Source of the DNA: Pseudobacteriovorax antillogorgiicola
Lineage (GTDB): Bacteria; Bdellovibrionota_B; Oligoflexia; Oligoflexales; RGVZ01
Direction: 5' to 3'
Assembly (NCBI GenBank): GCA_945865565.1
Contig: CAMBEK010000011.1
Coordinates: forward strand, 1 to 46,836
DNA: 46,836 nt
Notes under the pieces: generated by a model
What the model was told of the DNA's origin: nothing
What the model saw: only the letters and a program-made list of their open reading frames with translations
Databases searched by the model: none
Position numbers and translations under genes: made by a program
Part shown: piece after piece, positions 1 through 46,836 of the stretch
Layout: each line of letters opens with the position of its first letter
How positions within the stretch are numbered: the first letter of the stretch is position 1

Positions 1-590
1 CTCACGGTAAATGTCCGTGAATAATCAGAGAACTGTGTTGGGTAGCAGTAATAGTAGCAAGTTTCGGCGGCCGTCCAAGTCGATGCGGACGATGCCTTGT
101 ATTCCACCTGATAATATTGAAAGCCTGATGTCGCAGCGGTTGAATCCCAGGTGAGGGTGACCGGGTAATTCGTGGCGTAGCCATCGAACGTTCCGGCAGA
201 AGCCGATACGGTGGCTGGAGCCGGATAGGCATTTGCTGGAATGGCCGGGACGTTGAGGGTGGTTGTGTAGGTCCACGAAGATGCCGGTGTCCCGCTCCAA
301 TCATAGACCGACTTCACGCGGAATGAATAGGCAGTGCTTGGCGGCAGATTCACAGTGAATGTCCGTGAATAATCAGAGAACTGTGTTGGATAGCAGTAAT
401 AGTAGCAAGTTTCGGCGGCCGTCCAAGTCGATGCGGACGATACCTTGTATTCCAACTGATAATATTGAAAGCCTGATGTCGCAGCGGTTGAATCCCAAGT
501 CAGGGTGACCGGGTAATTGGTGTTGTAGCCATCGAACGTCCCGACAGAAGTCGATGCGGTGGCTGGAGCCGCGTATGCGGACCCAACGCT
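1..590 (-). repeat. Tandem FN3-type DNA repeat, 348-bp period
   Basis: The block beginning near base 13 recurs from base 361 almost base for base, a spacing of 348 bp or 116 codons. Each unit encodes one FN3-like domain with a CYYC motif. Near-identity at DNA level implies recent duplication or ongoing gene conversion. Confidence 0.8.
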
Positions 591-3500
591 AATGGTGTCG
601 TTGATGCATGTCGTCTCGTTGCCGGCTGCATCTTTGAATTTTACGTAAACAGTGGCTGTTCCGATCGTCTGTCCGAGGGTCCATGCTTTCGAAATGGCAT
701 AGGTTTCATATGTGCCATCGCTGGCGCAGCCGGCAGTGTTGGTGATGTACATGTTGGAGGCGCCCGTGGCAGCCAAAGTCAGCGTCGCGCCGGTGGATGT
801 TGTCGTTGCGGCCCCGCTGTTGATGGAAATACTGGTCGAGGTTGGCGGTGTCGTGTCAATCGTAAGGGCCACTGCGGTGCTGGCAGCGCCCTGGTTACCG
901 GCAGCGTCAGTTGCCTTCGCAGTGATCGTGTAGGATCCGACGGCAAGAGCACTCGTGAAGGTCCAAGCCCCTGATCCATTGGCGACGGCTGTGCCAATTG
1001 ACGCCGCGCTAGAATAAACCGTGACGGTGGAGTTGGCCTCGGCCGTGCCAACGATGGTTGGATTTGCGGCATTCACTGCCACGGTAGCGCCAGACTTGCT
1101 TCCGATGGTGCTGATGACAGGAGCCGCAGGGGCCGTCGTATCGATTGTGAGTGCGACTGCAGTGCTGGCAGCGCCCTGGTTACCGGCGGTGTCAGTTGCC
1201 TTCGCAGTGATCGTGTAGGATCCGACGGCAAGAGCACTCGTGAAGGTCCAAGCCCCTGATCCATTGGCGACGGCTGTGCCAATTGACGCCGCGCTAGAAT
1301 AAACCGTGACGGTGGAGTTGGCCTCGGCCGTGCCGACGATGGTTGGATTGGCGGCATTCACTGCCACGGTAGCGCCAGATTTTGTACCGATTGAAGAAAT
1401 CACCGGCGCATTGGGCGGCGTCAAGTCGATAACAAAACTATATCCATTGTTCGCAGCGTTAGTGGAATTGCCCGCGTTGTCGGTGGCAGTCACACAAACA
1501 TACCACGTTCCGGCGGCAAGGCTCGTCAGCGCCTGCGATGTCGAACTGAGGACCGAAGGCGGGACAGGATAAGTCTGAGCCACTCCTGTGGAGCAACTAG
1601 AAGAAGTCGCCACCTTCATGACATACGTAACGGTATTGGTGTCGGTCGCGGCACCCCAAGTTACCGTCGGAGTCTGGTTGTTGGTCGGTGTCGCTGGGCC
1701 TGTGATGGAGAAGGCAGCAGGTGCCGTCGTATCGATTGTGAGAGCGACTGCTGTGCTTCCGGCACTCTGCGTTCCGACGCCGTTTGTTGCCTTCGCTGTG
1801 ATCGTATAGGATCCGACGGCAAGAGCACTCGTGAATGTCCAAGCCCCTGATCCATTGGCGACGGCTGTGCCAAGTGATACCGCACTAGAATAAACCGTTA
1901 CGGTGGAGTTGGCCTCGGCCGTGCCGACGATGGTTGGATTGGCGGCATTCACTGCCACGGTAGCGCCAGATTTTGTACCGATGGAAGAAATCACCGGCAC
2001 ATTGGGCGGCGTTGTGTCGATAATAGTTGTGACGGGGGCGCTTGCGAGGCTCTGATTCAGGGCAGCATCCGTTGCCTTGGCAGTGAACGTGTAAGTTCCG
2101 CTGGCAAGATTGCTTGGGTGTGTGTAGGTCCAGGCACCCGATCCATTTGCACTTGCCGTCCCAAGTATCGTTGAGTTGTTGTAAACCGTTACATTTGAAT
2201 TTGCTTCTGCTGCCCCAGAGATTGAAGGCCTCAAAACGTTGGTGTAAATGGTGCTGCCGACAGCGGTGTTGCCCACCACACTCGTGATGCTTGGTGCCGA
2301 GGGCGCTGTTGTATCGATGATTGTCGTGACTGAATTGCTGGCAGCGCTCTGGTTTAACGCAGCATCGGTGGCCTTTGCCGTAAGGGTATACGTGCCGGCT
2401 GTAACAGAAGGCGTAAATAGCCAGGCGCCCGAACCATCTGCGGTTGCGGTGCCAAGAACCGATACGCCGTTGTAAACCGTCACCGTCGAATTATTTTCAG
2501 CCGTTCCGGCAATCGCAGGCATGAGTCCATTGTAGTAAATCGTACTGCCGACATTGGCGTTACCCGCCACGCTGGTGATGCTCGGTGCGACTGGAATCGC
2601 AGTGTCAATGGTGATTGCGAAACTTCCGCTGGCGGACCAGTTTCCTAAACTGTTTGTCTCTTGAACGTATAATGTATAAAGCCCAGCGCTCAGTGCAACG
2701 CCCGGCTCGTAAATAGTCGATGTCGCGGTCGCAGCACCAGTTGAAAAATCTGAGCTGTCGAGTTTATAGCGGTAATTGCCAATTCCGCCCCCGCCAGTTG
2801 TCCAAGTCCATTTCGGCTTGGTGTTGTTGGTGGGCGTGGTGCCAGTGACGCTTGGTGCAGCAGGCGGCGTGGTTGAAATCGTCGCCGTTGGAGTTGGTGT
2901 CGGTGCGACATAGGTATAGGTCCGGCTTGTGATGAGCGACGCGTTTCCAGAGTTATCACAAATGATAGCGCGCAGTGGCGAGGATGATCCTGGAATTGAT
3001 ACCGTCAACGATGCCGGGTTTGAGCGTGATGGTAAAGGATTCGGAATCGCGCTGATTTTAACGGCTGGTGCAGTCGTGGTGCAATTCAGCGCAGAACCTT
3101 GATCGAGTGCGTATCGAAATTCTTTTGCGTCATCAACGACGGTGCCCTCGCCGATGGTTGCCGTCAGACCGCTGGTAAAATTCTGGCTGGCCGTCACCGA
3201 CGGCGCCGCAGGAGGCGTTGTGTCGATTGTCCTTGATGTTGTACCTGCTGTAAACGTACGCGTCATTTCCACTGCAGTGTTGGTCAACGAGCCATCCACC
3301 AAACTGCCAGCGGCCCAAGTGACAAGTCCGTTGTCTCCCGGTGCCGGCATGTAATTGAAAATAAGTGTGCTGGTTCCGCTGCCGCTTGCGTAGACGGCGG
3401 CTTTTGCGGTGGTGCCGATTTTAAATGGCAGCTTGGGCAGCGAGCCGACCGTAATCGCCTTGGATGTGGTCACAGTAAAAGTCAAAACGGTGCCGGCAAT

Positions 3501-5834
3501 CGTTGTGCCAGTTGGAAAGGCCAAGGACATACCATTGATTGTGGCAGGTGTGCTGGAAGATCCGCCTGTGCCACTGGTCGTCGGTGAGACGGTGAAGGTC
3601 GCGCTGACGCGCGGGGATGCAGCTGGTGCCAGGTTTCCTGCATTGTCGGAGGCGGTGCCGGCAGAAATCGAAATGCCAAGGGTGCCAGTGAGCGTACAAT
3701 TGATCGGTGAGGTTTTGGGGCAACGCAAGATAAACCCACGAAGCCTGACGATCCTTTTCATTGGGTCGGGCGGGACGGCGGTGTCCCTTGAAACAGTGGG
3801 TGCGAGTCCAGCCCATGCGGCTCCGGTTTGAACACGGGTGATGTGGGTGCTATTCAGAGTGATCTTGTCGGCCCCTGAGTAGGTGACAGTGTAAGTGACC
3901 GATGCTGTCGCTGATGTGGCTTCCGTCACAGACGGTGCGCTGACAGAGATTGTTGGGGCCACATTGTCGAATGTGTAGGTTGCCGTGGTCGCCGCAGATT
4001 TATTACCCGCCTGGTCGCAAGCAATCACGGCTACCGATGTGGTGGCGGCAGGGATCGCGATCGTTCCGCCAGAAACGAGCCTTGATCCTGATCCGGAAGA
4101 ACAGTCGGCGGGGGCCGTGACGGATGTGCCGAATGCTGTTTCGTAGCGGAGTTCTTTGAAAGATTTGTCAGATTTATTGCTGTTTTCGAGTGTTGCGCTG
4201 AAGGCTTTATTGAAAGTTTTTGACGAAGGCAAAATTGGAGCAGCAGGTGCAGTGTTGTCGCTAATGGTGGTGGCTTTGATGCACGCGCTTTCGTTGCCGG
4301 CTGCGTCTCTGAATTTGGCATGGACGGTTGCCGTGCCGTTGGTTTGTCCCCAGGTCCACGATTTCGATGTGGCATAGGGTTCGTAAGTTCCACCGCTGGC
4401 GCAGCCGGCGGCGGTGGTGATGTACATCTGGGATGCGCCAGTGGCGCCAAGAGTCAGCGTGCCCGTAGTGGAGTCGGCGGGCGCGTTATTTATGGAAAAG
4501 GTAGTCGAGGTTGGGGCGCCTGTGTCGACCACGAAAGTATACCCAGTGTTGGTTGCATTAGTGTCGTTGCCAGCAGTGTCAGTCGCGGTGACGCAGGCGT
4601 ACCATGTACCCTCGCTGAGCCCGGATGTGAATGCCTGAGAGGTTGCGCTGAGATTGGTGTAGGTTTTTGTAGGCTCCGCACAGTCTGATGTTATGGCAGC
4701 TTTAACAGCGTACTTCACTGAGGTTGTGGCGGTCGCGGCACCCCAAGTTACTGTTGGTTTGTTGTTTCTGGTCAGATTCGAAGGGCCGGTGATCGCGAAC
4801 GAGGATGGAGGGATGTTGTCGTGGATGATGGTGTCATTGATACATTCGCTTTCGTTACCCGCCGCGTCCTTGAACTTGACATACACGGTTGCGGTGGCGT
4901 TGGTCTGGCCCAAGGTCCATGATTTCGATGTGGCATAGGTTTCGTAGGATTCGCCGCTGGCGCAGCCGGCGGTGTTGGAGATATACATCTCGGATGCGCC
5001 TGTGGCGGCTAGTGTTAGGGTCACTGCGGTGGAATTGGTTTGAGCAGCGGTTTTGTTGATGGAAATGCCAGTCTTAGTTGGCGCCGTGTAATCAAGCAAA
5101 AAGGTTTTGACGGTGCTGTTTGCAATGGCTTGATTGCCGGCGGAGTCAGATGCCGTCCCGTTTGCAACCGCGATTTTGACCGCGCCATTGCCAGTGACAT
5201 TGGTGAGCGTCACGGTTCTTTCAGTGGTTCCAGAACCTGCGACGACAATCGTTCCCGTGACTCCCAGAGGAGACAGAGTGATCTTCGAGGTGAGATCGCT
5301 GTTGTTGGGAATGTTGTCTGCGCCTGCGAAAGTCAGTTTGTATTTGATCGTTGATGCATTGTTTGCCGAGAGAAGTGCTGTTGTGCCGTCGCTGGCGAAC
5401 GGGCCCGTCACGACGAGAGTCGGCGCGGTCTTGTCGAGAGTGAAAACCCGGTAGGTGACGGCGGATTTAACGCCACTTTTGCTGCATGCCATGATCGCCA
5501 AAGAGGTTGTTGCAGTGATCGGTAATTTATAGGCGGCTGGGCTACCCGTTGCCAAAAGTGGTGTGCCTTTTGTGCAGTCAGCGGGTTCAGTGACAACCGA
5601 TGTGGTGGCACCTTTGCTGTAACGAAAATCTCTAAGGTTCGAACCCATTTCATTTTGAGAAACGATCAGTGTGAACGGGTCTTTGAAGGTTTTATTCGAC
5701 TCGGACACGGTGGGCGGAGCGAACGACTGAGCCTGGGCCGCTGACGCGAAACCAAACAGAGCAATGGCAGCAGACGCGACAACGCCGTGCGCGATCGCTT
5801 TAAGTCGATGGATCTGAAAAAATCCAAAGTTCAC
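1..5834 (-). CDS. Giant secreted Ig-like/FN3 repeat protein (partial, C-terminus beyond window)
   Basis: The frame is open from a GTG at 5834 to the window edge (1944 full codons), with no stop seen. The first 31 residues form a signal peptide: a basic stretch (HRLKAIAHG), a hydrophobic core and an AQA-like cleavage site. After it come Ig-like modules that end in DKTAP/DTTPP linkers. Three copies of a unit with a GCASG..YETYATSKSWT core lie near 5080-4830, 4490-4250 and 850-590. Five Big-type units (GTAEANSTVTVY, NGSGAWTFT, SYTITAKAT) lie between about 2600 and 850. Two FN3-like units of 116 residues (YYQVEYKASS, YSFRVKSVYDW) fill 590-1. Such architectures are typical of secreted surface or adhesion proteins; ligand and anchoring are unknown because the C-terminus is missing. 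The GTG start is chosen for its GGGGG ribosome binding site and the signal peptide. Confidence 0.85.
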   Translation of the reverse strand, partial: MNFGFFQIHRLKAIAHGVVASAAIALFGFASAAQAQSFAPPTVSESNKTFKDPFTLIVSQNEMGSNLRDFRYSKGATTSVVTEPADCTKGTPLLATGSPAAYKLPITATTSLAIMACSKSGVKSAVTYRVFTLDKTAPTLVVTGPFASDGTTALLSANNASTIKYKLTFAGADNIPNNSDLTSKITLSPLGVTGTIVVAGSGTTERTVTLTNVTGNGAVKIAVANGTASDSAGNQAIANSTVKTFLLDYTAPTKTGISINKTAAQTNSTAVTLTLAATGASEMYISNTAGCASGESYETYATSKSWTLGQTNATATVYVKFKDAAGNESECINDTIIHDNIPPSSFAITGPSNLTRNNKPTVTWGAATATTSVKYAVKAAITSDCAEPTKTYTNLSATSQAFTSGLSEGTWYACVTATDTAGNDTNATNTGYTFVVDTGAPTSTTFSINNAPADSTTGTLTLGATGASQMYITTAAGCASGGTYEPYATSKSWTWGQTNGTATVHAKFRDAAGNESACIKATTISDNTAPAAPILPSSKTFNKAFSATLENSNKSDKSFKELRYETAFGTSVTAPADCSSGSGSRLVSGGTIAIPAATTSVAVIACDQAGNKSAATTATYTFDNVAPTISVSAPSVTEATSATASVTYTVTYSGADKITLNSTHITRVQTGAAWAGLAPTVSRDTAVPPDPMKRIVRLRGFILRCPKTSPINCTLTGTLGISISAGTASDNAGNLAPAASPRVSATFTVSPTTSGTGGSSSTPATINGMSLAFPTGTTIAGTVLTFTVTTSKAITVGSLPKLPFKIGTTAKAAVYASGSGTSTLIFNYMPAPGDNGLVTWAAGSLVDGSLTNTAVEMTRTFTAGTTSRTIDTTPPAAPSVTASQNFTSGLTATIGEGTVVDDAKEFRYALDQGSALNCTTTAPAVKISAIPNPLPSRSNPASLTVSIPGSSSPLRAIICDNSGNASLITSRTYTYVAPTPTPTATISTTPPAAPSVTGTTPTNNTKPKWTWTTGGGGIGNYRYKLDSSDFSTGAATATSTIYEPGVALSAGLYTLYVQETNSLGNWSASGSFAITIDTAIPVAPSITSVAGNANVGSTIYYNGLMPAIAGTAENNSTVTVYNGVSVLGTATADGSGAWLFTPSVTAGTYTLTAKATDAALNQSAASNSVTTIIDTTAPSAPSITSVVGNTAVGSTIYTNVLRPSISGAAEANSNVTVYNNSTILGTASANGSGAWTYTHPSNLASGTYTFTAKATDAALNQSLASAPVTTIIDTTPPNVPVISSIGTKSGATVAVNAANPTIVGTAEANSTVTVYSSAVSLGTAVANGSGAWTFTSALAVGSYTITAKATNGVGTQSAGSTAVALTIDTTAPAAFSITGPATPTNNQTPTVTWGAATDTNTVTYVMKVATSSSCSTGVAQTYPVPPSVLSSTSQALTSLAAGTWYVCVTATDNAGNSTNAANNGYSFVIDLTPPNAPVISSIGTKSGATVAVNAANPTIVGTAEANSTVTVYSSAASIGTAVANGSGAWTFTSALAVGSYTITAKATDTAGNQGAASTAVALTIDTTAPAAPVISTIGSKSGATVAVNAANPTIVGTAEANSTVTVYSSAASIGTAVANGSGAWTFTSALAVGSYTITAKATDAAGNQGAASTAVALTIDTTPPTSTSISINSGAATTTSTGATLTLAATGASNMYITNTAGCASDGTYETYAISKAWTLGQTIGTATVYVKFKDAAGNETTCINDTISVGSAYAAPATASTSVGTFDGYNTNYPVTLTWDSTAATSGFQYYQLEYKVSSASTWTAAETCYYYCYPTQFSDYSRTFTVNLPPSTAYSFRVKSVYDWSGTPASSWTYTTTLNVPAIPANAYPAPATVSASAGTFDGYATNYPVTLTWDSTAATSGFQYYQVEYKASSASTWTAAETCYYYCYPTQFSDYSRTFTV
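850..2010 (-). repeat. Big-type DNA repeats, 285-bp period
   Basis: The block around 921-1100 recurs at 1206-1385, a spacing of exactly 285 bp or 95 codons, with very few differences. A third, slightly diverged copy lies near 1795-1985. An unrelated FN3-like domain (about 1725-1423) separates the third copy from the first two. The repeats encode Big-type Ig-like domains of the giant protein. Confidence 0.8.
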
Positions 5835-5840
5835 TGGGTT

Positions 5841-5877
5841 TTCCCCCACTTACCTCGTTCGGCGGCTGGTGGGGGAA
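5841..5877 (-). promoter_or_regulatory. 5'-UTR hairpin covering the RBS of the giant protein gene
   Basis: Bases 5841-5849 (TTCCCCCAC) and 5869-5877 (GTGGGGGAA) are perfect 9-bp inverted repeats around a 19-nt loop. In the mRNA the 3' arm is the G-rich Shine-Dalgarno segment that ends 7 nt before the GTG start at 5834. Folding would hide the ribosome binding site. Whether this is a regulated switch is inference; I recognise no known riboswitch class. Confidence 0.5.
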
Positions 5878-6002
5878 CATGAGGGGTTAATGGTAAGTCA
5901 CTGTGAAATTGCTATTAAATGCAATAAAATCATAGCCATACAAAAAAATATCGCGCTAGGGCGGCATTTAATTCCACGGGCCAAGGTGCTTTAAAAGTGG
6001 TC

Positions 6003-7325
6003 TTAGGAGGGCAGGCTGAAACAGGCGGCCGCAATCAGGGTCGGGATCACAGCCGCGGCAAATAGTTTAAACGGATTGATTCCACCGGTGCCGTAGCGGT
6101 CCTTGAGGATGGCATAACCGGCGGGGTTAGGCGCATTGGCGATCACGGTAAGTCCGCCGCCGGTCACAGCACCAGCAACGATGGCATATTTTGCCGACTC
6201 AGACAGATCTGGAACCTGTGATGCGAGGTAAGTCAGCGCCGCATTGTCTGTGATGGCAGTCAAGCTGGTCGCGCCCCAAAACATGGCTTGGTCACTGGCG
6301 CCGCTCAGAAGTGGGCGAAGCCACCATTCTTGTTCTTTGCCCAGGACCACCAAACCCGCCAGAAAAAATGCCACGAGCAGGCTTTCGCGCAGGCGCAGCG
6401 GGTCCTGAAATTCACGCGTGATCTCGGTGACGCCAAGAAACATGAGCAACAGGCCGCAAAAGACTGTCATGTGGTGCGCCGACGCGACGACACCCAGGAG
6501 AAATGCGAGGTGGATCACCACCAGCCACAATGGTGCGTCAGATTTTGTTGTTGATGAACGTGATCTGGTGGACGTTTTTGCGGGCATTCTTGAAAGCTCT
6601 TTCCAGAAAACGGCGCAGACAAGTACGGCATTGATGACGACGGCCAGGGTGGCGCGCCATCCAAAGTGGGTGAGCATGTGGGAAAGGTCCCATTCCCACT
6701 TGCTGGCCACCATCACGACGGGTGGCGCCGCGAAAGGCGTCAGCACGCCGCCAATCGAAATATTGACGAAAAGAAGGCCAAGGGTTGCGTATTTAAACAC
6801 TTCAGAACATTTGTGTTTCAGGATCCGTTCATGCAGCAGCAGTGCCGTCAGGGTCATGGCGCCCGGTTCTGTGATCAGGCTGCCTGCCAGTGGGCCGGCG
6901 ACGAGAAGGACCAGAAAAGTTGATGTCGCGCCGGGGAGCGGCAGGATGTGCGCAAGTTTTTGTGAAACCTTGGACATGGCCTGAGCCGAGAAGGTCAGGA
7001 CGGGGCGCGTCGCGGCAATGACCATGATGGCGAACACGAAGGCCGGTTCCGTAAAAGACAAGCTGTCGAGAAAGGCGGTTGCACGGGCAAATCCGTGCAT
7101 GGCGCCAAAGGCGACTAAAAAAATTGCTGCCCAAAGTCCGAAGACGATTTCGACTTCGCCCAGAAAATGCAGGGTATTTTCGCGGAGGCTGCCTTCCGGG
7201 TATTTGGCGGCCAAGCGGTTGAACCAGCTGCTCATAAAAGTATGGACAAGGGCGCAGGCGAACAGCACTGTGGCAAGGATTTCGGTGCTGTGTTCAAGAT
7301 GGTTCACAAGATCTCCTGATGGCAT
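6003..7325 (-). CDS. Putative Na+/H+ antiporter (Na_H_antiport_3-like)
   Basis: A 440-residue polytopic inner-membrane protein with about ten or eleven hydrophobic segments. It resembles the putative Na+/H+ antiporter family (Pfam Na_H_antiport_3) over its whole length; recognisable segments include EPGAMTLTALLL, GGVLTPFAAPPVVMVA, SLTAITDNAALTYLASQVP and GGGLTVIANAPNPAGYAIL. The repeated polar/Pro breaks in the membrane segments fit an ion transporter of the ArsB/NhaD type. Transport activity is inferred from family naming only. Two starts are possible: ATG at 7325 with AAGGG upstream, or GTG at 7307 with AGGAG 5 nt before it. A 47-bp divergent promoter region separates it from the thioredoxin-fold gene. 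Confidence 0.75.
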   Translation of the reverse strand: MPSGDLVNHLEHSTEILATVLFACALVHTFMSSWFNRLAAKYPEGSLRENTLHFLGEVEIVFGLWAAIFLVAFGAMHGFARATAFLDSLSFTEPAFVFAIMVIAATRPVLTFSAQAMSKVSQKLAHILPLPGATSTFLVLLVAGPLAGSLITEPGAMTLTALLLHERILKHKCSEVFKYATLGLLFVNISIGGVLTPFAAPPVVMVASKWEWDLSHMLTHFGWRATLAVVINAVLVCAVFWKELSRMPAKTSTRSRSSTTKSDAPLWLVVIHLAFLLGVVASAHHMTVFCGLLLMFLGVTEITREFQDPLRLRESLLVAFFLAGLVVLGKEQEWWLRPLLSGASDQAMFWGATSLTAITDNAALTYLASQVPDLSESAKYAIVAGAVTGGGLTVIANAPNPAGYAILKDRYGTGGINPFKLFAAAVIPTLIAAACFSLPS

Positions 7326-7372
7326 TAATATCCCTTGAAGTCGTTTAACCGGTCAACCGCGCAGGAAACAAA

Positions 7373-7957
7373 ATGGCTCTTACTCCATCGACCATGCTAC
7401 CACTTGGCACCAAGGTTCCGTCATTTGCATTGCCGGCCACCGACGGGACGATCGTCCGGGATTCTGATTTTGCTGCGGCTACTGCCTTCCTAGTCATGTT
7501 CATTTGCAATCATTGTCCCTATGTAAAACACATCCGCGACGGACTGGCAGTGATGGCCCGTGATTTCGCAAATCAGGGTGTCGCGGTGGTGGGGATCATG
7601 TCCAACAACGCAGCCCAATACCCTGATGACCGTCCTGAAATGATGAAGGTTGAAAAACAGGATGCGGGCTGGGATTTTCCGTATTTGTATGACGAGTCTC
7701 AGGACGTTGCGAAGGCCTATCATGCGGCTTGCACGCCGGATTTCTTTCTTTTTGATGGCGCGCACAAGCTCGTGTACCGCGGTCAGATGGATGACAGCCG
7801 TCCGGGAAATAATCAGCCGGTGACGGGGCGCGATTTGCGCGCGGCAGTGGGAAAGGTTCTGGCAAATGAGGCGGTTGATGCGGCGCAAAAACCGTCCATC
7901 GGTTGCAACATAAAATGGAAGCCGGGCAACGAGCCGGGCTGGTTCAGCCGCCGCTAA
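7373..7957 (+). CDS. Thioredoxin-fold protein (AhpC/TSA-like, CNHCPY motif)
   Basis: A 194-residue cytoplasmic-type protein with no signal peptide. It has an AhpC/TSA-like beginning (LGTKVPSFALPATDG), then FICNHCPYVKHI, where Cys-x-x-Cys is followed by Pro-Tyr as in the widespread thioredoxin family proteins annotated next to peroxiredoxins. The later segment ACTPDFFLFDGAHKLVYRG supplies the cis-Pro region and the strand after it. Likely role: thiol-disulfide or peroxide-linked redox chemistry; the partner is unknown. AGGA precedes the ATG by 6 nt. The gene overlaps the convergent gene by 14 bp at its 3' end. Confidence 0.85.
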   Translation: MALTPSTMLPLGTKVPSFALPATDGTIVRDSDFAAATAFLVMFICNHCPYVKHIRDGLAVMARDFANQGVAVVGIMSNNAAQYPDDRPEMMKVEKQDAGWDFPYLYDESQDVAKAYHAACTPDFFLFDGAHKLVYRGQMDDSRPGNNQPVTGRDLRAAVGKVLANEAVDAAQKPSIGCNIKWKPGNEPGWFSRR

Positions 7958-8564
7958 CCGCAGTGATTTTTGACCAATAGGCCTTCAGGGCCGGGTCCTT
8001 TTCAGCAATCGCCCCAGCCTTGCGGGCGAATTCGGCGTGACCGATTTTCAAAAGAGAGTACAGCGCACGTTTTTGAACCATGACCGGCGTTTTGCCGCGA
8101 CGGTTGCGCGGGTCTTCGAGCATGGCCAGCAATTTGCGGGAGGCCACGGGATCCATCGTGCCATCTTTGGATTGCCCGAGGGCGGATGCCGATTCGGCGC
8201 GTACCACCAGGGCCTTGTCGTCCAAGCCGTCTTCAAGCACCGTGTTGCAGAAGCCCGGTTGGCCGGGATTTTTAGAGGAACAGAGTTTCACCCAGCCAAG
8301 GCGCCATTTCCAGTCCCAGTCGGCAAGTCGTGTGCCCTTGTGGCTTTGATCATCCCAAAGGGCCTCGGCCTCCTGGCGCGATAAATCCATGAAGCGCGAC
8401 CATTCAATCTTGCCTGGGGGTTTGCGCGGATCTAGGAGGGACGGGGGCACTTCGGAATTGGCTTTTGACGGGTAGGGGATCGGAGGTACCGCGGCCTGCA
8501 GGATGTGAGACGCCATGGCCGAAATCGTCAGAACAGATAATAAAAAGGGGAATTTAATCTTCAT
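7944..8564 (-). CDS. Secreted HEAT-like hypothetical protein
   Basis: 206 residues. Residues 1-24 form a signal peptide (MKIKFPFLLSVLTISAMASHILQA). A Pro-rich spacer follows. The remainder is helical with spaced motifs such as ALVVRAESASALGQS and PVMVQKRALYSLLKIGHAEFARKAG that look like short HEAT or PBS-lyase-type repeats. Two cysteines (KLCSSK, GFCNTV) could pair in the periplasm. Function is unknown; HEAT-like proteins are usually binding scaffolds. Its last 14 bp overlap the end of the convergent thioredoxin-fold gene. Confidence 0.65.
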   Translation of the reverse strand: MKIKFPFLLSVLTISAMASHILQAAVPPIPYPSKANSEVPPSLLDPRKPPGKIEWSRFMDLSRQEAEALWDDQSHKGTRLADWDWKWRLGWVKLCSSKNPGQPGFCNTVLEDGLDDKALVVRAESASALGQSKDGTMDPVASRKLLAMLEDPRNRRGKTPVMVQKRALYSLLKIGHAEFARKAGAIAEKDPALKAYWSKITAVSGG

Positions 8565-8645
8565 GCTTGGATATCCCTACCTGCCGTTATGATCCGCATT
8601 TTCATGATAGCACGGACACCGCAACGCCCAGCCTGTCGGTTCCCT

Positions 8646-8822
8646 CGTCATTCTGAGGCTGAAGGCCGAAGAATCCTTTCCCCAAGGCGGAAGAAAGGAT
8701 CCTTCGCTGCGCTCAGGATGACGGTTCATAGGAGAGGATCCTTCGCTGCGCTCAGGATGACGGTTCATAGGAGAGGATCCTTCGCTGCGCTCAGGATGAC
8801 GGGGTGCGCTCAGGATGACGGG
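8646..8822. repeat. Intergenic palindromic repeat cluster A (39-bp period)
   Basis: The cluster opens with a GTCATTCTGAGG-type arm (8646-8680), followed by three units containing GGATCCTTCGCTGCGCTCAG, starting at about 8697, 8736 and 8775, each 39 bp apart, then a partial copy. Each unit is an imperfect palindrome (ATCCTTCGC against GCTCAGGAT). The same family recurs at 24076-24398 and 40527-40630. The spurious frames through it read HPERSEGS or SFAALRMT, which is not a protein. The rest of 8565-8957 holds only the promoter region of the GYF-PilZ gene. Confidence 0.85.
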
Positions 8823-8957
8823 TTTTAACCATTGCTCCACGTAAATCCCCGTAAGGACAATCTATTTTCGCGAATACTAAAGTTTTTATTAAAGGTTTTT
8901 TGGTCGCCTCCGAAATGGAGTCTGCAAGCGCAATGATGCAATGGAGGGACTTGCGCC

Positions 8958-9548
8958 ATGATCGAGTCAAGTCAGACATCTAGTAACGAGGCAGTTTGGT
9001 TCATGTACGCCGGCGGCGTGCAGCTGGGACCATTCACTACTGAACAGGCCGGACAACTGGTGGTCCGAAAGGCCGTGGCACCGGATTCCTTTGTCTTCCG
9101 CGTTGGTTGGAAGGACTGGCGTCCCGTCGAAGAATGCTGCGAGGAACTGGGCATACCAAAGCCAGCTGGCCTTGCGACAACTGCGGCGGGCTTAGAGGAA
9201 CGTCGTGCCATCGCACCCAGGGCGTCGGTCGGGGGCCGTGTGGTGATCCACAACAACGGAAACCTCACCATTGGTGCCGGTGTGAACATCTCGGCGACTG
9301 GAATTTTTGTTGAAACAAACGAGCCGATTTTTTCGGTGGGCGAAAAGCTCAAGCTGTCGGTGAAGGTCGAAGGTATGGACCAGCCCTTCAACGCCGTGGC
9401 CCAAGTGGTTCGCTACAATTCGGACAAACGCTTTCCGGTGGGCTACGGACTTCGCTTTGAAGTCATGTCGGATCGGGCAAAGGCCAGTATTCAGCGGCTC
9501 GTCGACGAGGCGAACGCAAAGATAGTGACTAACAAGTGGATCGGGTAG
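8958..9548 (+). CDS. GYF-PilZ domain protein
   Basis: 196 residues, two domains. Residues 10-60 form a GYF_2 (DUF4339-type) module: WFMYAGGVQLGPFTTEQ followed by a Trp/Asp-rich end (VGWKDWRPVEE). Residues about 75-190 are PilZ-like: the second cyclic-di-GMP motif is clear (NISATG, the [D/N]xSxxG box), and the end has YGLRFEVM. The first motif is irregular: the arginines in RRAIAPR do not give a clean RxxxR spacing, so cyclic-di-GMP binding is uncertain. GYF modules bind Pro-rich or partner proteins. GGAGG lies 10 nt before the ATG. It is followed 25 nt later by an unknown helical protein, probably co-transcribed. Confidence 0.8.
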   Translation: MIESSQTSSNEAVWFMYAGGVQLGPFTTEQAGQLVVRKAVAPDSFVFRVGWKDWRPVEECCEELGIPKPAGLATTAAGLEERRAIAPRASVGGRVVIHNNGNLTIGAGVNISATGIFVETNEPIFSVGEKLKLSVKVEGMDQPFNAVAQVVRYNSDKRFPVGYGLRFEVMSDRAKASIQRLVDEANAKIVTNKWIG

Positions 9549-9573
9549 AGCGCTTTAGGGGAGACGAATCGTT

Positions 9574-10764
9574 ATGTCAAAACGTGCGGGTGGTGCGCCT
9601 ACGTGGCGTCATTGCAAAACAGTCGAGCATGCCGTCCATCTGATTGATGTGGGGGTCATTTTGGGCTGGAAGGACGCGCGCCAATTGACTGGCAGCATGT
9701 CCGAAGAGGATCAATCGGCAATCGTCCGCCATCTTGTCGTCAGGCTGTGCGAACGGACCGAAATCCGCCTGTCGCAGGAAATTATCGTTGAGTCCCTGCT
9801 GGTTTTGTTGGCCAATGCCGCCAGTGAAGCCCTAATCATCGTGATGCTCGAGGAACTCTTTTCAAATCCGCGTTGCGAAACAGCGTGCAAAACTATTTTG
9901 GAAGTCGTGTTCTCGGCAGAGTATGCCGACAAGGGGCATGCGGGCGACATCTATAATTTAAGTGTCGTTCTTGTTTGTGAACTGGGCTTCGCCCTTCAAG
10001 CCTACAACCAACAGTTTCCGGGGCAGTTAAAGGCAGGACGTCAACTTCTGGACCGTGTGGCTACCTATTTGCTTAGTGCTAGCAATTCCAATAGCGACTC
10101 CGTCCGGTTGAGTTTGATCCATTACTTCGGAGAAACAGAACAGGGACTGGTGGACAAACCTTTTTTCAACCGCGTGATGAGCCGCTTCGGTCATACGGTG
10201 CTTGATCATTTGTTTGCCATGTTATTTCGCAAGAAAGTCGAGGCGGTTGCCCTGCAATATCTCCTGGAGAACATGCCGTTTATCCTCGAGGCCGATCACC
10301 ATACTCAATTAATCATCCATGAATCCTGCAAATTTTATGCGCTCAAAAATCCCGATCGCTTTGGCTTGTTTTTTATCGCCCTTGCGGAACGCGTCCATGG
10401 TTTGGATCCTGAACAGTATCGTCTCGCGAATCGCGCGCTGTTGTTACAATTCTCGGCCTTGTTTCGCGTCGTTTCTGAAGTTAATTCCAAAGAACTTGGG
10501 CGCGATCTTGTCATAGCCCTAGGGAATTTGAAGAGTGAGCCAACGTTTGTTGCAGTGATGAGCGAGCTTGAGTCAGACCGGGGCCTTCGGCTCCAGTTTC
10601 GCGAGATGATCCAGAAGTTGATGCATGCGGCATCGAAAAATCTGGATACTGCTGATCTGGTCATGCTGAAAAATGCCAAACGCGGTCGCAAGCCTGCCTT
10701 GGCCCGCACCGGAGAGATGGGCACGGTGTCTCAGGTGTCATTCCTGGCGCAGGTTGCCAGCTAG
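9574..10764 (+). CDS. Unknown all-helical protein downstream of the GYF-PilZ gene
   Basis: 396 residues, no signal peptide and no membrane segment. It is almost entirely predicted helix with amphipathic repeats (IIVESLLVLLANAASEALII, YLLENMPFILEADHHTQLII), reminiscent of HEAT/ARM solenoids but without a family I can name. The last 30 residues are basic (NAKRGRKPALAR). Start ATG at 9574 has GGGGAG 10 nt upstream. Only 25 nt separate it from the GYF-PilZ gene, so the pair may act together in a signalling or localisation role; that is inference. Its TAG stop overlaps the stop of the convergent lipoprotein gene. Confidence 0.65.
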   Translation: MSKRAGGAPTWRHCKTVEHAVHLIDVGVILGWKDARQLTGSMSEEDQSAIVRHLVVRLCERTEIRLSQEIIVESLLVLLANAASEALIIVMLEELFSNPRCETACKTILEVVFSAEYADKGHAGDIYNLSVVLVCELGFALQAYNQQFPGQLKAGRQLLDRVATYLLSASNSNSDSVRLSLIHYFGETEQGLVDKPFFNRVMSRFGHTVLDHLFAMLFRKKVEAVALQYLLENMPFILEADHHTQLIIHESCKFYALKNPDRFGLFFIALAERVHGLDPEQYRLANRALLLQFSALFRVVSEVNSKELGRDLVIALGNLKSEPTFVAVMSELESDRGLRLQFREMIQKLMHAASKNLDTADLVMLKNAKRGRKPALARTGEMGTVSQVSFLAQVAS

Positions 10765-11330
10765 TTTTTGACTTCGGGGGTTGGCTCTGTTTCCAAAGTT
10801 GGATCCGGTCCGATCACGCCTGGCTTGGCCTCGATCCGGCCTTCTGCAGAAAGCGGGAAGTCGATTGCAGTTTTGCTGCCGACAACATCTTGGATGTACC
10901 AGGTGCCCTTGTCCCGGATCACGTTGACTGTGTTGTCAGTGGTGACGAGGGGTGCAGATTCTGCCGCCAACGGCGCAGACGCTGAACCCATGTCAGAATA
11001 TACCAGGCGGAATGTGATCTCGGTTTCGCGTGGCGTTCGGTCTCGGCGTTCAATCACCGAATAACTCTTGATCGCGTAACGCCGGTCAACGTATGCCGCC
11101 GTGATGACATCCTCTGGCGCGGAATCAATCGCCTGGCGCAACTTCCCGGTTGTCAGCGAGGCAAGCCTTTCGCGCTCGCTGGCATCCTTCATGTTAAATG
11201 CCACGTTCAGGTAGGTTTCCACCACCTGATCCGGAGTCATGTCCTTGTGGGTCATGCCACAGAACTTGGTGCAACCTGCGAGTGCAAGGCACATTGCGGC
11301 AAGGCGCGTCATCGTCTTGAAACCCATCAT
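10761..11330 (-). CDS. Small lipoprotein, unknown function
   Basis: 189 residues. The signal ends in a good lipobox (LALAGC), so it should be a lipid-anchored envelope protein. The mature part starts with CTKFCGMTHKDMTPDQVVETYLN, then a mixed alpha/beta region ending in GTWYIQDV, which recalls small NTF2-like or DUF4878-type lipoproteins (low confidence), and a Pro/Glu-rich tail. The ATG at 11330 shares one base with the TGA of the upstream PLD-like gene (TGATG), so translation is probably coupled; ATG 11327 is equally possible. It is the last gene of the mnmG-thyX-rsmB run. Confidence 0.7.
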   Translation of the reverse strand: MMGFKTMTRLAAMCLALAGCTKFCGMTHKDMTPDQVVETYLNVAFNMKDASERERLASLTTGKLRQAIDSAPEDVITAAYVDRRYAIKSYSVIERRDRTPRETEITFRLVYSDMGSASAPLAAESAPLVTTDNTVNVIRDKGTWYIQDVVGSKTAIDFPLSAEGRIEAKPGVIGPDPTLETEPTPEVKN

Positions 11331-12139
11331 CAACCCCCATCCGGTGCAGTCTGGCTTTTCCGAATCTTATCGATTTCTTTCCATTTTAAGGCCTTAGGCA
11401 GCTTTTGTGGAATACCCTGCGGCCTGGAATGCTTTTCCCGTCCATAATTGTACGTCTGATCCGGTGAATTTGTGGCGGTATTGGTATTTTTTGCAGGTGT
11501 TTTGGGGGTTGAAGGCGCGTCGGTGGCTGTTGGTGGCACATACGCCCGGCCACCCCGTCCGGAGGACGAACCCTTGCGGCCAACGGCCGGCACCGGTGAC
11601 GGCTTGACATCCAATCCCTCGGCCACCGCAGATTGAAATGCCGATCCGAATTCTTGGGCCTGTGCCGGCGTGGCAATTCGCAGAACAAAATTACGGCGGT
11701 TGGTCATAAAGTCTAAGTCGCCGTCGATCAAGAACAGCTGATTGTCACTCAAGATGGCACTTTGTACGGACGGCATAAAGTTTTTAGGTTTGATCCAGGT
11801 CGGAATTTCCTGGTTTTTCAAAAATCCCAATCGCGACATGTAGGCGTTGGCCTTGCTTCGGCCCAGCAGCACTTGCACATCGACGCGGCGGTACTTGGCC
11901 AGGTGCAGGGCGCCGACCACGTCTCCGTCGGTCAGAAAGTCAGTGCTCAACCAGACCCTTCCGCTGGCCGCAGAGATTTTGCTTACGACGGTGTTTTTGA
12001 GTTCACTGAAATTGACGAAGGGGGTTGCTTCGCCAGATCCCGGGTCGGGACTGCCAACATCGGCACGGGCAGTCGTCGCGTGAGCAATCACGATTGTGTG
12101 CATGACGGCCGCAGACAAGGCGAGATGCATGAGCTTCAC
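11330..12139 (-). CDS. Secreted PLD-like protein with degenerate HKD site
   Basis: 269 residues from a GTG at 12139 that overlaps the rsmB stop (GTGA) and has GGAG 7 nt upstream. A signal peptide follows (LMHLALSAAVMHTIVIAHATTARA). The core (KISAASGRVWLSTDFLTDGD, VDVQVLLGRSKANAYMSRLG, LSDNQLFLIDGDLDFMTNRR) follows the order of a phospholipase-D-like domain. However, the HxKx4D signature is replaced: the expected His-x-Lys reads Gln-Ser-Ala (SVQSAIL), so catalysis is doubtful. The last 90 residues are a Gly/Pro/Thr-rich low-complexity tail. An upstream in-frame extension is open but overlaps rsmB by more than 180 bp and has no better start. Confidence 0.65.
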   Translation of the reverse strand: MKLMHLALSAAVMHTIVIAHATTARADVGSPDPGSGEATPFVNFSELKNTVVSKISAASGRVWLSTDFLTDGDVVGALHLAKYRRVDVQVLLGRSKANAYMSRLGFLKNQEIPTWIKPKNFMPSVQSAILSDNQLFLIDGDLDFMTNRRNFVLRIATPAQAQEFGSAFQSAVAEGLDVKPSPVPAVGRKGSSSGRGGRAYVPPTATDAPSTPKTPAKNTNTATNSPDQTYNYGREKHSRPQGIPQKLPKALKWKEIDKIRKSQTAPDGG

Positions 12140-13584
12140 GTGGTTTTCTCCGGTAGTGGCGCGCGGAGTTTTAGGATGAAGGATCCGAAGCCATCGGTCT
12201 GGTCTGGATTGCCGCCATAAATCAGCAAGACGTTGTCGCGCGTGACATAACGTTTGAAATAGTCGGGCAAGCGAACGACGGGCGAAACCAGTTCGACGCT
12301 GCTGCCAAATTCCTTCAAGGCCCACTCCAGCTGGCCGGAAGTCTCTTCCGGTTCAAAAGAGCAGACCGAGAAAATCAATTCACCGCCGACGCGCAGTTGA
12401 CGCAGGGCGTGGGTGATCAAGCGCCTTTGTAGTTCCGCCATGGCGGGAATGATGCGTTCGTTTTTTTGCCATTTGCTCTCGGGATGGCGTTTGATGACGC
12501 CTAGTCCAGAACACGGCGAATCCAACAGGACCTTGTCCGCCGGAACTGGTGACGTCCATTCAAGAAAATCGGCGTGATGGTATTCAACCTTCGCATCGGG
12601 CAGTGCCGTGTGTCCCAGTCGTTCCATGGTTTGCTGGGCGCGACGCAACTGGGATTCGTTTTTTTCAACGCCAATCAGCCGCGCAGCGCCGCCACTTAAT
12701 TCAAAAAGATGCGAGAATTTTCCGCCTGGACCAAAGGCCGCGTCGATGATCACTTCGTTTGGTTTTGGATCCACGAGGTGGGCGATGAGTTGAGACGCCT
12801 CGTCCTGAATGGTGTACCAGCCCGCCGCAAACAGGCTGTCCGGATCGGTGTCGGGGGCTTCCTTGCAGTGCAACGCGCCACGCAAGTTGCAACGGTCAGA
12901 ATGGGTTTTTTCCTGCCGAAGAAGTTCCGTCTGAAAAAGATGCGCTTCGCTCACGGGCGTCTTGATCGTGTTGATCCGGATTGTGTATGGCGGCGGCAGG
13001 TTCATTGCCGGCAGCATGGTTTCCAGACGTTCAAGGCGGAATTGTTTCATCCACCGTTCGATCATCCAGCGCGGAAAGGCAAACTGCAGGGCCAGATAAT
13101 CAATGGGCTGGCGCGTTTTGTCGGGCTTGGCAAAATACTCGGCGCGTCGCGCAATCTGCCGCAGGATGCCGTTCACAAAAGGCACGGCATTGGCCTGCCC
13201 CTTGGACCGGACGTACTCCACACTCTCGTTCACGGCGGCCCGCTCGGGAACGCGGTCCATGTAAAAAATCTGATACGTTCCGATGACGAGGGCAGCGCGA
13301 ACTTCCGGACTTGTTTGATCCAGATTGCGCGACGAAATGTTTTGCAGGATCCAATAGATTTTTGAATACCATCTAAGGCTGCCGTAAAGGAGTTCCTTGA
13401 CCAGATTGCGATCAAGGCGCCGCATCCCTTCGCCAAGTCCGCCGGGGGCAAACGCAGCCTCTAAAAGATCTTCAGGACGTTCTTTTGGATTGTGTGGATT
13501 GGTCGCCTTGGGGTCACGAAAATTCATGACCCTCACGAACGTGTCGTAAGCAATAACTCTGGCAAGGGTTACATGATGAGCCAC
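12136..13584 (-). CDS. rsmB: RsmB/NOP-family 16S rRNA m5C methyltransferase
   Basis: 482 residues. Residues 1-150 form a NusB-like helical domain (AALVIGTYQIFYMDRVPERA, FVNGILRQIARR); the methyltransferase domain follows. The SAM site is DAAFGPGGKFSHL (residues 281-293) and VEKNE. Both catalytic cysteines are present: Cys358 in DSPCSGLGVIKRHPESKW and Cys408 in FSVCSFEPEE. The NusB plus methylase layout is that of RsmB, which makes m5C967 in 16S rRNA. The start is GTG 13584; a start a few codons later (near VTLARV) is possible. The gene sits 23 nt after thyX and overlaps the next gene by 4 bp. Confidence 0.88.
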   Translation of the reverse strand: MAHHVTLARVIAYDTFVRVMNFRDPKATNPHNPKERPEDLLEAAFAPGGLGEGMRRLDRNLVKELLYGSLRWYSKIYWILQNISSRNLDQTSPEVRAALVIGTYQIFYMDRVPERAAVNESVEYVRSKGQANAVPFVNGILRQIARRAEYFAKPDKTRQPIDYLALQFAFPRWMIERWMKQFRLERLETMLPAMNLPPPYTIRINTIKTPVSEAHLFQTELLRQEKTHSDRCNLRGALHCKEAPDTDPDSLFAAGWYTIQDEASQLIAHLVDPKPNEVIIDAAFGPGGKFSHLFELSGGAARLIGVEKNESQLRRAQQTMERLGHTALPDAKVEYHHADFLEWTSPVPADKVLLDSPCSGLGVIKRHPESKWQKNERIIPAMAELQRRLITHALRQLRVGGELIFSVCSFEPEETSGQLEWALKEFGSSVELVSPVVRLPDYFKRYVTRDNVLLIYGGNPDQTDGFGSFILKLRAPLPEKTT

Positions 13585-13607
13585 GGTCAGGGCACCTCTA
13601 GCCCCAA

Positions 13608-14351
13608 TTATGCCACAACATCTCCCAAAAGTGCGGCGACGGACGCAGGTGCCAAAGGTTTGACCAACGTGTGCATGGCCTGGGCTAGTTTGCGAATTTC
13701 CAACTGCGCCCCATCGTGGTCGCGCAATTTGATGAAATTCACCACGGCTTCAAGGGATGCCGTCCAGGTCAAGGTGTTCATGAAACCAACGGGCAAGACA
13801 AAGCGAGCCTGTTCCTTGCAAACGCCCAGGGCCAGGAGCTCCTCATAGGCCTTGAAGGATTCGCGTATGGTCCGGTCATAGACCTCTCGGGCCTTTTGAT
13901 TGTCGTCCACCAGGGAATCGGCCTGGGATGCCTGCTTGTTTGACTTGTGTTGCTTGCGGAATTTGCTGATCTGATGGAACTCGTTGGGAAACTCAACGTA
14001 GCGCCCGGAGATTTCATTCCAGACCGTTGCCGCCTCGCGGAATTCACCGCTGGAGAAAGCGCAGCCGACTTGATGCTTGTACAGTTGGCGGCAGACAACC
14101 TCTGACGTGTGAATGACAAACGTCAGTTGCAGGTGTCGAAACGGGCTCATGTGCTTGTGTTGTGCCAGATACCGGATCAATTTGACGTCGGCGTCGTCTA
14201 ATTCAGTTTTGCGTTTGCCAAAGGAAACACGCGCGGCGTTGACCACGGCCAAATCACCGGCGCCCATGTAGTCGACGAGTTCAATGTAACCATCATCGAC
14301 ATCGATTCGTTTTGCGACGGCATTTTTGTCTGACTGGATATTGGAATGCAT
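13608..14351 (-). CDS. thyX: FAD-dependent thymidylate synthase ThyX
   Basis: 247 residues. ThyX makes dTMP from dUMP with methylenetetrahydrofolate and NAD(P)H. Family features: VVNAARVSFGKRK near residue 37, HMSPFRHLQLTFVI (67-80), CRQLYKHQVG (87-96) and WNEISGRYVEF (111-121). The usual contiguous RHRxxSxNExSxRY signature is split here: the KHQVG half and the WNEISGRY half are separated by about 14 residues. I believe this split form occurs in some bacterial and phage ThyX proteins, but I cannot check that here. No thyA is in the window. It lies between mnmG (45 nt) and rsmB (23 nt), in the same direction. Confidence 0.9.
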   Translation of the reverse strand: MHSNIQSDKNAVAKRIDVDDGYIELVDYMGAGDLAVVNAARVSFGKRKTELDDADVKLIRYLAQHKHMSPFRHLQLTFVIHTSEVVCRQLYKHQVGCAFSSGEFREAATVWNEISGRYVEFPNEFHQISKFRKQHKSNKQASQADSLVDDNQKAREVYDRTIRESFKAYEELLALGVCKEQARFVLPVGFMNTLTWTASLEAVVNFIKLRDHDGAQLEIRKLAQAMHTLVKPLAPASVAALLGDVVA

Positions 14352-14396
14352 GTTTGGGCCCCCCCGACATTTGAGATCAATATGGGGGATGGGGCC

Positions 14397-16304
14397 TCAG
14401 GCGCGCAAGTGATAATGGAGGGTCTGGATGGCGGCCGCCGTCACGCCGCTGATGCGCGAGGCCTGGCCCAAGGTCTCGGGTTGAACCCGGATCAGTTTTT
14501 CGACGACCTCGCGGCTGAGGCCGGGCAGGCTCCGGTAGTCCAGATCCCGCGGGATCTTTGCCCGGTCAAGGCCTTCGGTGTCTTGCATGAAGCGCCCTTC
14601 ACGGGCGATGTAGCCTTCGTATTTGATTTCGATGGTTGCCCGGCGCCGGATGGACCTGGAGAATTTCTCCAGAACGGGAACCGATGCCAAAACGTCGTCC
14701 ACCGTGATCTCGGGGCGTTTGAGGAGGCATTCCAGTTTGGTGCCCCGATTGTCTTTGCCGTCGTAAAGGGTTTCGTTGATCCCGCAGTCGCCGAAGTTGG
14801 CGTTTCGCATGAACTGCAGGGCGTCTCGCAATTCGCGCTGGCGCTCGGTGAATTTCGTGTAGTCGCCCTGGTTTACAAGGCCAACCTGGCGCCCATGGTC
14901 GGTCAAACGGCTGTCGGCGTTGTCTTCCCGCAGGTGCAGGCGGTGTTCCGCGCGCGAGGTGAACACACGGTAGGGTTCCGCCGTGCCTTTGGTGACCAGA
15001 TCGTCGATCATGACGCCGATGTAGGCCTCAGTACGCCCCAGTACAAAAGCTGCCTCGCCGCGCATTTTGCGGGTTGCGTTGATACCGGCCATTAGGCCTT
15101 GGGCGGCGGCTTCTTCGTACCCGGTGGTGCCATTGATTTGGCCCGCCAGGAACAAGCCCGCGCATTTTTTTGTTTCAAGTGAAGAGAATAATTCGGTCGG
15201 GTCAACGAAATCGTATTCAATCGCATACCCAGGCCGGATGATTTCGACGCGTTCCAGGCCCGGAACGGTGCGAACAAATTCAAGTTGGACGGGCAGGGGC
15301 ATCGAGGTCGACAAGCCGTTTGGGTAAACCTCGCAGGTGTCATAGCCTTGGGGCTCAAGAAAAACATGGTGCGAGGTGCGGTCGCGGAACTTGACCACCT
15401 TGTCTTCGATGCTTGGGCAATAGCGCGGTCCGATGCCGGTGATTTCGCCGCTATAAAGTGGTGATTCGCCCAGAAATTTTTGAATGACCGCATTGGTTTT
15501 TTCGTTGGTGTGGGTCATGTGGCAAGGCATCAGCCGTTGGGTGATGCGCTCGTTGCTGAAGCTGAACGGAATGATGTCGTCGTCGGAATGTTGGGCGACG
15601 AGGCCCGACCAGTCGATGGTTCTGGCGTCGAGCCGTGGGGTTGTCCCCGTTTTCAGGCGGCCGACCCGGAAACCGGCATCGCGCAGGAATTTAGCCAGTC
15701 CAATGGCTGGCGCGTCGCCGGCGCGTCCCGCCGGGATTTTGCTTTTGCCGATGTGGATCAGTCCGTTAAGGAATGTTCCCGTGGTGATGATGACCGATGG
15801 CGCCAGGAAGCGTCCGAACGTTTTGGTTTCAACGCCGGTGACGCGCATCGCAAGATTTTTTTCATTGTCGATGCCATTTTCAACGCCATTTTCAACGCCT
15901 GCTGTCTCGACCAGGAGTCCTTCAACAGAGTCCTGGCGGATCGACAAGTTCGGCGTGTTTTCCAAAACGTGCTTCATGTGGCGCCGGTACAGATCCATGT
16001 CGGCTTGGGCCCGGGACGACCAGATGGCGGGTCCTTTTTTGCGATTCAGCACGCGAAACTGAATTCCCGTGGCGTCGATGGCCTTGCCCATTTCGCCGCC
16101 GAGGGCGTCGATTTCTTTAACGAGATGGCCCTTTGCGGTGCCGCCAACGGCGGGGTTGCAGCTCATGGCGGCAATGCGTTCGACGCTCTGGGTGATCAAC
16201 AGGGTGCGCACGCCAAGGCGCGCCGCAGCAAGAGCCGCCTCGCAGCCGGCATGGCCTCCGCCGGCAATGATCACGTCGAATTTTTCAGAGGAAAAGGCAG
16301 TCAT
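14397..16304 (-). CDS. mnmG: tRNA uridine-34 5-carboxymethylaminomethyl modification enzyme MnmG (GidA)
   Basis: 635 residues, the normal family length. With MnmE it modifies U34 of certain tRNAs using FAD. Visible motifs: FAD-binding [20 protein letters not shown] at the N-terminus, [62 protein letters not shown] and [17 protein letters not shown] small insertion carries a perfect 12-bp tandem duplication (15875-15898), giving GVENGVENG; it lies in a variable loop. It heads a minus-strand run continuing into thyX and rsmB. The upstream 16305-16507 region separates it from the divergent leucine dehydrogenase. Confidence 0.97.
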
Positions 16305-16426
16305 GGTGGGGGCGTTTTATCGGACTTTATTCGCCGAATCAAGGAGTCCTTAGTCAGCCCTTAAAATCACCATCATGTCATGCCTTTGATAAGGGATTTA
16401 AATACAATCGACGGTCATCGATTTGG

Positions 16427-16455
16427 TTGAAAAAGTCCCGTGATCGCGGTACCTT
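16427..16455 (+). promoter_or_regulatory. Candidate promoter of the leucine dehydrogenase gene
   Basis: TTGAAA (16427-16432), 17 nt, then TACCTT (16450-16455). This would start transcription near 16462, giving a 5' leader of about 46 nt before the ATG at 16508. By eye only. Confidence 0.35.
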
Positions 16456-16507
16456 CCGGTCCTTAAAGTCTTCTAATCATCCGCAATTCGGAGCAGAGAG
16501 GCCTATC

Positions 16508-17620
16508 ATGGTGGGTACGCGCAATTTCGGGATTTTTGATCGAGTCGAGTCGATGGGTCATGAGCAGGTCGTTTTCTGCCACGACAAGGCGACTGGCCTC
16601 AAGGCGATCATTGGTATTCATGACACGACGCTGGGGCCTGCCCTGGGTGGCACTAGGCTGTGGGATTACGCAAGCGACGAGGATGCACTGGTCGATGTTC
16701 TGCGCCTTTCGCACGGAATGACGTACAAGGCTGCCTGTGCTGGCTTGAACTTGGGTGGCGGCAAGGCCGTCATCATTGGTGACGCAAAAAAGATCAAATC
16801 CGAAGCCTTGTTTCGTGCCTTTGGCCGTTTTGTGAACTCTTTGGGCGGGCGTTACATCACCGCTGAGGACATGAATATCAACGTCAACGACATGGAACAG
16901 GTCGCTGCTGAAACTAAATTTGTGACCGGGATTTCATCGCGTCCGGGCGGATCGGGCGATCCATCGCCGGTGACGGCTTGGGGCGTTTACTCCGGCCTGC
17001 GGGCTGCGGTGAAGCATCGCTTGGGCAAGGACAGTCTGACCGGGCTGAAAGTCTCGGTGCAGGGTATCGGTGCTGTTGGCAAGTACCTGTGCGGTTACTT
17101 GGCCAAAGACGGCGTGAAACTGGTGGTCACGGATGTCGATCAATCACGCATTGATTATGCCGTGAAAGAATTTGGCGCAGTGGCTGTGCGTGACACCGAT
17201 ATTTACAGTGCTGACGTCGATGTTTTTGCTCCGTGTGCCTTGGGCGCCATCTTGAACGATGAAACAATCCCGATGCTGAAGGCAAAGGTTGTTGCCGGTG
17301 GCGCAAACAATCAGTTGAAAGAAGACCGTCACGGCGTAGCACTTGTCGAACGCGGGATCCTTTACGCGCCAGATTATGTGATCAATGCCGGTGGCCTCAT
17401 CAACGTTTACAATGAACTCATCGGATACAACGGTGAAGTGGCCCGCAAGCAAGCCGGCAACATTTATCATACGCTGGCTTCGGTTTTTGCCGATGCTGAA
17501 AAGCGCGGCATCCCGACTGGCAAGGCTTCGGATTTGTATGCCGAGCGCCGGATAAGTTCAGTGCGTGGCGTTGCGGGACTTCGCAACACCATCACCAATC
17601 AGCCGTGGGCAAAGATCTAG
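16508..17620 (+). CDS. ldh: Leucine dehydrogenase (Glu/Leu/Phe/Val dehydrogenase family)
   Basis: 370 residues from ATG 16508, which has GAGAGG 6 nt upstream; a longer in-frame start at 16427 adds a non-conserved leader and is rejected. It closely follows Bacillus leucine dehydrogenase: EQVVFCHDKATGLKAIIGIH, TTLGPALGGTRLWDY, HGMTYKAACAGLNLGGGKAV (Lys74 and Lys86 match the substrate and catalytic lysines), RYITAEDMN, then the NAD fold VQGIGAVGKYL and APDYVINAGGLINVYNE. Reaction: reversible NAD-dependent oxidative deamination of branched-chain amino acids, cytoplasmic. Its stop codon overlaps the stop of the convergent COG3014-type gene in a CTAG. Confidence 0.93.
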   Translation: MVGTRNFGIFDRVESMGHEQVVFCHDKATGLKAIIGIHDTTLGPALGGTRLWDYASDEDALVDVLRLSHGMTYKAACAGLNLGGGKAVIIGDAKKIKSEALFRAFGRFVNSLGGRYITAEDMNINVNDMEQVAAETKFVTGISSRPGGSGDPSPVTAWGVYSGLRAAVKHRLGKDSLTGLKVSVQGIGAVGKYLCGYLAKDGVKLVVTDVDQSRIDYAVKEFGAVAVRDTDIYSADVDVFAPCALGAILNDETIPMLKAKVVAGGANNQLKEDRHGVALVERGILYAPDYVINAGGLINVYNELIGYNGEVARKQAGNIYHTLASVFADAEKRGIPTGKASDLYAERRISSVRGVAGLRNTITNQPWAKI

Positions 17621-18996
17621 GATTTCAGTCCAGAAGTAAGTTTGCGAGAGTTAATTTTGATCGAATCAGTCGCCCGGATGAGCTTGAGCTCGCCCGGGCG
17701 AAGTTCTATTTCCATCGGAGTTTCGCGACCGGCGGTCTTGACCGTGATCCGGTGTTTGCCTGGTGGCAGCCAAATCCGGCTGGTCAAAAAACGTCCCGGG
17801 AGCAACGTCCAGCCGCGGGTATCGGCGGTTTCCGTCGCGGCCGTGACGATGTTGGCAAGAAGCGCAGCGCCTTCACCAAAATTCTTTCGTGTTTCTTCGA
17901 CCAGCGCGCCTTTGATGAAGGCCCTGGTGACTCCTTTGGCAACGATCCTGGCTTTTTTATCGTCCAGACATTGAGAACCGATGGCATCCATGTCAGCACC
18001 GGTGCTCGCCGGGTGCCATTGATTTGCAAACTCGATACCGGTTGGGACAAGGCTGCGGTTACGATAACGAATGACGGGAAATGACAAACGCACGACTTGC
18101 CTGCCTGTGCCCACAATGGTGCTCACGGATTCTTTTGGCGAAATTTGGCCAACCTCATGGATCACTGCGACTTGTGCGACTTTGCTATTTTGCGCGCCAG
18201 ATTTTGCGCTGGATTTTGCGATGCTCGCATCTGCGGCGGCCGTCTCTGCGGGATGGGATTTTTTCAGGGCCGGAATCCGGTCGTTGCGGCGCCGTTCCAG
18301 GAGTAGGCGGTAGTAAGCTTCGATCAAGCCGCCAGGCGTGGATCTGTCGCTGAATGTTTTAAAGTCCGAATCATAGAGGGCCAATGCCTTGCCATATTCA
18401 ACGATGGCATTGTCGTCATCGCCGCGTGCCTCATGAATCATTCCGGCCAAGTATCGCGCGAAGGCATCTTCGCTGTAAGCGTTTGGCTTTTCGTTTTTAA
18501 AGATCCCGTTGATCTCGGCCAATTTTGAGTTGATCCGGCGTGCCGCAACCTGCGCGTCGGCAAGATTTCCATCCCCGATGAACGAGAGAGCCAGCATCGT
18601 TTGGATAGCAACGCGTTCGTAATCTTCACCAGAATAATCAGCGACATCATCACTGACCACGAAACTCGCCGCCGATTTGCTGATGCTTACCGTGTAAAGG
18701 TCGTCCGAAATCCGGTCGGACTTCAGGAGCTCTTTGCGGCTCCTGTCGGCGTCACCCATGCGGTCCAAAATCATCGACCGTTCCAGGTGATACAAGAGCC
18801 TGCTGCTGGAACTGGTTTTCAGTGACGATTGATCGATGCTTCCGAGGGCTGCTGTGTAGTCACCCTGCACGAATTCAGAGCGAAGCGCCCGGGTTTCTTC
18901 GGTGTAGGATGCGCACCCCGAAACGGCGGTGGCCGAAATGGCAGCAACGGCCCACGCAGCATAAAAGCTGCGGGCCGCTGCTGGAACGCCATTCAC
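17617..18996 (-). CDS. COG3014-type TPR lipoprotein
   Basis: 459 residues. The signal peptide ends in the lipobox VSGC near residue 28, so it is a lipid-anchored envelope protein. The middle is TPR-like helical (YTAALGSIDQSSLK, DAFARYLAGMIHEARGDDDN, AIVEYGKALALYDSDF). The C-terminal third is beta-rich and typical of the COG3014 family (VVRLSFPVIRYR, WTLLPGRFLTSRIWLPPGKH). Members commonly stand next to lpoB-like genes, as here. The GTG start overlaps the lpoB stop by 4 bp (GTGA), so the two are translationally coupled. A role in supporting peptidoglycan synthase activation is inferred from context. Confidence 0.8.
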   Translation of the reverse strand: MNGVPAAARSFYAAWAVAAISATAVSGCASYTEETRALRSEFVQGDYTAALGSIDQSSLKTSSSSRLLYHLERSMILDRMGDADRSRKELLKSDRISDDLYTVSISKSAASFVVSDDVADYSGEDYERVAIQTMLALSFIGDGNLADAQVAARRINSKLAEINGIFKNEKPNAYSEDAFARYLAGMIHEARGDDDNAIVEYGKALALYDSDFKTFSDRSTPGGLIEAYYRLLLERRRNDRIPALKKSHPAETAAADASIAKSSAKSGAQNSKVAQVAVIHEVGQISPKESVSTIVGTGRQVVRLSFPVIRYRNRSLVPTGIEFANQWHPASTGADMDAIGSQCLDDKKARIVAKGVTRAFIKGALVEETRKNFGEGAALLANIVTAATETADTRGWTLLPGRFLTSRIWLPPGKHRITVKTAGRETPMEIELRPGELKLIRATDSIKINSRKLTSGLKS

Positions 18997-19622
18997 AGGC
19001 CGAAGCTCGACTTTTTGAAGGCTTTTTTGATCTCTTTTTTACCGGTCCATTCGATTTCGCCAGTCTCAATGTTGGTCAGGCGCATGGTGGTCATGTAGAA
19101 GACCGTCTTCTCGCCGCCGCCGTCCTTCGAGTGGTTGGACGATGCGATGGAACCTTCGAGGATGAAGTCAGCCCCGGTTTGCTTGCCTGTTTTCTTGGCA
19201 GAGGCTTCTGCAACGGCACCGCTATTCTGGTACTTCAGTTCATCCAGGATGCGTTTGCGGACGGACACGTCGCTGACAAAACGGACCTTGCGGGAGTTGA
19301 TCAGCTCGTCCTGCACGTAATCGGTGAGGGCCTTGCTGTCGATGACTTCTTCGGTGCGGTTTTCAATCTGGTCGACCAGTACGACGGGAGCCTTGCCGCC
19401 ATGCTTGCCCTTGTATTCTTGAAGCCATGGGCGCGCGAGAACCTGGTCAACCAGGAACGACGCGGTTTTCTTTAAATCGGTTTCACTCCACCGGTCGTCC
19501 AGGATTTCGGCCTTGTCGGGATCCGTGTATTCGGCCTTTGTGGATGTGCAAGATGCAGTCGAAAGCCCGGTGATCAATGTGATGCCAAAGATTGGCATGA
19601 AGGTAACAATGCGCGCTTTCAT
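18993..19622 (-). CDS. lpoB: Penicillin-binding protein activator LpoB family lipoprotein
   Basis: 209 residues. The signal peptide ends at a lipobox-like SxxSTASC site. The body matches the LpoB/YcfM domain: VVLVDQIENRTEEVIDSKAL, TDYVQDELINSRKVRFVSD, VRKRILDELKYQNSGAVAE, GADFILEGSIASS, MRLTNIETGEIEWTGKKEIK. LpoB activates the bifunctional peptidoglycan synthase PBP1b from the outer membrane in enterobacteria. ATG 19622 is chosen (GGAGG 8 nt upstream); a TTG at 19625 is the alternative. It forms a two-gene operon with the COG3014-type lipoprotein and is divergent from the gene at 19788. Confidence 0.88.
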   Translation of the reverse strand: MKARIVTFMPIFGITLITGLSTASCTSTKAEYTDPDKAEILDDRWSETDLKKTASFLVDQVLARPWLQEYKGKHGGKAPVVLVDQIENRTEEVIDSKALTDYVQDELINSRKVRFVSDVSVRKRILDELKYQNSGAVAEASAKKTGKQTGADFILEGSIASSNHSKDGGGEKTVFYMTTMRLTNIETGEIEWTGKKEIKKAFKKSSFGL

Positions 19623-19684
19623 CAACGATTCCTCCAGGGAAGATACAGGTGGACCAACGGGAATTTTTTTTCCTTGATTCGCAG

Positions 19685-19740
19685 TTTAGCATAAGTTTTA
19701 GCTAAAATGATCGGGCAACGGCAACGAAAAATATGCTAAA
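19685..19740. promoter_or_regulatory. Nested palindromes between lpoB and the divergent gene
   Basis: A perfect 12-bp palindrome TTTTAGCTAAAA (19696-19707) lies inside a wider inverted pair TTTAGCATA (19685-19693) and TATGCTAAA (19732-19740). Both are in the 165-bp divergent promoter region. They look like operator sites for one regulator acting on both directions; no regulator gene is adjacent. Confidence 0.4.
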
Positions 19741-19787
19741 ATAATTCCAACGAAACGAATCAAGAACACGTGCCGGAGGATCGGACC

Positions 19788-20312
19788 ATGGCTGCAGGAT
19801 ACTTTGGCAAGAAACAATTCTGGCAACACCTTGCGATCGGCGTGTTCGCGGCTGCTGCATCAGCACCTGTGGCCTTTGCGCGCAATGTTTTTCTGAACGG
19901 CGTTGATGTTTCAAGCTCACGCAGCCAAGAGCTGCGCAACGTCCAGGTCCGGATCAACGAAAAGGGCGACATCTTCATCTCGGCCCCACACTACCAGGTG
20001 ACGGAAGAGGATTTTTTTACTCCCCTTAGCAGGGTTGCAACGCCGCCTCAGGCATCGCAAAACTCGGGAAGTCCTGAGCTAGCGGTAGCACCTGTCTCTC
20101 CTGTCACGCCGGCTTCGGCCGCTGCGCTTGCTCCGGCGACTGCAACGGCTAAAGGCAGCGAAAAGAATAGCGACAAGAATAACGACCAGGGCGGTGGTTC
20201 ATTCGCTAGTTCCAACATCGGTGCCGGCAAAACCGGTCCCGAATCAATGCCGCCTGTTTTGGAGGCAACGCCTCCTTCGTCGGGCACGCCGTCAGCGCCA
20301 AAAACACCCTGA
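19788..20312 (+). CDS. Small secreted hypothetical protein with Ala/Pro-rich tail
   Basis: 174 residues from ATG 19788, chosen because GGAGG lies 8 nt upstream; an earlier in-frame start at 19770 would place that ribosome site inside the gene. Residues 1-32 form a signal peptide (WQHLAIGVFAAAASAPVAFA). Residues 33-78 are the only ordered part (NVFLNGVDVSSSRSQELRNV, KGDIFISAPHYQV). The rest is Ala/Pro/Ser-rich, then Lys/Asn and Gly/Pro-rich. Function unknown; probably periplasmic or surface-associated. It ends 17 nt before yggS. Confidence 0.65.
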   Translation: MAAGYFGKKQFWQHLAIGVFAAAASAPVAFARNVFLNGVDVSSSRSQELRNVQVRINEKGDIFISAPHYQVTEEDFFTPLSRVATPPQASQNSGSPELAVAPVSPVTPASAAALAPATATAKGSEKNSDKNNDQGGGSFASSNIGAGKTGPESMPPVLEATPPSSGTPSAPKTP

Positions 20313-20329
20313 ATGATTACGCCGAACCT

Positions 20330-21013
20330 ATGACTTTAACCGATGCCTACGATGCCATCCGGACCGAGATCCAAAGGATCCGGCCAGGCTGTCGCCTCAT
20401 TGCCGTAAGCAAGGGGCAGTCCCCGGAAAAAATCCGAGATTTATACCAGCGTGGGCAGCGCGAATTCGGCGAAAATTATTTGCAGGAGTTGGAACTCAAA
20501 GCGGCCGCCTTGGCGGATCTGCCGGACCTGCGTTGGATTTTTATCGGTCAGCTTCAATCCAACAAGATCCAGCGGATTGTCGCCGTGGCCAGTGAAATCC
20601 AGACGGCGGCCAGCGAAAAACACCTGCGTTATATTGATCGCTACGCGCGCGAGGCGGGAAAGCATGGGTTTCCCGTATTCATTGAAGTCAACGCCGGTGG
20701 CGAGGCTTCAAAGGCCGGCGTCACGGCGGACGGGGTTCCTGAACTGGTTGCTAAGGTTGCGGTGGGCGACGGGATGACCGGCATCCGCCTTCAAGGGATC
20801 ATGGCCATCCCGCCAGTGGAGATCACGGACGAGGATTTCTTGCTGGTTCAAAAGGAACCGCCCGAGTTGTTCCGATCCATGAGGCGACTTGCAGACACGG
20901 TGGGGATGGGTAAACTGTCGTTGGGAATGAGTTCTGATTACCGGACGGCCATCGCCGCCGGTAGTGATTGTGTTCGGATTGGGCGATCCCTGTTTGGTGA
21001 ACGACAAAAATAA
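20330..21013 (+). CDS. yggS: YggS-family pyridoxal-phosphate homeostasis protein
   Basis: 227 residues. YggS/PLPBP proteins bind PLP on an alanine-racemase-like barrel and control vitamin B6 pools. Motifs: LIAVSKGQSPEKIRDL with the PLP lysine (Lys28), FGENYLQELELKAA, LRWIFIGQLQSNKIQ, FIEVNAGGEASKAGV, LQGIMAIPP, LSLGMSSDYRTAIAAGSDCV and RIGRSLFGER. The ribosome binding site is weak. yggS followed directly by yggT (12 nt) is a common bacterial order. Confidence 0.93.
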   Translation: MTLTDAYDAIRTEIQRIRPGCRLIAVSKGQSPEKIRDLYQRGQREFGENYLQELELKAAALADLPDLRWIFIGQLQSNKIQRIVAVASEIQTAASEKHLRYIDRYAREAGKHGFPVFIEVNAGGEASKAGVTADGVPELVAKVAVGDGMTGIRLQGIMAIPPVEITDEDFLLVQKEPPELFRSMRRLADTVGMGKLSLGMSSDYRTAIAAGSDCVRIGRSLFGERQK

Positions 21014-21025
21014 AGGAATCCCGCG

Positions 21026-21316
21026 ATGAGCGAGTTGGTGTTGTCTGGATTGGGTCACGTGCTGAACATGATCCTCAATGTCTTGCAGATGCTGGTGTTT
21101 GTTTCGGTATTCATCAGCTTGCTTGGTGCCGACCCTTCCAATCCAATCGTGTCTTTTGTTGAACGGGCAACGGAGCCGGTATACCGGCCTTTGCGTCAGT
21201 TTACGCGGAACATTCCGGGGCCGTTTGATTGGGCGCCTTTCATTGTTCTGCTGGCGATCGTTTTCATCCAGAAGACGGTCGTGGCATGGCTCCTGATGCG
21301 CGGTCCGGTGATGTAG
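21026..21316 (+). CDS. yggT: YggT family inner-membrane protein
   Basis: 96 residues with two hydrophobic segments (about 10-33 and 68-92). The loop EPVYRPLRQFTRNIPGPFDW is the family signature (…P.yrP.R..iP..gg.D.sP). YggT proteins are small inner-membrane proteins of unclear function, often beside yggS and cell-division or envelope genes. AAGGA lies 8 nt before the ATG. Confidence 0.85.
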   Translation: MSELVLSGLGHVLNMILNVLQMLVFVSVFISLLGADPSNPIVSFVERATEPVYRPLRQFTRNIPGPFDWAPFIVLLAIVFIQKTVVAWLLMRGPVM

Positions 21317-21320
21317 CTTC

Positions 21321-21983
21321 ATGAAGATATTCCTGACATGGTTGGCCTTGTCCATCTGGTTGCTGGTTCTGGCTGGCAGTTTGATCAACGTCAGCGCGCG
21401 CAGTCAGGACGCGGCACTGAAGCTCTACAAGCTGGTCGAAAAGCCGCCGTTCTCTGAACTAAGTCCTGCATTCGTTGACGCGGTGTCCATAGGGCACAAG
21501 GGTGTCATTGACGACATGCTGCTGTTTTACACGCTAAATTATTTGATGGACTCGCGATTGCGCGGAGCAGATCCAGCGGAAGTTCAGATGGCACTGAAGG
21601 CAACCACCAGGTTGCATCCAAAGATCGAGACAATATACATGTTTGGGTGCCTTGTTTTGGCACTGGAAATGAAACATCCCGAAGCGTGCGAGCCATTGAT
21701 CACTGATGGCATCAACCTTTTTCCGGATGGCTGGCGATTGCCGGTCACCCTTGGGACCATTCTGTTTCACACCATGAAAGACGATGCCAAGGCTGCCATT
21801 TTTTATGAGATTGCAGCCCAGAAGCCCGATGCTCCGGCTTTTGCCAAATCTCTCGCGATAAAATTGCGCAACCGCGCAAAACCGGATCCTGTGGAGCTGG
21901 AAGCCTTGATTCAGACGCTTGGTACAAGTTTTGGAGAAGACATGGTTCGTAAATTTTATTCGACCGGGGGAGACCAGAAATGA
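21321..21983 (+). CDS. Membrane-anchored helical protein coupled to an ABC transporter
   Basis: 220 residues. One N-terminal membrane segment (WLALSIWLLVLAGSLINVSA), then a helical TPR-like periplasmic region (MALKATTRLHPKIETIYMFG, ALEMKHPEACEPLITDGINL, AAIFYEIAAQKPDAPAFAK). No family recognised. Its TGA overlaps the ATG of the ABC ATPase gene (ATGA, 21980-21983), and it starts 5 nt after yggT, so it is very likely translated with the transporter. An accessory role for the ABC system is inference. Confidence 0.7.
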   Translation: MKIFLTWLALSIWLLVLAGSLINVSARSQDAALKLYKLVEKPPFSELSPAFVDAVSIGHKGVIDDMLLFYTLNYLMDSRLRGADPAEVQMALKATTRLHPKIETIYMFGCLVLALEMKHPEACEPLITDGINLFPDGWRLPVTLGTILFHTMKDDAKAAIFYEIAAQKPDAPAFAKSLAIKLRNRAKPDPVELEALIQTLGTSFGEDMVRKFYSTGGDQK

Positions 21984-22939
21984 GTGTGGCTCCTGGGATC
22001 AAAGTTGAGAACGTCACCAAGGTGGTCTACAGCGATGTGACCAAGGGGCGGCAAACCATCGTCAGTGACCTGTCGGTGACTTTTAGCCCCGGCAGATCGT
22101 CCGCCCTGCTTGGGCACAATGGTGCGGGAAAGACCACGACGATTAAATTGATACTGGGTCTTGTCCGGCCAACCCGCGGGCAAGTCTCAATCGATGGCCA
22201 GCCGGTCGGTGTCGAGCAGCGCCGGATGATTGGCTACATGCCCGAGGTGAACCGGATTCCGCTGGTTCTTACCCCCACAGAAGTTCTTGAGTTTCACGTG
22301 GCAACCTACAACCCGCCAACGCTGCGGGATGCAAAGTCTCGGAAGGCAGCCATCGAAGAGGCCCTGCGGCGGGTCGAACTGTGGGAACACCGGAAAAAAC
22401 GAGTCGGAAAACTTTCCAAGGGCATGGCGCGCCGGTTGGCTTGGGCTCAGGCCACGATCCATGATCCATCGGTTTTGATTTTGGATGAGCCGATGTCTGG
22501 CCTTGATCCGACGGGGCGGCTGGCGATGCGCGGTTGGATTTCTGACTTTCGCGCAGCCGGAAAGACCATTGTTCTTTGCTCGCACGAGTTGGCCACGGTC
22601 GGAGAACTGTGCGACGACGTCAGCATCCTGCGCAAAGGCAGCCTCGTGTACAGTTCAGGTCACGAAGAACGCACTGCATCGGGTGCCTATCGATTGAGTC
22701 TGTCAGGGCTTGACGAGAAGGCCGTGGTAGCCCTGCGGGATAGTGCGGGTCTCAAGGCTTGGGTGCGTGGACATCAAGAGGGGTTTACGGCACATTTGGT
22801 TTTTGCTGACTACGCATCGGCAGCAGAGTGGATGCAGGCTGCGTTGCAGAGTGGTGTGGTTGTGACGGATTTTGGACCCGCACCGATGATTGACGAGCGT
22901 GTCTTGCTCAAGTTTTTCGGTAAAGAACTTGAGTCTTAA
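21980..22939 (+). CDS. ABC transporter ATP-binding protein
   Basis: 319 residues. Walker A GHNGAGKT (residues 45-52), Q-loop region IGYMPEV, signature LSKGMARRLAWAQ (LSKGM instead of LSGGQ), Walker B VLILDEPMSGLDP and the switch His in VLCSHEL. The last 100 residues are a variable C-terminal domain, as in ABC-2 type exporters of the CcmA/NatA kind. The next gene encodes the permease, 12 nt downstream. Substrate unknown. Confidence 0.92.
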   Translation: MSVAPGIKVENVTKVVYSDVTKGRQTIVSDLSVTFSPGRSSALLGHNGAGKTTTIKLILGLVRPTRGQVSIDGQPVGVEQRRMIGYMPEVNRIPLVLTPTEVLEFHVATYNPPTLRDAKSRKAAIEEALRRVELWEHRKKRVGKLSKGMARRLAWAQATIHDPSVLILDEPMSGLDPTGRLAMRGWISDFRAAGKTIVLCSHELATVGELCDDVSILRKGSLVYSSGHEERTASGAYRLSLSGLDEKAVVALRDSAGLKAWVRGHQEGFTAHLVFADYASAAEWMQAALQSGVVVTDFGPAPMIDERVLLKFFGKELES

Positions 22940-22951
22940 GGAGTCAAAAAT

Positions 22952-23722
22952 ATGATTTCTGTTTTTATGGTGATGCGTGAAAGTTTTCTTCTGCTAAGGC
23001 GCGACAAGATTTTTCTTCCAGCCGTTGCGGCCGGTGTCATGATTACGATCTTTGCAAACATTGCTTCAGAGTGGGGCATCGAGGAATTTCGTAAAATTCT
23101 TTTTGACGTCGGGGCTTTGGGTTTTCACCTGACAGGATGCCTTGTAGCAATATTTTGGGGCACGAAGACCGTCAGCGAGGCCAGGGCCGATGGCTCCCTT
23201 GAAATTCAGCTGGCGGCGCCGATTGGTCGAGTTTCGTGGTTGGTCGGCAAATACCTTGGCCTCGTGCTGGCCTTGATTTTCTTTTGGCTGTTGGTTCTTG
23301 TTTTCTGGCAGGGGATCATGTTCGCAAATGACTTCGGCGGGATGACCCAACCGCAATTTATGTTCTTTGTTTTCCAGTTGCTGGAATGGTCCCTGGTCGG
23401 CGCTGTTGCACTTTTCTATTCAACATTTGCCGGCGTGACCATTGCCCTTTTTGCAACGATCAGCACCTGGATGGCTGGACTGGTTTCCTTGCCGGTTGCT
23501 CAGAATCTTCCATACGGGGCCGATGGTTGGGCCGTCGATGTAGTTAAGGGATTAGCGCGGTTTTGGGACCTGCGGCAGTTCAATCTTTCAGGGTTCGCCA
23601 CCGGAGTTGAGAAGATCGGCCCAGGGGAACTTCAAGTGCGCGGTGTTTACGGGATTTTGCTGATTTTAATCATCATGACGGTGTCCTGTATTTTTTTCAG
23701 ACGCCGGGATGTTTTGGCTTGA
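22952..23722 (+). CDS. ABC-2 type (NosY-like) transporter permease
   Basis: 256 residues with six likely membrane segments (AVAAGVMITIFANIA, LGFHLTGCLVAIFWG, LGLVLALIFFWLLVLVFW, SLVGAVALFYSTFAGVTIAL, WMAGLVSLPVAQNL, VYGILLILIIMTVSCIFF). The cytoplasmic stretch SEARADGSLEIQLAAPIGRV resembles the coupling region of NosY-like permeases. AAGGAG lies 8 nt upstream of the ATG. It forms the transporter with the preceding ATPase. Confidence 0.85.
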   Translation: MISVFMVMRESFLLLRRDKIFLPAVAAGVMITIFANIASEWGIEEFRKILFDVGALGFHLTGCLVAIFWGTKTVSEARADGSLEIQLAAPIGRVSWLVGKYLGLVLALIFFWLLVLVFWQGIMFANDFGGMTQPQFMFFVFQLLEWSLVGAVALFYSTFAGVTIALFATISTWMAGLVSLPVAQNLPYGADGWAVDVVKGLARFWDLRQFNLSGFATGVEKIGPGELQVRGVYGILLILIIMTVSCIFFRRRDVLA

Positions 23723-23750
23723 ACTCCTCAATCTAAGGCAGGCTTTTTAA

Positions 23751-24029
23751 ATGGGGCGGCGAGACGAACAAAATCTGGATGCAGGAGGCGATGCCCACGT
23801 TCGCCGCGAGCGCGATGCGGCCCGTGAACTTCGTCAATCCCGTTGGTGGAAAAATCTCATCCAAAATGCGAAGTGCCATTATTGCGGCGTTCAACTGAAC
23901 GCAAAAACGGCGACCATGGACCACATCCTTCCCGTCAGCCGCGGCGGGTGCTCGACCAAAGGCAATGTTGTGGCAAGTTGCAAGGCTTGCAATACGGCAA
24001 AACGGGATCACTCCTTTTTAGACCCCTAA
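23751..24029 (+). CDS. Small HNH endonuclease-type protein
   Basis: 92 residues. A zinc-ribbon HNH fold: Cys42-x2-Cys45 (CHYC), TMDHILPVSRGG with the Asp-His pair at 57-58, then N72 and Cys77-x2-Cys80 followed by N81 and K84 (CKACNTAK). This is the compact HNH family commonly found as a free-standing bacterial gene. The role (restriction, repair or RNA processing) cannot be told. It starts 28 nt after the ABC permease gene. Confidence 0.85.
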   Translation: MGRRDEQNLDAGGDAHVRRERDAARELRQSRWWKNLIQNAKCHYCGVQLNAKTATMDHILPVSRGGCSTKGNVVASCKACNTAKRDHSFLDP

Positions 24030-24075
24030 ACTGGTCCAGCCTGTCGGGGAATGAATCCTTCGTTCTGACGAAATT

Positions 24076-24398
24076 CGTCATCCTGACCCTCACTCCGTCA
24101 TCCTGAGCGTTAGCGAAGGATCCTTTCTTCAAAATTTTTTTAAAAAAAACGACCGCCATATTTTTCATGAAAGAAATCGTAGTGAAGTAGGCGGGAGAAG
24201 AAAGGATTCTTCGGCCTACGGCCTCAGAATGACGGGTTAAGAAAGGATCCTTCGCTGCCGCTCAGGATGACGGGTTGAGGCTCAGAATGACGGGTTAAGA
24301 AAGGATCCTTCGCTGCCGCTCAGGATGACGGAGTGAGGCTCAGGATGACGGGGCGCGGGTCAGGATGACGGAGTGAGGCTCAGGATGACGGAGTGAGG
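24076..24398. repeat. Intergenic palindromic repeat cluster B
   Basis: The cluster contains GTCATCCTGA / TCAGGATGAC units in both orientations. A forward arm lies at 24076-24130. An AT-rich spacer follows (about 24131-24200). From 24203 to 24398 there are at least eight TCAG[AG]ATGACGG units, two of them with the full GGATCCTTCGCTGCCGCTCA core. Same family as the clusters near 8.7 kb and 40.6 kb. No gene lies in 24030-24418. Confidence 0.85.
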
Positions 24399-24414
24399 CT
24401 CCCGTTAACGGGAG
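24399..24414 (-). terminator. Candidate hairpin terminator after the small membrane protein gene
   Basis: A perfect 16-bp palindrome (CTCCCGTTAACGGGAG) lies immediately beyond the stop of the minus-strand gene that ends at 24419. No clear U-tract follows, so termination is only a guess. Confidence 0.3.
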
Positions 24415-24418
24415 CGGT

Positions 24419-24622
24419 TCACTGGGAACACGAACGCAGGAACCAGGAAAACAGACCAAAGAAAATCAGAATCTGAACGGCAGCACCCAAGCGTTGCCGT
24501 ATGGGACCATAAAATACTGAACTACGCCCGGGAACAAATCTCCGGTGTGCCTTTGCCGCAGCAGAAGCATCTGCCTTTTTGCGGGCTGCACGTACTTTTT
24601 TCAAATCGACGATGTTCGTCAT
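24419..24622 (-). CDS. Small membrane protein with DUF4169-like N-terminus
   Basis: 67 residues. The N-terminus MTNIVDLKKVRAARKKADAS resembles the basic start of DUF4169 proteins. A C-terminal membrane segment follows (AAVQILIFFGLFSWFLRSC). AAGGA lies 6 nt before the ATG. It follows the carbonic-anhydrase-like gene by 34 nt in the same direction, so it may be co-transcribed. Function unknown. Confidence 0.6.
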   Translation of the reverse strand: MTNIVDLKKVRAARKKADASAAAKAHRRFVPGRSSVFYGPIRQRLGAAVQILIFFGLFSWFLRSCSQ

Positions 24623-24656
24623 TTAATTTCCTTCTTGCCGCGGAAGATACTTTCGC

Positions 24657-25574
24657 TCAACGGTTGCTGCGGGTGATGTGTCGGCCAGACGTTTTCTGCA
24701 GCGGCCGTGAATTGTTGACCACAAGGCGGACCGCCCGCTCTATATCGCGGGTGGGGGCTTCGATCGATGTGGTGAAAACATACCACGCAACATTGCCCGT
24801 GCATGGCGGCGTCGTCAACGAACCCTTGTAATGGAAGTAGGTCCGTTTTTTTGGAATCAGTTTCATCAGAGGGAATCCGGCCAATTCCCTTTCATCGCCG
24901 TCTCCTTTTGGCAGAGACGCAAGCATCAGTTCCAAATCTTCATTGCGACTTCCCGCAGCGACAAACATTGCAATCACGGCCAGCTCACCGGAGGGCGAGC
25001 GGTGATTGAGTTGCAGTTCAAGTTCATACGGGACGCTCTGTAATTGATGCTCGCTCGGTGTATGAATTGAGATCGAATGCAGGTTGTAGCGGTCGCCTTC
25101 GATTTCGACAAAATTATCGCCGGAAACGGTGGCCAAAATTTCCTGACCGCGAAGGGTCGTCACCAGATTGCTGTCGCGGTAGTTGAAAGCAATTGGTTTC
25201 AGTTTAGGGTCCATTTTCGTGTTGTCCAGGTCGATCGGGGACTGCCCCCGGACTGCGCCGCATTCCCGATAGGCAGGATCAAGCCGGTTCCAATACCGTG
25301 GGCCTTGTGAGCCAAGGTAACCCCATGCTGCTGGCATTGCTGCATTGATTTTTTCAAAGGATTGATGGGCATCGCCGGATGCGGAGGGAGACGGAGAGTC
25401 AGACGGAGACGGAGACGTGGACGGAGAAGGAGAAGGCGTGGGCTCTGTGCCAGCCGCGATCATGATGGCATGCTTTTCGCCCGAAATGTAGCTGGCCCAC
25501 CAATAAAACGCAGAACCGCCGGTACCGGCGATCAGAAAAGCAAGCATCCATGCCAGGCCCTGATCCATTTTCAT
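24657..25574 (-). CDS. Alpha-carbonic-anhydrase-like protein lacking two zinc ligands
   Basis: 305 residues. An N-terminal membrane anchor (residues 8-30) and a Pro/Ser repeat linker (44-66) precede an alpha-CA domain (82-300): WGYLGSQGPRYWNRL, CGAVRGQSPIDLD, HTPSEHQ, FHYKGSLTTPPCTGNVAWYV. The fold and Thr254 (human Thr199) are conserved, as are Cys105 and Cys258, which probably form the usual bacterial disulfide. The zinc site is not: the QFHFH segment reads SISIH, so the first His is Ser169, and the third ligand His is Gln188 (ELQLNH). Only His171 remains. Hydratase activity is therefore unlikely; a binding or structural role, as in CA-related proteins, fits better. It starts 35 nt after the subtilase gene. 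Confidence 0.85.
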   Translation of the reverse strand: MKMDQGLAWMLAFLIAGTGGSAFYWWASYISGEKHAIMIAAGTEPTPSPSPSTSPSPSDSPSPSASGDAHQSFEKINAAMPAAWGYLGSQGPRYWNRLDPAYRECGAVRGQSPIDLDNTKMDPKLKPIAFNYRDSNLVTTLRGQEILATVSGDNFVEIEGDRYNLHSISIHTPSEHQLQSVPYELELQLNHRSPSGELAVIAMFVAAGSRNEDLELMLASLPKGDGDERELAGFPLMKLIPKKRTYFHYKGSLTTPPCTGNVAWYVFTTSIEAPTRDIERAVRLVVNNSRPLQKTSGRHITRSNR

Positions 25575-25609
25575 GAGGTCGTTATTCCCCTGATGATGAC
25601 ATTTCCATT

Positions 25610-28600
25610 CTACTTCGTGATCGCAAGAGGCTCAACCCGGCCTCTGCCTGGCGGGGGAATGGCAATGATTACCCATTGGCCCGATGTGACACCCGCAAAA
25701 CTGAAGTTTTTGCTCGCGGTGTTCACGGGGACCGTTACGGTGGCCGTTTTGCAGTTCGCCAGACGTCCATTTGACACTGTGATTTGACACATCCGCACAC
25801 TAAGATTTTCTGCCAGATTCTGTAAGATTGTTTTTTGGAGGACGAAGTTTTCAGTGCTGCCCGTCGGTGCCCCCCTCGAAACTTGTCCATATATTCCCCC
25901 TGTGTCCGCCAAAGTAGCGCCTCTCAATTTAAGCCAGCGGACAATCGTTGGTTCGGTTTGCACGGTGCCAAGGTCATCCCGCGCCCGAATGCACAATGTG
26001 CGAAAGCCATCCGTCGCAGTGTCGCTCAGGCGAAGGGCTGTCGCGACACCGTTGAATGCGCCATATTTGACTGCTGTCTTGCAATCCGCTGTTTGCGAAA
26101 AAAGCAAGGCAGACTGCCACGACACAACGCGGGATCCACCAACCACAATATTCCAGGTCGTATTTCCAGTCGGGGAAAAAGGCTTGCCGCTGATGATCGT
26201 CGCAACCGGTGGCGGTGGGGCCTTGACGGTCCACTGATAAAAGGTCGGCGACGACTGGACGTTTGCGGCCAGGTCGCGGCCTTTGATGCACAGGATTTTA
26301 ATTCCAGGCAATCCGGCATTGATGGACAGCACTGATGAAACAGGCGCGAATGCCCCATAGACTGCCGCATTGCAGGACGTTGTTCCGCTTCGCAAACTCC
26401 ACTGATAATCCGCCATTCCCGTGCCAGAGATAATCGCCCTGACGCTTGGGTCCGTGGTTTCCTTTGGTGGCATGTTTGTAAGTATCGCAACGGGTGCCAC
26501 CGTGTCCTTCGCCCAGGTATAAGTGCTAGGCATAGCCTGATCGTTGCCGGCATTGTCCGTGAAGGTCGCGCACAGCGTATAATTTCCGTCCGAAAGTGGC
26601 ATGTTGTAGGCGATTTTGTCCGTCGTGGGGCGACGCAATGCGTTGCTTAAATCAGCGGCCCCACACGAAGTTCCGCTAACGACAGCGTAACGATATGTCC
26701 CGGCCTCGTCGGCATTTACAGTAACGTTCAGACTCGCCGTATTTGATTGCAATGCGGGAAGGCCAGTGAAACGAAGGGAATTGGCAGTCGTGTCCTGGTT
26801 CCAGCGCATGATGGTGGGCGGTGTTTGTTCATTGCCGGCTTCATCTTTACCAAGAACGCACAATACGCGCGGGCCGTCGCCCCCCGGAATTAGACTCAAG
26901 TTTAACGGTGATGTTGTGGGTATCGACTGCGAAAATGTGGTGCACGTGGAGTCCGATATTCCTGTCGCATACCGGTAAGTGCTCACGCCGGTGCCACTGA
27001 TTTGGATGGTCGCTGCTGGTAATTTTGTTGAAACCGGGGGCGCTCCGGTCAAAACCGCGCGGGGTGGAATGGTGTCGCGGGTCCAGACAAAACTTTTTGG
27101 CGTTAATGACAGGTTTCCGGCAACATCCTTGCCCAATATGCAAATCGTGAATGTCCCGTCGTTGGTTGTCGATACGCGATGCTTGGCAGGCGCAATGGAG
27201 CATGTTCCGTAGCTGGTCCAAGCGGTTGGGCAGGTGACGGTCCCAGCCTGTACGGTCGCAGCGCAAGAAGCCAGGTCAGGAGATCCGGAAATGCTCAGAT
27301 CAAAACTCGTCAGGGTGTTCAGGATGGCCGGTTGGGAACCGATGGTCACCTCCGGCCCACGAAAGTCTGCGGTCCAACCATAGGCCGATGGATTTGACTG
27401 GATTGTGCCGCTGTCGTCCTTGCCGCGCAGACACAGTGCCACAAAACCATCCACGCCTTGCGTGGTGGATTCGACGTTGATGGTGGATTGTTGCGCCAGT
27501 GGCGTCCATGAAGACCATGACAATGAGGCGCCCTTGCAGGCTGACGCCATTGATCCCGGGTCGGTTTTAATCAAGGCCGTGCTGTAAGTGGTAGCGAGTC
27601 CTGGCGCAATCTTTGAGACTTGAATGGTAAAGCTTTTTGAACTCGAAATTCCCGTGGGAAATCCCGTTGCAGCCACCACTGGATCTGCGCTGACCAGGGA
27701 CCATGAACTCCACGAATTGAAATATCCATCAAACCCGACAATGCTGGCGCGCACGCATAAAAACTTTTTCGGCGTCGCATCCTGGATCAAGTTCAGGGGC
27801 TGAGTGGGCGGCGTGTTGGGGACAGGGCTGGCGTAGGTAGCGTCTAGACTGCAATCTGCAAAGGCCGTCGTGCCCTGCAGAAACTTTGAGGTGTAGAGGG
27901 TCGCCGTAACACCAATATTCAAATTTGGACTGTTCGACGTGCTTACTGGAATTCCGGTCAAAACAACAGCCGAGTCGTTGATCAGGATTGAAATATCATC
28001 GATGAGCCAGCCGTCATACTGGACGTAGGCATCGCTGCTCATTTCGAAGTGAACCTGAATGGCATCGACGCCATGGGCTGCTGCGTCGAAAGCATGTTGT
28101 GTCAGGTCAATCGTGCGTAATTGCCATCCGCTTTTTCCTGTGACGTAATCGACATTGCGCCAGTTTGATTCTGGCATTCCCTGGTAACTGGCAAAAACGT
28201 CGCCCCGATCATAACCGTCCTCAAGGGACTGGCTGGTCCAATATTGCAGCACGAGCTTCTGCGCACCCTTGATTGGTATGTCCCGCAACGTCATTCTTTT
28301 TTTTAAGTTGGGCAGATAAGGTCCGACACCATCGCTGTATACCTTGCCTCTTATTGGATCTTCCTCCACGGTCCACTGGGTGTTGGCGGGGAGATCATTT
28401 AGTGAAGTCCCGTCATACATCTGCAGGCTGCGCAGGGGGATCAGTTTCATTTCAACAGATGGTGGAATGGCGCTGGCGTTGTTGGCCTCGTCGAATGCGC
28501 GGACCGACACCCAACCAATGAACCCCACCGGCATCTTTTGCAATTGCGCTGTGACTTTCGCTGCGGTGACAGTGACGACGGCGCTGACATCCAAGGCCTT

Positions 28601-30271
28601 GCTCCAGTCAGATTCACTGGAAATCGGACTCGTCGAAATTCTCACTTTATAGCTCGACGCCGTGCCTGCGGAGCCGTCGTCTCCAGATGGAGTCCATTCC
28701 ATGGCGGCAGACGTCATGGTTCGATTGCTCACACGAATGCTGCCTGGCACCGACGGCGGAGTAACGTCTGGGCCGGCATTCATCGCTGCATACGCATTGA
28801 TTGAGCCCCCGGTCTTGACCCTTCCGGTCAGACTTTGACGGGGTGTGATGCTCTCGACGAGGCGTGAGATCACGATGGCTGGAGTGTCCTGCGGATACCG
28901 GCTTTTCAATAGCGCCAAGGCTCCTGTGACGTGGGGAGCAGCCATGGATGTTCCGCTCAGCTTTCCGTAATTGTTCGCAGGCAAGGTCGAAAGGATGTCT
29001 ACCCCAGGGGCGGCCACGGTAACGGTTCGTGCACCATAATTTGAGAACCAGCCGAGATTCCCGTTGCTGTCGATGGCGGCTACGGAGATCACGTTTGGAA
29101 AGCTGTATGCAGCCGGATAAGAGGCGGCGGCGTCATTGTCGTTTTGTTCATTGCCCGCGGCAGCGACGAAAACACTATTTGCCGTGTTGGCACGCTGGAT
29201 GGCTTGTGCCATCAGGGTGGAGTATCCGCCACCACCCCAACTGTTGTTCGTGGCAAAGAATTTTAATCTTGTTGCGTAGTCAATCGCGGCGATGGCATCG
29301 CTGATGTAACCGGAACCAGTGGAGTCCAAAAACTTCAACGGAACGAGAGATACTTGCCAGTTCACCCCGGTAACTCCGGTGGCGTTATTTCCGATGGCTC
29401 CGAGGGTTCCGGCAACGTGGGTGCCATGATGATTGTCATCGGCAGGTTTGTTGTTGTTGGAAACGAAGTTCCAACCCTGCCAGTCGTCGATATAGCCATT
29501 GCTGTCGTCGTCGACACCATTTGATTTTTTCGGCCGACCCTGGCTGTCTGTGCCGGACTCGCCGGGATTTACCCAGCAATTCGCGACCAAATCCGTATGG
29601 GTGCAGTCAATTCCTGAGTCGATAATGCCGACAATCACAGACCGGCTCCCGGTCGTCAGATCCCATGCGGAGACAGCTTTGATGTCAACGCTATTGGAAG
29701 GATTCGAAAGGCCCCAAGTTTCAGAAAATCGAGGGTCATTAGGGACTGCGTTTGCTTTGACCAGAAAATCGGGTTCAACAATTTCAATGCGCGCGTCGCC
29801 TTTTAGAAAGTCGATGACTGCGGCCAGATACCTTTCGTCTGTCGCATCGGGAAACTCAACGTTCAAAATATTCGAATCATCGAGTTGTTTTCTGATGGTG
29901 CCACCCGCAGCGCGAATTGGCGCGCCGACGTTTGCCGAACCGATCGACTTGGCGGTCTTGGCGATCAAGGCGAGGGGATCTCGCATCTTGATGTTCAGGG
30001 TCCTTAGTTTGCGTTTCGATTGCAGGGAACGAGCGGTGGCGGTGGTTGCGTAGGAAGATTGGGCGGTGCTCCGGTACTTTTCGACAAGTTCAGCAAAGGC
30101 TGCGCGCAGTTCTGCCTCGGTGCGCTCGCTGGAAAGGGGGCCGGGAGGCGTCACTGTCGCATCGCCGCCGGTGACTGCGGACCGGCGGCTTTCCATGGAA
30201 GCTGGTTTACAGGCGCCGGCCAATGCCAGAATGGATGTGGCGGCAGCAATTTGTATCCGGATCCATTTCAT
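25610..30271 (-). CDS. Giant S8 subtilase with Ig-like tail
   Basis: 1553 residues from ATG 30271; the upstream in-frame extension would need a TTG and lacks a ribosome site. The signal ends in a lipobox-like AGAC, so it may be a lipoprotein. Residues 85-175 look like an I9-type prodomain. The catalytic domain holds Asp218 (GIIDSGIDCTHTDL), His282 (HHGTHVAG), the oxyanion Asn374 (AAGNE) and Ser442 (SGTSMAAPHV). After it comes an FN3-like domain (PPSVPGSIRVSN), a jelly-roll-like segment (about 630-780) and many Cys-containing Ig-like units with the recurring pattern CILGKD/CVLGKDEAGN. The C-terminus (FAGVTSGQWVIIAIPPPGRG) is beta. Likely role: surface-bound or secreted protease. All catalytic residues are present. 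Confidence 0.9.
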   Translation of the reverse strand: MKWIRIQIAAATSILALAGACKPASMESRRSAVTGGDATVTPPGPLSSERTEAELRAAFAELVEKYRSTAQSSYATTATARSLQSKRKLRTLNIKMRDPLALIAKTAKSIGSANVGAPIRAAGGTIRKQLDDSNILNVEFPDATDERYLAAVIDFLKGDARIEIVEPDFLVKANAVPNDPRFSETWGLSNPSNSVDIKAVSAWDLTTGSRSVIVGIIDSGIDCTHTDLVANCWVNPGESGTDSQGRPKKSNGVDDDSNGYIDDWQGWNFVSNNNKPADDNHHGTHVAGTLGAIGNNATGVTGVNWQVSLVPLKFLDSTGSGYISDAIAAIDYATRLKFFATNNSWGGGGYSTLMAQAIQRANTANSVFVAAAGNEQNDNDAAASYPAAYSFPNVISVAAIDSNGNLGWFSNYGARTVTVAAPGVDILSTLPANNYGKLSGTSMAAPHVTGALALLKSRYPQDTPAIVISRLVESITPRQSLTGRVKTGGSINAYAAMNAGPDVTPPSVPGSIRVSNRTMTSAAMEWTPSGDDGSAGTASSYKVRISTSPISSESDWSKALDVSAVVTVTAAKVTAQLQKMPVGFIGWVSVRAFDEANNASAIPPSVEMKLIPLRSLQMYDGTSLNDLPANTQWTVEEDPIRGKVYSDGVGPYLPNLKKRMTLRDIPIKGAQKLVLQYWTSQSLEDGYDRGDVFASYQGMPESNWRNVDYVTGKSGWQLRTIDLTQHAFDAAAHGVDAIQVHFEMSSDAYVQYDGWLIDDISILINDSAVVLTGIPVSTSNSPNLNIGVTATLYTSKFLQGTTAFADCSLDATYASPVPNTPPTQPLNLIQDATPKKFLCVRASIVGFDGYFNSWSSWSLVSADPVVAATGFPTGISSSKSFTIQVSKIAPGLATTYSTALIKTDPGSMASACKGASLSWSSWTPLAQQSTINVESTTQGVDGFVALCLRGKDDSGTIQSNPSAYGWTADFRGPEVTIGSQPAILNTLTSFDLSISGSPDLASCAATVQAGTVTCPTAWTSYGTCSIAPAKHRVSTTNDGTFTICILGKDVAGNLSLTPKSFVWTRDTIPPRAVLTGAPPVSTKLPAATIQISGTGVSTYRYATGISDSTCTTFSQSIPTTSPLNLSLIPGGDGPRVLCVLGKDEAGNEQTPPTIMRWNQDTTANSLRFTGLPALQSNTASLNVTVNADEAGTYRYAVVSGTSCGAADLSNALRRPTTDKIAYNMPLSDGNYTLCATFTDNAGNDQAMPSTYTWAKDTVAPVAILTNMPPKETTDPSVRAIISGTGMADYQWSLRSGTTSCNAAVYGAFAPVSSVLSINAGLPGIKILCIKGRDLAANVQSSPTFYQWTVKAPPPPVATIISGKPFSPTGNTTWNIVVGGSRVVSWQSALLFSQTADCKTAVKYGAFNGVATALRLSDTATDGFRTLCIRARDDLGTVQTEPTIVRWLKLRGATLADTGGIYGQVSRGAPTGSTENFVLQKTILQNLAENLSVRMCQITVSNGRLANCKTATVTVPVNTASKNFSFAGVTSGQWVIIAIPPPGRGRVEPLAITK

Positions 30272-30369
30272 TTTAGCGAATGCTCCCGGGGTTGAGGCTA
30301 AATTGAAAAACCTCAATCATTATCGGTATTTTCACATCTCGACTTAGAATTATGGCAAAAACTGCTGGA

Positions 30370-30398
30370 TTGAATTTTTGGTAAGTGTCTGATACTTC
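30370..30398 (+). promoter_or_regulatory. Candidate promoter of the tRNA-Arg gene
   Basis: TTGAAT (30370-30375), 17 nt, TACTTC (30393-30398). This would start transcription about 35 nt before the tRNA. By eye only. Confidence 0.3.
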
Positions 30399-30437
30399 CG
30401 GCAAAGAGTTTTTGTTTTAGGTTTTTGACCCTGTTCG

Positions 30438-30514
30438 GGACCCGTAGCTCAGCTGGATAGAGCACCGGATTTCTAATCCGGTGGTCGCAGGTTCAAGTCC
30501 TGCCGGGTTCGCCA
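30438..30514 (+). tRNA. tRNA-Arg (anticodon TCT)
   Basis: A full cloverleaf. Acceptor GGACCCG (30438-30444) pairs with CGGGTTC (30504-30510) with one G-T pair; then comes G73 and an encoded CCA (30512-30514). The D arm is GCTCAGCTGGATAGAGC. The anticodon stem CCGGA/TCCGG holds the loop TTTCTAA, giving TCT. The T arm is GCAGGTTCAAGTCCTGC. It reads AGA and, by wobble, AGG codons. Confidence 0.97.
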
Positions 30515-30540
30515 TTTCTCTAATTTTGGTTTCCTTCAAT

Positions 30541-31506
30541 ATGCCGTCGCGCCCACCTCGGATTTTGACCTTTAATCATCACGAATCTTTTCTTTGCTCC
30601 CTGGCAGACACTGGGTGGCAATTTGATGTTGTTGTGCGCTACAAAAAATTAGACCTCGCATGGAACGTCGCTTCTCGCCCAGTTCCAACTAATTTTCGAT
30701 TGGTAGAATTTGATGACGCAGTTCGCCGCAAATTGGATGCCGGGGAATACGATTCGGTAATTTGCCACACGTTGAAGAACTTACTTTGGCTTTGGCGATG
30801 GCGTGACAATAAATTTATTTTTATCGCACACATTCCGCTCTTTCGTTACACGCTGCCGCTTTGGCTCAAATCGGCCGTGAAATTGGCCTTATTCAAGGCT
30901 TTCAGGTGGTCGCACCCAACGGTCTTTGTTGCTGTGAGTGAGTTTAAGCGCAAATCATGGAAAACCCGGGGTCATGTGGCCGTCTTGGCACCTCAGCAGG
31001 TCGGTGAATTGTCGGACGGCAAGGGATACGACTCTGTTACTGTCGTTTGCAATGATTTGATGACGCGTCAGGAGGAGCTCGGCGCGAAAGATTTGATGGC
31101 GATCGGAAAAAAAATTCCTTTGCGGATCATTGGCCGTAATCCTGGGGCCGAAGGTGCCATCCAACCGAAAGACTACTGCGAGTTTCGGGATCTATTCTCC
31201 TCAGGCAGGATTTATCTTTATACGATCCGTCAGCCATTTGGTGACGGTTATAATACGGCTATGTTGGAAGCGATGCAGATGGGTATGGCCGTGGTTACGG
31301 TCGACAACCCTTCAAGTCCGATTATCCACGGAGAGAATGGTCTCGTTGCCAGAAATCCAGAGGAAATGCTGACGCATTGCCAGTTTCTTTTGAGTCATCC
31401 TGCCGAAGTTGATCGCTTGGGTTCTGCTGCTCGCGCGACAGTGCGGGAAAAATTTTCTCAGGGAAATTTTATTTCGGCCTTGCAAGGTGCCTTGGCTTCC
31501 CTGTGA
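30541..31506 (+). CDS. Glycosyltransferase (GT4-like C-terminal fold)
   Basis: 321 residues from ATG 30541; the longer frame begins inside the tRNA and is rejected. The C-terminal half has the GT-B signature region PFGDGYNTAMLEAMQMGMAV followed by VDNPSSPIIHGENGLVARNPEEM, as in GT4 enzymes that use sugar nucleotides. The N-terminal half (RILTFNHHESFLCSLADTG, VICHTLKNLLWLW, VFVAVSEFKRKSW) fits a GT-B acceptor domain. The ribosome binding site is weak. It looks more AT-rich than its neighbours and sits alone after a tRNA, so transfer is possible. Donor and acceptor are unknown. Confidence 0.75.
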   Translation: MPSRPPRILTFNHHESFLCSLADTGWQFDVVVRYKKLDLAWNVASRPVPTNFRLVEFDDAVRRKLDAGEYDSVICHTLKNLLWLWRWRDNKFIFIAHIPLFRYTLPLWLKSAVKLALFKAFRWSHPTVFVAVSEFKRKSWKTRGHVAVLAPQQVGELSDGKGYDSVTVVCNDLMTRQEELGAKDLMAIGKKIPLRIIGRNPGAEGAIQPKDYCEFRDLFSSGRIYLYTIRQPFGDGYNTAMLEAMQMGMAVVTVDNPSSPIIHGENGLVARNPEEMLTHCQFLLSHPAEVDRLGSAARATVREKFSQGNFISALQGALASL

Positions 31507-31507
31507 A

Positions 31508-32332
31508 TTATTCCGGTGCGTGGATGGTCCGGGTCGCTGCAGCGGCAATGACTCCGGCGGCGACGGAAACATTCAAGCTTTCGACTTTGCCGGTACCAGC
31601 CAGGCGCAGGGTCGCGTCGGCCGACTTAAGGACGGACTCGGGCAGGCCCAAGCCTTCGGCCCCAAGGGCGATCACGCACGGATATTTGATTTCGGTCGTC
31701 CACAAGTCGTGCCCTTTGGCGTGCCCCGAGGTGGCATAGAGCATAAAGCCGCCCTTGCGTTTGAGGTCCCGCGCCGTGTCGATAATTGAACCGTCGGCAA
31801 CGATGACCGGCACATGCTCCGCGCCGCCTTCGGCGATGCGGATGGCAGCCCCGGACAGGGACCAGCCATCAGGCCTTGTTGCGGCGGAGTTGGCAGAGGC
31901 GGCGGGGGTCACCAGCACGGCCGCAATCCCGAAGTGGGCTGCGGTGCGCAAGATGGCGCCGACGTTGTGGGGGTTCTCAACGCCGACCAGCCACAAGACA
32001 ACGCGGGGTGGGGCGTCCGTCGGGGCTTGGTTAGAATTCTTTAAAAATGTGTTAAAATCCGGATGCTTAGGAATTTTTGCCAGGATGCAAACGCCTTCGG
32101 TATGGTCGGATTCAGCCACTTTAGCCAAATCGGCTGGTTCGACCAGGTGGTAGGCGAGGCGGTTTTGGGCGCAGAATTTCAGCATGGGGCCGAATGCCTT
32201 GCGCGTGCCTTCGGTGACGTAGGCGCGGACGATATCCTGGGGACGATTGTGAAAGACGGCCATGCAGGCGTGAAATCCGCAGATTTTCTGCTCTGCTTTC
32301 CGGTCGGCTTTAGATATAGGCTTCTGTTCCAT
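31508..32332 (-). CDS. SpoU/TrmH-family RNA 2'-O-methyltransferase
   Basis: 274 residues. An N-terminal substrate-binding domain (ICGFHACMAVFHNRPQDIVR, ESDHTEGVCILAK) precedes the SPOUT catalytic domain with all three motifs: NPHNVGAILRTAAHFGI, IALGAEGLGLP and VESLNVSVAAGV. The domain layout resembles RlmB-type (23S rRNA Gm2251) and related enzymes; the exact target cannot be read from sequence. It is convergent with the glycosyltransferase gene and 60 bp from the divergent RlmI-like gene. Confidence 0.88.
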   Translation of the reverse strand: MEQKPISKADRKAEQKICGFHACMAVFHNRPQDIVRAYVTEGTRKAFGPMLKFCAQNRLAYHLVEPADLAKVAESDHTEGVCILAKIPKHPDFNTFLKNSNQAPTDAPPRVVLWLVGVENPHNVGAILRTAAHFGIAAVLVTPAASANSAATRPDGWSLSGAAIRIAEGGAEHVPVIVADGSIIDTARDLKRKGGFMLYATSGHAKGHDLWTTEIKYPCVIALGAEGLGLPESVLKSADATLRLAGTGKVESLNVSVAAGVIAAAATRTIHAPE

Positions 32333-32392
32333 GACGCATTCTAACCATAACCTGTCGCTGAAAGCGACGAGAAACCCATAAGAGACCCCCGA

Positions 32393-33610
32393 ATGACTTC
32401 GACTTTTACGCCAAGCGACCTTCCCGTTGTGACCCTGAAAACGGAACGCAAGTCATCCCACCCGTGGATCTTTCAGAAAATGGTCGAGAAGCCGGAGACC
32501 AAACCTAAAAACGGCTGCGTCGTCGACATCATTGACCGGACCGGGGCCTGGGTTGGACGTGGTCTTTACAACGGACATTCCCGGATCGCCCTGCGCGTTT
32601 TGACCACGAACCCGGACGAGGGCATCAACCGCAAATTTTTCGACAAGATGCTGCGCCAGGCGATCAGCCTTCGTCGCGATGTCTTGAAGATCGACAAGGT
32701 CAGTGATTCGTACCGTCTTGTTCACAGTGAAGGCGACGGACTCTCGGGTCTCGTGATCGACAAGTTTGGCGAAATGGTCGTCGTCGAATTTTTCTCGTCA
32801 GGTATGTACCGCTTTCGCGAGACGATCCTGAGCCTGTTGGGCGAGATCCTTCCCGGCAGCCGCTTTTACTGGTTCGCCGAGGAACACGTTCAAAAACAAG
32901 AGTCGATGGACATTCGCCCGCCTGCATTGCCGGAACCATTTTTGATTGAAGAGCATGGCCTGAAGTTCAAAGTCGGACCAGGCAGCAAACACAAAACCGG
33001 TTTTTTTGTCGACCAGCGCGAAAATCGCATGCTGTTGGCACAGATGTGCAAGGACCTCTCCGTCGGCCCCGATGGCGGTAAAAGAGAAGTGTCTGTTTTG
33101 GACATCTGCTGCAACTCGGGCGGCTTCGCTGTTTATGCGAAGGCTCTTGGTGGGGCGAGCGAGGTTTTGGCCCTGGACTTGGACGAGACCGTTCTGGAAT
33201 TGGCCGAAGAAAATGCGCGCATCAACAAGGCCAAAGTTAAATTTATTCAAGTCGATTTGTTCCATTGGCTGCGTGAGGCCATCGAACGCGGGTTGAAATA
33301 CGATGTCGTGATTTTGGATCCGTCGAAACAGACCCGGACGAAAGAAGAACTTGAAAAGGCCATGCGCAAATACACGGACATGAATCGTCTGGCGATGCAG
33401 GTGGTGAAGCCGGGCGGGATCTTGCTGACCTGTTCATGCACGGGACTTGCCAGCGAATCAGAATTTCTCAATTCGATCCGCATTGCCGCATGGCAGTCGC
33501 AGCGCACGGCGCAGATTTTGAAGATCACCGGCGCTGGGCCAGATCACCCGTGGGCTTCTCATGTTGCGGAAGGGCGTTACCTGAAGGCAGTCTGGACGCG
33601 GATTCTTTAG
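32393..33610 (+). CDS. rlmI: RlmI-like class I rRNA large-subunit methyltransferase
   Basis: 405 residues. An N-terminal PUA-like domain (HPWIFQKMVEKPE, VVDIIDRTGAWVGRGLYN) is followed by the central region SEGDGLSGLVIDKFGEMVVV and FFVDQRENRMLL, typical of RlmI. The SAM fold shows DICCNSGGFAVYAKALGG, ALDLDETVLELAEENARIN, VILDPSK and the C-terminal LLTCSCTG, where the cysteine sits as in 5-methylcytosine enzymes. RlmI makes m5C1962 in E. coli 23S rRNA. The ATG at 32393 follows a divergent 60-bp spacer with a 6-bp GTCGCT/AGCGAC hairpin. Confidence 0.87.
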   Translation: MTSTFTPSDLPVVTLKTERKSSHPWIFQKMVEKPETKPKNGCVVDIIDRTGAWVGRGLYNGHSRIALRVLTTNPDEGINRKFFDKMLRQAISLRRDVLKIDKVSDSYRLVHSEGDGLSGLVIDKFGEMVVVEFFSSGMYRFRETILSLLGEILPGSRFYWFAEEHVQKQESMDIRPPALPEPFLIEEHGLKFKVGPGSKHKTGFFVDQRENRMLLAQMCKDLSVGPDGGKREVSVLDICCNSGGFAVYAKALGGASEVLALDLDETVLELAEENARINKAKVKFIQVDLFHWLREAIERGLKYDVVILDPSKQTRTKEELEKAMRKYTDMNRLAMQVVKPGGILLTCSCTGLASESEFLNSIRIAAWQSQRTAQILKITGAGPDHPWASHVAEGRYLKAVWTRIL

Positions 33611-33632
33611 GCAACTAAACTCGCTGGATAAA

Positions 33633-34652
33633 ATGCGTTTTTTTACAATATTCATTGGCATATCGATCCTTGCAGGTGGTTGCAGGACCACATCCTTTCC
33701 ACAAAATAACCACGACGCCAATCTTCAAACGGTGTCCGCGCCAGCCTGTCCCAACATCAATCAAGGACCCGGGCTGGCGGCGTCTTGCAGTAATCTCTTC
33801 AAGGTTACGGCCCATCCGCCAGCAGACGATTCGTTTTCGGCCACAGCAGGCGTCAAGGAGCATGAGTGTGGCTATTACCTGCGCTTGCGGTTGTGCCTGG
33901 CGGATTGCGATGAGTCGCAGAAAAACCGCTTGCTGGGATACTATCAGACTTGCATGGGAGTCACGGGGCTCGCGTCTGGTGACTATAAATTTGTGGAAGG
34001 CTGTGCCGGCAACAGTGAATTCACGTCCTACATGGAGAGCATGCGTCACTGCCTTCAAAAATCTTCCGTGGCGTTCAACGCGGACAATGCCTGTCACACA
34101 TGCAAGCAAATCATTGATGGATCGGGCGGACCCTACGACGGAATCATCGGTAGCCACACGCCGTGCAACAGCAGTGCCGGGTTTTGTAATCTTTCCGAAA
34201 CATCACTGCGCTGCTTTGGTGCAGGGCTTGGGTCGTCGTGGACGGGTGTTTTGGGGTCCCATTCTGCAACTGGATCCATCCGTTCGGTTGGGTTTTGCCA
34301 TTTTGTATCGCAGGCGGCATCGTGTGCGGCTGCCAGTGATCAAGGTTACGGCGGCTTCATGAATTTTTGGCGGGCGCTGTGCGGCGGTTACCAAGGCGGA
34401 TGCGAAGCCGTTCAGGGGCGGAGCGGTACGTTTATTGGAAATGCAATCGAAAGCATCACGGGGATTGGATCTGCGAGTTTCGATGTCGTCAGCTGCAAAT
34501 TATCTTGCCCCCTGCCCGAAGATTTAAATCGTGTCTCGGGTTTTGGTGGGCTCAGCGCAGGTTATCTGTTTGAAAAAATCTCTGCGGCCGTCGGCCGCGG
34601 CGGCGTTCTGGCGGGCGAATCTGCATGCCGTGCGATGGTCGGAACGCTCTAG
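33633..34652 (+). CDS. Cysteine-rich secreted lipoprotein, unknown
   Basis: 339 residues. The signal peptide ends in the lipobox-like LAGGC at residue 17. The mature part holds over twenty cysteines in a loose pattern (CLADCDESQKNRLLGYYQTC, ACHTCKQII, FCHFVSQAASCAAAS, CGGYQGGC), so several disulfides are likely in the periplasm or at the surface. No family recognised. It begins 22 nt after the RlmI-like gene, and its stop lies 10 bp from the end of the convergent Cys-rich lipoprotein. Confidence 0.7.
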   Translation: MRFFTIFIGISILAGGCRTTSFPQNNHDANLQTVSAPACPNINQGPGLAASCSNLFKVTAHPPADDSFSATAGVKEHECGYYLRLRLCLADCDESQKNRLLGYYQTCMGVTGLASGDYKFVEGCAGNSEFTSYMESMRHCLQKSSVAFNADNACHTCKQIIDGSGGPYDGIIGSHTPCNSSAGFCNLSETSLRCFGAGLGSSWTGVLGSHSATGSIRSVGFCHFVSQAASCAAASDQGYGGFMNFWRALCGGYQGGCEAVQGRSGTFIGNAIESITGIGSASFDVVSCKLSCPLPEDLNRVSGFGGLSAGYLFEKISAAVGRGGVLAGESACRAMVGTL

Positions 34653-34662
34653 TTCATTCTGA

Positions 34663-35940
34663 TTAAAAACCTGCAGGATAATCCGGTGCGGTATCGCTGT
34701 TCAGGCCGCCAGTGCCTTGCATGCAAAGATTCACGCAAGGTTTATTGCCATCTTTAATCAGTTCGGTAGGATTGCCAGCGCTCGTGCAGTGTCCTACGGC
34801 GTTGTCGATTAGGCCGATAATTTCGCGGGGCTCTGGGTATCCCGTTGTCGCGGCAATACGGTGCATATCCTCGGTCGTGCTGATGCTCGCTCTGGTGCAA
34901 AGTTTGTCGCAGTAACCTTCACTGCGCAATGCGACGGGATGGCTCGCCAGGCAGCGCCCCCAGCGGCTAATGACTTGATAGCAGAGGCGTGCACGATTCT
35001 CTGTCGCGGCATCCCATTTACCGTTTTCTGGATCGATGTCGTTGCGTATTCCCAAGATCGCAGGACGTGATGTGGGCAGGGCCGCTATGTCGGCGAGCTC
35101 TTCGCAAAGGTTGCGTTCACTGGCGAGGATTTTTTTGTTTTGTTCTTCTAGGTAACGCAAGTCCTGAACGAGGCAGTTGACTTCTGTGCCCACGTCAATC
35201 GCATTGAACAGTCCCGCTGCAGAGCAGTTGAGGATACCGCCCACGATTCCGATTTTTCCAAGCACATTCGAAAGATTTGCGAGGTGAATGGTCGAAGGTG
35301 CGGTGGCGCTTAAAACCGAGCTGAATACCCCAGAACATGCAGTGATGACTTGAAATATATCTCCCGTGTTGCCGGCTGATTTATTGCCAAAACCGACGGC
35401 ATTCTCAACGGTGGGGTTATTTACAAAAGTTCCGAAGGTGGTAAAAACCTCGAAGGTGCCAAGGGTACCAGTGTTTAAAATCAAACCTTTTAGCTTTTCG
35501 TAGTCTTCATCTGGCGAAATTCTTTGAGTGGCCATTGTAACCTCCTGGTCGGCCACGAATTTAGAAATTGCGGTCAGCGTATATTCACCAAAAAGGGTTT
35601 TAGCGCACAGGGTGCCCTTTGCAATATTAATGCTGAATTTGTTGTTTCGGGTAACATTATTGAATGCCTTGATCGTCGAAGAGATGGCTTTGGCCTCTCC
35701 GGCAGCCATGGCTACCGCATGAACTGCATTAGCCATGCCTATTCCGATGGCGTCCACGGCGCAACTCTTGCTTCGTTCAAATGTATCGGCGCGCCTTTGC
35801 GCCATACCGTCCACGCCACAGTCGTTGTAGGAACCTTTGGTTTCAGATGTTGCAGGAATGCGAGAGGTTGTCTTACACGAGACGAGGAGCGCACTAAGGA
35901 TTAAAAAAAATCCCGTGAAACGAAGTTGTTGTGGTTTCAT
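34663..35940 (-). CDS. Cysteine-containing lipoprotein, unknown
   Basis: 425 residues. A good lipobox (LLVSC) near residue 22 is followed by KTTSR. There is a hydrophobic Ala-rich central part (AIGIGMANAVHAVAMAAGEA, ITACSGVFSSVLSATA) and a C-terminal Cys-rich region (CYQVISRWGRCLASHP, GYCDKLCTRAS, CVNLCMQG). Both this protein and its convergent neighbour at 33633 begin the mature chain with C[RK]TTS; this may be coincidence. No family recognised. Confidence 0.7.
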   Translation of the reverse strand: MKPQQLRFTGFFLILSALLVSCKTTSRIPATSETKGSYNDCGVDGMAQRRADTFERSKSCAVDAIGIGMANAVHAVAMAAGEAKAISSTIKAFNNVTRNNKFSINIAKGTLCAKTLFGEYTLTAISKFVADQEVTMATQRISPDEDYEKLKGLILNTGTLGTFEVFTTFGTFVNNPTVENAVGFGNKSAGNTGDIFQVITACSGVFSSVLSATAPSTIHLANLSNVLGKIGIVGGILNCSAAGLFNAIDVGTEVNCLVQDLRYLEEQNKKILASERNLCEELADIAALPTSRPAILGIRNDIDPENGKWDAATENRARLCYQVISRWGRCLASHPVALRSEGYCDKLCTRASISTTEDMHRIAATTGYPEPREIIGLIDNAVGHCTSAGNPTELIKDGNKPCVNLCMQGTGGLNSDTAPDYPAGF

Positions 35941-36015
35941 GGATTTCCATCTCCACCGTGCGTCGTAATTTGAAACGATGATTCGAAAAGCATGGCATGG
36001 AAGGCTGGAATAGAA

Positions 36016-36050
36016 AAGAGGCCTTCCTCTTGGTAGAGGAAGGCCTCTTC
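36016..36050 (-). terminator. Rho-independent terminator of the His-rich protein gene
   Basis: A 15-bp perfect stem (36016-36030 and 36035-36049) with a TGGT loop lies 7 bp beyond the stop of the minus-strand gene at 36057. On that strand it is followed by TTTTCTATT. The other strand also has a T-rich run (CTTTTCTTT), so it could work both ways. Confidence 0.85.
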
Positions 36051-36056
36051 TTTTCT

Positions 36057-36452
36057 TTAGTTCAGGCTACCGTGCTGGTCGCAATGATCGCCGTGGGCAT
36101 GGTGCAACGTGCCGTCAACCATGTAATCAGTGTGATCACCATGGGGAATGGCGTCGTGGCCGCAGCCAGCAGCGTGCTTGTGTGCGTCAGCGTGCTTCAC
36201 CGGGTTTTCAGCAGCGGGCATCTTGTCATTGACGGCGAGCTTGTGCTCGACGGCTTTGCCCTTGACGACCGCATGGAGGTGGCCGTCATGCAAGAAGTCC
36301 TTGTGGCCTTCGTGCGTGACTTCCACGTGGCCACAACCGGCTGCGTGCTTGTGCTCATGCTTCTTGTGCTCAACGGCACTGGCGCCGAAAGCCATGGAAG
36401 CACCAGCAACAACACCGACGATGGATATAACAGCACTTTTAACGAGTTTCAT
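36057..36452 (-). CDS. His-rich exported metal-binding protein with two repeats
   Basis: 131 residues from ATG 36452 (GGAG 8 nt upstream); a longer in-frame start adds a non-signal leader. Residues 1-26 form a signal peptide (ISIVGVVAGASMAFGASA). The mature part carries two copies of a unit of the form HKHAAGCGH-x5-HxGH-x-D-x3-DGxLH, with a final HGDHCDQH. Such His/Cys/Asp clusters are known from bacterial proteins near zinc or nickel homeostasis genes; metal identity is not shown. It has its own terminator and an upstream palindrome. A second His-rich gene lies upstream in the same direction. Confidence 0.75.
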   Translation of the reverse strand: MKLVKSAVISIVGVVAGASMAFGASAVEHKKHEHKHAAGCGHVEVTHEGHKDFLHDGHLHAVVKGKAVEHKLAVNDKMPAAENPVKHADAHKHAAGCGHDAIPHGDHTDYMVDGTLHHAHGDHCDQHGSLN

Positions 36453-36475
36453 GGGATCTTCTCCAAAAAAAATAA

Positions 36476-36488
36476 AGTGAAATTCACT
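36476..36488. promoter_or_regulatory. Palindrome upstream of the His-rich gene
   Basis: AGTGAAATTCACT is a perfect 6-1-6 inverted repeat centred about 30 bp before the ATG at 36452. It may be an operator, plausibly for a metal-responsive regulator given the His-rich product; it does not match the Zur or Fur consensus I know. Confidence 0.35.
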
Positions 36489-36572
36489 GTAAAACATATT
36501 TGAAACTAAAAATTAGGCTGCAGTTCCTGCCTTTTTGTGGTCAGGACGGCGACGGGGAAGGCTCTTTTTGGC

Positions 36573-37013
36573 TTATGACAGGATGCGGACGTGCTGGACG
36601 AATTGCTCCGTCGCCGAAACAAAAGTGCGATTACGGCTCGTGCTGGCAAGGGTGATCGCCGGCTCACGAACCGTTGCAGCCATTGGCACCGTCCAATAGG
36701 CCGGTGTCGAGGCGATTAAAATTTTTGATGGGTCTGACTGACGTGAGTCGGGGAGTTGATGCTCGCAGTGGTCGTGGTGGTGATTGTGGTCCGTGGCGGC
36801 CAAGCCTGCAACATGATCGCAGTGGGCGTTGTGGTCTTCTTGGGAATCCCGGCTTGTGTCTGTGGCGACTTCGACGGATTCGCCGTTAGCCTCCTCAAGG
36901 GATTGGCAAAGGGCGTGGGGAATAAGGGCGCTCTGATGTCCGATGAGGACAAGTCCCGCAACCACCAGCGCTTGTCTGATCCATTTCAAGGACTTTAGTG
37001 ACCTCAAAGCCAT
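36573..37013 (-). CDS. Second His-rich exported protein
   Basis: 146 residues. Signal peptide or anchor at 12-36 (ALVVAGLVLIGHQSALIPHA). A short His/Asp cluster in the middle (DHNAHCDHVAG, DHNHHHDHCEH) could bind metal. The C-terminal part (YWTVPMAATVREPAITLAST) resembles no family I know. Only 120 bp separate it from the other His-rich gene, in the same direction. The two may form a metal-handling pair, which is inference. Confidence 0.65.
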   Translation of the reverse strand: MALRSLKSLKWIRQALVVAGLVLIGHQSALIPHALCQSLEEANGESVEVATDTSRDSQEDHNAHCDHVAGLAATDHNHHHDHCEHQLPDSRQSDPSKILIASTPAYWTVPMAATVREPAITLASTSRNRTFVSATEQFVQHVRILS

Positions 37014-37044
37014 CCGGCCTTTTCCTCAAGCTTCTTGTACTTGC

Positions 37045-37050
37045 ATTATA
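37045..37050 (-). promoter_or_regulatory. -10 element upstream of the second His-rich gene
   Basis: A consensus TATAAT reads on the minus strand at 37050-37045, about 32 nt before the ATG at 37013. No good -35 box is seen at 17 nt (TCTGCC), so an activator may be needed. Confidence 0.4.
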
Positions 37051-37100
37051 AACACTAACACCTTTTCGGCAGATTCGCAGCGAGCTTAAAATCCGAGACT

Positions 37101-37871
37101 TTACGTCCCCAGGTATTTTTCAGTGATGGCCTTGTAAAACGAGGTTTCGGTGGTTGCGTTGAGGCAACGGTCAAGGGTCTCAATAAAAACCTTGGGGTTG
37201 TTGATCCTCAGTGATTTCCGGGCGATTGCGACATGATAGGAACGGGCCTTTATGACGAAGTCCAAGGCTTTGATTTTTCCATCGAAACCAAGTTCCTTCG
37301 CCTGCCACAAAACCGTTGGTACGGTATTCACAAAGGTGTCAATTTTTTCCGACACGAGCATCCGGATATTTAATTCCTGATCGTTGACCGTGGCGACCCC
37401 GCCGGTCTTCTCTCTGGCAGCCAGGTACGCCGAAAACTCCGGTGTATAACCGAGCCCCGCCAGGTTCCCCAATTTCATAGAATCGAAGTCTTTGAGTTTG
37501 GTGATCTTAGCTTTGGAATCTGCGCGAACAAAAGGGCGGTAGTCGGCCTTGAAAAGGGGCGCATCACCAAAGATTAAAAACCCTTCGCGGCGCGCATCGT
37601 GCGAATACACGTTGAGGTCCAGCGTCCCGTCTTCAAGTTCCTTGATCGCCCTTTTGATGCCGACGTGGCGAAACGATGCGCGGACTCCGGTTTTTTGAAA
37701 GCAATGCTTGAGGAGTTCCTTGCCAAAACCCTCTGGCTTCGACTTGTCTCCCGCGAAAAAGTAGGGGGGCCAATCGCTGTCGTTGACTTCGATGATTCCG
37801 TCGCCGTAGGCAGGCCAGGCAGACACGCCAACAAAGAGGAGAATTGATGCGCGCTTCACATGTTTGAGCAT
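37101..37871 (-). CDS. Periplasmic solute-binding-like protein (SBP_bac_3 type)
   Basis: 256 residues. Signal peptide 1-23 (ILLFVGVSAWPAYG). The mature chain follows the family-3 solute-binding fold: EVNDSDWPPYFFAGDKSKPEGFGKELLKHC, then IKRAIKELEDGTLDLNVY, and the hinge region LKDFDSMKLGNLAGLGY. No transporter genes are adjacent, so it may be an orphan binding or sensory protein. Ligand unknown; amino acids are typical for the family. Confidence 0.8.
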   Translation of the reverse strand: MLKHVKRASILLFVGVSAWPAYGDGIIEVNDSDWPPYFFAGDKSKPEGFGKELLKHCFQKTGVRASFRHVGIKRAIKELEDGTLDLNVYSHDARREGFLIFGDAPLFKADYRPFVRADSKAKITKLKDFDSMKLGNLAGLGYTPEFSAYLAAREKTGGVATVNDQELNIRMLVSEKIDTFVNTVPTVLWQAKELGFDGKIKALDFVIKARSYHVAIARKSLRINNPKVFIETLDRCLNATTETSFYKAITEKYLGT

Positions 37872-37985
37872 TCAGCGGGATCCTCGTAACAAGGTCTGAG
37901 CTCGGACAGCACATAAGTCACGAGCAATGTTACGATTTTTTTGCTGCGGGGTCTAATGCGTCCGCTGGACGAATTCCTTAAATTG

Positions 37986-38028
37986 GGAGTATACTCCTAA
38001 TTAAGGTATTTTTTTAGGAGTGAACTCC
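37986..38028. promoter_or_regulatory. Two GGAGT-ACTCC palindromes before the first DUF4143 gene
   Basis: GGAGTATACTCC (37986-37997) is a perfect 12-bp palindrome. GGAGTGAACTCC (38017-38028) is the same palindrome with a changed centre, and it contains the ribosome binding site AGGAG just before the GTG start. The core AGTATACT ends 34 nt before the start codon; a matching core stands 35 nt before the second DUF4143 gene. Confidence 0.55.
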
Positions 38029-39192
38029 GTGTTTAAGAGAGTCGCTAAATTCCCGAAAGTAAAAAGCTTTTTCCTTTTTGGTGCCCGTGGGACTGGAAAA
38101 AGTACGCTGCTGAAGGAAACATTTTCTGAACAGAGCACATACCGGCTTGATTTACTTCTTCCGTCGGTTGAGGAGCGGCTCGCACGCGACCCGGAGTCAC
38201 TTGTTGGTGAAATCAACGGGCTTCCAAAGCGTGTGACCACTGTCGTTCTCGATGAGATTCAAAAAGTGCCAAAACTTTTGGATGTTGTGCACTTCGTTCT
38301 TGAGAACGAGTCGAGGCCATGGAGATTCATCCTGACGGGGTCAAGCGGAAGAAAACTGAAACGCGATGGCGCCAATCTTCTTGCGGGGCGTGCCTTTGTC
38401 CGTGAGTTGTTTCCACTGGTGATTTCAGAGCTTGGCTCTGCTTTTGATTTGAATGACGCTCTCAGTTGGGGAACCCTGCCCTATATATTTTCAACAGAAG
38501 ACGTCGAAGAAAAAAATGATTACCTCTCAAGTTATGTCCGGACGTATCTGAGCGAGGAAATTCAGCGTGAACAGATTGTTCGCAATTTGGATCCTTTCCG
38601 CCGTTTTCTAGAGGTCGCTGCCCAATACAACGGAAAAATCATCAACCATTCAAATATCGCCCGGGGAATTGGCGTCGATCCGAAAACGGTCGCGTCGTAT
38701 TACTCAATTCTAGAGGATACTTTGCTGGGGCATATCGTCATGCCATTTTCATTTTCGTTTCGCAAAAAATTAATCAAATCACCAAAGTTCTATTTTTTTG
38801 ATACTGGCGTCTCGCGTGCGGCTGCCAGAATTCTTTCAGTCCGACTTGTTCCCGGTACATCTATTTATGGTCAGACTTTTGAGCAGTTTGTGATGACCCA
38901 AGCGATTCATGGGCTAAAATACGCATGTCCGGAAGCCAAGGTGTCATATTACAAAGACGAAAGTGACATAGAGGTGGATTTAGTGATCGAAAAGCCGGGT
39001 GAGCCGGTGATGTTTGTCGAAATAAAGTCGTCGTCCCAGGTGGACGAGAGCTCTATAAAAAGCATGAGAATTATCCGAAAGGATTTTCCTGATGCGAGAT
39101 TCCAGTTGTGGTCGCAAGATAAAGTGAGGCGCCTGGTCGACGGTGTCGAAGTGATTTCGTGGAACGATGGATTGCGCGGTGTGATTTGCTGA
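38029..39192 (+). CDS. AAA ATPase with DUF4143 domain (copy 1)
   Basis: 387 residues from GTG 38029, chosen because AGGAG lies 8 nt upstream; GTG 38020 lies inside that ribosome site. AAA_14 domain: Walker A GARGTGKST, Walker B VVLDEIQKVP, sensor ILTGSSGRKLKRDGANLLAG. DUF4143 domain: winged-helix-like IARGIGVDPKTVASYYSILE, then FYFFDTGVSRAA and a PD-(D/E)xK-like end, IEVDLVIEKPGEPVMFVEIK. Family members are common, often multicopy and sporadic; their role is not settled. Its 3' end is convergent with copy 2 (53 bp apart). Confidence 0.9.
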   Translation: MFKRVAKFPKVKSFFLFGARGTGKSTLLKETFSEQSTYRLDLLLPSVEERLARDPESLVGEINGLPKRVTTVVLDEIQKVPKLLDVVHFVLENESRPWRFILTGSSGRKLKRDGANLLAGRAFVRELFPLVISELGSAFDLNDALSWGTLPYIFSTEDVEEKNDYLSSYVRTYLSEEIQREQIVRNLDPFRRFLEVAAQYNGKIINHSNIARGIGVDPKTVASYYSILEDTLLGHIVMPFSFSFRKKLIKSPKFYFFDTGVSRAAARILSVRLVPGTSIYGQTFEQFVMTQAIHGLKYACPEAKVSYYKDESDIEVDLVIEKPGEPVMFVEIKSSSQVDESSIKSMRIIRKDFPDARFQLWSQDKVRRLVDGVEVISWNDGLRGVIC

Positions 39193-39245
39193 TCAGTGAG
39201 AGATTAGTGAAAGATCAGTCACTCCACGTCGTCATTCCGGGCCGA

Positions 39246-40406
39246 TCAAATCAGCTTGTCTGCCCACAGATCTGCCAAAAAAGTTTGCCAGTGCATTCTT
39301 CGGATGCCGTGGTTCACGGTCTCAAACTTGTCTTGAGACACCACCGCCAAAAAAGGAATGATTTGTTCTTCGCCAAGGCGCCGCAATCCATCAACATCGC
39401 TTGTTTGAATTTTAGTCGTTGCCTTAAATTCAAACGCGGCTTTTTTACCCACCACCAGATCAACTTCGTCACCAGAGGTCGTGCGCCAAAAATAGAGTTG
39501 ATCCTTTGTCCTTCGGTAGCTGACGTACGCCTTCACCTCCGAGATTAGATAACTCTCGAAGGCGTCGCCATACAGGGTCGAATTTCGGTCCAGGGATCGC
39601 GTCTCAGTCATGGCATGAACAACACCCATGTCGAACATGAAAAACTTAGCATGAGTGATCGCTTTTCTCTTTTTAGACAGATCCAACGGGGGAAGCATGG
39701 TGCCTATAAAAGTATCCTGCAGGATTTGATAATAGGAACGAACCGTCGGCTGAGAGATTCCAAGATCCCTGGCGAGTTTGTTCATGTTCATTACTTTTGA
39801 CTGGGAAAGTCCGGCGACCTTCAAAAAATCGGAAAATGCGACGAGATTGCGTGCCAGTCCTTCTGAAAGGATTTCCTCCTTCAAGTAAGTTGAAACATAA
39901 GCGTCCAGATCCTCGTCCGGATAGTTGGAATTATAGACAGCAGGCAATGTTCCAAACCTCAGCCTTTTGTCCAGATCAAGGTCACCAATTTCTGGATGAC
40001 AAAGGGGGAACAACTCGGCAGTCCAAGCGCGCCCTGCCAAGAAATTTACCCCCTTGGCTTTCAGAGACCGGGCGCTACTACCGGTCAATAAAAACCGCCA
40101 ACCCCTAGCCTCGATAAGCCGATGAACTTCGTTTAATAATTCTGGAATTTTCTGAATTTCATCGATAACAACCGTTGGTTTCTCAATCTTCGCATGGGCG
40201 AGAACAAAATCCTCAAGGCCTTCCGGGTGCGCCAAGAACTCCCGATACGTCCTCAACCCTAACAAATCGATGATAACTGTGGAGTCGGCCTGCAATTGCC
40301 TCCGGATCAGCGTGCTCTTACCCGTCGCCCGGGGGCCAAATAGAAAAAACGATTTTTTTTCCAGTAATTCTCGAAGATTAAGAATTCTTTGGTGGGTTTT
40401 TGCCAT
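39246..40406 (-). CDS. AAA ATPase with DUF4143 domain (copy 2)
   Basis: 386 residues. Walker A GPRATGKST, Walker B VVIDEIQKIP, sensor FLLTGSSARSLKAKGVNFLA, then RAWTAELFPL. DUF4143: LARDLGISQPTVRSYYQILQ, KFFMFDMGVVHAM, and the nuclease-like DEVDLVVGKKAAFEFK. The same order of motifs as copy 1, but clearly diverged and on the opposite strand. A 34-bp stretch near 39514-39547 has a damaged relative at 41383-41416. The promoter has the inverted repeat listed separately. Confidence 0.9.
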   Translation of the reverse strand: MAKTHQRILNLRELLEKKSFFLFGPRATGKSTLIRRQLQADSTVIIDLLGLRTYREFLAHPEGLEDFVLAHAKIEKPTVVIDEIQKIPELLNEVHRLIEARGWRFLLTGSSARSLKAKGVNFLAGRAWTAELFPLCHPEIGDLDLDKRLRFGTLPAVYNSNYPDEDLDAYVSTYLKEEILSEGLARNLVAFSDFLKVAGLSQSKVMNMNKLARDLGISQPTVRSYYQILQDTFIGTMLPPLDLSKKRKAITHAKFFMFDMGVVHAMTETRSLDRNSTLYGDAFESYLISEVKAYVSYRRTKDQLYFWRTTSGDEVDLVVGKKAAFEFKATTKIQTSDVDGLRRLGEEQIIPFLAVVSQDKFETVNHGIRRMHWQTFLADLWADKLI

Positions 40407-40440
40407 GGTGATGAGATGCCTGCGATGAACTTATTACGAG

Positions 40441-40500
40441 AGTATACTTTGAAAATGTCCCTATTTTTCAAAGTATATAATTGAAAAAAAAGTTATACAA
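40441..40500 (-). promoter_or_regulatory. Promoter and inverted repeat of DUF4143 copy 2
   Basis: On the minus strand TTGTAT (40500-40495) and TATACT (40477-40472) are 17 nt apart, a good sigma-70 promoter. The -10 box is part of a 13-bp inverted repeat (TATACTTTGAAAA at 40443-40455, TTTTCAAAGTATA at 40465-40477). The inner arm includes AGTATACT (40441-40448), the same core as before copy 1. Transcription would start within the repeat, which suits repression at the promoter. Confidence 0.55.
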
Positions 40501-40526
40501 GTGCGAGATTGCTTCACGAAATTCAC

Positions 40527-40630
40527 CGTCATTCTGGGGCCATAGGCCGAAGAATCCTTTCTTTTCCTTTGGTTTTAGAAAGGATCCTTCGCTAGCGCTC
40601 AGGATGACGGTGAACAGCTCAGGACGACAA
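40527..40630. repeat. Intergenic palindromic repeat cluster C
   Basis: A GTCATTCTGG...GAATCCTTTC arm faces a GAAAGGATCCTTCGCTAGCG...ATGACGG arm across a short spacer (about 40562-40577), giving a long imperfect hairpin, plus a decayed extra unit (CTCAGGACGAC). Same family as the clusters near 8.7 and 24.2 kb. It lies between DUF4143 copy 2 and the end of the Gly/Tyr-rich protein gene and may act as a terminator structure for the latter. Confidence 0.8.
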
Positions 40631-40636
40631 CTCCAC

Positions 40637-41290
40637 TTAGCGCCGCGTCCAATTTCCTCCACCGCGCGGGTAGTGGTAGTAACCGTATCCTGGGCGATAC
40701 CAACCCGGATAAGGCTGATTGTAGCCAGGGCCTAGTGGTGGGCCATACCAGCCATTATAGCCACCTGCGTAGCCAGGGCCGGGTCCGTAGCCAAAGCTAA
40801 ATCCGCTGCGGCCACCCCAACCGAAATAAAAACCTGGATTGCCGTATCCCCAAGCGTATCCCCCGCGATTGTATGACGGTGGATATCCACGGTTCCAACC
40901 GTAAGAGCCTGGGCCCCCACTGCGGGGTGGCTGCAGACTTTCCATCAGAGCCTGCGGTGCCATCTGAGGTTTTTCCGATTGTTTTCCCATTTGCTGGTCA
41001 GATTGTTTTCCCATCTGCTGATCCGACTCTTGGCCGACTTCGACAGCCCGCAATCCTTCGGGGACTTGGGCTTGATTCCACGCCTGCTCTGCAGACACAA
41101 CATCGACGATTTCAATCTGCACGGCGGATTCCAAAACACGAATCTCTGCCTGTTGGGATTGTGCTTGCCCTTGATCGTCAAAAGGCACACGCACGATCAC
41201 AGTTCCTCGTGATTCCAATTCTGGTGGACAGTCACCACCACTAAATCCACCAATCGCGGCCACAGCCAAATACTTGCGCAGGTATTTCAT
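40637..41290 (-). CDS. Gly/Tyr/Pro-rich exported protein
   Basis: 217 residues; AAGGAG lies 5 nt before the ATG. A short hydrophobic start (YLAVAAIGGFSGG) is a plausible signal but has no clean cleavage site. The middle is acidic and Gln-rich with a tandem (SDQQMGKQ) duplication. The last 80 residues are built of Gly/Tyr/Trp/Pro (YNRGGYAWGYGNPGFYFGWG, YHYPRGGG), resembling cell-wall or matrix-type low-complexity proteins. Function unknown. It interrupts the DUF4143 island. Confidence 0.65.
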   Translation of the reverse strand: MKYLRKYLAVAAIGGFSGGDCPPELESRGTVIVRVPFDDQGQAQSQQAEIRVLESAVQIEIVDVVSAEQAWNQAQVPEGLRAVEVGQESDQQMGKQSDQQMGKQSEKPQMAPQALMESLQPPRSGGPGSYGWNRGYPPSYNRGGYAWGYGNPGFYFGWGGRSGFSFGYGPGPGYAGGYNGWYGPPLGPGYNQPYPGWYRPGYGYYHYPRGGGNWTRR

Positions 41291-41382
41291 GCTTTCTCCT
41301 TGTTCTGGTTAAGAACCGTTGAGAACACAACTGACAAACCTGCGTGATTACAATTTTTATGCCACTCAGAAAGTCGCGCATA

Positions 41383-41416
41383 CGGTAGCTGACGTTCGCC
41401 TTCACCTCTGTGATTA
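41383..41416 (-). pseudogene. 34-bp remnant of a DUF4143 gene (minus strand)
   Basis: It matches 39514-39547 inside DUF4143 copy 2 at 31 of 34 bases, same strand. Translated it gives LITEVKANVSYR against LISEVKAYVSYR. No longer frame surrounds it, so it is the scar of a lost copy. Confidence 0.6.
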
Positions 41417-41499
41417 AAACTTTGATCTATCTAATCCGGAGTAGTTTCGCGTTTTCTCGCGACATTTCACGAGAGTGGTGCGGAAAAATAAAAAGACAG

Positions 41500-41797
41500 C
41501 TTAACATATCGGAATTACTAAAAAACTTCGCGTTTCCTTTCGACTGCGGAGTGACCAACGCCCTCAACAACATCACCCATGTCGATGAGGGCACGGAACA
41601 ATTTGGATGGCAAAGTCGCCATCGAGGTCAAGGCCGCAAAAAAGGTTTCGGATCGCGACCACAAGGGTTTGCGCGCCTTGTCGGAAGAGGCCGTCGACTG
41701 GCAACGCATGATCGTGGTGTCACGCGACAGGACTCCGATGAAGTATCCCAGTGGCATTGAGCACCTCTACTGGGAGGACTTCTTGCGGCATGGTTAA
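41500..41797 (+). pseudogene. Frameshifted C-terminal remnant of a DUF4143 gene (plus strand)
   Basis: Two frames together give the end of a DUF4143 protein. The first encodes FPFDCGVTNALNNITHVDEG, matching the FFDxGVxxAL motif of the intact copies. The second, after a shift near 41600, encodes GKVAIEVKAAKKVSDRDHKG, then LRALSEE and IEHLYWEDFLRHG, the family's usual C-terminus. The segment between the two motifs is much shorter than in intact genes, so there is a deletion as well as a frameshift. No ATPase half remains. Confidence 0.7.
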
Positions 41798-41807
41798 TGG
41801 TCAGCGG

Positions 41808-43028
41808 TTACAGCATCCCGAATGGTAGGTGCAGTATATTTTTATCCATCCAAAAACATTCTTCTGAAAGCGATATGAGAATGCCAAATCTCGTTTGCGG
41901 ATAGGCCTCAATAAATGCACGAATACCGGTAAGATCATCGCCATTAGGCTTTGATGTATGTTTTATTTCGACTGGGATGGGATCGTCAAAGGTATTCTCA
42001 ATCACGCAGTCGACTTCGCAGTCTTCATTTTGCCGCCAATAAAAAATATTTTTATCGCGACCAATGGTCGATCGAATTGCGTTTAATACTGCGGTCTCGA
42101 AAAGCGCACCTTTTAGGGGACTGACGTCAATTTGCCTGGATTGTTCGTAACCCAACAGGCTAGCCTGGAGGCCGCAATCGATAAGGACCACTTTTGGTAA
42201 TTTAGATTCGCGTTTACCCATTTTTCTTGAGTAGCCTGGAATTTTCCACATTAGATAGCTTGCTTCCAATACAGATTGCCATTCGCTTAGGGTGCTTTGT
42301 CTCAGTCCTATATTGCGGCCAATTTCTGACAAATTAAATGTTTTTGAAGAATAGATGGCGAGAGTTCGTAGAAACTTTTCAAGGCTACCAAGATCTTTGA
42401 TGGTTGAAATGTCTCGGACGTCCTTGGTAACGAACGTTAATACATAGTCGCGAAGTCTTTGTGAGGCTGCGGTTTCGGTTTCGCTGATGTCTCGCAAAGC
42501 CATCGCGGGAAAGCCTCCGCGTAACATAGATTCATTGGGTGGGTAAGGTAACGATGCCTTGGATCCGATCGGCGGTGCTTGGAACAAGGTGTCCAGATCT
42601 GTCACGCACTCGCTTCTTTGAGTGATCTCCGAAGGAGTAAATGGAAGTAGTTCTAGAATTCCAATTCGTCCCGCAAGCGACTCGCTGACATTCGCCATTA
42701 ACTTGAATGGCTGCGATCCGCTCAAAAGATAAGACCCAGATTTTGATTTATTAATATCAACGTTGGACTTGATTTGAAGGAATAACTCCTTAGTTCGCTG
42801 AATCTCATCCAGAAAAACCGGTGGCGGGCGGTTGATCAGGAAAAGTTCGGGATCTTCCTTTGCCTGCGATATCAATTGCGGGCTGTCGAGGAGTACCCAA
42901 CGATGGTCAGGGAACGCGGTCTTTAGGAGTTCTGTCTTCCCTGTCTGTCGTGGTCCGGTGACAAGGACTACCGGATACATTTGAGCCAGTTTAAGCAATT
43001 TAGTTTGTATAAGTCTATGATAATACAT
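41808..43028 (-). CDS. AAA ATPase with DUF4143 domain (copy 3)
   Basis: 406 residues, ATG 43028. Walker A GPRQTGKT, Walker B PVFLDEIQRTKELF, sensor YLLSGSQPFKLMANVSESLA followed by GRIGILELLPF. DUF4143: IGRNIGLRQSTLSEWQSVLE, KVVLIDCGLQASLL, and the nuclease-like CEVDCVIENTFDDPIPVEIK. It is more distant from copies 1 and 2 than they are from each other, so the island holds different subfamilies. It looks more AT-rich than the core genes. A 13-bp inverted repeat stands 5 bp before the start codon. Confidence 0.9.
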   Translation of the reverse strand: MYYHRLIQTKLLKLAQMYPVVLVTGPRQTGKTELLKTAFPDHRWVLLDSPQLISQAKEDPELFLINRPPPVFLDEIQRTKELFLQIKSNVDINKSKSGSYLLSGSQPFKLMANVSESLAGRIGILELLPFTPSEITQRSECVTDLDTLFQAPPIGSKASLPYPPNESMLRGGFPAMALRDISETETAASQRLRDYVLTFVTKDVRDISTIKDLGSLEKFLRTLAIYSSKTFNLSEIGRNIGLRQSTLSEWQSVLEASYLMWKIPGYSRKMGKRESKLPKVVLIDCGLQASLLGYEQSRQIDVSPLKGALFETAVLNAIRSTIGRDKNIFYWRQNEDCEVDCVIENTFDDPIPVEIKHTSKPNGDDLTGIRAFIEAYPQTRFGILISLSEECFWMDKNILHLPFGML

Positions 43029-43033
43029 AGTAA

Positions 43034-43066
43034 TTACAATCTAACGGCGCTGGCGTTAGATTGTAA
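43034..43066. promoter_or_regulatory. 13-bp inverted repeat before DUF4143 copy 3
   Basis: TTACAATCTAACG (43034-43046) and CGTTAGATTGTAA (43054-43066) are perfect inverted repeats with a 7-nt spacer. The outer arm holds a possible -10 TACAAT for the minus-strand gene. A T9 run follows on the plus strand (43071-43079), so a terminator reading is also possible, but no plus-strand gene precedes it. An operator for copy 3 seems likelier. Confidence 0.45.
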
Positions 43067-43139
43067 GATCTTTTTTTTTGGATTGAAGGGAATGGGCAGG
43101 GCGACAGACATGCGAAGCGCCTCAGTGGAGTCCGTTTTA

Positions 43140-43376
43140 AACTGCTCTACATGGCTGCGCCTGCCATCAGCCTTTCTTAAATTGGGCCAAAAACGCCCCG
43201 ATTAGCACCATTCGATTTTCATGTTTCTAATCTCGGGGGTTTCCCGGCGCCAGGCCGCGAGAAAGGGAAAGCCGCAGCCAGGGCGCGATTCAAGGGATAA
43301 AGGCAAGAGGTCCAGAAAGCCTAGGCCCTCGGGGTGCTGGTGATTGCGGCGCCAGGCGCAGCCATGTAGAGCAGTT
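43140..43376. repeat. 24-bp perfect inverted repeat pair near the RluA remnant
   Basis: Bases 43140-43163 and the complement of 43353-43376 are identical over 24 bp (core CTGCTCTACATGGCTGCGCC), 189 bp apart. The right arm marks where the RluA-type gene stops resembling its family. The interior has no gene. It could be the end of a small element, or an assembly or inversion junction. Confidence 0.7.
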
Positions 43377-43811
43377 CATGATTTTTTTGTGAGCTGACAG
43401 CATAACGCCCTTGGTGGCGCTCTCCGCGATATGATCGACCAACTGGCCGCGTGCGGCTGTCATGCGTCCCTCAATCATCGTCAGGTAAAACTTCTCGACC
43501 GTTCTCTCACGAAATGCCTCCACCAGGCGGCTCGCCGTTTTGGACGTCGTGGCGAACACCACCACGCCACTGACGGGCTGGTCGATGCGGTTGACGGGCT
43601 GCAAGAAAACATTGCCAGGCTTGTTGCGCGTCTCTTTCAGCATCGCTTTCGCGACGCCAAGGGCCGATTCGAGGCCGCGCTGCGCCGGATGATTCTCGTC
43701 ATGCTCGACAAGGATCCCCGCCGGCTTTTCGACCACGAGGCAGTGGTTGTCCTCTTGAGAAGAGTCAATTTTTTTTTCAGGGATTCCGTCATCGTAGAAC
43801 GCCCGCGTCAC
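43290..43811 (-). pseudogene. Truncated RluA-type pseudouridine synthase
   Basis: 173 residues, about 60 short of a small RluA enzyme. Recognisable: DNHCLVVEKPAGILVEHDEN, VNRIDQPVSGVVVFATTSK with the catalytic Asp, RERTVEKFYLTMIEGRMTAA and ending at SATKGVMLSAHKK. Beyond that the family's second half (the GRTHQIR region) is missing and the reading frame enters the 24-bp repeat (NCSTWLRLAP). At the front, an A9 tract (43769-43777 as T9) separates the GTG start at 43811 from an ATG in another frame: one more A would make that ATG (MTESLKK...) read into the enzyme. The GTG overlaps the stop of the upstream giant gene (GTGA). Confidence 0.7.
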
Positions 43812-46800
43812 GGCAAGACACAGCGGACATCACTGGCTATGTTAAATGCGCGATATCCGTTCCCGTTATTTGAACCGAGCCAACTCCAGTATCCAATCGC
43901 GTTGTATGAATTTGCCGTCGCCGTGATCGTCCACGCGCTCGCGGAGCTTGGCACCCGAGTCCCGCCAAACGTCGGGTTAGCATCACTTGGAACCCAGTAA
44001 GTGGGTTTATTGGCTTGTGTCTCGTACAATGTCGGCAATCGCATCCCCTTGTCCGCGCATACTTTTATGTTCCCCTCATACCACGAGGGGGCGTTACCGG
44101 CGCCTGTCGGGGGTGTGTTCCAGTAAGTCAAGTAATCGTCTCCCTCAACTCCCGTGGCCTGGTTCAACGACGCAATGTACCTTGCCGTGTCGTAATACAG
44201 ACACTGCGAACCCGCCGTATAGTTGCCATTCTTGAAAACGTGGGATGGACAAGCCCGTCCGGCGATTGTGCCGATATGCGTGGCGTTTGTGAGGTAGGAC
44301 CCGGAGTATTGGTGTCCCCGGCGGGTGAGGGTTTGCTGCCAGTCCGACGCGCTATACCATAAACCGGTCGCATTCAGGATTCGGCCGGTGCCGCCATTCT
44401 CCTTCCAGATTTTGAATCCACTGGTTGTCGTGACATAGTCCACCTGACCTTCGCCGCCAGCTTTGGGCAGGACAGCTGAGGTGATCGTCGGATAGGTGGC
44501 AGCGAGCGTGTAGCAGTCGTTGCCTGGATTTCCGCACTGGCGTCCAGAATAGAGACGCACGGTTGAGGGACCGGATACCCGGAACGAGCACGTGGTCGCC
44601 GTCCCCGTGCACGGTACACCGCCACCCCAGTAGGCCGTGTAGCCTGCCGGGATTCCAGACATACTCACTGTAACATCGCAGCCTGCAGGAACCGCGCTGA
44701 GTGCTGCACCGGTACAGTAGGTTATTGACGTATTAGGGTTCGTTACGGAGGCGGATGCAGCACCTGATCCGGCAGGAGGTTGCGTCAATGTGACCTGGTG
44801 GCGGACAAGATACGTCACGTTCGGTATTTCGAACCCGGATCTAACCACTTTGCAGGGATTCGTCGCGCAATAGTCCCAGTCTCCTGTGTAGAGGTCGCTG
44901 GATGTGACAGTGAATTCCGTGCCTTGTGCGAGTACCAGCCTGCACTCATGGCCGCAGGCCGTCCCGTCCGTCTTCTTGATCAGAGACTCGGTCTGGGCGA
45001 CCGTAAGAGCGCCCTGTGTGCCGCTGGCGGCGGCGGAGTTGCCATCGAAATACAGCGTGCCTGCCGGACAGGATCCACCGCAATTTCCTACGTCATAGGA
45101 ACTCGCAAGGGACGCGTGGGGGGTAGAGGAGCCGATTCCCCGGAGTTTTGGTTGAGAGGCTTGATGGTAAATCGTGGTGGAGACACCGCCTCCCCAATTT
45201 ACAACTATTCCTCCGGGCGCAACGTACACCGAGTCCCCGGGGCTCATTCCAAAATTGGATCCTCTGAGATAAAGGATGCCGCCGTCCTGTACCCAGACTT
45301 TGACGCCAGACACGTTTTGGCCGCCAAAAAGGAGTCTACCTCCATTCCGTACCACAAAGTTGCCAGTCGATGCCGGAGCCTGGGTCAAGAGGGGGGTGAG
45401 TCCGAAACCACCTGCATCTGTGAGAGAAGCCGTGACTGTCGCCATGCTCGTTGAGAAGCTCACAACGCATGTTGACCCGGTTGTGGTTGTGCATCCTGAC
45501 CAACCCGTGAAAAATTTGCCAAAATTCGCGTTGGCGGTCAGCGTTATTTGCGCTCCAGACGGGATGTTGGCAATCGAACATGACGAATAGGACTCGTTGA
45601 ACGTGCCGGTCCCGCAATTGATCGTATTGGTCGTGCCGCCAATAACCAAACTGCCCGTGACGACGCCCCCGGAAATGGAGCTGACTCGAAGCGTCAAGCC
45701 AAGGACGGACATGGTGAAGGTAGCTGGGTTGAGCGCGTCACCCCCGCTGTTCGACGGGGTAATCATGTAGCTCGCATTGCTGCTTACCGCCGTGGGCGTG
45801 CCGGAAATGACGCAAGTTCTCTGGTCCAGATTCAGGCCGTTCGGCAAACCTGGTGAAACCCGGCAGGACGTTACGGCTCCGCCACCGAGGACTGGTGTGA
45901 TTGGTGTGATCGCGGCGCCTAGTGTTAATGCGTAACTGGTCGGAGACAACGTGATCGTTGGCTTTGCGTCATTGACTTGCAGGGTCAGCGACGCGGTACT
46001 GGAGCCACCAGTGTTGCGCGCCTCAATGGAGTAGTTTGCGCTCGTCGTGATTGCCGTCGGTGTTCCGGAGATCGCACAGGTCGTGTTGTTGATCGACAAG
46101 CCGGCGGGGAGCGCGGGACTCGGTGCGCATGATGTGATGCTCCCGCCGCCGATGGTCGGAGTGATCGTTGGGATCGCCGAGTTGACGGTGAATGTGTACG
46201 TGGTGCCCGGATACGAGAGTGTCGGGGCGATGTCTTTGACGGTGATGTAGAGGGGGCCGACGCCGGTGGAGTACTGACTGTTGCTAGCTGTGATGTAGTA
46301 CCCGGCATTGGCGGAGGGCACCGTCGGTGCTCCTGAGATCGCACAGGTCGTGTTGTTGATCGAAAGTCCTGAAGGCAATGCCGGATTTGATGCGCACCCT
46401 GTGATGGACCCGCCACCGATGGTCGGGGTGATCGTGGTGGTCGCTGAGTTGACAGTGAATGTGTAATTTGTGCCCGGATACGCGACCGTCGGTGGGGTAT
46501 CGTTGACCGTGATCGTCACGGCGCTGCTGGCCGATCCACCCGTGTTGGTCGCGACAACGGTGTAAGTCGTCGCTCCGCTCACGGCGGTCGGGTTGCCCGA
46601 GATCGCGCAAGTTGAACTGCTAAGGGAAAGTCCCGTCGGCAACGACGGAGTGGTCGTTGATGGCGGAGTTGCACTCAAGGCGCACGAGACGATCGCCCCA
46701 CCTGATAAGGTTGGTGAGATCGAGGTCGCACTATTTTTTATCAGCGTATAGGGACTCGAAGCGAAGGCGATGCGCGGGGTGACATCGTTGACCGCGATGC

Positions 46801-46836
46801 TGAGCGATGTCATGCCTGAACCACCGCTGTTGCTCG
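43808..46836 (-). CDS. Giant secreted Ig-like protein (partial, N-terminus beyond window)
   Basis: The frame is open from the right edge to a TGA at 43808, over 1000 residues. The N-terminal visible part has at least five putative Ig (He_PIG-type) units, each with a pattern such as ALPSGLSINNTTCAISGAPT and one conserved Cys pair. Next is an InlB-type bacterial repeat (ANANFGKFFTGWSGC). Then comes a beta-rich segment (GNFVVRNGGRLLFGGQN, GGILYLRGSNFGMSPGD), another Cys-rich region, and a C-terminus (GMRLPTLYETQAN, YWSWLGSNNGNGYRAFN, VRCVLP) resembling DUF1566/Lcl-like lectin-type modules. A secreted surface protein, probably adhesive. Confidence 0.85.
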   Translation of the reverse strand, partial: SNSGGSGMTSLSIAVNDVTPRIAFASSPYTLIKNSATSISPTLSGGAIVSCALSATPPSTTTPSLPTGLSLSSSTCAISGNPTAVSGATTYTVVATNTGGSASSAVTITVNDTPPTVAYPGTNYTFTVNSATTTITPTIGGGSITGCASNPALPSGLSINNTTCAISGAPTVPSANAGYYITASNSQYSTGVGPLYITVKDIAPTLSYPGTTYTFTVNSAIPTITPTIGGGSITSCAPSPALPAGLSINNTTCAISGTPTAITTSANYSIEARNTGGSSTASLTLQVNDAKPTITLSPTSYALTLGAAITPITPVLGGGAVTSCRVSPGLPNGLNLDQRTCVISGTPTAVSSNASYMITPSNSGGDALNPATFTMSVLGLTLRVSSISGGVVTGSLVIGGTTNTINCGTGTFNESYSSCSIANIPSGAQITLTANANFGKFFTGWSGCTTTTGSTCVVSFSTSMATVTASLTDAGGFGLTPLLTQAPASTGNFVVRNGGRLLFGGQNVSGVKVWVQDGGILYLRGSNFGMSPGDSVYVAPGGIVVNWGGGVSTTIYHQASQPKLRGIGSSTPHASLASSYDVGNCGGSCPAGTLYFDGNSAAASGTQGALTVAQTESLIKKTDGTACGHECRLVLAQGTEFTVTSSDLYTGDWDYCATNPCKVVRSGFEIPNVTYLVRHQVTLTQPPAGSGAASASVTNPNTSITYCTGAALSAVPAGCDVTVSMSGIPAGYTAYWGGGVPCTGTATTCSFRVSGPSTVRLYSGRQCGNPGNDCYTLAATYPTITSAVLPKAGGEGQVDYVTTTSGFKIWKENGGTGRILNATGLWYSASDWQQTLTRRGHQYSGSYLTNATHIGTIAGRACPSHVFKNGNYTAGSQCLYYDTARYIASLNQATGVEGDDYLTYWNTPPTGAGNAPSWYEGNIKVCADKGMRLPTLYETQANKPTYWVPSDANPTFGGTRVPSSASAWTITATANSYNAIGYWSWLGSNNGNGYRAFNIASDVRCVLP
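46060..46600 (-). repeat. He_PIG-type DNA repeats, 267-bp period
   Basis: ATCGCACAGGTCGTGTTGTT occurs at 46071 and again at 46338, a spacing of 267 bp or 89 codons, with similar flanks. A weaker copy follows further right. They encode successive Ig-like units of the right-hand giant protein. Confidence 0.75.

Follow-up and report, generated by a model that had tools for sequence, protein, structure and literature searches.

DUF4143 genes, a leading phage-defence candidate family, probably behave like tiny mobile elements landing at the tail ends of genes

The window analysed here is a stretch of 46,836 nucleotides from Pseudobacteriovorax antillogorgiicola, and within about 5 kb of it lie three intact AAA/DUF4143 genes in mixed orientation together with two remnants of others (Table 1). 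The three ORFs described in the original prediction are real, and each encoded protein contains AAA_14 (E values 2e-21 to 5e-21) followed by DUF4143 (E values 9e-28 to 1e-35), all above the curated Pfam cut-offs. All three proteins also strongly match the PADLOC profiles of PDC-S01, with which they share both domains, and the best E value was 2e-92 for copy 3. A 2026 survey describes PDC-S01 as an ATPase with a fused PD-(D/E)XK domain and, at about 39,000 instances, ranks it fourth in abundance among the defence systems of prokaryotes; experimental validation of antiviral function is pending for most such candidates (PMC12988326).

Table 1. Coordinates of the DUF4143 genes, palindromes and remnants of the island in the window
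Feature	Position	Strand	Basis or remark
Copy 1 palindrome AATTgGGAGTATACTCCtAATT, first operator-like copy	37981..38002		sequence read directly
Copy 1 second operator-like repeat (half-repeat) AGGAGTGAACTCC	38016..38028		abuts the start codon
Copy 1, AAA_14 + DUF4143 gene	38029..39192	+	ORF and Pfam match
Copy 2, AAA_14 + DUF4143 gene	39246..40406	-	ORF and Pfam match
Copy 2 palindrome TATACTTTGAAAA...TTTTTCAAAGTATA	40443..40477		arms 13 bp, loop 9 bp
Scar of 34 bp from a lost copy related to copy 2	41383..41416	-
Frameshifted C-terminal remnant of another DUF4143 gene	41500..41797	+	tail towards copy 3
Copy 3, AAA_14 + DUF4143 gene, PD-(D/E)XK motif intact	41808..43028	-	ORF and Pfam match
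Copy 3 palindrome TTACAATCTAACG-7-CGTTAGATTGTAA	43034..43066
Mobile unit of copy 3, by comparison	41808..43077	-	85% identical at the unrelated site G002:C48

Two features of this arrangement had been overlooked. Each of the three copies has its own palindrome just upstream, and the genes meet end to end: copies 1 and 2 are tail-to-tail with their stops 53 bp apart, and the plus-strand remnant and copy 3 are tail-to-tail at a distance of 10 bp. Both remnants were recovered as predicted. In the plus-strand remnant, the frame-0 residues of 41603-41785 match the C-termini of DUF4143 proteins (best match G002:C8:29727, 41% identity, E 2.7e-9), the stop codon lies at 41795-41797 and the frameshift is in the earlier part. 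The minus-strand scar is identical to a stretch of copy 2 (39514-39547) at 31 of 34 bases, with a score of 53, and none of 300 shuffles scored above 26. We agree with the earlier view that these remnants stem from two distinct lost copies.

The encoded protein combines a STAND-like ATPase and a winged helix with a PD-(D/E)XK nuclease domain, i.e., it is a putative DNA-cutting enzyme. Residues 1-293 resemble STAND NTPases in fold, the ATPase and winged helix giving Z scores of 16.3 to 2qen and 15.8 to 2fna and of about 13 to NLR/CED-4 structures. The archaeal Walker ATPases PABY2304 and SSO1545 and the STAND NTPases (CED-4, plant NLRs) have the common fold of ATPase, lid and winged helix, but most alignments stop near residue 293 and these chains are unmatched over the C-terminal nuclease domain. 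Since little could be learned about the C-terminal domain from the full-length model, this domain was modelled alone; the top Foldseek matches were mostly PD-(D/E)XK nucleases, at an E value of only 6e-3 and a model pLDDT of 67, and the nuclease-fold matches included EndoMS, McrC, the Cas4-like ACE1, BstEII and Card1. The motif itself (E311, E338-x-D340 and E354-x-K356) is invariant in nine proteins. A search by sequence for a solved homologue gave only one weak match, a designed protein, and no sensor repeats like those of STAND-type (Avs-like) defence sensors were recognised in the protein.

The tree of copies places the three window genes on three branches, where recent local duplication would have formed a single tight clade, and it requires three separate origins. 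Local tandem duplication is ruled out by this tree, in line with the earlier view that it does not suffice to explain the island. Copy 1 is syntenic in G001 and about 99% identical there at the protein level, the G001 contig ending inside the gene. For copies 2 and 3 the closest relatives lie at other loci of sister genomes; for copy 2 the relative is G002:C22:3094 (71.6% DNA and 77.6% protein identity). Repeated gain and loss of the family was likewise supported across the genus, in which the number of DUF4143 matches ranges from 3 to 57 (18 in this assembly; 15, 57 and 3 in three genus mates). In this assembly the copies are scattered across ten contigs and are often paired elsewhere, and two further copies have syntenic counterparts in G003, where the flanks are 94-97% identical. 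For G000, about 1.8 Mb of sequence was covered.

In alignments of related copies that sister species carry at unrelated sites, homology is limited to the palindrome and the ORF, often stopping at the stop codon. Several non-syntenic pairs have 92.9-96.6% DNA identity against a background of 77%, with the boundary 0-13 bp from the stop, and the only three segments of at least 92% identity are all DUF4143. The conserved stretch contains no other gene, its limits being the palindrome and the stop. A palindrome score of at least 9 was reached by 45% of copies versus 3.3% (p 1.6e-16), and an excess was also found in other phyla (p 2.5e-11). The palindrome occurs only at the 5' end in the genus; of all 71 copies that carry a palindrome, 2 have it again behind the stop. 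These alignments demonstrate, at the level of sequence comparison, apparent movement as a one-gene unit of palindrome plus ORF, and the palindrome is probably the operator of its own gene. The same gene is found at different loci of complete Thermus thermophilus plasmids. The island had been described as unlinked to known mobility genes, which overlooks that the palindrome with its ORF is itself the moving unit; no transposase was recognised in the island. We also considered riding on known mobile elements and rejected it: relatives of the copy 3 protein occur in 345 of 72,556 plasmid records and in 4 of 50,697 phage records, so that plasmid carriage occurs and phages are rare carriers.

Where insertions were resolved by comparison with an empty site, they map to the 3' ends of host genes or nearby. 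The copy at G002:C48, compared with the empty G000:C1:11545-11586, is flanked by a perfect 42-bp duplication that runs from the host stop codon onward. The target duplication is 47 bp at G000:C24 (empty site in G003) and 23 bp at G001:C2 (empty site in G000), and at G003:C29, compared with an empty G000 site, it is absent, 10 bp are replaced and the stop codon comes from the target. At G000:C24 the left repeat differs from both the right copy and G003 over the distal 27 bp and keeps ORF and stop; a diverged left repeat beside an intact right one is not predicted by simple fill-in. No target duplication was found at the three window copies at a score of at least 10, and it is likewise absent in most copies. 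Flanking direct repeats with a score of at least 15 were found for 7 of 71 genus copies versus 1 of 441 other ORFs, a count to be read beside 2 of 300 mismatched control pairs that also reached scores of 45 and 17. In other organisms, repeats with a score of at least 19 flank 12 of 74 copies versus 2 of 154 neighbouring ORFs, the weaker cases being L256 and L305, where the repeat is the palindrome itself, and L263, L273, L284 and L314, which may be dispersed intergenic repeats. Perfect repeats of 42 bp and 34 bp were seen among the flanked copies, and in a Legionellaceae genome the repeat spans the stop of an AsnS-like gene. An empty site for the Bacteroidales insertion L310 was sought in relatives and not found. 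A tail-to-tail neighbour is present for 44 of 62 elements (71%) as compared to 487 of 1386 other genes (35%; p 2.4e-8). As for a single conserved target of the kind cut by a free-standing homing endonuclease, related copies occupy unrelated targets; a short or structural common target is possible.

We consider it probable that DUF4143 genes are one-gene mobile units, each made of a palindromic promoter/operator and an ORF, and that the island consists of successive arrivals and debris. The winged helix would bind the unit's own palindrome and repress its promoter, and the STAND-like ATPase with its nuclease would cut DNA once released or triggered. Cutting could open new insertion sites via break repair, and insertion may be driven by the unit's own nuclease; cutting might also penalise or exclude incoming relatives, much like selfish restriction-modification genes. 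The island in the window would then represent three successive arrivals beside what is left of two or more earlier units, and such islands would form as units land tail-to-tail at the 3' ends of genes, other DUF4143 genes among them. The broader proposal, that PDC-S01/DUF4143 is a new self-mobilising class in many phyla whose product recognises its own palindrome, inserts the unit at 3' ends and excludes relatives, is tentative and rather doubtful at present.

A reading to which we give considerable, though less than even, credence is that these are ordinary defence genes carried passively, which enter by transformation or with other vehicles and are integrated by illegitimate recombination of the host, the palindromes being merely operators; the 3'-end placement would follow from selection retaining the insertions that spare genes. 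The variable outcomes, from duplications of 23-47 bp at empty sites to none at all, with longer repeats at other places, are consistent with it, as are the lack of close paralogues within genomes, the resemblance of a STAND-like ATPase plus nuclease to known sensors, and the finding of PDC-S01 as a PADLOC defence candidate by association with immune systems (PMC12988326). However, random uptake does not easily explain a unit that is repeatedly cut at palindrome and stop codon, nor tail-to-tail placement so far above that of other genes. Homologous integration of the Campbell type, in which a circle or fragment carries the same host 3' end and the repeat is borrowed homology, is an unlikely account. 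It would suit the diverged left repeat of G000:C24 with its retained ORF and stop, and repeats at host-gene ends such as the AsnS-like stop, but the perfect 42-bp and 34-bp repeats suit duplication equally well and some cases have no repeat at all.

The turnover hotspot for defence or toxin-like genes at this particular site, which the original prediction had favoured, is more doubtful still. Three intact copies of separate lineages and two remnants in 5 kb would agree with it, but copies are spread over the whole genome, the only comparable site is that of G001, which ends inside copy 1, and clusters are explained by tail-to-tail landing beside any gene, other copies included. That the pattern is an artefact of assembly or binning is very improbable: the assemblies are multi-contig and incomplete, but copy 1 is syntenic in G001, the G003 synteny extends to the flanks, and the Thermus plasmids with the gene at different loci are complete.

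Among known systems, the one-gene unit was compared with compact mobile elements and with restriction-modification genes. Tn7 likewise combines an AAA+ protein with a PD-(D/E)XK nuclease, and its insertion site is a gene end. Like insertion sequences and Tn7-like elements, the DUF4143 unit is compact, but it has no dedicated transposase and, in the genus, no paired terminal repeats, and its target duplications are variable or absent, not short and fixed. Of the 18 close non-syntenic pairs, not one has both members in the same genome, versus 7.5 expected (P<1e-4), and two copies in the same genome never exceed 59% protein identity, figures that come from four incomplete multi-contig assemblies in which exact or near-identical repeats can be lost. 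A copying transposon would leave close paralogues, so that the data give no support to copying inside a genome. Restriction-modification genes have been described to insert with long target duplications (Nobusato et al. 2000, as cited in PMC3031569 and PMC1643837). The likeness lies in a gene for a DNA-cutting enzyme, its presence or absence between relatives and long, variable target duplications, whereas the DUF4143 unit is one ORF without a methyltransferase, includes a gene-specific palindrome and lands at 3' ends, tail-to-tail. In the literature searched, PDC-S01 appears only as a defence candidate, and mobility of palindrome plus ORF, target duplication and 3'-end insertion are unreported.

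If the abundance of PDC-S01 and its association with immune systems stem from one-gene mobility and mutual exclusion, tallies of 'defence' load will have to be reinterpreted. In addition, the family makes an old question accessible to assays, that of how nuclease genes insert with long target duplications without a transposase, and its palindromes, target ends and nuclease motif are handles for direct tests. Thermus thermophilus HB27 has one such gene, TT_RS11170, with the palindrome CTGAATGACTATCATTCAA.

The island of the window holds three intact DUF4143 genes (copies 1 to 3, in coordinate order), a plus-strand remnant and a 34-bp scar, all lying where the original prediction had placed them. 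All three copies exceeded the Pfam cut-offs for both domains and matched the PADLOC candidate PDC-S01. The remnant and the scar are on opposite strands and differ in their closest relatives, which makes it likely that at least two lost copies stand behind them, as had been proposed. The layout of the island is explained by copies 1 and 2 being tail-to-tail and the remnant and copy 3 likewise.

DUF4143 genes and remnants of the island
Feature	Position	Strand	Content or match
Copy 1 ORF	38029-39192	+	AAA_14 + DUF4143
Copy 2 ORF	39246-40406	-	AAA_14 + DUF4143
Copy 3 ORF	41808-43028	-	AAA_14 + DUF4143
Remnant	41603-41785; stop 41795-41797	+	DUF4143 C-termini, E 2.7e-9
Scar	41383-41416	-	31/34 bases same as copy 2; score twice the best shuffled

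A tree of 111 proteins required three separate origins for the window copies, in line with the earlier statement that simple tandem duplication does not explain them. DUF4143 matches numbered 18 in the window's own genome (G000), 15, 57 and 3 in the three other genomes of its genus (the set G001 to G003) and 1 to 20 each in the six further genomes of the family. The closest relatives of copies 2 and 3 are in G002 (G002:C22:3094 and G002:C48:10921, as genome:contig:position), and that of copy 1 is the syntenic G001 gene. Over copy 1 and its immediate upstream stretch (window 37041-39063, and L041) G000 and G001 share about 99% identity, as compared to about 85% in the neighbouring solute-binding protein gene further upstream, which points to a recombination tract or a recent exchange.

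Copy 3 and its G002 relative have exactly 41808-43077 in common, at 85% identity and between unrelated flanks; this stretch begins with the stop codon and reaches some 11 bp past the palindrome. The closest pair at unrelated sites (G000:C3:130300 and G002:C1:33318) showed 96.6% DNA identity, and further such pairs with the same unit limits showed 95.9%, 95.3%, 92.9%, 88.0%, 84.4% and lower; the 3' boundary of the closest pairs was at the stop or at most 13 bp from it. The DNA identity background among the genus genomes is 77%, and only three segments were at least 92% identical between them, all DUF4143 genes, one of which (G000:C6/G001:C7) is probably syntenic. By this comparison the palindrome and one ORF are shown to be the moving unit, because flanks cannot decay by mutation while the gene stays about 96% identical, and the window copies to be independent arrivals.

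Comparison with empty sites, i.e. the same loci without the unit in a relative, shows landing at the 3' ends of host genes. At G002:C48 the unit is bracketed by a duplication of the last 42 bp of the host gene, up to the stop codon, and this target is single at the empty site G000:C1:11545-11586. G000:C24:21561 has a 47-bp duplication including the host stop as compared to empty G003:C20, and G001:C2:155252 a 23-bp duplication, whereas G003:C29:11341 against G000:C3 has none: 10 bp near the host-gene end were replaced and the target supplied the stop codon of the element. G002:C1:18306 and G002:C8:70318 are joined at host stop codons. Flanking repeats scoring at least 15 were found in 7 of 71 intact genus copies against 1 of 441 other ORFs, the lone control adjoining a DUF4143 gene; in other phyla, at a score of at least 19, they were found in 12/74 copies, 0/400 mismatched pairs and 2/154 neighbouring ORFs. 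One Legionellaceae genome has a 24-bp repeat across the stop of an upstream ORF, which we take to be AsnS from its C-terminus PRTPGNASF. The downstream neighbour was convergent for 44/62 copies against 487/1386 other genes (p 2.4e-8), and the upstream neighbours of the copies had no orientation bias. By eye, the right repeat of G000:C24:21561 matches the empty site at about 45/47 and the left at about 35/47, diverged over the distal 27 bp, a difference that simple duplication does not explain. In the comparison of this locus (L130) with L138, the diverged left repeat now forms the end of the host coding sequence and still closes with a stop, and the right repeat is noncoding and nearly unchanged. 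Separately, a 156-bp direct repeat at G000:C3 128690-130000, beside the DUF4143 gene C3:130129-131361, surrounds about 1 kb in which there is an apparent fragment of an IS91-type transposase.

Close to the start of most G000 copies lies an inverted repeat particular to each, which in many cases overlaps the start codon or a likely promoter (-35/-10); that of G000:C24:11925 is TTGACCATACTCCGGAAATGGCGTACGATTCCGGAGTATGGT, with the ATG within it. Of 71 copies 45% reached a palindrome score of at least 9, as did 3.3% of the 452 ORFs taken as controls (p 1.6e-16); in other organisms of many phyla a score of at least 10 was reached by 34% of 76 copies and by 7% of the ORFs neighbouring them (p 2.5e-11). 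By eye, several palindromes of different phyla have a GGAAT-n3-ATTCC core in common with variable longer arms, and between copy 3 and its relative the arms differ at 1 of 26 bases and the 7-bp loop at about four positions, so that the arms are kept and the loop is changeable. This fits a putative operator bound by the protein's own winged helix, through which the unit would repress itself. In L256 (Paludibacteraceae) and L305 (Bacilli) the gene's own palindrome recurs directly behind the stop, at +28 and +4 respectively, as though it served in addition as the target or a second end.

None of the 18 non-syntenic protein pairs of at least 60% identity was within one genome, where 7.5 were expected by genome-label shuffling (P<1e-4), and the top within-genome identity was 59%, in spite of the 53 G002 copies of sufficient length for comparison. 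Near-identical repeats may go missing from assemblies, but this would hardly happen to copies that are 60-90% alike, and close paralogues within one genome are by this comparison absent. The copies thus seem to come from outside, with close relatives not coexisting. Relatives would be excluded from a genome already holding a copy, and insertion could be driven by the unit's own nuclease; movement may be by self-mobility or by passive uptake. In Thermus thermophilus, complete plasmids carry one and the same gene (96.5% identity) at different loci: it adjoins pxpA in JL-18, and in HB27 its neighbour is an oxidoreductase fragment. Insertion sequences are close by in HB27, so this move may have been assisted. 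The gene is absent from the pxpA site of HB8, and in HB5018 only its first 58 and last 9 bases are left, palindrome included.

Walker A, Walker B, E311, E338-x-D340 and E354-x-K356 are invariant in nine proteins. In the structure model of copy 3 (pLDDT 79.6), residues 1-293 matched the archaeal ATPases 2qen (Z 16.3) and 2fna (Z 15.8) and also STAND NTPases, and the C-terminal domain modelled alone matched mainly PD-(D/E)XK nucleases, weakly. PDC-S01, in which an ATPase is joined to a PD-(D/E)XK domain, is reported to rank fourth among the commonest defences of prokaryotes, and experimental validation is pending for most candidates of its kind (PMC12988326); we found no account of its mobility in the open-access literature. 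Restriction-modification genes are known to insert with long, variable target duplication (PMC3031569, PMC1643837), and the DUF4143 units work alike. Unlike those systems, the unit includes a palindrome, prefers 3' ends and lies tail-to-tail; being a single gene without methyltransferase, it was ruled out as a restriction-modification system.

Two dispersed repeats lie in or next to the island. The palindromic repeat at window 40526-40628 (TTCACCGTCATTCTGG...CAGGATGACGGTGAA) has many copies in G000 and G003 and none from G001 or G002 among the matches listed. The second (43135-43389), frequent at G001 contig ends, overlaps an RluA-like pseudouridine synthase ORF (43290-43811) of 173 aa, as compared to about 340 aa in relatives; the repeat seems to replace its C-terminal half, and the ORF is probably a pseudogene.
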